Shown here in pieces: positions 1-53,611 of a DNA stretch of 53,611 bases. Source of the stretch: an uncultured Ectothiorhodospiraceae bacterium (lineage in GTDB: Bacteria > Pseudomonadota > Gammaproteobacteria > Nitrococcales > Nitrococcaceae); assembly GCA_913056385.1 (NCBI GenBank), contig CAJXND010000008.1:1-53611 (forward strand), given 5' to 3'. The position numbers and the translations under genes are program-made. The notes beneath the pieces were generated by a model that worked only from the letters and a program-made list of their open reading frames with translations, did not search any database and was not told the origin of the DNA. Every line of letters begins with the position of its first letter. Within the stretch, counting starts at the first letter, position 1.

Positions 1-8
1 GCCGACAA

Positions 9-47
9 AAATGATTGCTACTCATGACTGTCAACAGAAAATCATTT
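9..47. repeat. Inverted repeat in AT-rich leader
   Basis: The arms AAATGATT (9-16) and AATCATTT (40-47) are perfect inverted complements separated by 23 bases. They lie in a visibly AT-rich stretch just upstream of the first gene. This could be an operator or promoter region for the three-gene group that follows, but no clear -35/-10 pair is visible and the left part is cut off by the window edge. Confidence 0.35.
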
Positions 48-70
48 CGATCAATTAACTGCATCCGTTC

Positions 71-286
71 ATGAGTTCAAAATGGATTATTTACGGCCTC
101 CTGGCAATTGCATTGGTCATCGTGATGAACCTAATCGGGCCGTTTAAAGGAACGGTTAATTCTGATTTTCCGGCCGATGCGATCGGCCAGCGCGCTTACG
201 TGCGCATCGGCCACTCACCCGAGCCATTGGGCATCCAAATCTACCGGGTGATTCGCGATATCTTCCTCGAGCGGTTCATGATCTGA
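71..286 (+). CDS. Small membrane-anchored protein of unknown function
   Basis: This 71-residue protein has one clear hydrophobic segment at about residues 5-24, followed by a polar tail of about 45 residues. That suggests a single-pass inner-membrane protein with a short soluble domain; the start KW before the helix gives little topology signal. I do not recognise a family. Its stop codon shares one base with the start of the SecA-like gene (TGATG at 284-288), so the two are translationally coupled. It is therefore a likely partner of that ATPase, for example as a membrane docking subunit. This is inference from context only. The ORF is short, but its position, coupling and sensible composition support it being real. 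Confidence 0.6.
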   Translation: MSSKWIIYGLLAIALVIVMNLIGPFKGTVNSDFPADAIGQRAYVRIGHSPEPLGIQIYRVIRDIFLERFMI

Positions 287-2262
287 TGTCGGCGCTCTCG
301 CTCGGCTCCAGTCGTTATCCGCAGCGCCTCGAATGGCAGGAGCGGCCATGGCTGGATCGACTATGGGATAGCACGGAGACGCGGCTGCATCGCCGACTGG
401 CGGTGGCGGTCTGGCGGCAGCGCTGGTTCGTGCGTCGGGTATCTGCGGCGCAGCGGCAGCTCGAGGGGCTCGACGATACGCAGCGTCACGAGGCCCTTCG
501 TGCACTGCGCCGCGAACTCCATGCCCGGGGGCCGGGCGATGCCCTCCTTGCCCATGCCTTTGCCCATGTCCGCCTCGCCGCAACCGCGGTCCTCGGGCTT
601 GCGCACTATCCGGTGCAGATCCGGGGAGGGTATCTGCTGGCGCGGGGTTGTCTTGTCGAAATGGATACCGGCGAGGGGAAGACGCTGACCGCCACACTCC
701 CCGCTGCGGCCATGGCACTCGCGGGCTATCGGGTACAGGTCGTCACCGTCAACGACTACCTGGCGGGCCGGGATGCCGCGCAGATGGGGCCGCTCTATGC
801 GAGGCTCGGCCTTGACTGCTCGGTGGTGCGGGAGAGCGATGACGACGCCGCTCATCGGGCCGGTTTCGGCGCTGATGTGTGCTACTGCACGGGCAAGACG
901 CTCGCCTTCGACTATCTCAAGGATCGCATGGAGCTGGGTGACCGGCTGCAGCCGCTGCGCATGGATCTGGACAGCTACACCGGGCGCTGGCAGCAGTCGG
1001 TGCGACTGCCCGGGCTGCAGTTCGCGCTGGTGGATGAAGCCGACAGCATCATGATCGACGAGGCGCGCACGCCGCTGATCATCGCCGCGGATGGCCCGGA
1101 CGGGGATATCGACATGCTGGCGCGCTCGCTCGAATACGCCCGGGCGCTGGAGCGTGATGCCGACTTCCTCGATACCGAGGACAGTATCGGCTACGAAGTT
1201 ACCGGGCAGGGGCGAAAGCGGCTCGATGCCTGGACACAGGGGCTGTCCGGTCCCTGGGGGAACCGCGCGCAGCGCGAGTATGCCGTGTGTCGCGCGTTGC
1301 AGGCGCTCTACCATTTCCGGCGTGATGTGCACTATATCGTTGCCGACGGGACGGTGATGATCGTCGATGAACAGACCGGTCGGGTCATGCCCGATCGGAG
1401 CTGGGAAGCGGGTATGCATCAGCTCATCGAGCTCAAGGAGGGGCTCGCCACCACCGCCGAGCGTCGCACCCTCGCGCGCATCAGCTATCAATTGTTCTTC
1501 CAGCGCTTTCTGCAGCTCTCGGGAATGTCGGGGACCTGTCGGGAAGTCGCGCGTGAGCTCATGGGCCACTACCGTGTGCCGGTGGTGCGGGTGCCACCGC
1601 ACCGACGGGCGCGGCGTCGTTGCCTTGGCTGGCAGGTATGCACGACCCTTGACGCCAAATGGCAGCAGGTCAGCAGACGCTGCCAGGCCCTGCAGCAGGA
1701 GGGGCGGGCGGTGCTGGTCGGAACGCGTAGCATTGAGGCCGCCGAGCAGCTGGCGGCGGCCCTTGATGACGCCGGCGTCGGCTATCATCTGTTGCATGCC
1801 CGCCAGGATGCCGAGGAGGCCGAGGTGATCGCCCGCGCCGGTCGGGCCGGTCAGGTCACGATTGCCACGAACATGGCCGGACGGGGCACGGACATCGCGC
1901 TGGAGCCTGGCGTGCGCGATCTGGGTGGATTGCATGTGATTCTCACCGAGGGCCATGAGAGTCGCCGCATTGACCGTCAGTTGATCGGGCGCGCGGCGCG
2001 TCAGGGCGAGCCGGGCAGCTGGGAGGCGGTCCTCTCGCTTGAGGACGAGCTGCTGCAGCACAGCACGTTCGCCCGCATGCTCGCGCCGCATGGCGCACGG
2101 GACAGGCGCAGACTCTCATGGCCTGTCGGGCGTCTCGCCCGCTGGCTTTACCGTTATGCGCAGCGACGGGTTGAGCGCCGGCACCGGCGAATTCGGGCAC
2201 AATTACTGCGGGCGGAGTATCAGTTGCGGCGCTCCCTCTCGTTCACCGGTCGCATGGAGTAG
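286..2262 (+). CDS. SecA-like translocase ATPase lacking most of the C-terminal domain
   Basis: The 658 residues are clearly related to SecA but much shorter than the usual roughly 850-900. Visible are Walker A MDTGEGKT (126-133), a DEAD-type box DEAD followed by SIMIDEARTP (from 250), a region resembling the preprotein cross-linking domain (about 265-390), and second-motor-domain motifs NMAGRGTD (from 529) and GRAARQGE (from 568). After that only the first part of the helical scaffold helix is recognisable (about 610-650, very Arg-rich) and the protein ends. The helical wing, the rest of the scaffold and the zinc-binding tail are missing. It is thus a motor with a substrate-binding domain but without the standard C-domain, unlikely to be the housekeeping SecA. 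It is coupled to a small membrane protein upstream and a periplasmic adaptor 3 bases downstream, suggesting a dedicated export or envelope role. Confidence 0.85.
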   Translation: MSALSLGSSRYPQRLEWQERPWLDRLWDSTETRLHRRLAVAVWRQRWFVRRVSAAQRQLEGLDDTQRHEALRALRRELHARGPGDALLAHAFAHVRLAATAVLGLAHYPVQIRGGYLLARGCLVEMDTGEGKTLTATLPAAAMALAGYRVQVVTVNDYLAGRDAAQMGPLYARLGLDCSVVRESDDDAAHRAGFGADVCYCTGKTLAFDYLKDRMELGDRLQPLRMDLDSYTGRWQQSVRLPGLQFALVDEADSIMIDEARTPLIIAADGPDGDIDMLARSLEYARALERDADFLDTEDSIGYEVTGQGRKRLDAWTQGLSGPWGNRAQREYAVCRALQALYHFRRDVHYIVADGTVMIVDEQTGRVMPDRSWEAGMHQLIELKEGLATTAERRTLARISYQLFFQRFLQLSGMSGTCREVARELMGHYRVPVVRVPPHRRARRRCLGWQVCTTLDAKWQQVSRRCQALQQEGRAVLVGTRSIEAAEQLAAALDDAGVGYHLLHARQDAEEAEVIARAGRAGQVTIATNMAGRGTDIALEPGVRDLGGLHVILTEGHESRRIDRQLIGRAARQGEPGSWEAVLSLEDELLQHSTFARMLAPHGARDRRRLSWPVGRLARWLYRYAQRRVERRHRRIRAQLLRAEYQLRRSLSFTGRME

Positions 2263-2265
2263 GGA

Positions 2266-2979
2266 ATGAATCATCGCTTGATCATGGGCCTGAGCGTTCT
2301 GATGCTGCTGCCGTTTTCCGCGCACGCACAGGTGAACAGCTGCCTGCTCGAGCCATCGAGCGATGTCGAGGTGGGGACGCCGGCCGGCGGCTATCTCGTC
2401 GAGGTGGCGGTGGGGCGCTCGGATACGGTCGCGCGCGGAGATCTGCTGGCCCGCCTGAACGACGGTATCGAGCGTGCCGAGATCGGCGTCCAGGAGACTC
2501 GTACGGCCTTTGCGAACCGTCATCTCGAGCGCACACGCGAGCTCGGCAGTCAGCAGATGATGTCGGATCAGGAAATCGACGAGATCCGCACCGACTACGA
2601 ACTGGCCCGGGGCGAACTGGTGCGGGCCCGTGAGGAGCTGGCGCTGCGCTCGATTCGGAGCCCCATCGATGGTGTCGTGGTCGAGCGGTTCTTCGGCGAG
2701 GGCGACCTGGTGCAGGCGGAGCCTGTCTTCCGGTTGATGGCCCTCGATCCGCTGCATGTCGAGGTCGTGCTGCCGGTATCCGACTTCGGGACGCTGGAGC
2801 GGGGTTCCCGTGAGGTGCTCTGGCTGCCCGAGATCGATCGGACCGTGCTGGCGACGGTGGTCAATATCGATCGGGTGATCGACCCGCGTAGCAGCACCTT
2901 CCGGGTGCGGCTCGAACTGCCCAACCCGGATCTGGAAATCCCTTCGGGGCTGCGCTGCGAGTTCGTCGGGGATGAGTGA
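2266..2979 (+). CDS. Short periplasmic adaptor (HlyD/RND membrane-fusion type)
   Basis: The protein has 237 residues with an N-terminal signal peptide (hydrophobic residues 5-18, AHA cleavage motif near 19-21). It then follows the adaptor pattern: first half of a lipoyl/barrel-sandwich domain (about 30-65, GG-YLVEVAV), an alpha-helical hairpin (about 68-125), the second lipoyl half (about 126-155, RSPIDGVVVERF) and a beta-barrel domain (about 160-237). Family members usually have 350-400 residues; the membrane-proximal domain appears absent and the hairpin is short. No RND pump, ABC exporter or outer-membrane factor lies nearby. It starts 3 bases after the SecA-like gene, so the two are almost certainly co-expressed. 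Partner and substrate cannot be told from sequence. Confidence 0.8.
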   Translation: MNHRLIMGLSVLMLLPFSAHAQVNSCLLEPSSDVEVGTPAGGYLVEVAVGRSDTVARGDLLARLNDGIERAEIGVQETRTAFANRHLERTRELGSQQMMSDQEIDEIRTDYELARGELVRAREELALRSIRSPIDGVVVERFFGEGDLVQAEPVFRLMALDPLHVEVVLPVSDFGTLERGSREVLWLPEIDRTVLATVVNIDRVIDPRSSTFRVRLELPNPDLEIPSGLRCEFVGDE

Positions 2980-3088
2980 GTGCCGAAACCCATGAATTAT
3001 CGTATTATCCCGAGGCGGGTTGCCACGTCGGCAGCGATGGGTATCGGGAATCGATTATTTCAATGACGCCTCGGAGGGGCGAGAGACC

Positions 3089-3814
3089 ATGGCAGAGCTT
3101 CTTTTCTACAACGAGCCGGTGGCACTGAACCGGGAACAGCACAAAAACATGAAGGTGAACCCCCCCGGGGATTTTTCCTTCACCCGTGAAACCAATTCCG
3201 TGGTTCTGGCCGGTATCGAGTTTGCCGATGCCTCGCGCCACTACCCGATCGTATTCACGCGCAATGGCGATCAGGTCATTCCGGTTGCCGTGCTCGGCAT
3301 GCGCGATCGCGAGAACCTGTTCGTGGATGCCGATGGGCAGTGGGAGTCGGGTTATGTGCCGGCGTTCGTGCGGCGCTATCCGTTCGTGCTCGCCAACCGT
3401 CCGGATGATCAGGATCAGTTCCTGGTCTGTGTCGATCAGTCCACCCTCAATGAAGAAGAGGGCAATGAGCTGTTCGATGCCGAGGGTCAGGAGACGGAAT
3501 ACCTGCAGAATGCCACCCGCTTCATGCGCGAGTATCACCAGCGCTTCCTGCAGACCCTCGAGTTCGGCCGCAAGCTCGACGAGCTGGGGCTGCTGACCGA
3601 GATGAATGCCCGGGTCTCCCGGCAGGATGAATCCGCCGTGGTGCTCGGCCAGTTCCTGAGCGTCAACGAGCAGGCACTGATGCAGCTGACCACCGCGCAT
3701 GTCGACGAGCTCTTCCGGGCCGGCTACATGGGCTGGATCTATGCCCATCTCATCTCGCTCGGGCTGTTCCCGCAGCTCGCCCGCCGAATGGGCGATCTCG
3801 AGGCCGCCGCCTGA
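3089..3814 (+). CDS. SapC family protein
   Basis: This 241-residue protein resembles the SapC family, named after a gene in the Campylobacter fetus S-layer locus; the molecular function is unknown. Typical features are the opening region with YNEPVALN, the segment SRHYPIVF, and YPFVLA followed by an acidic stretch. No signal peptide or membrane helix is visible, so it is probably cytosolic. I chose ATG 3089 because GGAGGGG at 3072-3078 precedes it and family similarity begins there; an upstream in-frame start at 3020 would add 23 unlikely residues. It lies 110 bases after the adaptor gene, so it may be read from the same promoter or its own. In Campylobacter sapC sits with type I secretion genes, which makes the nearby adaptor noteworthy. 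Confidence 0.8.
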   Translation: MAELLFYNEPVALNREQHKNMKVNPPGDFSFTRETNSVVLAGIEFADASRHYPIVFTRNGDQVIPVAVLGMRDRENLFVDADGQWESGYVPAFVRRYPFVLANRPDDQDQFLVCVDQSTLNEEEGNELFDAEGQETEYLQNATRFMREYHQRFLQTLEFGRKLDELGLLTEMNARVSRQDESAVVLGQFLSVNEQALMQLTTAHVDELFRAGYMGWIYAHLISLGLFPQLARRMGDLEAAA

Positions 3815-3829
3815 CGGCAGCGCCCTCTG

Positions 3830-3853
3830 CCGGGTGTCCGCACGGGCACCCGG
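3830..3853 (+). terminator. GC-rich hairpin after the SapC gene
   Basis: CCGGGTG (3830-3836) pairs with CACCCGG (3847-3853), and the stem can be extended inwards by a further two or three pairs. It sits 16 bases past the SapC stop codon and before the tRNA promoter. There is no T-run behind it, so it would be a weak intrinsic terminator or a 3-prime-end stabiliser. Confidence 0.4.
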
Positions 3854-3869
3854 TAATCTGCAGCCGGCC

Positions 3870-3898
3870 TTGACGGATGGGGCCGTGCTGCCTATTAT
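3870..3898 (+). promoter_or_regulatory. Sigma70-type promoter of tRNA-Glu
   Basis: TTGACG (3870-3875) and TATTAT (3893-3898) are separated by 17 bases, an excellent housekeeping promoter. The tRNA begins 21 bases after the -10 box, leaving a short 5-prime leader for RNase P to remove. Confidence 0.8.
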
Positions 3899-3919
3899 CC
3901 GCTGCGTCGTTTAGACAGC

Positions 3920-3996
3920 GTCCCCATCGTCTAGCCGGCCTAGGACACCACCCTTTCAAGGTGGCGACACGGGTTCGAATCCCGTTGGGGACGCCA
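3920..3996 (+). tRNA. tRNA-Glu (anticodon TTC)
   Basis: The gene is 77 bases including an encoded CCA tail (3994-3996). The acceptor stem GTCCCCA (3920-3926) pairs with TGGGGAC (3986-3992). The anticodon stem CCACC/GGTGG encloses the loop with TTC at 3955-3957, and the T-arm contains GGTTCGAATCC. The sequence closely follows the known gammaproteobacterial tRNA-Glu. It is a single gene, not part of an rRNA operon here, with its own promoter directly upstream. No integrase or duplicated 3-prime end is seen nearby, so there is no sign that it served as an attachment site. Confidence 0.97.
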
Positions 3997-4031
3997 CTTC
4001 TCTCCAGACTGCCCCGAAAGCCCGATTCACA

Positions 4032-4077
4032 CTCCTGTCATATAGCCGGTCAATACTCCCGAAAAGACCGACAGGAG
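4032..4077 (+). promoter_or_regulatory. Inverted repeat covering the ribosome binding site of the ArsR-type gene
   Basis: CTCCTGT (4032-4038) is complementary to ACAGGAG (4071-4077), and CGGTC (4047-4051) to GACCG (4066-4070). The two stems stack on the 3-prime side and differ on the 5-prime side by an 8-base bulge. The ACAGGAG arm is the Shine-Dalgarno sequence for the ATG at 4085. Folding in the mRNA would hide the ribosome site; as DNA the dyad could be an autoregulatory operator. Which applies cannot be decided from sequence. Confidence 0.5.
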
Positions 4078-4084
4078 AGTCGAA

Positions 4085-4402
4085 ATGGCTGCACAGGCAA
4101 GCCCGCTGACAGAGACGCTGCGCGGTGCCGAGTTCCACCGGATCATCAGTGACGAGAGCCGCCTCAGGGCGCTGACTTGTCTATATGAGGCCGGCGAGCT
4201 TGAGGCCGAGGAATTGATCGATGCGCTGAGTCAGGACCCGATGCAGGTCCGCGAAGCGCTGGGCGAGCTGACCGCCTGCGGTGTGCTGTCGGAGCGGCGG
4301 GAGCGGTTCCGGGTCCATTATCGGCTGGCCGACGGCCTGCCGGCCTGGGTGGGTATCGCCCTGGGGGCGGCCCGTGACTGGGGGGTGGCCGCGGCCCGCT
4401 GA
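4085..4402 (+). CDS. ArsR-type winged-helix regulator
   Basis: This 105-residue protein fits the small ArsR/SmtB helix-turn-helix class: a helix with RALTCLYEAGEL (about 29-40), a turn and recognition helix over about 43-68, and a wing with ERRERFRVHYRL (about 71-83). It has no cysteine pair in the recognition helix or histidine cluster that would mark a metal sensor; the single Cys at 34 and Cys at 64 are scattered. The signal it senses is therefore unknown. It converges on the TrpB2-like gene with a 30-base gap and is probably monocistronic. The ribosome site lies in an inverted repeat (4032-4077), consistent with autoregulation. Confidence 0.7.
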   Translation: MAAQASPLTETLRGAEFHRIISDESRLRALTCLYEAGELEAEELIDALSQDPMQVREALGELTACGVLSERRERFRVHYRLADGLPAWVGIALGAARDWGVAAAR

Positions 4403-4432
4403 GCAGGGCCGCGATCCCTCGACCAGAGCAGC

Positions 4433-5791
4433 TTAAACGCCCGGCAGCCCCGACAGTGCCATGGACTGCTCCGCGGCGCTCGCCTGCTCCTCCTTGAGGT
4501 TCCCCGCCAGGTAGTCCGTGTAGGCCTGCATGTCGAAATGGCCGTGGCCACAGAGATTGAACAGCAGGGCCTTTGACTCGCCGGACTCCCGGCAGGCGAC
4601 GGCTTCATCGATCGTCGCCTTGACGGCGTGATTCGCCTCCGGCGCCGGGATGATGCCCTCGGCCCGGGCAAATTCCAGGCCCGCGGCAAAGCACTCGAGC
4701 TGGCCATAGGCGCGCGGATGGATGTAGCCGAGCTCTGTCAGGTGACTGATCTGCGGCGCCATCCCGTGATAGCGCAGCCCGCCCGCGTGGAAGCCAGGCG
4801 GCATGAACCCCGAGCCCAGGGTGTGCATCTTGGTCAGTGGCGTGAGGTGGCCGGTATCGCCCCAGTCGTAGGCGAACCTCCCCTTGGTGAGGGTGGGGCA
4901 GGAGGCCGGCTCCACGGCGATGAACTCGGTTGCCGGCCCGCCCCGCAGACGCTCGCCGAGGAACGGAAAGGCGATGCCGGCAAAGTTGGAACCGCCGCCC
5001 GTGCAGCCGATGACCTTGTCCGGGTAGTCGTCCACCATCTCCAATTGGCGCATGGTCTCCAGACCCGCCACGGTCTGATGCAGCAGCACGTGGTTGAGCA
5101 CGCTGCCCAGCGCGTACTTGGTGTCCTCCCGCTGCGCCGCCAGCTCCACGGCCTCGCTGATGGCGATGCCGAGGCTGCCGGTGGCGTCCGGATGTTCGGC
5201 CAGTACCGCGCGCCCGGCCTCGGTGGTGTTGCTGGGGCTGGCGATGCAGCTGGCCCCGAAGCTCTCCATGAAGGCCCGACGGTAGGGTTTCTGGTTGAAA
5301 CTGACCTTGACCATGAAGACCTCGATGGCGAGGTCGAACATGGCACCGGCGAGCGCCAGCGATGAGCCCCACTGACCGGCGCCGGTCTCGGTGGTGATGC
5401 GCTTCACGCCCTCCGCCTTGTTGTAGAACGCCTGCGGGATGGCGGTATTCGGCTTATGGCTGCCGGCCGGACTGACCCCCTCGTACTTGTAGTAGATCCG
5501 CGCCGGGGTGCCGAGGGCCTTCTCCAGGCGCCGGGCCCGGTAGAGCGGTGACGGGCGCCACTGGCGGTAGGCATCGCGCACCGGCTCCGGAATCTCGATC
5601 TCCCGCTCCGTGCTCATCTCCTGTTCGATCACCGCCATGGGGAAGAGCGGTGCCAGGTCATCCGGCCCGACGGGCTCGAAGGTGCCCGGATGCAGCACCG
5701 GGGCCATGGGCTCGGGCAGATCGGCATTGATGTTGTACCAGTGCCGCGGGATCTCGGTTTCCGGCAGAACGGTTTTCACGCGCTCGCTCAT
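4433..5791 (-). CDS. trpB: Tryptophan synthase beta chain, TrpB2 type
   Basis: This is a 452-residue PLP enzyme of the TrpB2 subfamily, which joins indole and serine into tryptophan. TrpB2 proteins are longer than ordinary TrpB (about 400) and carry an N-terminal extension, as here. The PLP lysine is K113 in SHKPNTA; the glutamate region ETGAGQWG (about 134-141) and the phosphate loop CTGGGSNF (about 253-260) are intact. No trpA lies next to it, as is common for TrpB2, which often works alone or salvages indole. It is followed on the same strand by nothing and preceded, 82 bases upstream, by the deaminase-like gene. Start ATG at 5791 agrees with the family N-terminus. Confidence 0.9.
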
Positions 5792-5873
5792 CTCGATGGT
5801 GCCTCTCGTGGAGAATCTGACAGGGACGAAACCATATCACTGCCGGGCGGGTCGGCGCCTCATCGGCGATGTC

Positions 5874-7232
5874 TCAGGGGCCGTCGACCAGCGCCCTGGC
5901 GAGTCCGTTATGACGTTCCACCATGGCACCCAGATCATGACCCAGTAACTCGCCTCCCTGGACCCGGGGCGTCCCGTTGACCACCACCAGGTCGGCCCGT
6001 GGGGGCGGGCATAGCGCGAGCGCTGCGAGCGGGTCATGGATGGCGCCCCCGGCCATCTCCAGGGCATCGAGACGAAACCCGGCAATATCGGCGGCCATGC
6101 CGGGAGCCAGTCGGCCGATGTCCGGACGGCCGAGGACGTCGGCGCCCCCCATGGTCGCCAGCACCAGCGCCTGCTCGGCGCTCATCGCCGCCGCGCCCTG
6201 ATCGACGCGCTGCAGGAGCATCGCCTGCCGTGTCTCGGCGAGCAGGTTGCCGCCGTCGTTCGACGCCGCGCCATCCACGCCGATGCCCACCGGCACGCCC
6301 CGGGCCAGCATCGAGCGGATCGGTGCAATCCCGTTGCCGAGACGCATGTTCGAGCAGGGGCAATGGGCGACGCCGGCTCCGCTGATCCCCAGTCGCACGA
6401 TTTCCGGTGCCGAGAGCGTAATCATATGGGCAAACCAGGCGTCATCGGCGAGCCACCCCAATGACTCGATATGACCCAGCGGCGTCTGCTCCAGGTTCTC
6501 CAGGCACCAGGCATGTTCATCCTGTCCCTCGGCGAGATGCGTGTGCAGCCGGACACCGTGCTCGCGGGCGACCGCCGCGGTGTCGCGCATGAAGGCATCA
6601 CTCACCGAGTAGGGCGAGCAGGGCGCGAGCACCACCTGCAGCAGGCTACCGGGGGCCGGATCATGGTAACGGGCGATCGCCCGTTCACTGTCAGCGAGGA
6701 CATCGGCCTCGTTTTCGGCCACTTCGTCCGGGGTGAGGCCGCCCCGGGAGGTGCCGATGGTCACCGAACCCCGCGAGACGTGGAAACGCATGCCCATGGC
6801 CTGCATGGCCTCGACCTGATCATCCACCGAGCAGCCATTCGGCCAGAGGTAGTTATGGTCCATGGTGGTGGTGCAGCCACTGAGCAGCAGCTCCGCGGCG
6901 CGAATCTGCGTTGCGCTTCGCAGGGCCTCGGGCGTCGCCCGCGACCAGATCGGGTTGTGGATCCTCAGCCATTCGCCCAGTCCGGCATCCTGCGCACCGG
7001 GCAGTGCCCGGGTCAGGCATTCCAGGCAGTGGTCGTGGGTGTTGACCAGGCCGGGCGTGAGGACCAGACCGCGGGCATCGATACGCGTGAGACCGTCGGT
7101 TGCAATCTCGTCCGCCGGTCCCATCTCCGTGATGAAGCCGTCGCGGATGATCAGGCTGCCGTCCTTCAGCCGCGGTGTATCGGCCCCGGGATTGATGATC
7201 CAGTTCGCGTTGACGATGGCGCAGTCATGCAT
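5874..7232 (-). CDS. Amidohydrolase, probably 8-oxoguanine deaminase
   Basis: The protein has 452 residues and belongs to the metal-dependent amidohydrolases of the AtzB/TrzN/guanine-deaminase group. Metal-binding motifs are THDH (HxH at 66 and 68), a later LHTHLAEG, then AHCPCSNMRL and the catalytic aspartate in GVDGAASND. The combination TMDHNYLWPNG with CPCSNMRLGNGI is what I associate with 8-oxoguanine deaminases, which convert 8-oxoguanine to urate; hydroxyatrazine-type hydrolases are the alternative. It is cytosolic. A longer reading frame extends upstream across the lon promoter, but ATG 7232 gives the family N-terminus. It is divergent from lon. The link to oxidative damage of nucleotides is inferred from family only. 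Confidence 0.8.
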   Translation of the reverse strand: MHDCAIVNANWIINPGADTPRLKDGSLIIRDGFITEMGPADEIATDGLTRIDARGLVLTPGLVNTHDHCLECLTRALPGAQDAGLGEWLRIHNPIWSRATPEALRSATQIRAAELLLSGCTTTMDHNYLWPNGCSVDDQVEAMQAMGMRFHVSRGSVTIGTSRGGLTPDEVAENEADVLADSERAIARYHDPAPGSLLQVVLAPCSPYSVSDAFMRDTAAVAREHGVRLHTHLAEGQDEHAWCLENLEQTPLGHIESLGWLADDAWFAHMITLSAPEIVRLGISGAGVAHCPCSNMRLGNGIAPIRSMLARGVPVGIGVDGAASNDGGNLLAETRQAMLLQRVDQGAAAMSAEQALVLATMGGADVLGRPDIGRLAPGMAADIAGFRLDALEMAGGAIHDPLAALALCPPPRADLVVVNGTPRVQGGELLGHDLGAMVERHNGLARALVDGP

Positions 7233-7286
7233 GGCTTGGCCCTGTGACGTGGTTCGCGACCGAGCATGGCACAACCCCGGGGTGCT

Positions 7287-7315
7287 CTTGAATCCATGGG
7301 GCGGCGCCTCCATTT
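7287..7315 (+). promoter_or_regulatory. Sigma32-like heat-shock promoter of lon
   Basis: CTTGAAT (7287-7293), 14 bases, then CTCCATTT (7308-7315) closely matches the sigma32 consensus CTTGAAA-N(11-15)-CCCCATNT. The predicted transcript starts near 7322, about 38 bases before the lon ATG. Lon is a heat-shock gene in relatives, so the match is biologically expected. Confidence 0.75.
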
Positions 7316-7329
7316 CGTCATGAGACGCG

Positions 7330-7343
7330 TCGGGATATCCCGA
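7330..7343. promoter_or_regulatory. Perfect 14-base palindrome in the lon leader
   Basis: TCGGGATATCCCGA reads the same on both strands. It lies between the predicted transcription start and the lon ribosome site (GGAGGAA near 7350). It could be a repressor operator or a small mRNA hairpin; it does not resemble the CIRCE element. Confidence 0.4.
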
Positions 7344-7359
7344 GTGCATGGAGGAATGA

Positions 7360-9768
7360 ATGGCGAACGACGAGACAACGATCGAGCAAGAGCCGGCAGT
7401 CGAGCCCTCCCGCAGCCTGGTCATTCCCAGGCTCCCGGATGACGCGCTGATCCTGTTGCCGGTCCGCAACATGGTGCTGTTCCCCAATATGCTCGTTCCG
7501 GTCGGGGTCGGCCGGGCGAAATCCATCCTGGCCGCCCGCCAGGCGGTCCAGCATGAGCAGCCGATGGGCGTGTTGCTGCAGCGGGATGCCTCGGTGGAGG
7601 ATCCTGGTGCGGAAGACCTGCACACGGTCGGTGCGGTGGCGAACGTGATGCGTTTCGTGAACGGCCGTGAGGGCCACCACCACCTGGTGCTCCAGGGCAT
7701 CGAGCGTTTTCGGGTCACCGAATTCCTGGAGGGGTACCCCTTTCTGGTCGGCCGTGTGGAGCGGATCGCCGAGCACCAGCCCGAAGGCCCGGAAATCGAT
7801 GCGCGGATGCTGGCACTGCGTGACAAGGCACTGGAGGCACTGGAGTTGCTGCCCCAGGCGCCGCAGGAACTCGCCGGGGCACTCACCAGCATCAAGGAGC
7901 CGGGCGTCCTGGCCGATTCCGTGGCCGGTTATCTCGATCTGGGCAGCGAGGAGCGCCAGGAGCTGCTGGAGACCTTCGACATCGAGACCCGACTTGAGCG
8001 GATACTGTCGCTGGTGGACTACCGGGTAGAGGTCCTCAAGCTCTCGCAGAAGATCAGCGAGCGCACCCATGAGACGATGTCCGAGCGCCAGCGTGAGGCG
8101 CTTCTGCGCGAGCAGTTGCGCTCGATCCAGGAAGAGCTGGGCGAGAGCGACGAGAAAGGCGAGGAAATCCGTGAACTCGAGCAGCGCATCGACGAAGCGC
8201 AGATGCCCGAGGAGGTGGACAAGCAGGCCCGCAAGGAACTCCGGCGGCTTGAGCGCATGCCGGAAGGGGCCGGCGAGTATTCCATGCTGCGCACCTACCT
8301 CGACTGGCTGCTCGAGCTGCCCTGGTCGCTGGAGCGGAACGAGGATATCGACATCGATCGGGCGCGGGAGATACTGGATGCGGACCACTACGGCCTGGAG
8401 CCGGTCAAGCGTCGCATCCTTGAGCATCTCGCGGTCCGCAAGCTCAACCCCGAGGGGCGTAGCCCGATTCTCTGCTTCGTGGGTCCGCCGGGTGTTGGCA
8501 AGACCTCACTGGGCCAGAGTATTGCCCGCGCCACGGGGCGTGATTTCATGCGCGCGAGCCTCGGCGGTGTCCACGACGAGGCGGAGATTCGCGGCCATCG
8601 CCGCACCTATCTCGGTGCGCTGCCGGGCAAGATCATCCAGAGCATCCACAAGGCGGGTTCCCGCAACCCGGTGCTGATGCTTGACGAGATGGACAAGCTC
8701 GGCGGCGGCATTCAGGGCGATCCGTCGGCGGCACTACTGGAGGTCCTCGACCCGGCGCAGAACGGGACGTTCCAGGACAACTACCTGGGTGTGCCGTTTG
8801 ATCTGACGGGGGTCTTCTTCATCGCGACTGCCAACGTGCCCGACCAGATCCCCGGGCCGTTGCGCGATCGCATGGAGATGATCGAAATCCCCGGTTACAC
8901 GCAGGAGGAAAAGGTCGAGATCGCCCGTCGCTATCTGCTGGACCGTCAGCGCGAGGGGGCCGGGTTGACCGCCGAACAACTCGCGGTCACCGATGCGGCC
9001 ATCCATCGGATCGTCGCTGAGTACACCCGCGAGGCCGGGTGCCGTCAGCTCGAGCGCGAGCTGGGTGCCGTCGCCCGCCATTTTGCCGTGCGCATCGCGG
9101 ACGGCAGCCTGGAGAAGGCTCGCGTCGATGCCGGGGATCTTGTGGATATCCTCGGCGCGCCCCGGTTCGAGGGTGAGGTGGCGATGCGCACCAGCGTGCC
9201 CGGGGTTGCCACCGGCCTGGCCTGGACGCCGGTGGGCGGCGATATCCTCTTCATCGAGGCCAATCGCTCCCAGGGCAGTGGACGGCTGGTCCTCACCGGT
9301 CAGCTCGGCGATGTGATGAAGGAAAGCGCACAGACGGCGCTCAGCCTGATCAAGGCCCGTGCGGACCAGCTCGATCTCGATATCAGCTCGCTGCAGTCCG
9401 ATGATGTGCATGTCCACGTCCCCGCCGGCGCCATCCCCAAGGATGGCCCCAGTGCCGGTGTGGCGATGTACAGCGCGCTGGTGTCGCTGCTGACCGGCCG
9501 CTGCATTCGCGAGGATGTCGCGATGACCGGCGAGATTACGTTGCGTGGGCTGGTGCTGCCGGTGGGGGGCATCAAGGAGAAGGTCCTGGCGGCCCGCCGG
9601 GCGGGCATTCACACGGTGCTGTTGCCGGCTCGTAACCGCAAGGATTACGAGGACATTCCCGAGTCGGCGCGCGGGGACATGACCTTCCACTGGATCGAGC
9701 ATGTGGAGGAGGCCACGGAGATCGCATTGCGGGCCGCTGAGACCGATACAGCGGCAGCGACCGGCTAG
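7360..9768 (+). CDS. lon: ATP-dependent Lon protease
   Basis: This 802-residue cytosolic AAA+ serine protease degrades misfolded and regulatory proteins. The layout is standard: N-terminal substrate domain (about 25-220), coiled coil (about 225-310), AAA+ module with Walker A GPPGVGKT (375-382) and sensor region, and the protease domain with the catalytic Ser698 in KDGPSAGV and Lys741 in GGIKEK. The length is close to the E. coli protein (784). It stands alone, convergent with opgH and divergent from the deaminase gene, so its own promoter at 7287-7315 should control it; that promoter is sigma32-like. There are no clp genes upstream as in E. coli, so the usual clpX-lon order is broken here. 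Confidence 0.97.
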
Positions 9769-9818
9769 ATCCGCAATCGATGTGCCGGATCATCAGGGGC
9801 TAGGTCAGGACCTCGGAC

Positions 9819-11645
9819 TCAGGCATTGCCGGGCCGCCAGGAAAGCGGCTGGAGCGGCATCGGGCGGTAGTGTTCCGCCGGTGTCTGCACCGCGTGCCAT
9901 GATCCCGCCCGCGGTGTGGCGGTGACCGCATGCCGGTTCATGGGCACATGCCCCTGCGCCTCGGCTGGCGTCGCCGGCAGCCAGCCAGGCGCGGTCAGGC
10001 TTGTCAGCTGCAGGAACACCGGGAAGAGCAATGGACCGGCCAGTGCGGGCAGGAGCCAGGGCAGCAGGGCGGGCGCACCCGTCGTGACCAACAGGGCCAC
10101 GGCGGCGGTGGCCAGCGCAATCGGCCAGCCCAGTTGCCACGCCTGGCCCGCTTCGATCTGGCGCCGGCCGCGCACCCCGGTGTCCCAGCCGGCAGGTCGC
10201 CCCGTCAGCAGCCGCAGAATAAACCCGCTGTAGAGCACCATCATCAGCGGCGAGCGCAGGACGCCGAAGCCAAGCTCCAGCAGGCCACCACGCAGCAGGG
10301 CCATTCGACGCCCGGCGCCCTCCCGGCTTGCCGCGGTCACCAGAATGCCCAGCAGGCGTGGGCCGAACAGGACCACCAGGCTGAGCCCGAGCAGCGGGAT
10401 CAGGGGTTGCGCCGGCGAGCTCGCAGCAGCGACCCAGCGACCGGCATCCGGCGAGAGGACGGCGTCAAGCACGCCGGCGGCAATCATCAGCAGCCAGAGC
10501 GGCGCGTTGACATAGGCCAGTCCACCGAGCAGGAAATTGAGTCGCGTGACCGGTCGCCAGCCACGCCCCCGCAACAGGCGAAGATGCTGCAGATTCCCCT
10601 GGCACCAGCGACGTTCACGCTTGAGATCGTCCACGAAGTTCCCCGGCATGCCCTCAAAACTGCCGCCGATCTCCGGCAGCACATAGACGCCGCGGCCGTG
10701 ACGCCGCATCAGTCCGGCCTCGACGTAGTCATGGCTCATGATGTCCCCGCCCAGTGGGGGCTTGCCGGGGAGCTTCGACAGTCCGCAGCAGGCCTGGAAA
10801 TCAGCAATGCGGACAATCGCGTTATGCCCCCAGTAATTGGTGCTGTTGCCCTGCCAGAAGGCCAGGCCATTGGCGATGTGGCGGGCATGCAGGCTGGCCG
10901 CCAGCTGCTGGAACCGGCCCAGGATCGTACGCTGGCCAACCGGCAGTGGAACCGTCTGCAGTATGCCGGCCTGCGGATTGGCCTGCATGCGTCGCACCAG
11001 CGCGAGAATGGCCTCGCCGGTCATGCGGCTGTCGGCGTCGAGTACGATCATGTACTCATAGTGCGCGCCCCAGCGCTCGCAGAAATCCCGGATATTGCCG
11101 GGTTTGCGGCCGGTATTGTCCGGACGGGCGCGGTAGAAGAGGCGCAGCCCGTTGCCAAAGCGGGCCCGCAGTCGCGCTACCGCATCCCGCTCCCGCGCCC
11201 GCTGGGCGGGATCGCTGCTGTCGCTCAGCAGAAAGCAGTCGAAGTAACCGCTCTCGCCGGTCTCCTGGAGGGAGCGCCAGGTAGCGGTCAGACAGTGCAC
11301 CACGCCGGGCATGTCTTCGTTGTAGGCGGGCATGACCAGTGCGGTACGGGCCAGTGGCGGTGCATCGGCGGAATCCGGCCCGCGCCGACTCAACGTGACC
11401 GGGTGCCTGCCGGCGAGGCGCAGTAGAATGCCCGCAATCATGGTCCAGAAAGCCACGCACGACGTGGTGAAGGTGATGGCGAACAGCATGAGAACCGCCC
11501 ACTCCAGCGGCTGCACGCCCCCGGGTGCGAGTAGCCGCCAGAAGGCATGGATCCCCGCGGCGGCGGTCGCCCACACCAGCATCGTCAGGACCAGTCGGCG
11601 CACTGTCAGTCCCGGCTGCGTGAGATGCCAGCTTGAGTGGGTCAT
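9819..11645 (-). CDS. opgH: Periplasmic glucan glucosyltransferase OpgH (short form)
   Basis: OpgH makes the linear beta-1,2-glucan backbone of osmoregulated periplasmic glucans from UDP-glucose at the inner membrane. The 608 residues show two N-terminal membrane helices (about 17-40 and 48-72), a GT2 domain with DAD (203-205), HDYVEA (305-310) and RRWCQGN (345-351), and a C-terminal set of membrane helices (about 365-560). It is shorter than E. coli OpgH (847): the long cytosolic N-terminal extension, implicated there in FtsZ inhibition, is largely absent. No opgG neighbour is present, unlike the usual opgGH operon. Instead the gene is divergent, across 108 bases, from a sulfatase-fold membrane protein that may modify the glucan. 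Confidence 0.9.
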   Translation of the reverse strand: MTHSSWHLTQPGLTVRRLVLTMLVWATAAAGIHAFWRLLAPGGVQPLEWAVLMLFAITFTTSCVAFWTMIAGILLRLAGRHPVTLSRRGPDSADAPPLARTALVMPAYNEDMPGVVHCLTATWRSLQETGESGYFDCFLLSDSSDPAQRARERDAVARLRARFGNGLRLFYRARPDNTGRKPGNIRDFCERWGAHYEYMIVLDADSRMTGEAILALVRRMQANPQAGILQTVPLPVGQRTILGRFQQLAASLHARHIANGLAFWQGNSTNYWGHNAIVRIADFQACCGLSKLPGKPPLGGDIMSHDYVEAGLMRRHGRGVYVLPEIGGSFEGMPGNFVDDLKRERRWCQGNLQHLRLLRGRGWRPVTRLNFLLGGLAYVNAPLWLLMIAAGVLDAVLSPDAGRWVAAASSPAQPLIPLLGLSLVVLFGPRLLGILVTAASREGAGRRMALLRGGLLELGFGVLRSPLMMVLYSGFILRLLTGRPAGWDTGVRGRRQIEAGQAWQLGWPIALATAAVALLVTTGAPALLPWLLPALAGPLLFPVFLQLTSLTAPGWLPATPAEAQGHVPMNRHAVTATPRAGSWHAVQTPAEHYRPMPLQPLSWRPGNA

Positions 11646-11724
11646 AGGCGGTCTCGATGGCTGTCGGAGAGCATTCCCTGCAGAGCGTCGACAGTGGCCG
11701 GCGGGTGAAGTTGCATATGGACGA

Positions 11725-11738
11725 GGGCGCAGGCGCCC
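11725..11738. promoter_or_regulatory. GC palindrome before the sulfatase-fold gene
   Basis: GGGCGC (11725-11730) and GCGCCC (11733-11738) form a near-continuous dyad in the opgH/sulfatase intergenic region, ending 15 bases before the ATG at 11754. It could be an operator shared by the two divergent genes or an mRNA hairpin next to the ribosome site. Confidence 0.35.
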
Positions 11739-11753
11739 GATGGGGAACGATTG

Positions 11754-13388
11754 ATGAAACAGGCTGTTCCGGCGCTGCTGGTCGTGCTGACGATCAATCT
11801 ACTGCTGGTGGTCCCGGAATGGTGGATGCCCTACACCGGGTTCCCGTACCCATGGCTGGCTGCCGAGACGCTGGTCATTGTCGGCCTGCTCCTGATGCTG
11901 CCGGCCGGGTTGGCCCGCTGGATCGGTCCGCCGCTGGCTGCGTTGCTGCTGGTCTCGGTCGCTCTGGCACTCTCCGATCTGGGGACGGGCCTTGCGCTGG
12001 GGCGGCCCATGAATCTGCTCATCGACCTGCCGCTCGCCGCGTCGGTGGAGCATCTGCTGCGTGGCGCCATCGGCGGGCCGCTGGCCTGGCTGACGCTTGG
12101 CGCGGGGGGCTTGGTCATTATTGCTCTGATGGTTGGGCTGACGCGCGGTCTGCGGTATCTGGCATCGCCGGGTCTCGCCCTGCCCCTGCGTCTTCTCGGG
12201 GTCGCGCTGGTCGGCATGGGCCTCCTGTTGAATCATTTTCGCGATGCCTGGCCGATCGGCCTCGCCGTCGATTCGCCGGCGGTGATTCGCTTCACCGATC
12301 AGGCCGAGCGTATGCACCGAACGGCCCGTGAACGCGAGGCCTTTGCCGGTGCGCTGGCCGTCTCCGGGGACCCCGTTGATCGATCCATGGCCCGTCTCGA
12401 AGGCCGCGACGTCATCCTGGCCTTTATCGAGTCCTATGGGGCGACCATGCTGCGCGATGCCCGTTATCGCGACACGGGCCGGGAGGCCCTCGAGGATCTC
12501 TCGGCTTCCCTGGAGGCTGCGGGCCTGAGTGCCGTGACCACGACCCTGCGCTCCCCCGTTCAGGGCGGGCAGTCCTGGCTCGCCCATGGCAGCGTGCTCA
12601 GCGGCCGGTGGATCAGCAACCAGATCCGCTACGACCTTTTTCTTGATGCCTCGGGGCCGTCACTGATCCGTGATTTCGATGCGGCGGGATACGAGACGGC
12701 GGCGCTGATGCCCGCGATCACCGACCCCTGGCCGGCGGGGCGGCAATGGGGCTATGACCAGATCCATGATCACGCCCGCATCGACTACGCCGGGCCGGCG
12801 CTCAACTGGGTCACGATGCCCGATCAGTACACCTGGCACTATTTCCAGACCGCCATACGCGAGACCGCCCACGCCCCGCTGTTCGCCGAACTGGCGCTCA
12901 TCAGCAGCCATGCCCCATGGACGCCCATCCTTCCCATCGTGGACTGGGACGCCGTTGCGGACGGATCGGTCTTCCAGCGCTGGGCCGATGCGGGGCCCTC
13001 GCCGGGCAACGTCTGGAGCGACGGTGACCGGGTGAGGCGGCACTACGCTCGCGCCGTGGATTACGCCCTGCGCACGGCGGGCGAGTGGGCCGCGAGGGAT
13101 CTGGGCGACGGCGTGCTGATCCTGCTGGGTGATCATCAGCCGGCACCGCTGATTACCGGTGAGGAGGCATCGCGGGAGGTGCCAGTGCATGTCATCGCGC
13201 GGGATGAGTCGTTGCTGATGGCGTTCCGTCGGCTGGGGTTCCGATCCGGCGTCATGCCCCCGGCGCAGGGCATCGGGACGTTGGCCGATCTGCGCGGCTA
13301 CCTGCTCGCCGTTTTTGATGGTGGGCAAGAAAACCCCGCATCGGAGCCTGCGCCGGTCAAGGGCACTGTGGCACCATCACGCCATTGA
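11754..13388 (+). CDS. Membrane sulfatase-fold protein, possible glucan phosphoglycerol/phosphoethanolamine transferase
   Basis: The 544 residues begin with four or five membrane helices (about 5-165) followed by a periplasmic alkaline-phosphatase-superfamily domain. This is the architecture of OpgB, LtaS and EptA-type transferases. Visible metal/active-site candidates are E225 in AFIESYG, S274 in GGQSW (nucleophile position, Ser rather than the usual Thr) and D460-H461 in LGDHQP. Because it is divergent from opgH, the most attractive role is adding phosphoglycerol or another group to periplasmic glucans. A plain sulfatase is less likely, since the CxPxR formylglycine motif is absent. The start is ATG 11754; a TTG at 11751 is also possible. 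The end overlaps the region upstream of the hydroxylase gene, suggesting an operon. Confidence 0.75.
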   Translation: MKQAVPALLVVLTINLLLVVPEWWMPYTGFPYPWLAAETLVIVGLLLMLPAGLARWIGPPLAALLLVSVALALSDLGTGLALGRPMNLLIDLPLAASVEHLLRGAIGGPLAWLTLGAGGLVIIALMVGLTRGLRYLASPGLALPLRLLGVALVGMGLLLNHFRDAWPIGLAVDSPAVIRFTDQAERMHRTAREREAFAGALAVSGDPVDRSMARLEGRDVILAFIESYGATMLRDARYRDTGREALEDLSASLEAAGLSAVTTTLRSPVQGGQSWLAHGSVLSGRWISNQIRYDLFLDASGPSLIRDFDAAGYETAALMPAITDPWPAGRQWGYDQIHDHARIDYAGPALNWVTMPDQYTWHYFQTAIRETAHAPLFAELALISSHAPWTPILPIVDWDAVADGSVFQRWADAGPSPGNVWSDGDRVRRHYARAVDYALRTAGEWAARDLGDGVLILLGDHQPAPLITGEEASREVPVHVIARDESLLMAFRRLGFRSGVMPPAQGIGTLADLRGYLLAVFDGGQENPASEPAPVKGTVAPSRH

Positions 13389-13405
13389 TGGAAGGAGTCC
13401 CGGGG

Positions 13406-14584
13406 ATGGAAGGCAATCGCGTGCTCGTGGTCGGTGGTGGAATGGTCGGTGCGGCGCTGGCCGTTGATCTTGGCCGCCGGGGGATTCCGGTGCGCGTGCT
13501 GGAGTCCCGTCCACCCTCACGTCCTGCCGGCGAGGAACCCCCACGGCTGCGGGTCTCCGCCCTCAACCGCCGGTCCATCGAATATCTCGAGGCCATTGGC
13601 GCCTGGCCTGCCCTGGATAGCGAGCGCCTCGCGGATTTCGATGAGGTCATGACCTGGGATATCGCCGGCGGCGGGCGCCTGCATTTCACGGCGGACGAGC
13701 TGGGGCTGGACCGGCTTGGTCTGTTCATTGAGAACGACCATCTACAGGCGGCCCTGCTCGAGACGGCCGCATCGCTGTCAGCGGTTCAGCTTGATGCCCC
13801 GGCGGGTGCGCTGGATATCCAGCCGGGCCCCAATGGCCCGCGCCTGACCCTGGAGGGCGAGGGGGCACTGGAGCCGGCCTTGGCGGTTGCCGCGGACGGA
13901 GCGGCCTCGCGGCTGCGTGACACCGCCGGCATACCGGTGTGGGAGGGCGACTACGGTCAGCATGCGGTCGTGGCCACCGTCCGGCCTCGGCCGACGGCGC
14001 GTCGGCAGACCTGGCAGCGATTCACGCCCGAGGGTCCGCAGGCGCTGCTCCCCCTTGCCAATGGCAATGCCTCGCTGGTCTGGTACGTGCGGCCGGCCCG
14101 TGCCCGTGAGCTGCTTGCCATGACCGAGGCAGACTTCGTGCAGGCAGTGGAGACGGCATTTCCGGTGGAGCTCGGGCTCATTGACACCCTGCATGCCCGG
14201 GGGAGCTTCCCGATTCGCCGGATGCATGCGCGTCGCTACTGGCAGGGTAACGTGGTGCTTGTGGGCGACTCGGCCCATGTCATTCATCCCCTGGCCGGCC
14301 AGGGAGTGAACCTCGGTCTGCGGGATGCCCGGCTGCTGGCCGTGCAGATTGCCGAGGCGCACCGTCGGGCATTGCCCCTCGCACATCCCCCGCTGCTGGC
14401 CGCCTACGAACGCTCAAGACGGCCGGATAACCAGCTCATGCAATCCACGATGACGGCCTTTCATATCGGTTTCACGACACCGATCGGGCCACTCGCGCCG
14501 ATCCGCGGCTGGGGCATGCAGTTGGCCGACCATGGCGGCTGGGTCAAGCGGCGCGTCCTGCGCTATGCCCTCGAGGGGCGCTAG
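13406..14584 (+). CDS. FAD-dependent hydroxylase of the ubiquinone biosynthesis (UbiH/UbiF/UbiM) family
   Basis: The 392-residue flavoprotein monooxygenase has the N-terminal dinucleotide fold VLVVGGGMVGAALA (about 6-19), a middle DG motif (VAADGAASRLR), and the FAD ribose motif GDSAH at 287-291 followed by HPLAGQGVNLGL. These features place it with enzymes that hydroxylate the aromatic ring in ubiquinone synthesis, acting at the membrane face with O2 and NAD(P)H. Which ring position is used cannot be read from sequence. ATG 13406 is chosen because GGAAGGAG at 13390-13397 precedes it; an upstream TTG at 13385 would overlap that site. It starts 17 bases after the sulfatase-fold gene and is probably co-transcribed. 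It converges with chrA. Confidence 0.85.
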   Translation: MEGNRVLVVGGGMVGAALAVDLGRRGIPVRVLESRPPSRPAGEEPPRLRVSALNRRSIEYLEAIGAWPALDSERLADFDEVMTWDIAGGGRLHFTADELGLDRLGLFIENDHLQAALLETAASLSAVQLDAPAGALDIQPGPNGPRLTLEGEGALEPALAVAADGAASRLRDTAGIPVWEGDYGQHAVVATVRPRPTARRQTWQRFTPEGPQALLPLANGNASLVWYVRPARARELLAMTEADFVQAVETAFPVELGLIDTLHARGSFPIRRMHARRYWQGNVVLVGDSAHVIHPLAGQGVNLGLRDARLLAVQIAEAHRRALPLAHPPLLAAYERSRRPDNQLMQSTMTAFHIGFTTPIGPLAPIRGWGMQLADHGGWVKRRVLRYALEGR

Positions 14585-14607
14585 CGGCGGTCGGATGATC
14601 TTGTGCT

Positions 14608-15783
14608 TCAGCCGCCCGCTGGCAGTCGTGTCACCAGCTCGCCGGCCAGCGCACAGGCCGCGACCACGGCCCAGGCCGGCAGACGGAGCAGGGCCAGCGC
14701 GCCGAGGGCGAGCAGGGCAATGAGTCCGTCCACCGGGTCGCCGATCCCCTTGACCAGGATGGGGTCCCAGAGCACCGCCGCGATCAGGCCGACAACGGCG
14801 GCATTAACGCCGAGCAGCGCCTGCCGGACCCGCTGGAAGCGACCGAGCGCGTTCCAGAACGGCAGGAGTCCGGCCACCAGCAGCATGCCCGGCAGGAAGA
14901 TCATCAGGATCGCCAGCAGACCCGCCCACAGGGCCTGGTCCGGCATGATCTGTGCGCCCAGGTAGCCGCCGAACGCAAAGATGGGACCGGGGATGGCCTG
15001 CGCGGCGCCATAGCCGGCCAGGAAGCGATCGCCATCGATGAGCCCGGGCGCCACCAGGCCGGTTTCAAGCAGCGGCAGGACGACATGACCGCCACCGAAT
15101 ACCAGCGCGCCACTGCGATAGAGCACACCCCAGAGGGCCGGCATGCCCGTGAGGGGGAGCGAGAGCGCCAGCAGTGCGGCGACGAAAATCCCGAGGGCGA
15201 CCAGGCCCTGGCGGCGGCTGATGTCGACATTCAGGGTGCCGGCGGTCGTGGTCGGCGCGCCAAGGAACAACAGCGCGGCGAGCCCGCCAAGCGCGATCAT
15301 CGCCACCTGGCCGCCGACGCCCGGGAGCAGGCTCGCCCCCAGTGTGGCCGCCACGGCGATGGCAATACGCGGTGGATCGGGGCAGAGCTGACATGCCATC
15401 CCGTAGAGGGCGTTCGCGACCACCGCCACGGCGGCAAGCTTGAGGCCCTGCAGCCAGCCGGCGCCGGCGAATCCGTCCAGGGTGGTGACGCCCATGCCGA
15501 TCGCGATCATGATCAGCGCCGAGGGCAGTGTGAAAGCCACCCATGCCGTGATGCCGCCGATCAGGCCCCCTCGATGGATGCCGATGGCAAACCCGGTCTG
15601 GCTACTTGATGGCCCGGGGAGCATCTGACAGAGGGCGAGTGTCTGCGCATAGGCCTCGTCGCTCAGCCATTGCCGCTCCTCCACGAACCAGCGCCGGAAA
15701 TAGCCAAGATGCGCCACCGGCCCGCCGAAGGCGATCAGCCCCAAACGCAGGAATGTCCAGAAAATCTCTCCGATCCGGGGCAT
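14608..15783 (-). CDS. chrA: ChrA-type chromate/anion transporter
   Basis: This is a 391-residue integral membrane protein of the long-chain CHR family, made of two homologous CHR halves of about six membrane helices each. Signature segments are FGGPVAHLGYF (about 18-28) in the first half and FGGGHVVLPLL (about 233-243) in the second, plus LPGPSSSQ and IPGPIFAF, the paired PGP motifs. Characterised members export chromate; many chromosomal copies without chrB, as here, have no proven role and may move sulfate-like anions. It is transcribed away from the 4.5S RNA gene, with which it shares a 54-base gap. It ends 23 bases from the convergent hydroxylase gene. Confidence 0.88.
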   Translation of the reverse strand: MPRIGEIFWTFLRLGLIAFGGPVAHLGYFRRWFVEERQWLSDEAYAQTLALCQMLPGPSSSQTGFAIGIHRGGLIGGITAWVAFTLPSALIMIAIGMGVTTLDGFAGAGWLQGLKLAAVAVVANALYGMACQLCPDPPRIAIAVAATLGASLLPGVGGQVAMIALGGLAALLFLGAPTTTAGTLNVDISRRQGLVALGIFVAALLALSLPLTGMPALWGVLYRSGALVFGGGHVVLPLLETGLVAPGLIDGDRFLAGYGAAQAIPGPIFAFGGYLGAQIMPDQALWAGLLAILMIFLPGMLLVAGLLPFWNALGRFQRVRQALLGVNAAVVGLIAAVLWDPILVKGIGDPVDGLIALLALGALALLRLPAWAVVAACALAGELVTRLPAGG

Positions 15784-15823
15784 GGATCCTCCCGATTGGC
15801 TCGCTCACGACAGGGTGAACTGT

Positions 15824-15829
15824 TAATAT
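15824..15829 (+). promoter_or_regulatory. -10 box of the 4.5S RNA promoter
   Basis: TAATAT lies 9 bases before the predicted 5-prime end of the SRP RNA at 15838, the right distance for a -10 element. No good -35 hexamer is found at 16-18 bases; TTGGCT at 15796-15801 is too far (22 bases). Confidence 0.5.
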
Positions 15830-15837
15830 TTCACTGC

Positions 15838-15943
15838 GGTGGCGCTGGTCCCCCCGCGACGATAAACCGCAAATCCCGTCAGGCCCGGAAGGGAGCAGCG
15901 GTAGCGGTGGACTCGGGCGCCGGGGTGTGGCTGGCGCCCCGCC
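15838..15943 (+). ncRNA. ffs: 4.5S signal recognition particle RNA
   Basis: The RNA, with Ffh, forms the particle that directs inner-membrane proteins to SecYEG. The universally conserved apical core is present: CAGGCCCGGAAGGGAGCAGC around 15880-15899, with the GGAA tetraloop. The ends pair (GGTGGCGC at 15838 with GCGCCCCGCC at 15934-15943), forming the long rod of a bacterial 4.5S RNA of about 106 bases. A short T-run (15944-15947) follows and probably ends transcription in part. Placement directly before dnaX is common in gammaproteobacteria such as Pseudomonas. Confidence 0.95.
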
Positions 15944-15987
15944 TTTTCCTCTCCTTTACCTGCGGACGCCGGTGATATACTTCCCCG

Positions 15988-17613
15988 ATGAGCTACCAGG
16001 TCCTTGCCCGGAAATGGCGCCCCCGTCGCTTTGACGAAATGGTCGGTCAGGGGCATGTCCTGCGTGCGCTGGCCAACGGTCTGGCCAATGGCCGTCTGCA
16101 CCACGCCTACCTGTTCACGGGGACCCGTGGCGTCGGCAAGACGACGGTGGCACGTATCCTCGCCAAGTGCCTGAACTGTGAAGCGAATGGTGTCACGGAC
16201 CATCCCTGTGGGGAATGTGCCGCCTGCACCGAGATCGATTCCGGCCGCTTCGTTGATCTGATCGAGGTCGATGCCGCTTCACGGACCAAGGTCGAGGATA
16301 CCCGCGAGCTCCTGGACAACGTGCAGTACGCCCCGACCCGGGGACGTTTCAAGATCTACCTCATCGACGAGGTCCACATGCTTTCGGCGCACAGCTTCAA
16401 CGCGTTGCTGAAAACGCTCGAGGAGCCGCCGGAGCACGTCAAGTTCCTTCTCGCCACCACCGATCCCCAGCGTCTGCCGGTGACGGTGCTGTCACGCTGC
16501 CTGCAGTTCAACCTCAAGCCGCTGCTGCCGAAGATGATCGGCGGGCAGCTTGAGCGCATCGCCGCGGCCGAGGGCATTGAGGCCGAGGCCTCGGCGGTTG
16601 CCCGGCTCTCCCGGGCGGCCGATGGCAGCATGCGTGATGCGCTCAGCCTCACGGATCAGGCGCTGGCTTTTGGTGCTGGCCGGCTCCTGGATGCCGAGGT
16701 CCGCGACATGCTGGGCAGCATCGAGCAGGATTTCATGGTCGAGCTGCTGGAGCGTCTCGCTGCCTCGGACGGCCCGGGTCTGCTAGAGACCGTGTCACGC
16801 ATGGCGGAGGGCGCCCCGGATTTCGGGGAGGCGCTCGCGGAACTGCTGGCCATGCTGCACCAGCTCAGCCTCGCCCAGACCGTCCCGGCGGTTTTCGATC
16901 ACGACGGCCCCGCGGCCGAGCGGCTGGCGGCACTGGCCGAGCAACTGGATCCGGCCTGGGTGCAGCTGCTCTACCACATTGCCCTGCAGGGCCGGCGTGA
17001 CCTGCCATTGGCCCCGGACCCGCGCGCCGGCTTCGAGATGGTCATGCTGCGCATGCTGGCGTTCGAGCCCGAGCCGGCGGATGCGGGTGGTGGATCCGGT
17101 GGGCCGACGCCCTCACCGGCACCGGCGCCATCGAAGCCATTGCCATCACCGGCGCCGGCCGCGATGCCGGCGAGTGATGCCACCGGGCCCGCAACCGGCT
17201 CGGCGACGGATCGCCCGCACACCGCGCCTGCCGCCGAAACAGACTGGCACCGACTGGCTGCCGAACTCTCGCTGTCCGGCATGGCGCAGGCGCTGGCTGA
17301 CCATTGCGACTGGGTCGGCCGGGAGGGTGGCCGTGTCACCCTGCAGATTGATGAGGGGCATCGACACCTCGTCAATGACAACGTGACCGCCCGCCTCGCC
17401 GAGGCGCTGTCCGCGTATTTCGGCGAGCCCGTTGGCGTGCATATCGAGATGGGCGAAGTCGACGCCGAGACGCCGGCCGCCGCGGCCGAGCGTCGTGAGG
17501 CCGAGAAACAGGCGGAGGCCAGGGCGGCCATCGAGTCGGATCCGAATATTGCGGCACTCAGGGCAACCTTTGATGCCGAAGTCATCAGCGAATCCATTCG
17601 TCCACGCGACTAG
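15988..17613 (+). CDS. dnaX: DNA polymerase III subunit tau
   Basis: This is the clamp-loader ATPase that couples the polymerase cores to the helicase. The 541 residues show Walker A GTRGVGKT (45-52), the zinc-binding cysteines C64, C74, C77, C80, and a DEVH-type Walker B followed by HMLSAHSFNALLKTLEEPP. Domain III follows, then a Pro/Ala-rich linker (about 365-415) and a C-terminal region (about 420-541) matching the polymerase- and DnaB-binding part of tau. I see no A-rich slippery heptamer in the linker, so production of the short gamma form by the E. coli frameshift is not supported. It is first in dnaX-ybaB-recR, just after ffs; its own ribosome site is weak. Confidence 0.97.
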   Translation: MSYQVLARKWRPRRFDEMVGQGHVLRALANGLANGRLHHAYLFTGTRGVGKTTVARILAKCLNCEANGVTDHPCGECAACTEIDSGRFVDLIEVDAASRTKVEDTRELLDNVQYAPTRGRFKIYLIDEVHMLSAHSFNALLKTLEEPPEHVKFLLATTDPQRLPVTVLSRCLQFNLKPLLPKMIGGQLERIAAAEGIEAEASAVARLSRAADGSMRDALSLTDQALAFGAGRLLDAEVRDMLGSIEQDFMVELLERLAASDGPGLLETVSRMAEGAPDFGEALAELLAMLHQLSLAQTVPAVFDHDGPAAERLAALAEQLDPAWVQLLYHIALQGRRDLPLAPDPRAGFEMVMLRMLAFEPEPADAGGGSGGPTPSPAPAPSKPLPSPAPAAMPASDATGPATGSATDRPHTAPAAETDWHRLAAELSLSGMAQALADHCDWVGREGGRVTLQIDEGHRHLVNDNVTARLAEALSAYFGEPVGVHIEMGEVDAETPAAAAERREAEKQAEARAAIESDPNIAALRATFDAEVISESIRPRD

Positions 17614-17622
17614 GAGCAGATC

Positions 17623-17943
17623 ATGAAAGGTGGACTCGGCAACATGATGAAACAGGCCCAGCGCATGCAGGAGGAAATGCAGAAGGCGCAGGCCGAGCTC
17701 GCGGAGATGGAAGTGACGGGCCAGGCCGGTGGCGGTATGGTCACTGTGGTCATGACCGGACGTCACGAGGTTCGTCGCGTGACCATCGACGAGAGCGTCT
17801 ACGATGATCGCGAAATGGTCGAAGACCTTGTGGCCGCGGCGTGCAATGACGCCGTCCAGAAGCTCGAGCAGGTCACCCAGGAGCGGATGGGAAGCGTTAC
17901 CGAAGGGCTTAATCTGCCTCCCGGCATGAAGATGCCCTTCTAG
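17623..17943 (+). CDS. ybaB: YbaB/EbfC nucleoid-associated protein
   Basis: This small (106 residues) DNA-binding protein forms dimers with a tweezer shape and is thought to help organise the nucleoid; in many bacteria it is coupled to RecR. The N-terminal amphipathic helix with [16 protein letters not shown] (about 6-21) and the central strand region [11 protein letters not shown] are typical. The gene lies 9 bases after dnaX and 12 bases before recR, the standard arrangement, so the three are one operon. Confidence 0.95.
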
Positions 17944-17955
17944 GCGACACCAGCC

Positions 17956-18555
17956 ATGGCATACTCCCGCTCAGTCCAGTCGCTCATGGAAGCGCTGCGC
18001 TGCCTTCCGGGCGTGGGTCCGAAGTCGGCCCAGCGGATGACCTTCGCGCTGCTGCAGCATGATCGGGACGGGGCGCGGCGCCTGGCACGCGCCCTCGAAA
18101 CGGCGGCGGACACGGTGGGCGAGTGCGGGCGCTGTCGAAATCTGACGGAGGACGATCTCTGTCCGCTATGTGCCAGCGACCGGCGCGATGCGGCAGTGCT
18201 CTGCGTGGTCGAGAATCCCTCCGATGTCCAGGCGCTTGAGGACGCCACGGATTACGCCGGTCAGTACTTCGTGCTCAAGGGGCGGCTGTCGCCACTCGAT
18301 GGCATCGGCCCCGGCGAGCTCGGGCTCGAGGTGCTTGAAGCCCGGTTTGCCGATGGCGAAGTTCGGGAGATCATCCTGGCGGTCAGCCCCACGGTGGAAG
18401 GCGAGGCAACCGCGCAGTACATCGCCGGCATGGCGGCCGATGCCGATATCCGCGTCTCGCGGATTGCTCACGGCGTGCCGCTGGGTGGCGATCTGGACTA
18501 TGTCGACGCCGGCACCCTCTCCCATGCCTTTGCCGGACGAGCCCGTTACGGTTGA
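17956..18555 (+). CDS. recR: Recombination mediator RecR
   Basis: RecR works with RecF and RecO to load RecA on gapped DNA. The 199 residues contain the helix-hairpin-helix start (LPGVGPKSAQRM, 17-28), the zinc finger C57, C60, C69, C72, and a Toprim domain beginning with CVVENPSDV (about 84-92) and including the acidic cluster DADIRVSRIAHGVPLGGDLDYVD-type end. Length and order are normal. Its partner recO is also in this window (46648-47403), in a different operon. It is the last gene of the dnaX operon. Confidence 0.97.
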   Translation: MAYSRSVQSLMEALRCLPGVGPKSAQRMTFALLQHDRDGARRLARALETAADTVGECGRCRNLTEDDLCPLCASDRRDAAVLCVVENPSDVQALEDATDYAGQYFVLKGRLSPLDGIGPGELGLEVLEARFADGEVREIILAVSPTVEGEATAQYIAGMAADADIRVSRIAHGVPLGGDLDYVDAGTLSHAFAGRARYG

Positions 18556-18612
18556 GATTCAGCCCGATTTCTCCTCCCCTCAGCCGTTGCCCGGTTGACC
18601 CGCCAGATATCG

Positions 18613-18687
18613 ATACCTCAGGGTATTGAAGGGAACAACGACGATAATTCGGTGAATCCGGCGCTGCCATGTGCCGTAACCGGCACA
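18613..18687 (+). promoter_or_regulatory. Leader of the Usp/BCCT genes: dyad, -10-like box and hairpin
   Basis: The 216-base gap after recR holds three items. ATACC (18613-18617) and GGTAT (18622-18626) form a dyad. GATAAT (18643-18648) resembles a -10 box but has no good -35; the dyad sits roughly where -35 would be, which would suit an activator site. TGTGCCG (18670-18676) and CGGCACA (18681-18687) form a 7-bp stem with a TAAC loop, placed in the likely leader RNA. The ribosome site AAGGAG is at 18758-18763. Function is inferred only. Confidence 0.4.
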
Positions 18688-18771
18688 CCTCGCCCTTTCC
18701 ATGCAGCAGATACAGGACCGGGGTGCCGCGCCGCCGGAACACCGCCATCCGTCATGCAAGGAGCACAGGGC

Positions 18772-19191
18772 ATGTTCAAGAAAATCCTCGTCCCGGTGGA
18801 CCTGGCGCATCTGGAGGCAATCGAGCGCTCGCTCGCCGCCAGCGCCGACCTGGCGCGGCACTACGGCGCCGAAGTCCACTACCTGGGTGTCACTACGTCG
18901 ACGCCGGGCACCGTGGCGCGCACCCCCGAGGAATACGCGCAGAAACTCGAAGCATTCGCTCAGGAGCAGGCGACGGTTCATGGTCAGGCGGTGCACTCAC
19001 GGTGCATCAATTCACCCGATCCTGTTGCCGATCTCGACCGGACCATTCTGAAATCCATCGACGAGGTCGGAGCCGACCTGGTGGTCATGGCGACGCATCT
19101 GCCCAAGCATCTCGATGCGGTCATTCCTGCGCACGGCGATCGCATTGCCTCGCATACCGATATTTCCGTATTCCTGGTGCGCCCAGCCTGA
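18772..19191 (+). CDS. Universal stress protein (UspA family)
   Basis: This single-domain Usp has 139 residues. The start MFKKILVPVDLAHLE is the standard first strand with the conserved aspartate D10. The end carries LVVMATHLPKHLDAVIPAHGDRIASHTDISVFLV, where ATP-binding Usps have G-x2-G-x9-G-S/T; here the glycines are only partly kept (one HG, and S instead), so ATP binding is uncertain. ATG 18772 is supported by AAGGAG at 18758-18763; an in-frame upstream start would add 59 unlike residues. It lies 36 bases before a BCCT transporter gene and probably shares its transcript. In Halomonas the Usp TeaD regulates the ectoine transporter TeaABC, a useful parallel for a control role here. Confidence 0.88.
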   Translation: MFKKILVPVDLAHLEAIERSLAASADLARHYGAEVHYLGVTTSTPGTVARTPEEYAQKLEAFAQEQATVHGQAVHSRCINSPDPVADLDRTILKSIDEVGADLVVMATHLPKHLDAVIPAHGDRIASHTDISVFLVRPA

Positions 19192-19227
19192 GCGGGCGCC
19201 TCGAACCCGAGTAAGGGAGCAGTCCTC

Positions 19228-20895
19228 GTGACGAACGACAATACCAACGACAACACCACTGACAGTAACGAGTCGGCCGGCGTGCCGGCGCCGGAAGGAC
19301 CGGCCAACCTCATCGACACCGATTACGTGATCGGTCAGGACAACATCGCTGCCACCAAATTCGGCGTCGATGTTGACCTGCACGGCAAGGTCTTTACTTT
19401 CTCGGCGCTGGTGATCCTGGCCTTCGTCATCATCACGCTGGCGTTGCAGGACCAGGTGGGTCCCGTGTTCGAGGGCCTTCGCGCCTGGCTGACCAGTAAC
19501 ATTTCCTGGTTCTTCCTCGCCGGCGCCAATGTCTTTGTCCTGGTGTCCGTCGGCCTGATCTTCACGCCGTTGGGCAAGGTCCGGCTCGGCGGCCAGCATG
19601 CCAAGCCGGATTTCAGTTACGCTGGCTGGTTCGCGATGCTGTTCGCCGCCGGCATGGGCATCGGGCTCATGTACTTCGGGGTCTCCGAACCGCTGGCCCA
19701 TTTCAACAGTGCCATCGGCGGGACCAGCGTCGAGAACGGAGTGCGGACGGACTGGGCGCCCCTCGGGGCGGCCGGCGGCAACGAGAGCGGCGCCATCTCC
19801 CTCGCCATGGCGGCCACGATCTTCCACTGGGGGCTGCACCCGTGGGCCATCTATGCCGTGGTGGCGCTATCGCTGGCGCTGTTCTCGTTCAACAAGGGCC
19901 TGCCATTGACGATGCGCTCGGTGTTCTATCCGATCCTGGGTGAGCGCGTCTGGGGCTGGCCGGGGCATGTCATCGACATCCTCGCCGTATTCGCCACGCT
20001 GTTCGGGCTGGCGACCTCGCTCGGTCTGGGGGCGCAGCAGGCGACCGCGGGTCTGTCCTATCTCTTTGGCATTCCGGGCGATGAGGTGACCATGGTGCTG
20101 TTGATTGTCGGCATCACGGCCGTCGCGCTGGGCTCGGTCACGTTGGGCGTGGACAAGGGCGTGCAGCGCCTCTCGCAGCTGAACATGATCGTGGCGGCGC
20201 TGCTGTTGCTGTTCGTGATCATTTTCGGGCCGACGCTGTTCATCGTCACGGGATTCTTCCAGTTCCTGGCCTCCTACGTCGCCGACCTGCCGGCTCTCTC
20301 CAATCCCTTCGGTCGCGAGGACGCCAACTTCAGCCAGGGCTGGACCGCGTTCTACTGGGCCTGGTGGATCTCCTGGTCGCCTTTTGTGGGCATGTTCATT
20401 GCCCGGGTCAGCCGCGGTCGTACCGTGCGCGAGTTCCTCATCGCCGTGTTGATCATCCCGACGCTGATCTCGGTGCTGTGGATGACGGCCCTGGGCGGCA
20501 CGGCCATCGATCAGGTGGTCAACCTGGGGCTGGAGAACGTGGCCGGGGCCAACGGCGATCTGCAGCTCTTCGAGATGCTGGGTAACCTGCCGCTGGGGTT
20601 CATCACCTCGATCATTGCGATATTCCTGGTGATCGTGTTCTTCGTGACCTCGTCGGACTCCGGGTCGCTGGTCATCGATGCCATTACCGCCGGCGGCAAG
20701 GTCAACGCACCCAAGCCGCAGCGGATGTTCTGGGCCATTATCGAGGGCGCCATCGCGATTGCGCTGCTGCTCGGTGGGGGGCTGTCCGCCCTCCAGGCAA
20801 TGGCGGTGTCGGCTGGCTTCCCCTTCACGATCGTGCTCTTGATCGCATGCTATGCCATCATCAAGGGACTGATGTCGGAGCCGCGAGGGGCCTAG
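19228..20895 (+). CDS. BCCT-family osmolyte transporter (betaine/choline/ectoine type)
   Basis: The protein of 555 residues should import a trimethylammonium or ectoine-type compatible solute using Na+ or H+. It has an acidic, Asn/Thr-rich N-terminal tail (1-50) and about twelve membrane helices. The BCCT signature is clear: GMGIGLMYFGVSEPLAHF (about 143-160), the HWGLHPWAIYAVVAL segment, and the tryptophan box WAWWISWSPFVGMFIARVSRGRTVREF, followed by FFVTSSDSGSLV. The C-terminal tail is very short, so it lacks the long osmosensing domain known from BetP and BetT. Substrate cannot be assigned. Start is GTG 19228 with AAGGGAG at 19213-19219. Its stop codon overlaps the stop of the convergent exonuclease gene. 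Confidence 0.92.
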   Translation: MTNDNTNDNTTDSNESAGVPAPEGPANLIDTDYVIGQDNIAATKFGVDVDLHGKVFTFSALVILAFVIITLALQDQVGPVFEGLRAWLTSNISWFFLAGANVFVLVSVGLIFTPLGKVRLGGQHAKPDFSYAGWFAMLFAAGMGIGLMYFGVSEPLAHFNSAIGGTSVENGVRTDWAPLGAAGGNESGAISLAMAATIFHWGLHPWAIYAVVALSLALFSFNKGLPLTMRSVFYPILGERVWGWPGHVIDILAVFATLFGLATSLGLGAQQATAGLSYLFGIPGDEVTMVLLIVGITAVALGSVTLGVDKGVQRLSQLNMIVAALLLLFVIIFGPTLFIVTGFFQFLASYVADLPALSNPFGREDANFSQGWTAFYWAWWISWSPFVGMFIARVSRGRTVREFLIAVLIIPTLISVLWMTALGGTAIDQVVNLGLENVAGANGDLQLFEMLGNLPLGFITSIIAIFLVIVFFVTSSDSGSLVIDAITAGGKVNAPKPQRMFWAIIEGAIAIALLLGGGLSALQAMAVSAGFPFTIVLLIACYAIIKGLMSEPRGA

Positions 20896-21608
20896 ACCCA
20901 GAGGTCGCCGACGGCTGTCGAGCTTCTGTAGTGGTGCTGTATCTGCGCCTGCAGCAGCTCGGCGGTCCCCGTTGCGTCGATGACGGCCTGGTGGCCCTCA
21001 TAGGCGGGCAGGTGATAGCGGGCCCGGCTGTCGTTCAGTCGAATGGAGGTCGGCGCCTTGCCCAGCAGACGCCGCAGACCCATGCGCCAGCGCTGTCGGT
21101 AACGTCTGGCCTCGATGGCCATGGTATCGATTACCGGAAAGCGGAACGTCCCCAGTCCGCGCTGGTGCACCGCGCGTTCCAGAAAGCCGCGCTCGATGGG
21201 GTGGTAGTGGACCACGGGCAATCGGCCCGCAAGCGCATCCAGCAAGTCCGGCAGAATCTCGGCAAAATCCGGCGCCTGTTCGGTGTCTGCATGGGTGATG
21301 TGGTGATAGGCGACGGATTCGCCGGAGAAGCCCCGCGGCGGCCGGAGGATCCAGTAACGCCGCCGGGCGATGTTGATCGCGTTCAGGTCAAAAGGCACCA
21401 ACCCGATACTGAGAATCGCATGCCGCCGTGGATCGAGCCCGCTGGTCTCGAGGTCGAGGGCAACCAGCGGTGTCTGGCCAACGGGTTGGCCGGCATCGGC
21501 CGGAAAACGCTCATAGAATGCCCGCAGAACCGGTGTCTCCGCCCGGCGCGCCTGGTCCTGGAGCCATCCGGACCAGCCGCCGCCAAGTGGGCCGTCCTTT
21601 GCCCCCAT
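20892..21608 (-). CDS. DnaQ-like 3-prime to 5-prime exonuclease with an altered Exo II motif
   Basis: This 238-residue protein has the RNase T/DnaQ exonuclease fold. Exo I is D52 and E54 in ALDLETSGLD; Exo III is H206-x4-D211. Exo II reads VHYHPIERGFL (133-143): the histidine is kept but the usual catalytic Asp is Glu139. The change may be a subfamily trait rather than inactivation, as Glu can hold metal. The ATG at 21608 overlaps the TGA of the upstream nucleotidyltransferase-like gene (ATGA), so they are coupled. Substrate is unknown; pairing with a cNMP/CBS/nucleotidyltransferase protein suggests a role in nucleotide signalling or nucleic-acid turnover. Its stop overlaps the BCCT stop within CTAG at 20892-20895. 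Confidence 0.85.
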   Translation of the reverse strand: MGAKDGPLGGGWSGWLQDQARRAETPVLRAFYERFPADAGQPVGQTPLVALDLETSGLDPRRHAILSIGLVPFDLNAINIARRRYWILRPPRGFSGESVAYHHITHADTEQAPDFAEILPDLLDALAGRLPVVHYHPIERGFLERAVHQRGLGTFRFPVIDTMAIEARRYRQRWRMGLRRLLGKAPTSIRLNDSRARYHLPAYEGHQAVIDATGTAELLQAQIQHHYRSSTAVGDLWV

Positions 21609-23530
21609 CAACCGGCCCGACCGGCCCTGACGCCGCCGGCCGGCATCGGGTAGCGGAAGCGGAGGAACTTCTGGGCCTGGCTCAGTGCCCTGAACGCTTC
21701 CTTGATATCCGCACGTTCCTTGGCGGGCACGTTCTCCGGCTCGATGTTGTTATCCGGCTCCTGTTCCTGCTCGATATCGATGGCCTGATGCCGCAGACGG
21801 GTCATGCTGAGTATCTCCAGTGCGTAGCTCAGCCGGTCGGTGACGCCCGGTCCCAGCAGCTGGGTCTCCGCGATATCGCTGAGCCGCTCGAACGAGTTCT
21901 GGGCGCGTGACCCGCAGGCAAGTGCATGGATCCGGATCAGGTCGGTGAGGGGAGCCGTGCCGCGGCGTTTGACGTTGATCGAGTTGTTCTGACGGCCGTC
22001 CTTCTCCATCACGAAGTCGCGGAAGAAACCGATGGGCGGCGTCCGGTTGAGGGCATTCCGGGACATGGCCGCGAGAAACGCCCTGCTTCGCCCGGCCTCC
22101 GTGGCGACCAGCTCCTGGAGCGCCTCGATGAAACGCTCCTCGCCGTGAACATTATCCAGGTCGAAGAAGATATTGCTGTGCAGAAGTCGCTCTGGATTGG
22201 GCTGCTCGATCCAGCTGCGGAAGTAGTGCTTCCACACCGCCAGTGGCTGTCGCCAGCGCGAGTTGGTGGCCATGATGCCGCCCTTGCAGTAGCCGTAGCC
22301 GCAGGCATCAAGGCCGTCACTGACCCGCTGGGCCAGGGTCTGGAAATAGTCGTCATGGCGCTGGGGATCGAACCGGTCATCGAGGACCAGGGCATTGTCC
22401 TGATCGGTGACCAGCGTCTGCTCACTGCGTGCCATGGAACCCATGGCCATGAAGGCGTAGGGCACCGGCGCCGGTCCCAATTCCGCCTCGGCCAACTCCA
22501 GCAATCGACGCACGAAGCTCCGGCCGATGGACGACAGGGCCGTGCTGACGGTGCGTGAGTCGGCGCCGTCGCGGATCATGCGCACGGCAGAGGTCCGGAC
22601 GTCCGGGAGCAGCGTGGCGAGTCCGGCGGGGGTGTCCTGGCTGAATATGCTGTCAATCAGATACAGACTGCTCTGAGTCTCATAGCGCACCACATCCTCG
22701 AGCCGGATGAGCCCGATCGGCCGGCGCCGATGCACCACCGCCAGGTGGTGCACGTTGTGTCGCAGCATGGTGAGCATGGCTTCCTGCACGGTTTCGTCCG
22801 ATTGCACCGCCACCAGACGGTCGCTGACGATCTCGCCCACCGGCGTATCGGCGGACAGTCCGGCAGCCACGACCCGGGCCCGGAAATCGGCGTCGGTCAG
22901 GATGCCGCGTACCTGCCATAACGCGCCCTCCGCATCAGCATAGGTGTAGCGCGGATCATCGCCGCTTGCCTCGACAACCAGCAATGCCGCCGCCGGCTCG
23001 TCGGCCAGGCGCAGCGCCGCCTCGCGAGCGGTCTCACTGGATTCGGCGATCAGGGGAGCGCGGGTGACGAGCTTGCGGACCCGCGTGGTCATCAGGTCGT
23101 TGCCGCGGCGCTGCGTTTCCACGGCGGCCTCCAGCCGCGGGCGACCCAGCTCGACGAAATCGGCGAAGTCATCGTCCGCCTCGCAGAGGTGGTCGAAAAC
23201 CGCCACCGGAATGGCATAGATGAGGGTGTCTTCGATGGCGACGGCGGGATAGTGCACACGGCGCCCGCGTAGCAGGCCGTAGTGACCGAAGATGCTGCCC
23301 TCGCCCAGCCGGTCGAAGAGGTCGCCGGTACGGCGGTAGACCTCAACCGCCCCGCTGCGTACATAGCACAGCGACTCGATGGACTGGTTGGCCGCGAGGA
23401 TCTGGCTGCCTGCCCGGTAGTAGCTGATCTCTATGTTCTCTGCGACCTCATCCAGCAACTCATCGGAGAGTGCGTCGAAGGGCGGATAGGCCCCCAGATG
23501 ACGGCGGATTTCCAGCAGCTCCGGGTCCAT
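21608..23530 (-). CDS. cNMP-binding / CBS / DUF294 nucleotidyltransferase-like protein
   Basis: The 640-residue protein combines four parts: an N-terminal cyclic-nucleotide-binding (Crp-like) fold (about 15-130), a pair of CBS domains (about 153-290), a DUF294 nucleotidyltransferase-like domain with GSMARSE (364-370) and the acidic pair D376 and D378, and the DUF294 C-terminal helical domain (about 490-620). The layout recalls the GlnD-type uridylyltransferase end joined to ligand sensors. Such proteins occur widely near acetate or osmolyte transport genes, but the target of the transferase is not known. The start at 23530 lies 15 bases downstream of the cysB stop on the same strand, so cysB, this gene and the exonuclease may form an operon. 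Confidence 0.88.
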   Translation of the reverse strand: MDPELLEIRRHLGAYPPFDALSDELLDEVAENIEISYYRAGSQILAANQSIESLCYVRSGAVEVYRRTGDLFDRLGEGSIFGHYGLLRGRRVHYPAVAIEDTLIYAIPVAVFDHLCEADDDFADFVELGRPRLEAAVETQRRGNDLMTTRVRKLVTRAPLIAESSETAREAALRLADEPAAALLVVEASGDDPRYTYADAEGALWQVRGILTDADFRARVVAAGLSADTPVGEIVSDRLVAVQSDETVQEAMLTMLRHNVHHLAVVHRRRPIGLIRLEDVVRYETQSSLYLIDSIFSQDTPAGLATLLPDVRTSAVRMIRDGADSRTVSTALSSIGRSFVRRLLELAEAELGPAPVPYAFMAMGSMARSEQTLVTDQDNALVLDDRFDPQRHDDYFQTLAQRVSDGLDACGYGYCKGGIMATNSRWRQPLAVWKHYFRSWIEQPNPERLLHSNIFFDLDNVHGEERFIEALQELVATEAGRSRAFLAAMSRNALNRTPPIGFFRDFVMEKDGRQNNSINVKRRGTAPLTDLIRIHALACGSRAQNSFERLSDIAETQLLGPGVTDRLSYALEILSMTRLRHQAIDIEQEQEPDNNIEPENVPAKERADIKEAFRALSQAQKFLRFRYPMPAGGVRAGRAG

Positions 23531-23545
23531 CGCGGCAGTCTCTCT

Positions 23546-24596
<1,051 letters not shown>

Positions 24597-24641
24597 GCGG
24601 TAACACTTTTCCCAGACTGGTGTCGGTCGCGCGGCAAAAGA

Positions 24642-24678
24642 AAAGCCCCGACCTGCCGTTGAGGCAGGCCGGGGCTTT
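24642..24678 (-). terminator. Rho-independent terminator of the YccA gene
   Basis: AAAGCCCCGACCTGCC (24642-24657) pairs with GGCAGGCCGGGGCTTT (24663-24678) with one mismatch and a five-base loop. Read on the minus strand the hairpin is followed by TTTTCTTTT, so it terminates the minus-strand gene that ends at 24703. It insulates cysB, which has its own promoter. Confidence 0.92.
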
Positions 24679-24702
24679 CGGGAGGCGTTGTCCGGCCTTG
24701 TC

Positions 24703-25386
24703 CTAGCGCTCGCCGGCGAAGGCGCTCAGCAGCTGGAGCAGGCTCAGGAACAGGTTGTAGATGGTCACGTACAGGGTGATCGTCGCCATGATGTAGTTGG
24801 TCTCCCCGCCATGGATGATCTCACTGGTCTGGTAGAGGATCAGCGCGCTCATCAGCACGACAAAGGCGGCGCTGACCGCCAGCGAGAGTGCGGGGATGGA
24901 GAAGAGAATCGCGACGATGGAGCCCGCGAAGGCCACCAGCACGCCGGCGAAGATGAACCCGCGCATGAAGCTGAAATCACGCTGACTGGTTAGCGCATAG
25001 GCGGACAGCCCGAGGAAGATGACGCCGGTGCCGCCCAGGGCCATCATCACCAGTTCTGCACCGTTGCTGAAGGCGCCGAGATACAGGCTGATGATCGGCC
25101 CCAGCGTATACCCCATGAATCCGGTGAGCGCGAAAACGCTTGCCAGTCCCCAGACGCTGTTGCGCAGGGAGGTGGTCAGAAAAAGGAGACCGAAATACCC
25201 GCCCAGTACCAGCAGCCAGTGCATGGGTGGCGCGCTGGTTGCCATGGCCACGCCGGCCATGGTGGCGCTGAACAGCAGCGTCATCGCCAGAAGCGCATAG
25301 GTATTGCGCAGCACCTTGTTGGTGGCGAGTACCGAACCACCCGTCGTGCTGCGGCCTGCCGTGACTGCGCGAAAATCCTGAGCCAT
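24703..25386 (-). CDS. Bax inhibitor-1/YccA family membrane protein
   Basis: This 227-residue protein has seven hydrophobic helices (from about residue 25 to 225) and a short polar N-terminus, the BI-1/YccA layout. Conserved points include the segment GYTLGPIISLY (about 91-101) and the acidic SEIIHGGETNYIMATITLYVTIYNLFLSLLQLL end. In E. coli YccA is a substrate and modulator of the membrane protease FtsH and protects SecY from degradation when export is jammed. The minus-strand ribosome site GGAGGT lies about 10 bases upstream. A sigma32-like promoter precedes the gene, which fits a role in membrane protein stress, and a strong terminator follows it, so it is monocistronic. Confidence 0.92.
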   Translation of the reverse strand: MAQDFRAVTAGRSTTGGSVLATNKVLRNTYALLAMTLLFSATMAGVAMATSAPPMHWLLVLGGYFGLLFLTTSLRNSVWGLASVFALTGFMGYTLGPIISLYLGAFSNGAELVMMALGGTGVIFLGLSAYALTSQRDFSFMRGFIFAGVLVAFAGSIVAILFSIPALSLAVSAAFVVLMSALILYQTSEIIHGGETNYIMATITLYVTIYNLFLSLLQLLSAFAGER

Positions 25387-25428
25387 CGTTGTCTACCTCC
25401 GTCGGTGTTCGGGCACGAGCATGTGCAA

Positions 25429-25472
25429 CATGCCATTAGATGGGGGCGGTGTCACGTTGGTTCAATGGCATG
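25429..25472. repeat. Perfect 9-bp inverted repeat framing the YccA promoter
   Basis: CATGCCATT (25429-25437) and AATGGCATG (25464-25472) are exact inverted copies separated by 26 bases. On the minus strand the first arm overlaps the -35 element and the second begins right after the -10 element of the sigma32-like promoter. Such placement suits a repressor or looped DNA. A 10-base palindrome TTTCATGAAA follows at 25477-25486. Confidence 0.65.
25438..25466 (-). promoter_or_regulatory. Sigma32-like promoter of the YccA gene
   Basis: On the minus strand ATTGAAC (25460-25466), 14 bases, CCCCATCT (25438-25445). The -10 part is a perfect match to the sigma32 consensus and the -35 is a partial match; the spacing equals that of the lon promoter in this window. 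The predicted leader is about 45 bases. Confidence 0.65.
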
Positions 25473-25559
25473 ACGTTTTCATGAAACAACGGCGTCCGGC
25501 TTGCAGCCTTCCGGGAAAAGCCTTACTGTCCGCCACCCTGATTCTTTGGGCGTAATCAA

Positions 25560-26168
25560 GTGAATATCGTCTGTCTCGACCTCGAAGGGGTGCTCGTCCC
25601 CGAAATCTGGATTGACTTCGCCGACCTCACCGGCATCGAGGCGCTGCGTGCCACCACACGCGATATCGCCGATTACGATGAGCTTATGCGGATGCGCGTC
25701 GATACCCTGGCCCGGCACGGGCTCGGGTTGCCGGATATCCAGGCGGTGATTGATCGCATGGCACCACTGCCCGGTGCCAAGGCATTCCTGGACCGGCTGC
25801 GCGAGCACTATCAGGTCATCATTCTCTCGGATACGTTCTATGAATTCGCCCGCCCGCTGATGCGCCAGCTCGATTGGCCGACGCTGTTCTGCCACACGCT
25901 GGAGACAGCGGCGGACGGGAAGATCAGCGGTTACCGCCTGCGCATGGCGGACCACAAGCGGGCCGCGGTGACGGCACTGCGTGAACTCAACTTCAGCGTG
26001 GTGGCCGCGGGCGACTCCTACAACGACACAGCGATGCTGGGGGCCGCCCACCAGGGGATTCTGTTCCGGGCGCCCGAGAATGTGATCCGCGAATTCCCCC
26101 GTTTCCCGGTGACCAACGAGTACGAACAGCTCAGCGACGCCATCGCGGAGGGCTTCGCTCGGTCATGA
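25560..26168 (+). CDS. thrH: Phosphoserine phosphatase / homoserine phosphotransferase ThrH
   Basis: The 202-residue protein belongs to the HAD superfamily. Motif I is DLEGVLVPEIW at 7-17 with the nucleophile D7 and the Glu characteristic of ThrH in place of the second Asp; motif II SDTFYEF and motif III/IV AGDSYND are present. In Pseudomonas ThrH dephosphorylates phosphoserine and can pass the phosphate to homoserine, linking serine and threonine synthesis. Start is GTG at 25560 with a weak ribosome site. The next gene overlaps it by four bases (ATGA at 26165-26168), so they are co-translated. Confidence 0.93.
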   Translation: MNIVCLDLEGVLVPEIWIDFADLTGIEALRATTRDIADYDELMRMRVDTLARHGLGLPDIQAVIDRMAPLPGAKAFLDRLREHYQVIILSDTFYEFARPLMRQLDWPTLFCHTLETAADGKISGYRLRMADHKRAAVTALRELNFSVVAAGDSYNDTAMLGAAHQGILFRAPENVIREFPRFPVTNEYEQLSDAIAEGFARS

Positions 26169-26752
26169 TCGACCGGCCGGTTCGCGTGGCGATCCTCGCG
26201 GATACCCACGGGTTTCTCGACAGCCGCGTGGCTGAACAGGTCAGCCACTGCGATATTGCGCTCCATGCCGGTGATGTCGGCGGGGCTGATATCCTCTTCG
26301 CCCTGCATCCGCGCGAGGAGGTGATCGCCATCCGCGGCAACAATGATGACGCCGCCCACTGGCCGGAAACCGAGCTCGATACGCTGGAGAAGCTGCCCCG
26401 CGAGGCCTCCGTGGAGCTGCCGGGTGGGCGCGTCAAGCTCATCCATGGCGATGATGGCGGGAGTCTCGAACAGCGGCATCGCCGATACCGTCGCGACTTC
26501 GCCGACTATCGCGCCGTGGTGTATGGCCACAGCCATCAGCAGCTCACCGAACAATCGGTAACGCCATGGATGCTCAATCCCGGCGCCGCGGGCCGCACCC
26601 GCACCTACGGCGGGCCGGGCTGCCTGATCCTGACCTGCGAAGGGCACGACTGGCATCTCGAGGCGCTGCGGTTCGAACCGCGCAACACCCGTCGCCGCCG
26701 ACGCCGGCCCGACACTCGCTCAGTGGACGACGCCCACGACCCGGATGACTGA
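26165..26752 (+). CDS. YfcE/MJ0936-type metallophosphoesterase
   Basis: This 195-residue protein has the calcineurin-like phosphoesterase motifs in order: ADTHG (about 12-16), GDVGG, GNNDD, a histidine in LIHGDDGG, and GHSHQ. Together they bind two metals. Family members hydrolyse phosphodiesters, but the natural substrate is generally unknown. The C-terminus is an Arg-rich run followed by an acidic tail, not part of the core. It overlaps thrH at the start by four bases and hrpA at its end by eight, forming a tight thrH-phosphodiesterase-hrpA unit. Confidence 0.85.
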   Translation: MIDRPVRVAILADTHGFLDSRVAEQVSHCDIALHAGDVGGADILFALHPREEVIAIRGNNDDAAHWPETELDTLEKLPREASVELPGGRVKLIHGDDGGSLEQRHRRYRRDFADYRAVVYGHSHQQLTEQSVTPWMLNPGAAGRTRTYGGPGCLILTCEGHDWHLEALRFEPRNTRRRRRRPDTRSVDDAHDPDD

Positions 26753-29700
26753 ACGCCGACGTCGCCGCCGCGGCAACCGCCGCGGTCAACGCCCGGAAGG
26801 CACTCCCGATCGCTCGCGGGAGCGCGCTCGCGCTGCCCGCGAGGCCATCACGCTGCATCCGGATTTCAACCTGGACCTGCCGGTCCTCGAGCATGCCGAG
26901 GAGATCCAGGCCGCCGTGCGCGATCACCAGGTGGTGGTGATCTGCGGCGAGACCGGGTCAGGCAAGAGTACCCAGCTACCGAAGCTCATGCTGGCGCTCG
27001 GACGCGGGATCGACGGCGTGATCGGGCATACCCAGCCGCGACGCATTGCCGCCCGCAGCCTTGCCAGCCGGGTGGCGGAAGAGTGTGGCACCGAACTTGG
27101 TGCGGGGGTGGGTTACCGGGTCCGTTTCAGTGACCGTAGCGGACCGCAGACGCGGGTCAAGCTGCTGACCGATGGCATGCTGCTCGCCGAGACCCAGGCC
27201 GACGAGATGCTGCGGGGCTATGACACCCTGATCATTGACGAGGCCCATGAGCGCAGCCTCAACATCGATTTTCTGCTGGGCTACCTCAAGCGGCTGCTGC
27301 CCCGACGACCGGATCTGCGGGTGATCATCACCTCGGCGACCATCGACCCGGCACGGTTTGCCGAGCATTTCGGCGATGCGCCGGTCATCGAGGTCTCGGG
27401 GCGCACCTGGCCGGTGGAAGTCCGTTATCGGCCGCTGGTCGAGCAGTCGGAGGACGAGCGCGAGCGCAGTCTCAGGCAGGCGGTACTGGAGGCAGTGGAT
27501 GAGCTCGCCGGCCTGGGCCGCGGCGATGTGCTGGTGTTCCTGCCGGGGGAGCGGGAGATCCGTCAGTGCGCCGAGGCGCTGCGCAAGCACCACCCGCTCC
27601 ATACCGAGATCCTGCCGCTGTATGGTCGACTCTCCGCCGCCGAGCAGCAGCGTGTCTTCGCCGCTCATCGCGGCCGTCGCATCGTCCTCGCGACCAACGT
27701 CGCCGAGACGTCGCTGACCGTGCCCGGTATCCGTTACGTGGTGGATAGCGGTCTGGCGCGGATCAGCCGCTACAGCTACCGCACCAAGGTGCAGCGGCTG
27801 CCGGTGGAACCGGTGGCCCAGTCCAGCGCCGATCAACGCGCCGGGCGCTGTGGCCGCGAGGGTCCGGGCGTCTGCATCCGGCTTTATGACCAGGCCGACT
27901 ACGAGTCGCGACCGCGCTTTACCGACCCCGAGATCCTGCGGACCAACCTCGCCTCGGTCATCCTGCAGATGAAGCACCTGCGGCTGGGGGCCATCGAGGA
28001 CTTTCCGTTCATCGAGCCGCCGGACCCGAGGTTCGTCAAGGATGGCCTGAAGCTGCTGGACGAGCTTGGCGCGCTCAACCGGCGTCAGGACCTCTCCCGG
28101 CTCGGCCGGCAGCTGGCCCGCCTGCCGGTGGACCCGCGGATTGCCCGGATACTGCTCGCCGGTGAACGCGAGGGCGCCCTCCGGGAGCTGCTGGTCCTCG
28201 CCGCCGCGCTGTCCATCCAGGATCCCCGCGAGCGCCCCATGGATCATCGTGAAGCGGCGGACAACGCACAGTCCCGGTGGCAGGATCGGCAATCGGACTT
28301 CGCCGGGCTGCTCCGGCTCTGGGACGAGTACCGGGAGCAGGCACATCATCTGAGCCGGCGCAAACTGCAGGCCTGGTGTCATGATCATTTCCTCTCGCAT
28401 GTGCGGATGCGCGAATGGGCCGACGTGCACGGGCAGCTCCATGGGCTGGTCCGCGACATGGGGCTCGCCGAGAACGAGCGACCGGCGAAGCCCATCGCCA
28501 TTCATCGGGCGCTGCTGAGCGGGTTTCTGTCCAATATCGCCCGTCGCGACGAGGGCGAGGAGTATGTCGGCCCGCGGGGGCTCAAGCTCGCCATCCATCC
28601 CGGCTCCGGCGTCGCCAGGAAACGTCCCCGCTGGATCATGGCTGCCGAGCTCGTGGAGACCCGCCGGGTGTTTGCCCGCACGGCGGCCGAGGTCCGGCCG
28701 GAGTGGATCGAACCGCTGGCCCGGCATCTGGTCAAGCACCGCTATCACGATCCCTGGTGGGATGCGCAGAAGGGCAAGGTCTTCGGCCGCGAGGACGTGA
28801 CCCTCTATGGCCTGCCCATCGTCAGTGGCCGCAAGGTCGATCACGCCCGCGTGGCCCCGCGCGAGGCGCGCGAGATATTCATCCGTGACGGGTTGCTTGG
28901 CGATCCGCCGCCGAATGCCCCGGCGTTCCTCAAAGCGAACCGCGCCCTCGTTGAAGAGGTCGAGGCGCTGGAGGCCAAGGCCCGTCGCCGCGACGTGCTG
29001 GTCGAACCTGACGCGCTGGTCGCGTTCTACGACGCGGCGCTTCCGGAATCGGTGGTGGACGGCCCGAGCCTCGATCGATGGCTGCGGGAGGGCGGCGACG
29101 ATCAGCCTCTCCGACTGGATCGCGGGCAGCTGATGGCCCGGGCGGTGGACACCGGGCAGGTGGACTACCCCGATCATCTGGAGCTCAACGGTATCCGCCT
29201 GCCGTTGCACTATCACTTCGCGCCGGGCAGTGACGATGATGGCGTGACCGTTCGTATTCCGGTGGCTGCACTCAATGCGCTGGCGCCCGAGCCCTTCGAG
29301 TGGCTGGTGCCGGGGTTGCTGGAGGAGAAGGTCATCACGCTCATCCGGGCGCTGCCGAAGGCACTGCGACGCAACTTCGTGCCCGTGCCGGACTTCGCCC
29401 GTGCCGTGCTGGAATCGATCACGGTGCGGGAGGGCTCGCTGGAATCGGCGGTCCGCGGCGAGCTCCGCCGCATGACCGGCGTCGATCTGCCCGCCGGGAT
29501 CTGGGACGAGGTCGCGGTACCGGTGCACCTGCGCATGCGCTTCGCCGTCCTCGATCGCGAGGGCCGGGTCCTTGGCAGCGGCCGGGACCTGCCGGCGCTG
29601 CAGCGGGAGTTTGCCGAGCATGCCGCGGAGGGATTCGAGGCGCCCGGTGATTCGGGTTTCGAGCGCACCGGAATCACCGACTGGGACTTCGGTGAGCTGC

Positions 29701-30521
29701 CCGAGCGGGTGCCGTTCGAGCAGGGCGGTATCACCCTGCAGGGCTATCCTGCGCTGCGGGTCGAGCAGGACGGCCTTGCCCTGCGACTGCTGGACGCGCC
29801 CGAAAGGGCGGCGGCCTGCCATCGCGCCGGCGTCCGGGCCCTGCTCATGAAGCGCTTCGCGCAGCAGGCGCGGCATCTGCGACGGGGCCTGGAGGGGCTG
29901 GATCACATGGCCATCGACTACCGCGATGTCGATACGGCCGACGCGTTCAAGCGTGAGTTCGCCGAGGCGGTCTTCGATCATGTTTTCCTGAGTGCCGGTG
30001 TCCCGCGGGACCGGGAAAGCTGGCTGGCCATCTGCCACGCGGGGCGTGCCGACATCATTGCGACGGCGGAGCGGCTTCGGGATCGCGTCTCTGATATCCT
30101 TGCGCGGCAAAAGAGCGTGCGCCGTGCCGTCACCGGGTCGATTCCGCTGGGCCTGGTGGACAGTTACCAGGATCTGCGTCATCAGCTGGACGGGTTGGTG
30201 CATCCGGGATTCATGCTGGATACCCCGGTCGAGCGGCTCGAGGATCTGCCGCGCTATCTGACGGCGATGCAGCGACGAGTGGAGCGGATCCAGCGCGATC
30301 CGAGCCGGGATCAGGCGGGTCTCGCCACCATACAGCCGCATCAGCGTCGTCTCGATGAGGCCATGGCCCGCCACGCGCGCAAGGCCATCCGCGACCCGGC
30401 GCTCGAGCAGATTCGCTGGCTGATCGAGGAGTACAGGGTGTCTCTGTTCGCGCAGGATCTGGGTACCCGCGAGCGGGTCTCCGAGAAGCGGCTGGCCCGC
30501 GCCTGGGAAACGGTGCGCTGA
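26745..30521 (+). CDS. hrpA: ATP-dependent RNA helicase HrpA
   Basis: This is a 1258-residue DEAH-box helicase, close to the E. coli length of 1300. The N-terminus is very Arg-rich (1-30). Walker A is GETGSGKST (68-76), the DEAH box is at 165-168 followed by ERS, and SATI and the QRAGRCGREGPG motif VI (about 365-376) are present. Then come the helicase-associated domain, an OB-fold and the long C-terminal DUF3418 region typical of HrpA. In E. coli HrpA processes fimbrial mRNA and helps resolve stalled or collided ribosomes. It overlaps the phosphodiesterase gene by eight bases. prfB, encoding a release factor, follows 36 bases later. Confidence 0.95.
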   Translation: MTERRRRRRGNRRGQRPEGTPDRSRERARAAREAITLHPDFNLDLPVLEHAEEIQAAVRDHQVVVICGETGSGKSTQLPKLMLALGRGIDGVIGHTQPRRIAARSLASRVAEECGTELGAGVGYRVRFSDRSGPQTRVKLLTDGMLLAETQADEMLRGYDTLIIDEAHERSLNIDFLLGYLKRLLPRRPDLRVIITSATIDPARFAEHFGDAPVIEVSGRTWPVEVRYRPLVEQSEDERERSLRQAVLEAVDELAGLGRGDVLVFLPGEREIRQCAEALRKHHPLHTEILPLYGRLSAAEQQRVFAAHRGRRIVLATNVAETSLTVPGIRYVVDSGLARISRYSYRTKVQRLPVEPVAQSSADQRAGRCGREGPGVCIRLYDQADYESRPRFTDPEILRTNLASVILQMKHLRLGAIEDFPFIEPPDPRFVKDGLKLLDELGALNRRQDLSRLGRQLARLPVDPRIARILLAGEREGALRELLVLAAALSIQDPRERPMDHREAADNAQSRWQDRQSDFAGLLRLWDEYREQAHHLSRRKLQAWCHDHFLSHVRMREWADVHGQLHGLVRDMGLAENERPAKPIAIHRALLSGFLSNIARRDEGEEYVGPRGLKLAIHPGSGVARKRPRWIMAAELVETRRVFARTAAEVRPEWIEPLARHLVKHRYHDPWWDAQKGKVFGREDVTLYGLPIVSGRKVDHARVAPREAREIFIRDGLLGDPPPNAPAFLKANRALVEEVEALEAKARRRDVLVEPDALVAFYDAALPESVVDGPSLDRWLREGGDDQPLRLDRGQLMARAVDTGQVDYPDHLELNGIRLPLHYHFAPGSDDDGVTVRIPVAALNALAPEPFEWLVPGLLEEKVITLIRALPKALRRNFVPVPDFARAVLESITVREGSLESAVRGELRRMTGVDLPAGIWDEVAVPVHLRMRFAVLDREGRVLGSGRDLPALQREFAEHAAEGFEAPGDSGFERTGITDWDFGELPERVPFEQGGITLQGYPALRVEQDGLALRLLDAPERAAACHRAGVRALLMKRFAQQARHLRRGLEGLDHMAIDYRDVDTADAFKREFAEAVFDHVFLSAGVPRDRESWLAICHAGRADIIATAERLRDRVSDILARQKSVRRAVTGSIPLGLVDSYQDLRHQLDGLVHPGFMLDTPVERLEDLPRYLTAMQRRVERIQRDPSRDQAGLATIQPHQRRLDEAMARHARKAIRDPALEQIRWLIEEYRVSLFAQDLGTRERVSEKRLARAWETVR

Positions 30522-30557
30522 CGCAACACCGCGAACGCACAAAGCAAGAGGGATAAC

Positions 30558-31656
30558 GTGCTCGATACCAATCAACTCGCCAGTCAGATCGACGACCTCA
30601 AGGGACGCACCGAGTCCCTGAGGGGGTATCTTTGACCTCCCTGAGCAGGAGGAACGCTTCGAGGAAGTCAATCGTGAACTGGAGCAGCCCGACGTCTGGA
30701 ATGATCCGGACCGCGCCCAGGCCCTGAACCGCGAACGGGCATCGCTGGAGCGGGTCGTCGGGCAGATGCGCGGGCTCATCACCGGGCTCGGGGATGCCGG
30801 TGAGTTGCTGGAAATGGCCCGCGAGGAGGACGACGAAGAGACCCTGGCCGCCGTCGCCGGCGACCTGGCCGAGTACGAGAAGACCGTGCAGGGCCTCGAG
30901 TTCCGCCGCATGTTCTCCGGCGAGATGGATCCGGCCAACGCCTTTCTGGACATTCAGGCGGGTTCCGGTGGTACCGAGGCGCAGGACTGGGCGGAAATGC
31001 TGCTGCGCATGTATCTGCGCTGGATCGAGCACAAGGGCTTCAAGGGCGAGCTCATCGAGGTGTCCGAGGGCGAGCAGGCGGGCATCAAGAGCGCCACGGT
31101 TCGCGTGGAGGGCGATCATGCCTTCGGCTGGCTGCGCACCGAAACCGGTGTTCACAGGCTGGTGCGCAAATCGCCATTCGACTCCGGCAACCGTCGGCAT
31201 ACCTCCTTCGCCTCGGTGTTCGTGAGCCCCGAGCTGGATGAGGATGTCGAGGTGGAGATCGACCCATCCGACCTGCGGGTGGATGTCTACCGGGCGAGCG
31301 GGGCCGGCGGGCAGCATGTCAACCGCACGGAGTCGGCGGTGCGGATCACGCATCTGCCCACCGGTATCGTGGTGCAGTGTCAGAATGATCGCTCGCAGCA
31401 CAAGAACCGTGCCACGGCCATGAATCAGCTGCGTGCCAAGCTCTACGAGCGCGAGATGGAAGCGCAACGCGAGCAGGCCGCGGCGGTGGAGGATTCCAAG
31501 GCCGATATCGGTTGGGGGAGTCAGATTCGGTCCTATGTACTGGACCAGAGCCGAATCAAGGACTTGCGCACCGGTGTCGAAGTCGGCAATACCCAGGGCG
31601 TCCTTGATGGCGACCTGGACCCGTTCATCGAGGCAAGCCTCAAGGCCGGGCTCTAA
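30558..31656 (+). CDS. prfB: Peptide chain release factor 2 (programmed +1 frameshift)
   Basis: RF2 ends translation at UGA and UAA. The gene needs a +1 frameshift: 25 codons from GTG 30558 run to CTT TGA (30630-30635), then reading continues from GAC at 30634. The joined protein has 365 residues, exactly the E. coli length. The stop-recognition SPF tripeptide is at 205-207 and the catalytic GGQ at 250-252, also the E. coli positions. The internal UGA provides autoregulation: when RF2 is scarce, the ribosome shifts and makes more RF2. lysS follows after 38 bases, as in E. coli. Confidence 0.97.
30621..30636 (+). promoter_or_regulatory. prfB: prfB +1 recoding site
   Basis: AGGGGG (30621-30626), TAT, CTT TGA C (30630-30636) is the classic RF2 frameshift cassette: an internal Shine-Dalgarno-like stimulator three bases before the slippery CTT, then UGA followed by C, a weak stop context. 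Confidence 0.97.
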
Positions 31657-31694
31657 AGCCCGGTTCAGACAAGTATCCGCGGGAAGAGAACACC

Positions 31695-33182
31695 ATGGCC
31701 GAAGAGCAGGAAGAGCATCGTCTGATTGCGGAGCGGCGACGCAAGCTGGATGAGTGGCGGGCGCGCGGCGAGGCGTTCCCGAACGACTTTCGACCCCGGG
31801 ATCGGGCCGGCGATCTGCAGCAACGCTGTGCAGACTGGGATGCCGGACGCCTGGAGGCGGAGGCCGTTCGCGTCAGCATCGCGGGACGCATGGTCCTCAA
31901 GCGGGTCATGGGCAAGGCGAGCTTTGCCACCCTGCGTGACATGTCGGGCGACATTCAGCTTTTCATCCGTCGCGACGAGTTGCCGGAGGGCGTCTACGAG
32001 GCGTTCAAGGGCTGGGATGTCGGCGATATCGTCGGTGCCTCGGGCACCCTGATGCGCACCAAAACCGGGGAGCTCTCGGTGCGATGTGACGAGTTGCGCC
32101 TGCTGACCAAGTCGCTCCGGCCTCTGCCGGAGAAGTACCACGGTCTCGGAGACACCGAGGCCCGTTATCGCCAGCGCTACCTCGATCTGATGACCAACCC
32201 CGAGGCGCGGCGCATTTTCAATATGCGAAGCCGGATCGTGCGCTATATCCGGGACCTCTTCCATGAACAGGGGTTTCTCGAGGTGGAAACCCCGATGATG
32301 CAGCCCATACCGGGGGGCGCGGCCGCCAAGCCGTTTGTGACCCATCACAATGCCCTGGCCCTGGATCTCTACCTGCGCGTGGCGCCGGAGCTCTACCTCA
32401 AGCGCCTGGTGGTGGGCGGCTTCGAGCGGGTCTACGAAATCAACCGCAATTTCCGCAACGAGGGCGTCTCTACCCGGCATAACCCCGAGTTCACGATGCT
32501 GGAGTTCTACGAGGCCTACGCCGACTACCGCGACGCCATGGACCTGACCGAAGTGCTCCTCCGGGGGCTGGCCCGGGAAGTGGTCGGCAGCGAGGAGATC
32601 GAATGGCAGGGTGAGCGGATCGATCTGGCGCCTGCATTTACGCGACTGAGCATGCGGGACGCGGTGCTGGCCGAGAACCCTGGGCTGGCCGGACGGCTGG
32701 ACGACCGCGAGGCTCTGGCCGGACGTGCCGGGGAGCTCGGCATTGATGTCCAGGCCCAGTGGGGCGTCGGCAAGCTGCTGCTGGAGATCTTCGAGAAGAC
32801 GGCCGAGAGCCGCCTGCGCCAGCCCACCTTCGTCATCGACTATCCCACCGAGGTATCGCCGCTGGCCCGGCCGCGGGACGACGACCCGACCGTGACCGAG
32901 CGCTTCGAGCTCATCATTGCCGGCCGGGAGATCGCCAACGGGTTCTCCGAGCTCAACGATGCCGAGGACCAGGCCCGCCGCTTCCGGCATCAGGCCGAGG
33001 AAAAGGCCGCCGGTGACGAAGAGGCCATGCATTACGACGAGGACTACATTCGGGCCCTGGAATATGGCATGCCGCCGGCGGTCGGTGAGGGCATCGGTAT
33101 CGATCGTCTGGTGATGATGCTCACCGACAGCCCCTCCATCCGCGATGTGCTGCTGTTCCCGGCGATGCGGCCGGAGGCCTGA
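31695..33182 (+). CDS. lysS: Lysyl-tRNA synthetase (class II)
   Basis: The 495-residue enzyme charges tRNA-Lys. It has the N-terminal OB-fold anticodon domain (about 55-150, with [23 protein letters not shown]) and the class II catalytic core: motif 1 near [19 protein letters not shown], motif 2 [23 protein letters not shown] and motif 3 [15 protein letters not shown]. Length is close to E. coli LysS (505). It follows prfB, the conserved neighbourhood, and converges with ygfZ with only nine bases between the stop codons. Confidence 0.97.
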
Positions 33183-33183
33183 T

Positions 33184-33200
33184 CCGGCCCGTCAGGCCGG
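33184..33200. terminator. Hairpin between the convergent lysS and ygfZ
   Basis: CCGGCC (33184-33189) and GGCCGG (33195-33200) form a 6-bp stem with a five-base loop covering the ygfZ stop codon. It lies just past the lysS stop and could end transcription from both sides, though it has no T-run. Confidence 0.4.
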
Positions 33201-34160
33201 CGGCGGATAGGGAAGCTCGAGCAGTTCGAGGCTGGCGCCGTTGGCCGTCAGCGCCTCGTCGCCGGCCTTGTCGATCCGCAGGACGGCGAGCATCTCACTC
33301 GTTTCCCCGGGCGCCTCGGCGGCGCTGACCACAAGCCCGGCCTCACCGCCCTCGAGATCGTTCACGGGGGTGCCCGGTGCCGGCGGATCCCCGGCCACGC
33401 GGGCACGGTAGAGTCGGCGCTTGAGCTGGCCCCGGTAGTGCATCCGGGCGACCACTTCCTGCCCCGGATAACAGCCCTTTTCGTAACTGATTCCGCCCAG
33501 CGGTTCGAGGTTGAGCATGGTGGGGATGATCGATTCGCTGGTTTCCGGCGTGATGGCGGGCAGGCCGGCGCGGATATCCTGGAGCCGCCAGAACACCTCG
33601 CTGCCCTCGGTCAGTGCGTCCCGGAAGCGTTGCCGGAATGTCTCGATCTGCTCGTTCGGTCCGAGGAGCAGATAGCGCAGCCCCCGATCGCCGGGCAGTG
33701 CGATGACGTGCAGATCACCGGCGCGCGTCAGCCCGTCGGGACGGACCGGCAGTGAGCCGGCGGCCTCGGTGAGCAGGGTCTCGGCGGTGGGCCCGGCCAG
33801 GCCCAGCAGACGCTCGCTGCCACTCAGGTCCGTGAGTGCGACCCGCGAGCGCAGGATGAACATCTGCAACCTGGGCTGGATCGCCCGGAGCAGCTCGGCA
33901 TCGGCAATGAGCAGCATGCCGGTGTCGCTCGGGACGACGCGGAAAAGCGCCCGGGTTCGACCCTTGGCGTTGCACCAGGCGGCGAGCGCGGTGGTCGACC
34001 CGCCCAGGTCGCTGACGGCCTGGGTGAGCTGGTTGTGTAGAAATTCGCCGCTGTCCTCGCCTGCCACGTGAAGAATGCCCAGCGAGGTAAGGGGGCAGAC
34101 AACGCCGCTGTCCGCCAGGGCCATTTCCATTTCGTCCAACGTGGGCAGGGGGTCGTGCAT
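33192..34160 (-). CDS. ygfZ: YgfZ/GcvT-fold iron-sulfur cluster protein
   Basis: YgfZ is a folate-binding protein that helps build or repair iron-sulfur clusters in a subset of enzymes. The 322 residues carry the signature KGCYPGQEVVAR with the key cysteine C230 (C228 in E. coli), followed by HYRGQLKR, plus the N-terminal GcvT-like fold. It is divergent from the DUF1674 and sdh genes, which is sensible because succinate dehydrogenase carries three iron-sulfur clusters. In E. coli ygfZ is likewise near sdhE (ygfY) and ygfX. Confidence 0.94.
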   Translation of the reverse strand: MHDPLPTLDEMEMALADSGVVCPLTSLGILHVAGEDSGEFLHNQLTQAVSDLGGSTTALAAWCNAKGRTRALFRVVPSDTGMLLIADAELLRAIQPRLQMFILRSRVALTDLSGSERLLGLAGPTAETLLTEAAGSLPVRPDGLTRAGDLHVIALPGDRGLRYLLLGPNEQIETFRQRFRDALTEGSEVFWRLQDIRAGLPAITPETSESIIPTMLNLEPLGGISYEKGCYPGQEVVARMHYRGQLKRRLYRARVAGDPPAPGTPVNDLEGGEAGLVVSAAEAPGETSEMLAVLRIDKAGDEALTANGASLELLELPYPPPA

Positions 34161-34246
34161 GCTCGGCTCCGGATCGAATGCGTTCGGATGAATGTCCGTG
34201 AGATGATGCCACTGACGTCATTCAACATGTACCCGGAAGGACGCCC

Positions 34247-34444
34247 ATGACTGATGAACGCGAAGAACAGCGCCCGGAGGCGGCCGACAAGACCCGCCCG
34301 GTCGATGAGGTTTCTCCGTCCGCGGAGAACACGACCGATTGGCAGCGGCCGGAGACCTGGCCGAAGGAGGTTGGTGGTCAACGGGGGCCCGAGCCCACCC
34401 GCTACGGCGACTGGGAGAGTAACGGCCGTTGTACCGACTTCTAA
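34247..34444 (+). CDS. DUF1674 protein, SDHAF4-like succinate dehydrogenase assembly factor
   Basis: This 65-residue protein ends with GGQRGPEPTRYGDWESNGRC-TDF, the hallmark of DUF1674/SDHAF4. In mitochondria SDHAF4 binds flavinylated SdhA and promotes its joining with SdhB, limiting radical production. The rest is acidic and likely disordered. GGAAGGA upstream (34235-34241) supports ATG 34247. The sdhCDAB genes begin 107 bases downstream on the same strand, which strengthens the assignment. It shares a divergent control region (34161-34246) with ygfZ. Confidence 0.88.
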   Translation: MTDEREEQRPEAADKTRPVDEVSPSAENTTDWQRPETWPKEVGGQRGPEPTRYGDWESNGRCTDF

Positions 34445-34506
34445 GTGATCGATCGGCGGTTTGTTGCAGTGCCGCGATCTTGCGCGCCAGGCTGCTTGAG
34501 CGTAGT

Positions 34507-34526
34507 TTATTGGGATAATTCCAAAA
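34507..34526. promoter_or_regulatory. Imperfect dyad in the sdh control region
   Basis: TTGGGAT-A-ATTCCAA (34510-34524) is an inverted repeat with one mismatch inside an AT-rich stretch between the DUF1674 gene and sdhC. It contains GATAAT, a possible -10 box without a matching -35. The part ATTCCAAAA also occurs at the cysB start region (24540-24548). Confidence 0.4.
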
Positions 34527-34551
34527 CACATGGCCCCCGGAGAGAGCCGCG

Positions 34552-34932
34552 ATGAGCACGGATAATCGTCCACTTTCCCCGCATCTTCAGGTCTATCGTC
34601 TGCCGTTCACCGCGCTGACCTCCATCAGCCACCGGATCAGTGGGGTACTGCTGTCCGCCGGGTCCCTGGTGCTGGTCTACTGGGTGCTCGCCGCGGCCGC
34701 CGGACCGGCGAGTTATCAGACGGCCAGCGCCATTCTTGGCAGCCTGCCGGTGCAGATTCTGCTTTTCCTCTGGACGTTCGTCCTCTTCTACCACCTCTGC
34801 AACGGTATCCGGCACCTGATCTGGGACGCCGGTCATGGTTTCGAGCTGGAGACCGCCGAGCGTTCCGGTCAGATCGCCATCGGCGCCGCGGTGGCACTCA
34901 CGCTCATCGCCTGGCTCATCGCCCTGGTCTGA
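34552..34932 (+). CDS. sdhC: Succinate dehydrogenase cytochrome b556 subunit
   Basis: This 126-residue membrane anchor of complex II has three hydrophobic helices (about 28-50, 63-85, 103-126). The start RPLSPHLQVYRLP and the serine-arginine pair in SISHRISG (quinone site) are typical. The motif HLCNGIRHL (81-89) supplies the heme ligand histidine. It is the first of sdhCDAB; ribosome site GGAGAGAG precedes it. With SdhD it binds heme b and ubiquinone. Confidence 0.95.
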   Translation: MSTDNRPLSPHLQVYRLPFTALTSISHRISGVLLSAGSLVLVYWVLAAAAGPASYQTASAILGSLPVQILLFLWTFVLFYHLCNGIRHLIWDAGHGFELETAERSGQIAIGAAVALTLIAWLIALV

Positions 34933-34943
34933 GGAGAGATCCC

Positions 34944-35324
34944 ATGCAATATCGAACACCGATCAAAGAGGCTCGGGGGCTTGGCGCCTCGCACCACGGA
35001 ACAGCCCACTGGTGGATGCAGCGCATGACGGCGGTCGGCATGGTCCCGCTCATGCTCTGGCTGGTGGTCGGGCTGGCGATGCACACCGGCGGCGGCTACG
35101 CGAATGCCGTGGCGTGGCTGGGTAGCCCGTTCAATGCCATCGTGATGGTGCTGACCTTCGGCGTTCTGTTCTATCACGCTTCCCTCGGGCTGCAGGTGGT
35201 GCTCGAAGACTACGTCAGCCACACGGGGGTACGTCTTGCCCTGGTGCTGGCCGTGCGTTTCCTGGCCCTGCTGCTCGCCACGGCGGCGATCTTCGCCGTC
35301 CTCAAGATTGCATTCGGAGGCTGA
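34944..35324 (+). CDS. sdhD: Succinate dehydrogenase hydrophobic anchor subunit
   Basis: The protein has 126 residues and three membrane helices (about 27-48, 64-88, 98-122). The segment FYHASLGLQVVLEDYV carries H78, the second axial heme ligand, and the DY pair thought to act at the quinone site. The N-terminal GASHHGTAHWWMQRMTA is characteristic of this SdhD type. It begins 11 bases after sdhC and ends 3 bases before sdhA. Confidence 0.95.
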   Translation: MQYRTPIKEARGLGASHHGTAHWWMQRMTAVGMVPLMLWLVVGLAMHTGGGYANAVAWLGSPFNAIVMVLTFGVLFYHASLGLQVVLEDYVSHTGVRLALVLAVRFLALLLATAAIFAVLKIAFGG

Positions 35325-35327
35325 CCG

Positions 35328-37115
35328 ATGACCGCCGATTACGAGATTGTCGATCATACTTATGATGTCGTCGTGGTGGGTGCCGGCGGCGCCGGTCTGC
35401 GCGCCACCTTCGGCATGGCCGAAAAGGGTCTGAAGACCGCCTGTGTCACCAAGGTGTTCCCCACCCGCAGCCATACCGTGGCGGCGCAGGGGGGGGTCAG
35501 CGCGGCACTTGGCAACATGGGCGAGGATGACTGGCGCTGGCATGCCTACGACACCATCAAGGGCTCGGACTGGCTGGGCGACCAGGATGCCATCGAGTAC
35601 ATGTGCCGGGAGGCGATTCCGGCCATCATCGAGCTCGAGCATTACGGGGTTCCCTTCTCCCGGACCGAGGAGGGCAAGATCTATCAGCGGCCGTTCGGTG
35701 GCATGACCACGCACTTCGGCGAGGGCACCGCCCAGCGTACCTGTGCGGCGGCGGACCGGACCGGCCATGCAATTCTGCATACGCTCTACCAGCAGTCCCT
35801 GGCCCACCAGGCCGAGTTCTACATCGAGTTCTTCGCCCTCGACCTGATCATGGAGGACGGGGCATGCCGCGGCGTGATCGCGCTGGAGCTCGCCACCGGC
35901 AAGATCCATCGCTTCCGTGCCCACATCGTTGTGCTGGCCACAGGCGGCTATGGCCGGGCGTGGTTCTCCTGCACCTCCGCGCATACCTGCACCGGCGACG
36001 GTGGCGGCATGGTATTGCGCGCCGGCCTGCCGCTGCAGGACATGGAGTTCACCCAGTTCCACCCCACCGGGGTTTACGGCGCAGGCTGCCTGATCACCGA
36101 GGGCGTGCGTGGCGAGGGGGGTTATCTGACCAACTCGGAGGGTGAGCGCTTCATGGAGCGTTACGCCCCGAATGCCAAGGATCTCGCCTCTCGCGACGTG
36201 GTATCCCGCTCGATGACCGTGGAGATCCGGGAGGGACGCGGTGTCGGCCCCAATGCCGATCATATCCACCTGCATCTCGAGCATCTCGGGCCGGAGGTCA
36301 TCCATCAGCGCCTGCCGGGAATTGCCGAGACGGCGCGGATTTTCGCCGGCGTCGACGTCACCAAGGCGCCGATCCCGGTGCTGCCGACGGTGCACTACAA
36401 CATGGGCGGCATCCCGACCAACTATCGCGCCGAAGTGGTCGCGCCGCGCGACGGCGACCCGGATGCGGTGGTGCCGGGGCTGATGGCCATCGGCGAGGCG
36501 GGTTGTATCTCCGTGCATGGGGCGAACCGGCTCGGATCGAATTCCCTGCTCGACCTCGTGGTGTTCGGTCGGGCCGCGGCCATCCGGGCCGCCGAGATCG
36601 TCGCGGAAACCGGCGAGCACAAGCCGCTTCCCGCGGACAGCGCGGAATACTCGCTGTCGCGACTCGATCGCCTCCGCAATGCGGATGGGGAGCATCCGAC
36701 CGCCGGTATCCGTGAACAGATGCAGAAGACGATGCAGGACTATGCCGCCGTCTTCCGCACCGAGGAGACGCTCGAGGCGGGTCACAAGCGCATCCACGAA
36801 ATCCAGGCGATGTTTGGCGACGTCAAGCTGACCGACCGTTCGCTGGTCTGGAACACCGATCTCGTGGAGACGCTGGAACTCGAGAACCTGCTCGGTAATG
36901 CGGTGGTGAGCATGGATTCCGCGCTCAACCGCCAGGAGAGCCGCGGTGCCCACGCCCGCGAGGACTACAGCGAACGTGATGACGAGAACTGGATGAAGCA
37001 CACGGTCTCCTGGCTGCAGGAGAGTGGCGATGTTCAGCTCGACTATCGACCGGTACACATGACCACGCTGACTGACGAGATGGAAGTCATTCCGCCCAAG
37101 AAGCGCGTGTACTGA
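35328..37115 (+). CDS. sdhA: Succinate dehydrogenase flavoprotein subunit
   Basis: The 595-residue catalytic subunit oxidises succinate to fumarate in the TCA cycle and feeds electrons to ubiquinone. The N-terminal dinucleotide fold [13 protein letters not shown] (14-26) and the site of covalent FAD attachment, H49 in [11 protein letters not shown], are present. The active-site region HPTG near [11 protein letters not shown] and the C-terminal HTVSW...DYRPVHM end are normal. Covalent flavin attachment depends on SdhE, encoded just downstream. Confidence 0.97.
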
Positions 37116-37132
37116 CCCAGGAGAGGTTTGCC

Positions 37133-37912
37133 ATGGCCCAGTTCATCCTGCCCCCCAATTCCCGGATCAAGCAGGGCGAGCATTACGCCGCGCCCAATGG
37201 TGCGGTGAATACCCGGATCTTCAAGGTCTATCGCTGGGAGCCGGACTCCGGCGAGAACCCGCGGCTCGACACCTACGAGGTGGACCTGGACAGCTGCGGG
37301 CCGATGGTGCTCGATGCCATCGTCAAGATCAAAAACGAGATCGACCCGACACTGACCTTCCGCCGCTCCTGTCGTGAGGGGATCTGCGGTTCCTGCGCGA
37401 TGAACATCGACGGGCGGAATACCCTTGCCTGTACCAAGGCGATCGACGAAATCGACGGCGATGTGCGGATCTACCCGCTGCCGTCGATGCGTGTGGTCAA
37501 GGATCTTGTCCCCGACATGACCCATTTCTATGCGCAGTACGCGTCGATCCGACCCTGGATCCGCACGCAGACACCGCCGCCGCCGGACCAGGAGCGTTTG
37601 CAGAGCCCGGAGGATCGCGAGGAGCTCGACGGGCTCTACGAGTGCATCCTCTGCGCCTGCTGTCAGACCTCCTGTCCGAGCTACTGGTGGAACCCGGACC
37701 GCTACCTCGGACCGGCCGTTCTGTTGCAGGCCTATCGATGGATCGCCGACAGCCGGGACGAGGATACCGGCAGTCGCCTTGATGATCTCGACGATGCCTT
37801 CAAGCTCTATCGTTGCCACACGATCATGAATTGCGCGTCGGCCTGCCCGAAGGGCCTGAACCCCGCCAAGGCCATCGCCGAGATCAAGCGTCTCATGGTC
37901 GCCCGGCAGTGA
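37133..37912 (+). CDS. sdhB: Succinate dehydrogenase iron-sulfur subunit
   Basis: This subunit of 259 residues carries three clusters: the 2Fe-2S site with [10 protein letters not shown] and a later C (about 81-104), the 4Fe-4S site with CILCACC (about 172-178), and the 3Fe-4S site sharing SCPSYWWN and [11 protein letters not shown]. It passes electrons from FAD to the quinone. It has a longer N-terminus than E. coli SdhB (238). It follows sdhA by 17 bases and precedes sdhE by 13. Confidence 0.97.
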
Positions 37913-37925
37913 TCCGCCGCGGCGT

Positions 37926-38189
37926 ATGAGCGAGATATCCAGGCTGCGCTGGCGTTGCCGGCGCGGCACGACAGAGCTGGATCGCCTGCTGACGCGCTTC
38001 CTCGAGGCGCCGTCCGGTGGCTACGGGTCACTCGATGGGGCAGGGCGGACCGCTTTCGAGCAACTGCTTGATTGCGAGGATGATCACCTTATCGATTGGC
38101 TCGTCAACGGCCGGCGGCCCAGGGAGGGTGCCCTTGTCGATATCGTCAACCGCGTCAGAGCCGTCTCAGGTCTATCGACTCAGGCCTAG
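37926..38189 (+). CDS. sdhE: SdhA flavinylation factor SdhE
   Basis: This 87-residue all-helical protein binds SdhA and promotes covalent FAD attachment. The conserved RGxxE motif is RGTTE in CRRGTTELDRLL (about 13-24), the segment that contacts the flavoprotein. The location right after sdhB supports it. Its 3-prime end overlaps the start of ygfX by 56 bases in another frame. Confidence 0.92.
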   Translation: MSEISRLRWRCRRGTTELDRLLTRFLEAPSGGYGSLDGAGRTAFEQLLDCEDDHLIDWLVNGRRPREGALVDIVNRVRAVSGLSTQA

Positions 38190-38568
38190 CGGCCGCTTGC
38201 GTATCGCCCTGATCCTCCTGCCCGCCCTCGCGGCCATCGGATTGCTGGTCAGTGCCGGCCTGCCCGGATCGATCAGGCTTCCCGGCCTGCTCATCACCCT
38301 GGCGGTGACGGTTGTCGCCCTGCGCTGTCACTGGCCCGACGCCGACCGTGGCCCATGGGGTTTCAGGTTGGAGTCGTCCGGGCGATGCCGCGTCCTCTGC
38401 GCCGATGGCAGCGAAGAGGTGGCCCTCGTGACCGATGCGCTGATACTGCCATTCCTGGTCGTCATATCACTGCGTGGCAGCGGCTGTCGTCGCGCCCTGG
38501 TCATTCCATCGGACGCGCTCGATGGCGAGTCGCACCGGCGTCTGCGCCGCGAGGCAAAGGCGTGGTGA
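38134..38568 (+). CDS. YgfX/CptA-like membrane protein
   Basis: The protein has about 144 residues with two adjacent hydrophobic helices (about 23-65) and a C-terminal cytosolic part ending RRALVIPSDALDGESHRRLRREAKAW, the typical YgfX ending. In E. coli YgfX (CptA) was described as a toxin affecting the cytoskeleton, paired with SdhE; that toxin-antitoxin idea is disputed. I chose TTG 38134, six bases after AGGGAGG (38121-38127); a GTG at 38128 is possible. The start lies within sdhE, so translation is coupled. The sdhE-ygfX pair is conserved across gammaproteobacteria. Confidence 0.75.
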   Translation: MSISSTASEPSQVYRLRPSGRLRIALILLPALAAIGLLVSAGLPGSIRLPGLLITLAVTVVALRCHWPDADRGPWGFRLESSGRCRVLCADGSEEVALVTDALILPFLVVISLRGSGCRRALVIPSDALDGESHRRLRREAKAW

Positions 38569-38614
38569 GGCGTTTGCGGGGCTCCGGGGCATCCGATAGC
38601 CTTGCCACCACTGT

Positions 38615-38641
38615 GAACTTCTACTGTGTTCCCTGGTCAAT
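38615..38641 (+). promoter_or_regulatory. rpoE: Sigma-E-type promoter of the rpoE operon
   Basis: GAACTT (38615-38620), 16 bases, TCAAT (38637-38641) fits the sigma-E pattern GAACTT-N16-TCNNA closely. It lies 49 bases before the rpoE ATG. Autoregulated rpoE promoters of this kind are known in E. coli and Pseudomonas, so this is the expected autoregulatory site. Confidence 0.8.
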
Positions 38642-38689
38642 TTGTTCTGGCAGCGTCCGGCTGCCGGGGGCGCCGGGCGCGGAGGGCAA

Positions 38690-39277
38690 ATGAGTACCGC
38701 GAATGCGGACAAGGAGTTGGTTGAGCGTGTTCAGGCCGGTGACAAGCAGGCCTTCGATCTGCTGGTACTCAAGTACCAGCACAAGCTCGTCAAGCTCATT
38801 TCCCGCTATGTCCATGATCACGCCGAGGCGCTGGACGTCTCCCAGGAAGCCTTCATCAAGGCCTACCGGGCCCTGCCGCGATTCCGTGGCGACAGCAGTT
38901 TCTACACCTGGCTCTACCGCATCGGCATCAATACGGCGAAGAATCATCTCGTGTCCCAGGGCAGACGTCCGCCGGATAACGACATCGATGCACAGGATGC
39001 CGAACGTTACGACATTGAATCGCGTCTCAAGGATCAGGAGTCGCCGGAGGCACTCGCCCAGCGCGACCAGGTGCACGAGACCGTGATGAGCGCGATCGAG
39101 GACTTGCCGGATGATCTGCGCACCGCAATCACGCTCCGGGAATTCGAGGGATTGACGTACGAGGAAATCGCAGAGGCAATGGATTGCCCGATCGGTACGG
39201 TTCGGTCACGGATTTTCCGTGCCCGCGAGGCAATAGACAAACGGCTCCGGCCGCTCATATCCGGGACAGACGGGTGA
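38690..39277 (+). CDS. rpoE: Extracytoplasmic-stress sigma factor RpoE/AlgU
   Basis: This ECF sigma factor has 195 residues. Region 2 (about 20-90) includes DVSQEAFIKAYRALPRFRGDSSFYTWLYRIGINTAKN, and region 4 (about 130-185) ends with LTYEEIAEAMDCPIGTVRSRIFRAREAID, close to E. coli RpoE and Pseudomonas AlgU. It drives genes that repair the outer membrane and is held inactive by RseA. ATG 38690 with GGAGGG at 38681-38686 gives the family start. It begins rpoE-rseA-rseB-mucD. Confidence 0.96.
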   Translation: MSTANADKELVERVQAGDKQAFDLLVLKYQHKLVKLISRYVHDHAEALDVSQEAFIKAYRALPRFRGDSSFYTWLYRIGINTAKNHLVSQGRRPPDNDIDAQDAERYDIESRLKDQESPEALAQRDQVHETVMSAIEDLPDDLRTAITLREFEGLTYEEIAEAMDCPIGTVRSRIFRAREAIDKRLRPLISGTDG

Positions 39278-39279
39278 CG

Positions 39280-39885
39280 ATGATGCAAGACGATTCACTG
39301 GAACAACTCTCCGCGTACGTGGACGATGAGCTGGGTCGGGACGAGTCCCGGTTTCTGCGACGGCGGATCGAGGCGGATCCGGCACTCCGCGAGCGGCTCA
39401 TCCGCTACCATGCAATCAACGCCGCCGCCCGTGGTGACTCCGTACCGGGCGCGGAGCGGCTTGCCGATCGGGTGAGCGAGGCACTGAGCGACGAGCCGTC
39501 CCATGAGGCCGCCGCCGGAGACGCGGGCCAGGATCGCGGCTGGCGTCGGCTCTCGCCCATCCTGCAGCCCGTGGGCGGCGTGGCGCTTGCGGCCAGCGTG
39601 GCGCTCGGTCTGGTGGTGGCATGGCCGATGGTCTCCGGGCCATCCCAACCGTCCCAGCCATCGATGGACGTGGCGGTTCGCGTGCCTGCTGAACCGGCTG
39701 CCGGCAGCCTGTCCCGGGTCGGCGGCGAGGGCAGTGTTGAACCCGGCATCGCGGCATCGGGAGACACCGAGGTTCGCCGCCGTCTGAGCCCCTACTTCGT
39801 CAATCACAGTGAGCACGCGGCAACCGGACGCCTTGGCGGAACGCTGAAATACGCCCGTATCGTCAGTCATGATGCGGAACGCTAG
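39280..39885 (+). CDS. rseA: Anti-sigma-E factor RseA/MucA
   Basis: The 201-residue inner-membrane protein binds and silences RpoE. The N-terminal domain (LEQLSAYVDDELGRDESRFLRRRI, about 7-30, and on to 65) is the sigma-binding part. One membrane helix lies at about 96-117 and the remaining 80 residues are periplasmic, where DegS-type and RseP-type proteases would cut. Sequence outside the N-terminal domain is poorly conserved, as usual. Start is ATG 39280 or 39283 (a GTG at 39274 would overlap rpoE). It overlaps rseB by 17 bases. Confidence 0.9.
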   Translation: MMQDDSLEQLSAYVDDELGRDESRFLRRRIEADPALRERLIRYHAINAAARGDSVPGAERLADRVSEALSDEPSHEAAAGDAGQDRGWRRLSPILQPVGGVALAASVALGLVVAWPMVSGPSQPSQPSMDVAVRVPAEPAAGSLSRVGGEGSVEPGIAASGDTEVRRRLSPYFVNHSEHAATGRLGGTLKYARIVSHDAER

Positions 39886-40906
39886 ACGCCTCGGGCATAC
39901 CCTCGAATCCGCGGCTCGGGGCGGGCTCCTGCTCGCCTTCATCGCCGTCTCTCCGGTTGCTCTGGCCAGTGAGTCTCCCGAGTCGGCCGCCGACTGGGTG
40001 CAGTGGGCCAACGAGGCCCGCGACAGCAACAGTTTCATCGGTGAGTTCGTCTATCAACACGGAAGCGATATCGGCAGCATGAAGATCTGGCGTTCCGCGG
40101 ATGCCGATACCGGAATCCGTGAGCGTCTCGTCTCCCTGTCGGGACAACCCCGCGAAATCCTCCGCGGTGATGATTCCGTCACCTGCATTCTGGGTAACAG
40201 CGAGTCGGTCCTCATCGACCAGCGGCAGCTGCGTCGTCCCCTCAGTGCGCGGATCCCCGAAGATGTCGACCGCCTGCGCCCCCACTATCAGCTGCGCCTG
40301 GTGGGCGAGGATCGGGTTGCCGGGCGCTCCGCCATGCAGATCATGCTCGAGCCTCAGGATGAGTTTCGTTACGGGTACTCGGTCTGGCTTGATCGCGAAA
40401 CCGGCCTGCTGACCCGGGCGGAGGTGCTCGGGCCCGATGACCAGGTCATCGAGCAGCTGATGATGCTGGATATCGAAATCCTCGACCGGATCGATCCCGC
40501 GCTGCTCGAGCCTACGCTATCGGGCGAAGAGGAGGCGTATGCGCGGATTACCAATGACCTCGCCCGCGCTGAAATCGAAGTCGAGTCTCAACAGGCGTGG
40601 GCGGTGGCCGAGCAGCTCGCGGGGTTCGCCGTTCAGATGGACCGTATCCAGCAGCTCCCCGGTCGCCCCCACCCCGTCCGCCATCTCATGCTCTCCGATG
40701 GACTGGCCACGGTATCGGTATATATCGAGCCGGAAAGCCAGGCCGGGCGTTTCGAGGGTGGCATGCAGATGGGCGCGATGAACGCCTATGGAAGAACGCG
40801 TGACGGTTATCAGGCCATCGTTGTGGGCGAGGTGCCGGCGGTGACGGTGGAACGCATCGCCCGCTCGCTTGTCCTCAATACCGACAGCAGTCAGCCAGGA
40901 CAATAG
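39869..40906 (+). CDS. rseB: Sigma-E regulator RseB/MucB
   Basis: The 345-residue periplasmic protein has a signal peptide (hydrophobic about 17-31, cleavage at ALA-S about 33). It shows the two-domain RseB fold: an N-terminal LolA-like domain beginning AADWVQWANEARDSNSFIGEFVYQHG and a smaller C-terminal domain (about 240-345, DGLATVSVYIE). RseB binds RseA and shields it from proteolysis until lipopolysaccharide or misfolded lipoprotein signals arrive. It starts inside rseA and ends four bases before mucD. Confidence 0.92.
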   Translation: MMRNARRLGHTLESAARGGLLLAFIAVSPVALASESPESAADWVQWANEARDSNSFIGEFVYQHGSDIGSMKIWRSADADTGIRERLVSLSGQPREILRGDDSVTCILGNSESVLIDQRQLRRPLSARIPEDVDRLRPHYQLRLVGEDRVAGRSAMQIMLEPQDEFRYGYSVWLDRETGLLTRAEVLGPDDQVIEQLMMLDIEILDRIDPALLEPTLSGEEEAYARITNDLARAEIEVESQQAWAVAEQLAGFAVQMDRIQQLPGRPHPVRHLMLSDGLATVSVYIEPESQAGRFEGGMQMGAMNAYGRTRDGYQAIVVGEVPAVTVERIARSLVLNTDSSQPGQ

Positions 40907-40910
40907 ATTC

Positions 40911-42365
40911 ATGAAAACCCCAGTTAATCGCGTCTGCATGCCTCGCATGCTCGTCATGGCGTTCGTTATGGTCATGACGATGCCGGCCGGCAACGCCATC
41001 GCCCAGAATCTGCCGGAATTCACCGGGCTGGTCCGTGACAACAGTCCGGCGGTGGTCAACATCAGCACCACCCAGGAGATCGAGGCCCATCAGGGGGGCA
41101 TGCCGAACATCCCGGGGATGCCCGATCCGGATGAGCTGCCCGAGGGGCACCCCTTCCGCGACTTCATGGACCGTTTCACGGACGAGGATGGTGATCCGGC
41201 CCCCCGACGGGATTCGCGTTCCCTCGGGTCGGGATTCATTCTCTCCGGGGATGGATACATTCTCACCAATCACCACGTCGTTGATGGTGCGACCGAGATC
41301 GTTGTGCGCCTCAATGACCGGCGGCAGATGACGGCCGAGCTGGTCGGTGCCGATGACCGGACCGATCTGGCACTGCTGAAAGTGGACGGAACCGATCTGC
41401 CGACGGTGAAGACCGGTGAGTCTTCCGGTGTCGAGGTCGGCGAGTGGGTGCTGGCCATCGGCGCGCCATTCGGGTTCGAGCACTCGGTGACCGCCGGCAT
41501 CATCAGCGCCAAGGGCCGCAGTCTGCCGACAGAGAACTACGTGCCGTTCCTGCAGACCGATGTGGCCATCAATCCCGGTAACTCGGGAGGCCCGCTGTTC
41601 AACCTCGACGGCGAGGTGATCGGGATCAACTCGCACATCTACAGCCGCTCGGGCGGGTTCCAGGGTATCTCGTTTGCCATTCCCATCGAGCTGGCGATGG
41701 AGGTCGCCGACCAGCTCCGCGAGGGGGGTGAGGTCAGCCGCGCCTGGCTCGGCGTGGTGATTCAGGATGTGACCCGTGATCTGGCCGAGTCCTTCGGCAT
41801 GGATCGGCCCGAAGGCGCGCTCGTGGCCCAGGTGCTCCCGGACAGCCCGGCGGGCGCGGCCGGTCTCGAGCCGGGGGATGTGATCGTGGAATTCGATGGG
41901 CGTGACGTGCCCACCTCGGGTTCGCTGCCGCCGATGGTCGGTCGGGCGCCGGTGGGTTCAACCGTCCCGGTGGTCGTCATGCGTGATGGCGGCCGCGAAA
42001 CCATCGAGGTCACCCTGGCCCAGCTGCCGGAGGATGCCGGGCAGCGGCGGAACGACGGGCGTGATGGCCGGTCGGGTGATTTCGAGGCGCTGGGGCTGAG
42101 CGTCGAGCCGCTCAATGCGGAACGCCGCGAGGCACTCGGGCTCGACCCGGATGTCCAGGGGATTGTGGTGACCGGTGTCAGCGGCGGGCCGGCGGCGGAA
42201 GCCGGGCTCGAGCCGGGTGATGTGATTACGCGGGTCAACCGTGAATCCATCGACAGCCTGGGGCAGTTCCGCGATCTCGTCTCCGGCATCGAGTCCGGCC
42301 GGAGTGTCCCGCTGCTCGTCCTCAGGGATCAGAGCCAGCGCTTTCTTGCCCTGCGTATGCCCTGA
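40911..42365 (+). CDS. mucD: Periplasmic serine protease MucD (DegP/HtrA family)
   Basis: The 484 residues start with a signal peptide (cleavage around AIA-Q, 31-33), then a trypsin-like domain with the triad H122 (TNHHVV), D152 (RTDLAL) and S225 (GNSGGP), and two PDZ domains (about 285-380 and 395-484). MucD degrades misfolded envelope proteins and, in Pseudomonas, restrains the AlgU response. It is the last gene of the rpoE operon here, in the rseC/mucC position of other species; no rseC is present. A hairpin terminator follows. Confidence 0.95.
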   Translation: MKTPVNRVCMPRMLVMAFVMVMTMPAGNAIAQNLPEFTGLVRDNSPAVVNISTTQEIEAHQGGMPNIPGMPDPDELPEGHPFRDFMDRFTDEDGDPAPRRDSRSLGSGFILSGDGYILTNHHVVDGATEIVVRLNDRRQMTAELVGADDRTDLALLKVDGTDLPTVKTGESSGVEVGEWVLAIGAPFGFEHSVTAGIISAKGRSLPTENYVPFLQTDVAINPGNSGGPLFNLDGEVIGINSHIYSRSGGFQGISFAIPIELAMEVADQLREGGEVSRAWLGVVIQDVTRDLAESFGMDRPEGALVAQVLPDSPAGAAGLEPGDVIVEFDGRDVPTSGSLPPMVGRAPVGSTVPVVVMRDGGRETIEVTLAQLPEDAGQRRNDGRDGRSGDFEALGLSVEPLNAERREALGLDPDVQGIVVTGVSGGPAAEAGLEPGDVITRVNRESIDSLGQFRDLVSGIESGRSVPLLVLRDQSQRFLALRMP

Positions 42366-42408
42366 TGGGTATCGTGTCGGATTGATGTGTCGGCCGTCGG
42401 CCGGCCGG

Positions 42409-42444
42409 GCCGCAGCAACCCGGGTTGCTGCGGCTTCCTTGTTT
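42409..42444 (+). terminator. Rho-independent terminator after mucD
   Basis: The perfect palindrome at 42409-42434 (arms GCCGCAGCAAC and GTTGCTGCGGC with a CCGG centre) is followed by the T-rich TTCCTTGTTT (42435-42444). It separates the stress operon from lepA, although lepA starts only 32 bases later. Confidence 0.85.
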
Positions 42445-42475
42445 CCGCAGGCGGCCTGAGCCGGGCCAGGACTTC

Positions 42476-44272
<1,797 letters not shown>

Positions 44273-44293
44273 ACGCGCAGGCGGGCCAACCGG

Positions 44294-45031
44294 ATGCTGG
44301 ATTTCGAGGTGCTTCTTGTCCTGCTGACCGCCGTCAGTGGTGTCATCTGGGTATTCGATCGGTGGCGTCGACGACGAAGACCGGCGGATGCACGGGTCTC
44401 GTGGTGGGTGGACCTGGGCCGGTCGCTCTTCCCGGTGATCATTATCGTGCTCGTCGTGCGCTCCTTTATTGTCGAGCCATTCCGCATCCCCTCCGGCTCC
44501 ATGCTGCCCACCCTGGAGGCGGGCGACTTCATCCTGGTCAACAAGTTCGGCTACGGGCTGCGTCTGCCGGTCAGCCATGAGCTGATCGTGCCGGTGGGTG
44601 AGCCGGCGCTTGGTGATGTCGTGGTCTTCCGCTACCCGGTGGATACCTCCCAGGATTACATCAAGCGCATTGTTGGTCTGCCCGGGGACACCATCACCTA
44701 TACCGGCAAGCGCCTTGCCATCAATGGCGAGCCCGTGCCCATCGAGCGCCTCGGCGAGTGGAGCGGGGACGATGCATTCAACCTCTTTCGCGAGCGCCTC
44801 GGTGATGACTGGCACGAGATGATCGAGCACCGGGGCAGCAGTGGCCGGGGGTTCAGTTTTACCGTGCCGGAAGCCCACTATTTTGTGATGGGGGACAATC
44901 GGGACCGGAGTAGCGATAGCCGTTTCTGGGGGCCGGTGCCGCGGGAGAATCTCGTGGGCAAGGCCTTTTTCATCTGGCTGAGCTGGAACGGTGGCCCGAA
45001 CTGGTCACGCATGGGTGACGTCATTGAGTGA
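44294..45031 (+). CDS. lepB: Signal peptidase I
   Basis: The 245-residue inner-membrane serine protease removes signal peptides from exported proteins. Two N-terminal membrane helices (about 4-20 and 43-60) flank a basic cytosolic loop. The catalytic Ser69 is in IPSGSMLPT and the general base Lys124 in DYIKRIVGLPGD; GDNRDRSSDSRFWG is the conserved box E. It is shorter than E. coli LepB (324) but normal for many relatives. It follows lepA by 21 bases. Confidence 0.96.
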   Translation: MLDFEVLLVLLTAVSGVIWVFDRWRRRRRPADARVSWWVDLGRSLFPVIIIVLVVRSFIVEPFRIPSGSMLPTLEAGDFILVNKFGYGLRLPVSHELIVPVGEPALGDVVVFRYPVDTSQDYIKRIVGLPGDTITYTGKRLAINGEPVPIERLGEWSGDDAFNLFRERLGDDWHEMIEHRGSSGRGFSFTVPEAHYFVMGDNRDRSSDSRFWGPVPRENLVGKAFFIWLSWNGGPNWSRMGDVIE

Positions 45032-45051
45032 TTGCAGGGAGCGCAGTGCTG

Positions 45052-45735
45052 ATGAATGATCTCCAACGCCTCGCCGAGCGTATCCAGTGGCGCTTCGACA
45101 ACCCGACGCTGCTGCAGCAGTCGGTGACGCATCGCAGTTCGGATGGCCCCAACAACGAGCGCCTGGAGTTCCTCGGTGATGCCATTCTCAACTTCGTCAT
45201 CGCCTCGGAAATCTTCGAGCGTCGGCCCGACCTGCGGGAAGGCGAGCTCAGTCGGTTGCGCGCCTCGCTGGTCAACAAGAACGCATTGGCGGAGATCGCC
45301 CGGGACATCGCCCTCGGCCCGCATATCGTCCTGGGTAGTGGCGAACTCAAGACCGGCGGACGTCGTCGCGACTCCATCCTCGCCGACGCCCTCGAGGCGG
45401 TGATCGGGGCGGTCTATCTCGACGGCGGCTACGAGGCCGGTCGCGACCTCGTCCTGCGCCTTTTCAGCGAACATCTGGCGCGACTGCCGGACATGGAGGC
45501 ACTCAAGGATCCAAAGACCCGTCTCCAGGAATACCTGCAGGCGCGGCATCTGGAACTGCCGCATTATGATGTCGAGCATGTCAGCGGCCGTGCCCACGAA
45601 CAGACCTTTCGCGTGCTCTGCAATTGCGAATCCCTTCAACTCGCGGGGCAGGGCGTCGCCGGCAACCGGCGCCGGGCCGAGCAGGCCGCGGCGGACGACC
45701 TGCTCTCGAAAATCGCCGGAGCCCACGATGACTGA
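45052..45735 (+). CDS. rnc: Ribonuclease III
   Basis: This double-strand-specific RNase processes rRNA and regulatory RNAs. The 227 residues comprise the catalytic domain with NERLEFLGDAIL (about 35-46) and the acidic DALEAVIGAVYLDGG (about 112-126), and a C-terminal dsRNA-binding domain (about 155-227). ATG 45052 follows GGGAG at 45037-45041 and matches the family start; in-frame GTG codons at 45028 and 45046 are alternatives. The DUF4845 gene often found between lepB and rnc is missing. The end overlaps era by eight bases. Confidence 0.96.
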   Translation: MNDLQRLAERIQWRFDNPTLLQQSVTHRSSDGPNNERLEFLGDAILNFVIASEIFERRPDLREGELSRLRASLVNKNALAEIARDIALGPHIVLGSGELKTGGRRRDSILADALEAVIGAVYLDGGYEAGRDLVLRLFSEHLARLPDMEALKDPKTRLQEYLQARHLELPHYDVEHVSGRAHEQTFRVLCNCESLQLAGQGVAGNRRRAEQAAADDLLSKIAGAHDD

Positions 45736-46651
45736 CCGCCGGGAATCACGCTCGCCGGATACCCTGCCGGCCGGCTTTGTCGCCCTGGTGGGGCGACCCA
45801 ATGTCGGCAAGTCGACGTTGCTCAACGCGTTGCTCGGCCAGAAGGTCAGCATCGCGACCCGCAAGCCGCAGACCACCCGGCATCGCATTCTGGGCATTCA
45901 TCAGCGGGATGATGCCCAGATCGTCTACGTCGACACGCCCGGCCTTCACGAGGGCGGGCGCACCGCCATGAATCGCTACATGAATGAGGCCGCCGGCAGC
46001 GCACTGAGCGAAGTCGACATCGTGGTCTTCATGACCGAAGCGGGTCGCTGGACCGAAGCAGACGAGCGCGTGCTCCGGCGGCTCAAGGGCAGCAATGCGC
46101 CGGTGATTGTCGTGATCAACAAGGTCGACCGCGTCCGGGACAAGAACCGGCTACTCCCGGATATCTCGCAAATGGCTGAAAGAGGGGATTTCGCGGCGGT
46201 GGTGCCGGTCTCCGCCGAGAAAAAGGATAACCTCGAAGCCCTTGAGGCGGCGGTCATCGAGCACCTGCCGGCCAGTCCACCACTCTTTCCCCGGGATCAG
46301 GTCACCGATCGCGATGAGCGGTTCATGGCGACCGAACTGGTTCGTGAGCAGCTCACCCTGATGCTCGGCGATGAATTGCCCTACGCCAGCACGGTTGAGA
46401 TCGAGGCGTTCGAGCAGGAGGGGAGGCTGCGCCGTATTGCCGCCATTATCTGGGTGGAGCGCGTCGGCCAGCGCCGCATCGTCATCGGTGAGGGTGGCGA
46501 GCGGATCAAGCGGATCGGCGCGGCCGCCCGGCAGGAAATGGAACGGCTCTTCGGCGGCCGCGTCTATCTCAAGCTCTGGGTCAAGGTCCGCGAGGGCTGG
46601 TCGGACGATGCACGGATGCTCCAGTCACTTGGCTACACCCCGCCGGAATGA
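45728..46651 (+). CDS. era: GTPase Era
   Basis: Era binds 16S rRNA and is needed for 30S maturation. The 307 residues show the G1 motif GRPNVGKS (22-29), DTPG, NKVD and a C-terminal KH domain with VIGEGGERIKRIGAAARQEME (about 250-275). It overlaps rnc at the start and recO at the end (ATGA 46648-46651), so the block is translationally coupled. Confidence 0.97.
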   Translation: MTDRRESRSPDTLPAGFVALVGRPNVGKSTLLNALLGQKVSIATRKPQTTRHRILGIHQRDDAQIVYVDTPGLHEGGRTAMNRYMNEAAGSALSEVDIVVFMTEAGRWTEADERVLRRLKGSNAPVIVVINKVDRVRDKNRLLPDISQMAERGDFAAVVPVSAEKKDNLEALEAAVIEHLPASPPLFPRDQVTDRDERFMATELVREQLTLMLGDELPYASTVEIEAFEQEGRLRRIAAIIWVERVGQRRIVIGEGGERIKRIGAAARQEMERLFGGRVYLKLWVKVREGWSDDARMLQSLGYTPPE

Positions 46652-47403
46652 ACTCGGCCCCACGTGAGGTGACGCTGGAGCCGGGTTTCGTCCTCCATGC
46701 GCGACCCTATCGGGACACCAGTCTGCTCGTTGAATTGCTGACCCGTGATCATGGCCGTGTCGGCGTGGTTGCCCGGGGTGTCCGCAGTCGCCGCTCCCGC
46801 CTGGCGGGACTGCTCCAGCCCCTGCAGCCGCTGGCCCTGTCCTGGCGCAGCCGCGGCGAACTCGGCTCGCTCCGTGCGGCGGAACCGGCCGGCCGGCCAT
46901 TCCTCCTCCGCGGGCGGCGCCTGGTCAGTGGCCTCTATGCCAATGAACTGCTCATCCGGCTGCTTGGACGCGAGGACCCGCACCCCGGGCTTTTCGAGCA
47001 TTATCTGACGCTGCTCGAGGGCCTGGCCGAGGGCGTTTCCGAACCGGTGGTCCTGCGGGGGTTCGAGCGGGACCTTCTGGCCCTGCTCGGCTATGGTCTG
47101 CCCTTGAGGCGGGATGCCCGTGATGCGCCGCTGGTGCCGGATCAGTGGTATCGGTACGATCCAGCCCATGGCGCGACGCCGGTCGCCGCCCCCCGGGCAG
47201 GCGGTGTGGTGGTCAGCGGCACGACGCTGCTGGCCCTTGCCACGGACCCGTTGACCGAGTCGGCGGCCCGCGCCAGCCGCGATCTCATGCGGGCCGCGCT
47301 GCAACCGCATCTGGGGAACAGACCGCTCAAGACACGCGAGCTCTACAGCCGCTACACAGCCAGGGGAGAACAGGAAAATGGCCCATCATCAGGGCAGCCT
47401 TGA
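46648..47403 (+). CDS. recO: DNA repair protein RecO
   Basis: RecO anneals DNA and, with RecR, helps RecA displace SSB. The 251 residues begin with an OB-fold (about 10-85: [33 protein letters not shown]) and continue into a helical domain with the [22 protein letters not shown] segment. No zinc-finger cysteines are present, which is usual for proteobacterial RecO. It overlaps era by four bases and pdxJ by 26. Confidence 0.94.
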
Positions 47404-48127
47404 GCCGCTGCTTGGCGTCAATGTTGATCACGTGGCGAGCCTGCGCCGCAGTCGGGGCACCCGTTACCCCGATCCCGTCCATGCCGCCCAGCTCGCGGAA
47501 CAGGCGGGTGCCGATGCCATCACCGTGCACCTGCGCGAGGATCGCCGGCATATCAACGACCGGGATGTCGAGCTGCTCGCCCAGACCCTTCAGACGCGCA
47601 TGAATCTGGAGATGGCGATCACCGAGGAAATGCTCGCCATCGCCAGGCGCGTGCAGCCAACCGACTGCTGTCTCGTGCCCGAGCGCCGTGAGGAGCTCAC
47701 CACCGAAGGCGGGCTGGACGTGGCGGGCGAGGTGGCGCGGTGCGCGGCTGCCTGCCAGTCTCTGTCGGATGCCGGTTGCCGCGTGTCGCTGTTTGTCGAC
47801 CCGGAGCCGGCGCAACTCCATGCCGCCGCGGAGGCCGGCGCCCCGGTCGTGGAGTTGCATACCGGTGCCTTCGCGGAGGCGCGCAGCGACGCCGAGATCC
47901 ATGCCGAATTCCAGCGCATCCAGGCGGCGGCCGGGCTGGGGCACTCGCTTGGCCTGCAGGTGAATGCCGGCCATGGCCTGCATTATCACAATGTGGCGCC
48001 GGTCGCCGCGCTGCCCGAGATCACCGAGCTCAACATCGGCCATGCCATCGTCTCCCGTGCGCTCTTTACGGGTCTGACGGAAGCGGTGCGAGAGATGAAG
48101 CGGCTCATTCGCGAGGCGCGGCATTGA
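47378..48127 (+). CDS. pdxJ: Pyridoxine 5-prime-phosphate synthase
   Basis: PdxJ forms pyridoxine phosphate from deoxyxylulose phosphate and aminoacetone phosphate, the last ring-forming step of vitamin B6 synthesis. The 249-residue TIM barrel opens with [21 protein letters not shown] (13-33) and includes [16 protein letters not shown], then [13 protein letters not shown] near the end, all diagnostic. The start lies inside recO and the stop overlaps acpS. Relevant clients here are PLP enzymes such as TrpB2. Confidence 0.96.
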
Positions 48128-48519
48128 GCATCGTCGGTATCGGCACGGATATCGTCGAGATAGCCCGCCTCGAGCGGATGCAGGCCGACCACGGCGAGCG
48201 TCTTGCCGCCCGGCTGCTGGCCCCCAGCGAATGGCCCGGCTACCGGGGCGCGTCCTCCAGCGGTCCGGGCGAGGCGGCTGCGTTTCTGGCGCGACGCTTT
48301 GCCGCCAAGGAGGCGGCGGCCAAGGCTCTCGGCTGCGGGATCGGCAGGGAGGCGGGTTTCCGCGATCTTCGGGTGGGCCATGACGAGACCGGTGCACCCG
48401 TGCTCACGTTCGATGGCCCGGCCGCCGGGCGGGCGGCGCGGCTGGGTGTTCAGACCGCGCATCTGAGCATCAGCGATGAGCGCCGCTACGCCATCGCCAT
48501 GGTGGTTCTCGAGCGCTAA
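48124..48519 (+). CDS. acpS: Holo-[acyl-carrier-protein] synthase
   Basis: AcpS transfers phosphopantetheine from CoA to acyl carrier protein. The 131-residue protein has the metal-binding D9 in GIGTDIVEI and E63 in [13 protein letters not shown]. The start is TTG at 48124, overlapping the pdxJ stop (TTGA); no ATG gives the conserved N-terminus [10 protein letters not shown]. Its stop TAA overlaps the stop of the convergent oxidoreductase gene (48516-48519). Confidence 0.94.
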
Positions 48520-51500
48520 CCCGTCTCCGCCTCTGGCAGGACCTGCTCCAGCCACTGGGCGTTCAACCGGTCGCTGAGGCGGTTCTGCTGCTGACGGGCG
48601 GAGAGATTGTCCAGATCGATCCAGGTCAGTGGCTGGTCCTGGCCCGCACAGGAGAACACCGGTCGCGTGCGCTCTCCCGTCTCGGGGTCGATCTGCCACT
48701 GCAGGCACTGGGCACAGACGCCCTGCATCATGCACTGCATTGGGCTGCCGACGGTCCCGAATGCATCGCAGCCCTCCGCCACCCGTCCGGCCAGTTCGCC
48801 GCGGACGGCATGCTGGAAGCCCTTGAGCAGTCCCGTGCCGCCCATGACCATGATCCGATCGACATCCGACAGCGGGATACCGCCCTGCGCGGGGCCGATT
48901 TCGCCGGCGCCGTAGCGCTTGACCACATCGATCATGTCGGTGGCCTGCAGGCTCACGTCCTGCGGCCGTCGGGCCTCGATCAGCTCATCCTTCGCGGTAC
49001 ACCAGATAATCTGATCGGCCCCGGCCTCCAGCTCGTCCTGGTGGTCGACATCGCCGGCACCGCCGAAGGCCGCTACATAGAGAACGCGATTGCCTGCGGC
49101 CCGCAGCGCCGCACCGATGTCGAGCATCACGGCGGCACCCCAGCGGCCGGCCACGACCATGATCGTACGGTCCGTGGGCATGTCCGTCGGTGCGCCGGTC
49201 GGCCCCATGAGGACCAGCGGATCACCTGGCTGCAGGCGTCCGACGAGCCGGGGGCCGGCTCCCCACTGCAGTACCATCAGGCGGATGCAGTCGTCCCGGA
49301 CGCCGGTGCCCGAGACGGTGATCAGCGGGATCTGCAGCCGGGTGTCCTGCACCACCGGCGACAGTGACTCGAATGTCTGCAGCCGGAAGAACTGCCCGGC
49401 GCGGAAATTGCGCGCCGCCATCGGCGCCCGCACCCAGATCTCCACCATGGCGGGGTTGTCCCGACGAACCTCGACCACCCGGGCGGTGAGCAGATCATCC
49501 ATGCGGTTCATGAAGTCGGCGTGGGACGCATTGCTGCCGGGTGCCGCATGGGCCATGGCGGCCTCCACATAGGGATAAGTCCGCATACCGGAGGCGATGG
49601 CCTTGACCACGCTGCCGTGGAAGGCCGGGTGGGTGTCGCCGATAAAGGTGACCCGACGACCTCCCTCGTTATAGGAGGTAAAGGGACCGAACACCTTCGA
49701 CTTGCAGTGCTCGGCATCGTCCACGGGCTCCAGTCCCTGGTCGGTGGGCGTATGGGCGAGGAAGTGATTGCCGTCGAGCCTGAAGGTTTCGTGGTGCTCG
49801 CGTTCGTAAATCGTGTTGGGCACGGTGCCCGCGGCGATGAAAATGGCCCGGGCGGGGAGGCGGCGCTCGGCGCCCGTCGGTGCCCAGTGACCCTCGCGAT
49901 GCGTGAGCTCGCGGCAGACGAGGGCACTGACATGCTCATGTTCATCCACCTCGGCGTGGAGTGGCTCGAGCCCCTCGGCATAGTAGAGCGCTTCCTCCGT
50001 GGCCTTGATCACCTCTTCGTGGTTGCGTACGTAGGCGGGTGAATCGGTCATGCCCTTGCGGTAGGCCACGGTGACCCCGCCCCAGGCGCGAATGAGCGGG
50101 TTGAAATCGGGTTCACGGTCCTCGGCGGCGGCCCTGGCCCGCTCTTCGCGGATGGCCACGCCATGCTCGACGAATTCCGCCAGGGTGGTCTGGTCCTCGT
50201 CGTTCATGCCAGCCGTGACGGCGTCGGTGCCGAGTTGCGCCGAGAGCCGTTCGTAGCGCTCCAGGATCTTCTCGACCTGCTTGACGTAATACGCCTGGAC
50301 CTCGGTGGCGGTGTCGATGCCGGTCAGTCCTCCGCCGACGACCACGGCGGGCAGCCGGACCTGCAGGCTCGCCAGGCTTGATGCCTTGGCGGCACCGGTG
50401 AGCTGCAGCGCCATGAGAAAGTCGCTCGCCTGGCGCATGCCCCGGGCCAGGCTGTTGCCCATGTGTACCACCCGCGGCAGTCCGGCGCCGGTGGCGTTAA
50501 CGACATGATCAAAGCCGAGCGACCAGGCATCCTCCAGCGTGACCGTGCCGCCCAGCCGGGTGCCGCCGAAGACCCGGAAATTGTGTCGACGCGCCAGCGT
50601 GAGGTAGATGAGCTTGAGGAAATTCTTGTCCCAGCGCACGGTGATCCCGTACTCGGCGACACCGCCGAAGCCCAGCAGGATGCGCTCGTCGAGATCCTCC
50701 TGCAGATCGGCCCAGGATTTTACCGGTGCATCGAGCAGCTCGGCCGGGAGCGGCTCGATCTTGAGCCCGTCGATGCCCACCACGGCCGTGCCGTTCATGG
50801 TGAGATGATGCGCCATGGTGAAGCCGGCCGGCCCCATGCCGGCGACCAGCACGCGTCGGTTGTTGTCGGCGCGCTGGATGTACTGCTCTCGCCGCAGCGG
50901 GTTCCAGCGGGTCAGCAGGTGATAGAGCTCCACGCCCCAGGTGAGGTCGAGACTGTCCGTGAGCACGCGGGTCTCGATCTGCGGGATGTTGACCGGGTCC
51001 TGCTTCTGGTAGATGCAGCCCTTCATGCAGTCGTTGCAGATGCGATGCCCGGTGGCGGGGACCATCGGATTGTCGACCATGATCATGGCCAGCGCGGCGA
51101 GGTTGTAGCCATCGCGGCGCAGGACATGCATCTCGGAGATCTTTTCCTCCAGCGGACAGCCGGTGAGCGTGACGCCCAGCGGGTCCACCTTGAAGCCGAG
51201 CTCGGGCTGGGCCTTCTTCTCCGGGAAGCCGCGGGAGCAGAAATCGCCCTCGTGATCGTGGCAGTAGATGCAGTAGTGGATCTCGCTCTGTACGTCACGA
51301 CTGTCCATGCGGCCATCGGTCAGCGAAAAGCCGTCGCGGTGACGCCAGCGCTCGGGATCGGCCTGCCGCCGACCCACACCGTCTACTTCCACGGTCTCGG
51401 TGGGCACCAGATCGAAGTGGTCAACCCGCTCGGGGAGTCGGAAGCTCGCCCAGCCCCGCACCCGCGCCTGGCCAACGGCTGTCTGACGGGCAAGCTTGCA

Positions 51501-52040
51501 CCAGGCGGTGAGTGTCTCGATGGCATCGGCGTTGGCTGCTTCGTCCTCCAGTAGCGCCATGCCGAAACGCGCAATGGCACGCTCCTCGTCGTCGTTCTCA
51601 ACGTATCCGAGACTCGCGCGTACCGCGGCATCGAGTTCCTCGAAGGAATGCTCGACCGGGCGGCGGTGTTTCTTGACGCGGCGCTGGACGAAGGCCTGCT
51701 TGAACTGCATGACCACGTCGTCCGCCAGGATCGATTCACGCAGTGCATTCAGCTCGGATTCGATACCGAACAGCCGGCCGATGAAGGTCTCGACATGCGG
51801 CCCGAGCTCGATCAGCAGTTCGCTGTTTTCCGTGCCCGGCAGGTCGGTCTCGCGGCCGCGGTAGTCGAGGAGTCGGGCGGCCAGTCCGGGCGCGGCGGTT
51901 TGCAGGTCATCCAGAAAGGCCCGGTCGAGCCGGTAGAGGCCTTCCGGCGTCTGCAGGCTGGCGAAGTCGAGGCCGTAGCGGCCGAGGCTGACGTCGAGAT
52001 CCATAATCTCCCACGGATGCGGTGCGGATGGTGCCGTCAT
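48516..52040 (-). CDS. Giant fused iron-sulfur flavoprotein oxidoreductase
   Basis: This 1174-residue protein appears to join several redox modules. Residues 1-250 match nothing I know. Two cysteine clusters follow: C257, C260, C268, C295 and C335, C338, C342, resembling iron-sulfur ligands as in GltD-like proteins. Then come a GltD/pyridine-nucleotide-disulfide-type domain with nucleotide folds VLVAGMGPAG (397-406) and VVVGGGLTGID (566-576), an FAD segment near FIGDTHP (799-805), and a C-terminal PyrK-like unit: flavin-binding barrel (about 850-945), NAD domain (about 955-1085) and a 2Fe-2S motif C1103, C1109, C1112, C1131. It could move electrons between NAD(P)H and another carrier, possibly bifurcating. 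The start at 52040 lacks a good ribosome site; ATG 52004 has GGGAG three bases before it. It lies 55 bases after xseA on the same strand. Confidence 0.85.
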   Translation of the reverse strand: MTAPSAPHPWEIMDLDVSLGRYGLDFASLQTPEGLYRLDRAFLDDLQTAAPGLAARLLDYRGRETDLPGTENSELLIELGPHVETFIGRLFGIESELNALRESILADDVVMQFKQAFVQRRVKKHRRPVEHSFEELDAAVRASLGYVENDDEERAIARFGMALLEDEAANADAIETLTAWCKLARQTAVGQARVRGWASFRLPERVDHFDLVPTETVEVDGVGRRQADPERWRHRDGFSLTDGRMDSRDVQSEIHYCIYCHDHEGDFCSRGFPEKKAQPELGFKVDPLGVTLTGCPLEEKISEMHVLRRDGYNLAALAMIMVDNPMVPATGHRICNDCMKGCIYQKQDPVNIPQIETRVLTDSLDLTWGVELYHLLTRWNPLRREQYIQRADNNRRVLVAGMGPAGFTMAHHLTMNGTAVVGIDGLKIEPLPAELLDAPVKSWADLQEDLDERILLGFGGVAEYGITVRWDKNFLKLIYLTLARRHNFRVFGGTRLGGTVTLEDAWSLGFDHVVNATGAGLPRVVHMGNSLARGMRQASDFLMALQLTGAAKASSLASLQVRLPAVVVGGGLTGIDTATEVQAYYVKQVEKILERYERLSAQLGTDAVTAGMNDEDQTTLAEFVEHGVAIREERARAAAEDREPDFNPLIRAWGGVTVAYRKGMTDSPAYVRNHEEVIKATEEALYYAEGLEPLHAEVDEHEHVSALVCRELTHREGHWAPTGAERRLPARAIFIAAGTVPNTIYEREHHETFRLDGNHFLAHTPTDQGLEPVDDAEHCKSKVFGPFTSYNEGGRRVTFIGDTHPAFHGSVVKAIASGMRTYPYVEAAMAHAAPGSNASHADFMNRMDDLLTARVVEVRRDNPAMVEIWVRAPMAARNFRAGQFFRLQTFESLSPVVQDTRLQIPLITVSGTGVRDDCIRLMVLQWGAGPRLVGRLQPGDPLVLMGPTGAPTDMPTDRTIMVVAGRWGAAVMLDIGAALRAAGNRVLYVAAFGGAGDVDHQDELEAGADQIIWCTAKDELIEARRPQDVSLQATDMIDVVKRYGAGEIGPAQGGIPLSDVDRIMVMGGTGLLKGFQHAVRGELAGRVAEGCDAFGTVGSPMQCMMQGVCAQCLQWQIDPETGERTRPVFSCAGQDQPLTWIDLDNLSARQQQNRLSDRLNAQWLEQVLPEAETG

Positions 52041-52095
52041 GATGCGCGTGAGGCGCCGATGCAACAAGCCAGACGCGATGCGGTTTTGCGCTGGA

Positions 52096-53466
52096 TCAGT
52101 TCTTGCCGGTGAGCGGCGTATCGTCGTCATGACCCTCGACCCGGGCCATGAGTATCCCCTTGCCGAGCCGGGCCTGAATGGGCTCGCCGACACTCACCGA
52201 GGATGCATCGCGGAGGATGGTGCCATCGGAGGCCTGCTGGACGATGGCGTATCCGCGATGGAGCGTCGCAAGGGGACTGACACTCTCCAGCGCACGCCCG
52301 TTCTCCTGCAGCCGTGCCCGTCGCAGCGCGATCGTCTCCTGCATGGCGCGCTCGAGCCGCTGGCCGAGATGGGCGCGATGGGTGCCCAGGCGCTGGATGA
52401 GATGGCTCGGCGGGTTGGTCCGCAGTCGCCGATCCAGATTCCGCAGGGCCGTCGACCGCCCGGAAAGCATTGCCTGAACGGCGCGTGTCAGCCGCTGGTC
52501 GAGTTCATCGAGGCGCTGCGTGCGATCCCGCAACCGGCGGCCAGGGTGTTGTGCCGCGAGTCGCCGGTCCAGGCCCGTGAGCGTCTCGGCGCGTGCGCGC
52601 AGCGTTCGCGACAATGCCTGGCGCAGACGATCGGCCCCCCGGGCAAGCGTTCCACTCAACGCCTCACCATCGGGTGACAGGCGCTCGGCAGCCGCGGACG
52701 GCGTTGCCGCACGCTCATCCGCCACCAGATCGGTGATGGCGATGTCCACCTCGTGGCCGACGGCGCTGATCACCGGCAACGAGCAGCGATGGATGGCGCG
52801 GGCGACCACCTCCTCGTTGAACGCCTGCAGGTCCTCCAGTGAACCGCCACCGCGGCCGACCACCAGCACATCCACCTCGTTGCGCAGATCGGCCAGATCA
52901 ATGGCCCTGGCGATCTCCCCGGCGGCGCCGTCGCCCTGCACCCGAACCGGGTAGATCAGGATGGGCAGTGCGGGGAAGCGCCGATGCAGCACGCTGATCA
53001 CATCGCGTATGGCCGCGCCCGTCGGCGATGTGATCACACCGATCCGTTTCGGCAGGGCTGGAATCGGGCGCTTGAGGGCTGGATCAAAGAGGCCCTCCTG
53101 GTCAAGGCGTTGCTTGAGTGCCTCGAAGGCCCGCTGCAGGGCGCCGTCGCCGGCGGGCTCCATATGCTCGGCGATCAGCTGGTATTCCCCGCGCGGGGCG
53201 TACAGGCCGATGCGGGCCCGCAGCCGCACCTGGTCGCCGTTTTCGGGGGTGAAGCGCAGGCGCATCGCGCGGTTGCGGAACAACGCACAGCGCACCTGTG
53301 ATTCGGCATCCTTCAGCGTGAAATAGGCGTGACCGGAACGCGGGCGGGCGAGGTTCGAGATCTCGCCCTCGACCCATATCAACGGGAAGGCCTGTTCCAG
53401 GAGCATGCGGACCTCCTGGTTCAGCCTCGAGACGCTGTAGATGTCCTGCCGCTCCGCTTCGCTCAT
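52096..53466 (-). CDS. xseA: Exodeoxyribonuclease VII large subunit
   Basis: XseA with XseB degrades single-stranded DNA in repair. The 456 residues contain the N-terminal OB-fold (about 10-105: YSVSRLNQEVRMLLEQAFPLIWVEGEISN), the catalytic core with GVITSPTGAAIRDV and VVGRGGGSLEDLQAFNEE (about 190-210), AVGHEVDIAITDLVAD, and a long coiled C-terminal part. ATG 53466 matches the family start; upstream in-frame starts are unlikely. The gene is divergent from guaB, the conserved arrangement. The oxidoreductase gene follows. Confidence 0.96.
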   Translation of the reverse strand: MSEAERQDIYSVSRLNQEVRMLLEQAFPLIWVEGEISNLARPRSGHAYFTLKDAESQVRCALFRNRAMRLRFTPENGDQVRLRARIGLYAPRGEYQLIAEHMEPAGDGALQRAFEALKQRLDQEGLFDPALKRPIPALPKRIGVITSPTGAAIRDVISVLHRRFPALPILIYPVRVQGDGAAGEIARAIDLADLRNEVDVLVVGRGGGSLEDLQAFNEEVVARAIHRCSLPVISAVGHEVDIAITDLVADERAATPSAAAERLSPDGEALSGTLARGADRLRQALSRTLRARAETLTGLDRRLAAQHPGRRLRDRTQRLDELDQRLTRAVQAMLSGRSTALRNLDRRLRTNPPSHLIQRLGTHRAHLGQRLERAMQETIALRRARLQENGRALESVSPLATLHRGYAIVQQASDGTILRDASSVSVGEPIQARLGKGILMARVEGHDDDTPLTGKN

Positions 53467-53516
53467 GGGCCTAGCGTAGCAGTTGGTCGGCGGATTGGCT
53501 GCGGGCCGGCGGTACA

Positions 53517-53546
53517 TTGCTGCTGCAACGGATCCGGCCGTATAAT
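53517..53546 (+). promoter_or_regulatory. guaB: Sigma70-type promoter of guaB
   Basis: TTGCTG (53517-53522) and a consensus TATAAT (53541-53546) are separated by 18 bases. The ribosome site GAGAGGA is near 53571-53577, before the ATG at 53586. Confidence 0.8.
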
Positions 53547-53585
53547 GGACGGTTATCCCGCCAAGCGCCACGAGAGGACGTCGCC

Positions 53586-53611
53586 ATGCAGATCGCCCAG
53601 GAAGCCCTGAC
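53586..53611 (+). CDS. guaB: IMP dehydrogenase, first nine codons (cut by window end)
   Basis: Only the first nine residues, MQIAQEALT, are visible. They agree with the GuaB N-terminus (IxxEALTFDD), and guaB is regularly divergent from xseA in gammaproteobacteria. A strong promoter and ribosome site precede it. GuaB makes XMP from IMP in guanine nucleotide synthesis. The identification rests on this short match plus gene order. Confidence 0.8.

Follow-up and report, generated by a model that had tools for sequence, protein, structure and literature searches.

A predicted single-chain Nfn-like oxidoreductase in an uncultured, probably aerobic gammaproteobacterium

Nfn, normally a two-part enzyme, links NADH, NADPH and ferredoxin in oxygen-avoiding microbes, and bifurcation of this type has been thought an anaerobe's tool; the excerpts of Liang 2019 (PMC6405883) used here name a single aerobe with a homologue. 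Excerpts of the published work also describe for Nfn a Glu(Cys)3 cluster (PMC8097209, PMC10482914), the role of an Arg at the flavin N5 and a [2Fe-2S] cluster at +80 mV, which has an Asp ligand and the motif DGTGMCGxCRx10C (both PMC6405883). Other large chains contain Nfn-like parts. AadN of Rhodopseudomonas palustris is, like the protein studied here, a fused Nfn homologue in a proteobacterium, and there is genetic evidence for its part in electron transfer by ferredoxin; it differs in being pattern B, at least 51% identical to PfNfnI, and in serving anaerobic aromatic degradation (PMC9973337, in part). The StnC and NfnABC A-subunit chains (8oh5_C, 9bov_A, 9n5u_A) also carry an NfnB-like part, but StnC is fused to a NuoG-like rather than a PyrK-like part, and its bifurcating module lies elsewhere (PMC10482914, in part).

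The gene lies in a 53,611-nucleotide stretch of DNA (the window), where it occupies 48516..52040 of the minus strand. A sequence-only reading had placed a 1174-residue frame here, and we found it so, with its stop at 48516 and an ATG at 52040. The frame stays open as far back as a GTG at 52193, which would give 1225 residues. GGGAG directly precedes an internal ATG at 52004 (GTGGGAGATTATG), and the upstream sequence inspected showed no such ribosome-binding-type site before ATG 52040. In our alignment, whose row starts were chosen by script, Met occupies the 52004 column in 22 of 119 rows, with several close relatives beginning or aligning there, and the 52040 column in 3. The GGGAG site and the relatives' Met column therefore point to 52004, and a protein of about 1162 residues, as the more likely start.

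Relatives are encoded at 41 loci in named genomes; a 37-row set comprised the window protein and 36 of these, leaving out five fragments. Conservation was scored on the 119 distinct members of 134 sequences longer than 900 residues, out of 138 in total. The cysteines listed in the sequence-only reading are all present (C257, C260, C268, C295, C335, C338 and C342; C1103, C1109, C1112 and C1131), and 117 of the 119 relatives keep all eleven, seven N-terminal and four C-terminal. One exception, L125, is interrupted within the gene by 100 N of assembly gap; the other, L039, no longer matches at its C-terminal end. Given this conservation and the 41 loci, we conclude that the reading frame and its cysteine pattern did not arise by chance. 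Of 369 genomes sampled from the window's class, 71, about one fifth, carry the branch; the 298 gene-lacking genomes are those without a match at E <= 1e-100.

Does one chain hold counterparts of both Nfn proteins, as that reading proposed? Profile searches matched 5jca_L (3.8e-24) and 5jca_S (1.1e-18), and the predicted folds superposed on the two subunits with Z scores of 28.1 and 30.3. NfnI-L and NfnI-S were the best PDB profile matches, with GltD (7mfm_I, 1.3e-9) and PyrK (1ep3_B, 3.3e-8) behind. Both halves thus align, and the b-FAD residues that the proposal depended on are in place: G401, G403, G406, G801-D802 and the equivalent of the N5 Arg occur in 119/119. The model of the whole protein has a pLDDT of 88.6, lower at the Fe-S regions (66-77 over residues 251-270, 69-75 over 321-350 and 71 over 1101-1110); it is cofactor-free, and the putative cluster ligands are assigned by residue mapping. 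From the model we conclude that the predicted protein unites in one chain the counterparts of two subunits that are usually separate. It shares with NfnAB/NfnI (T. maritima 4ylf, P. furiosus 5jca/5jfc) both whole folds, the Fe-S cysteines and Glu, the N5 Arg and the GxGPAG and GGG loops. It differs in being one chain with the PyrK-like half C-terminal, in its extra helical N-terminal domain, in an insertion at residues 577-655, in a Cys for the [2Fe-2S] Asp and in a degenerate a-FAD motif.

The GltD-like (NfnB/NfnI-L) half spans residues 203-831 (49548..51434, minus strand, as are all features below) and comprises two [4Fe-4S] sites, a b-FAD site and an NAD(P)H domain; it superposes on 5jfc_L over 442 residues at an rmsd of 2.4. 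Its comparison with StnC gave Z 24.3 and rmsd 2.3 over 395 residues. The motif C257-x2-C260-x7-C268 (51237..51272; 118/119 rows, the other being the assembly gap) supplies the proposed distal [4Fe-4S] ligands, with C342 probably the fourth. We take this assignment from motif order and fold; the sequence alignment of the motif to 4ylf_B was not significant. Alignment to NfnI-L and conservation point to C295, C335, C338 and E356 (50973..51158, with C342 lying within) as the Glu(Cys)3 proximal [4Fe-4S] ligands. All seven N-terminal cysteines occur in 118/119 rows and E356, the equivalent of the Nfn Glu ligand, in 119/119, although their spacing is unlike the Nfn motifs quoted in the excerpts of PMC6405883. 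The residues for two [4Fe-4S] clusters, one of them Glu(Cys)3, are present, and the ligation itself is predicted from sequence.

The b-FAD-binding loop is GMGPAG, residues 401-406 (50823..50840), in which G401, G403, P404 and G406 are invariant in the 119 rows and A405 occurs in 117. R469 (50634..50636; 119/119) aligns with the Nfn Arg that contacts the flavin N5, which we take to lie within the FRLPK motif. This Arg alone is not diagnostic, since StnC, which does not bifurcate, also has an Arg there (R239, discussed at its FAD N5 in the excerpts of PMC10482914). The NAD(P)H Rossmann loop is GGGLTGID, residues 569-576 (50313..50336), with G569, G571 and D576 in 119/119. Directly after this loop the NAD(P)H domain has its insertion, residues 577-655 (50076..50312), which is mostly helical by secondary structure and falls in gaps against NfnI-L and the PRK12779 proteins. 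At the columns examined for the Arg pair of the NADP 2'-phosphate, R661 is found in 117/119 and K or R at position 662 in 106/119.

The PyrK-like (NfnA/NfnI-S) half, residues 845-1167 (48540..49508), has a-FAD, NAD and [2Fe-2S] regions. It was delimited by VIA superposition on 5jca_S (rmsd 1.9, 275 of 279 residues, model range 851-1173) and 4ylf_A (Z 28.1, model range 845-1167). C1103-x5-C1109-x2-C1112-x18-C1131 (48648..48734; 118/119 rows) forms a proposed all-Cys [2Fe-2S] site that departs from the Nfn motif: the column of the Asp ligand is Met in 114/119, and a Cys stands one residue earlier in 118/119. The Nfn a-FAD motif ERxPxT is degenerate; the window protein reads TRLQIPLITVS at columns 900-910. 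In this loosely aligned loop, column 905, where the window protein has P905, holds E in 70/119 and P in 46/119, and column 910 is S or T in 99/119. The NAD loop of this half varies among the 119 relatives.

The sequence-only reading also noted about 250 N-terminal residues of unknown fold. An extra part is indeed there, but the predicted structure makes it a domain of some 200 residues, all helical (residues 13-200, 51441..52004; model m6f770beeffff of residues 1-232, pLDDT 87.3, pTM 0.58). Of the 38 rows in alignment A2, 35 cover at least 60% of its length; the remaining three are short fragments. Foldseek returned no solved fold at E<=0.001, and the best VIA Z was 4.2; novelty of the fold does not follow from this.

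The same reading called the fusion undescribed. This did not hold: NCBIfam NF005128 (PRK06567) is its nearest model, and a fused Nfn, "pattern C", appears in the excerpts of PMC6405883. NF005128, with a profile length of 1031, was the best model for all eight proteins scanned, but each fell below its cut-off of 1072 bits (594.7 for the window protein, 564-766 for the seven relatives). The window protein was likewise below the cut-offs of NF009415 (66 against 1519 bits) and TIGR01317, the GOGAT small subunit (40.3 against 447.7). Pattern C and PRK12779/NF009415, which we infer to be one group, share with the window protein the order of GltD-like then PyrK-like halves. PRK12779 aligned with family columns 255-1168 (hhalign E 8.7e-39), at 24.5% identity over the best stretch. 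However, the PRK12779 proteins examined keep RVCPQEHQC, YGIPEFRLP and VDATGMCGAC, where the window family differs. PRK12779 also has its own N-terminal part of about 200 residues, for which hhalign against a shallow alignment (8 close rows) found no homology with ours (probability 0.9%). Among the open-licence PMC papers searched, we found no functional or biochemical study of the branch and none mentioning PRK06567. The family is widespread and apparently unstudied.

We then turned to the genome and the gene neighbours. The window's genome has three COX1-type oxidase genes, which fits the earlier view of its owner as a probable aerobe; it also has two FdxA ferredoxins, PntB and a separate 468-aa GltD. 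A search of this genome for POR_N, the alternative source of reduced ferredoxin that we looked for, found no such domain; NAD(P)H is therefore the likely source there. The window's own neighbours, xseA, pdxJ and acpS (named by eye), are uninformative on function.

FdxA and PntB were counted in 53 of the 71 gene-bearing genomes (completeness at least 95%; G050 and G189 also qualified but were left out) and in every fifth gene-lacking genome (60 of 298, 53 of them complete). FdxA (PF11953) occurs in 52 of the 53 gene-bearing genomes and in 42 of the 53 complete gene-lacking ones (48/60 overall), a weak contrast (Fisher p 0.004, uncorrected for kinship) that we count against our best explanation. 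In 6 of the 53 genomes, against 0.20 expected, an FdxA gene stands 4 kb or less from ours, in three arrangements (G004, G027, G173, G281, G280 and the second gene copy of G026). At L009, L035 and L061 it is the next gene upstream, on the same strand, 93-185 bases off. Across 141 neighbourhood loci (123 distinct; 18 of the 141 short, with about 1.5 kb of flank), FdxA is nearby in 15, or 14 distinct; most loci have none, which also counts against the best explanation. Gene neighbours in related bacteria suggest that the window protein exchanges electrons with a ferredoxin. Might it instead substitute for PntAB? We rejected this: PntB is found in 40/53 gene-bearing and 32/53 complete gene-lacking genomes (34/60 of all; p 0.14), and two f122 genomes carry Pnt genes, pntA among them, downstream of ours. 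Neighbour families were identified from one example each, and the PntA example scored under its cut-offs, as did the BolA-like one (41.6 bits against 137).

From the fold predicted for both halves, the residue conservation and the relatives' gene neighbours (FdxA, and at some loci Grx4, a BolA-like gene, NadA or pntA), we propose, with a probability of about 0.6, that the protein acts as an Nfn-like NAD(P)H:ferredoxin oxidoreductase in a single chain, and that FdxA is most likely its physiological partner for one-electron transfer. AadN provides a precedent. Cofactor content, direction, nucleotide specificity and the partner are predicted as follows. In the GltD-like part, NADPH would reduce the b-FAD. 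One electron would pass through the Glu(Cys)3 cluster (C295, C335, C338, E356) and then the outer [4Fe-4S] cluster (C257, C260, C268, C342) to FdxA; the other would pass through the C-terminal [2Fe-2S] cluster and the a-FAD to NAD+ or another two-electron acceptor. PntAB could hold NADPH high. Fe-S-dependent biosynthesis and maintenance would be the likely use. In one acidophile cassette, the enzyme may serve an AprA-like flavoprotein (a PRK08275 match, over the cut-off) beside a sulfonate/nitrate-type ABC transporter, whose permease matches SaoP, NtrB, SsuC and TauC, all below cut-off. The flavoprotein presumably resembles AsfA, and an arylsulfonate (asf) reading of this cassette is a lead only.

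Does the protein bifurcate at all? Perhaps, like P. furiosus NfnII, it is an NADPH:ferredoxin reductase that does not; its GltD-like part would then work, and its PyrK-like part would be structural or serve an acceptor other than NAD+. The degenerate ERxPxT motif, the variable NAD loop and the Cys in place of the Asp tied to the +80 mV cluster all favor this, and the two motif changes in this half weigh against our preferred explanation. So do two precedents in the excerpts cited: NfnII, an Nfn homologue whose NAD site is altered, has no activity that depends on NAD (PMC6405883, PMC8097209), and StnC kept an NfnB-like fold while losing bifurcation (PMC10482914). Yet four C-terminal cysteines in 118/119 and a whole PyrK-like fold (Z 30.3) would be needless for a purely structural remnant, and we regard this explanation as unlikely, if a serious one. 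The window protein may nonetheless be capable of bifurcation. We hold as improbable the fullest form of the proposal: an electron-bifurcating enzyme of oxygen-respiring bacteria, tuned unlike Nfn by its all-Cys [2Fe-2S] site. Together with PntAB, the proton-driven transhydrogenase, such an enzyme would draw on membrane energy to supply Fe-S enzymes with low-potential FdxA, in a genome where no 2-oxoacid:ferredoxin oxidoreductase was detected.

Two further alternatives would give the protein another role. It might be dedicated to supplying electrons for NAD synthesis or for the handling of Fe-S clusters (Grx4, BolA, NadA), docking through its helical N-terminal domain with no soluble ferredoxin. 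That domain's retention in 35 of the 38 A2 rows is consistent with this, as are loci, mostly of the Legionellales/Coxiellaceae type, where these genes surround ours. A Grx4-type glutaredoxin lies 0.3-1.8 kb upstream on the same strand in 9/141 loci (13 in all), NadA within 1 kb downstream in 9/141 (at L150 on the opposite strand), and BolA matches number 9 after L097 and L136, which fall at the position of the FdxA gene, are taken from 11. However, the arrangement is mostly confined to that one related group and probably reflects one ancestral event, and most of those loci have FdxA in the same cluster; we consider a dedicated donor improbable. The name of NF005128 offers a glutamate synthase beta subunit or a polyprenylphenol hydroxylase, a name for which we found no functional support. 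The sub-cut-off scores of all eight proteins, a C-terminal half closest to NfnI-S and the genome's own GltD, which speaks against a mere small subunit of glutamate synthase, led us to reject the former and to hold this annotation very improbable altogether.

The single-chain Nfn-like oxidoreductase that we favor would displace this misleading model name. Nfn-type bifurcation is viewed as an anaerobe's tool; this branch is found in 71/369 genomes of its class and, in the one such genome examined, the window's, is accompanied by three COX1-type oxidases. If reduced ferredoxin is the product, the enzyme would reveal a source of low-potential electrons in such bacteria, and its changed [2Fe-2S] ligand would make the need for a high cluster potential in bifurcation directly testable.

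The studied gene is on the minus strand; taken from the ATG at 52040 as far as the stop at 48516, it encodes 1174 residues, and residue numbers follow this version. GGGAG precedes an internal ATG at 52004, and none was seen by eye ahead of 52040. Since several close relatives also begin or align at 52004, the protein is probably 1162 residues long, judging from sequence. The frame stays open 5' of both candidate starts (52004-52193) and reaches into an xseA-like gene, so the start calls are uncertain. By-eye naming places that xseA-like ORF 55 bases upstream on the same strand; the stop of the studied gene shares four bases with the 3' end of a plus-strand acpS-like ORF, ahead of which lies a pdxJ-like ORF. 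The containing assembly is 1.95 Mb.

The sequence-only reading had proposed GltD-like and PyrK-like halves in one chain, and the predicted structure bears this out. An AlphaFold2 model built on 38 aligned sequences (mean pLDDT 88.6, pTM 0.89) superposed by VIA-align on both Nfn subunits: residues 203-831 on NfnI-L (5jfc_L; Z 28.1, rmsd 2.4, 442/463) and residues 851-1173 on P. furiosus NfnI-S (5jca_S; Z 30.3, rmsd 1.9, 275/279). Z scores were 26.3 for glutamate synthase GltD and 25.7 for DHOD-B PyrK. The family profile matched NfnI-L at E 3.8e-24 and NfnI-S at 1.1e-18, with GltD (1.3e-9) and PyrK (3.3e-8) far behind in the same search. Modelled alone (pLDDT 87.3, pTM 0.58), residues 1-232 had no Foldseek match to solved folds at E <= 0.001, and their highest Z from VIA was 4.2.

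We counted residue conservation over 119 distinct family sequences. Seven cysteines, C257, C260, C268, C295, C335, C338 and C342, are present in 118; the exception, locus L125, has an assembly gap there. E356, R469, K472, the GxGPAG glycines, G569, G571 and G801-D802 are invariant (119/119). A Glu ligates one [4Fe-4S] cluster of Nfn, according to PMC8097209 and PMC10482914, one of which specifies the proximal cluster. In the family profile, E356 falls in the column of the Glu in NfnI-L 'GKLERF', and R469 in that of the Arg in 'FRLPK'. The Nfn ligand may well be this ERF Glu; Gln156 of dihydropyrimidine dehydrogenase offers the analogy. The putative Arg pair for the NADP 2'-phosphate is kept in part (R661 in 117/119, K/R at 662 in 106/119). 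An Arg binds the flavin N5 in all Nfn, as stated in PMC6405883.

The C-terminal half departs from Nfn in two motifs. The Nfn [2Fe-2S] motif, DGTGMCGxCRx10C, includes an Asp ligand and has a potential of ~+80 mV (PMC6405883). In the family, however, the Asp column is Met in 114/119, and a Cys stands one residue before it in 118/119. The ERxPxT motif of the a-FAD, the flavin of the NfnA half, is likewise not retained: at column 905, 70 of the 119 have E and 46 have P, while S/T stands at column 910 in 99. Because two defining features of Nfn were tested and not found, we conclude that the protein, though Nfn-like in build, is not to be filed as Nfn.

Fused Nfn are already in print. Liang 2019 (PMC6405883) sorts Nfn into four patterns, of which 'pattern C' has a C-terminal PyrK-like part, occurs in Actinobacteria, Alpha- and Gammaproteobacteria, and is described as uncharacterised in its properties. 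PRK12779 would fit that description. It scored above cut-off in 8/398 Pseudomonadota genomes, all of one genus, and in 0/114 genomes of the window's class. PRK12779 proteins and the studied family align over 723 columns (E 8.7e-39), but PRK12779 retains the classical Nfn motifs, Asp included, and the N-terminal parts do not align. Given these motif differences and non-aligning N-terminal parts, the family is, at the sequence level, a separate, diverged branch.

The top NCBIfam model for the protein is NF005128 (PRK06567; E 3.4e-178), yet its 594.7 bits fall under the cut-off of 1072, as do the scores of 7/7 tested relatives. Pfam placed Pyr_redox_2 above and Fer4_20 below cut-off. One scan of named genomes found 41 loci, whose record titles name, among others, Ectothiorhodospiraceae, Acidithiobacillus, Acidiferrobacterales, Legionellales, Coxiellaceae, Methylovulum and Alphaproteobacteria including Finniella; the protein's closest named relative is encoded in a Spiribacter metagenome genome (89%). 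At E <= 1e-100, whole-genome searches found the gene in 71/369 genomes of the window's class, presumably Gammaproteobacteria; at E <= 1e-60 they found it in 39/59 near relatives and 15/299 genomes of a phylum draw. Plasmid pTcM1 of A. caldus bears one copy, annotated 'FAD-dependent oxidoreductase'. Some records are irregular. L024 is a 3.8-kb contig labelled Archangiaceae that may be misbinned; L097 (second copy in genome G026; TAA) and L135 (G239; TAG) each carry one in-frame stop, from decay or sequencing error; and the L039 match ends at query residue 835, lacking the [2Fe-2S] cysteines, through frameshift or as a truncated form.

Across 141 loci (123 distinct), the ferredoxin FdxA lay within 4 kb of the family gene in 15 (14 distinct), with three arrangements prominent among them. 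In arrangement (a), at L009, L035 and L061, an AprA-like flavoprotein (PRK08275), a 77-residue dicluster Fe-S protein, a HEAT protein, FdxA and the family gene share one strand, preceded by a GntR gene in L061; at L097 the PRK08275/FdxA cassette is 3-5 kb off. L009, L061 and L097 also have a nitrate/sulfonate-type ABC permease close to the family gene, the L035 flank being too short to tell. The flavoprotein/dicluster/HEAT/FdxA cassette recurs in all four loci and is plasmid-borne in A. caldus; an OprD-type porin is annotated alongside it in L061. Arrangement (b), seen in Legionellales/Coxiellaceae-type loci with parts varying by locus, runs from FdxA (opposite strand) through a BolA-like gene, a Grx4-type glutaredoxin and the family gene to NadA, followed in several loci by a 2Fe-2S ferredoxin-like gene. 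In arrangement (c), FdxA is downstream and convergent in an Acidithiobacillus genome (L008 = L141). By genome, such proximity occurred in 6/53 against 0.20 expected; counted as three arrangements, its chance probability is ~0.001.

Seven loci (L030-L034, L038, L042; five labelled Alphaproteobacteria or Finniella, two Proteobacteria only) have a TLC (ATP/ADP, NTP/NDP exchange translocase) gene 74-201 bases upstream. In 5/7 the family gene is in turn followed, at a distance of no more than 70 bases, by a DUF1003-like gene, one example having been scanned. These three genes possibly form an operon of energy parasites.

FdxA occurred in 52/53 genomes with the family gene versus 42/53 complete genomes lacking it (48/60 of all those sampled without it); being common in both, its presence alone is weak evidence. 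Might the enzyme replace the proton-driven transhydrogenase PntAB? PntB was found in 40/53 gene-bearing and 32/53 complete gene-lacking genomes, and this common co-presence rules replacement out. In two genomes labelled f122, pntA and pntB lie downstream on the same strand; the remaining f122 locus is on a short contig. In the window's genome, searches gave three matches to COX1, two FdxA, PntB and a separate GltD, while POR_N had no match. That the enzyme bifurcates electrons in oxygen-respiring bacteria, coupled to PntAB, is a bold form that we consider unlikely. Our best reading, with a probability of roughly 0.6, is that the protein is a single-chain NAD(P)H:FdxA oxidoreductase.
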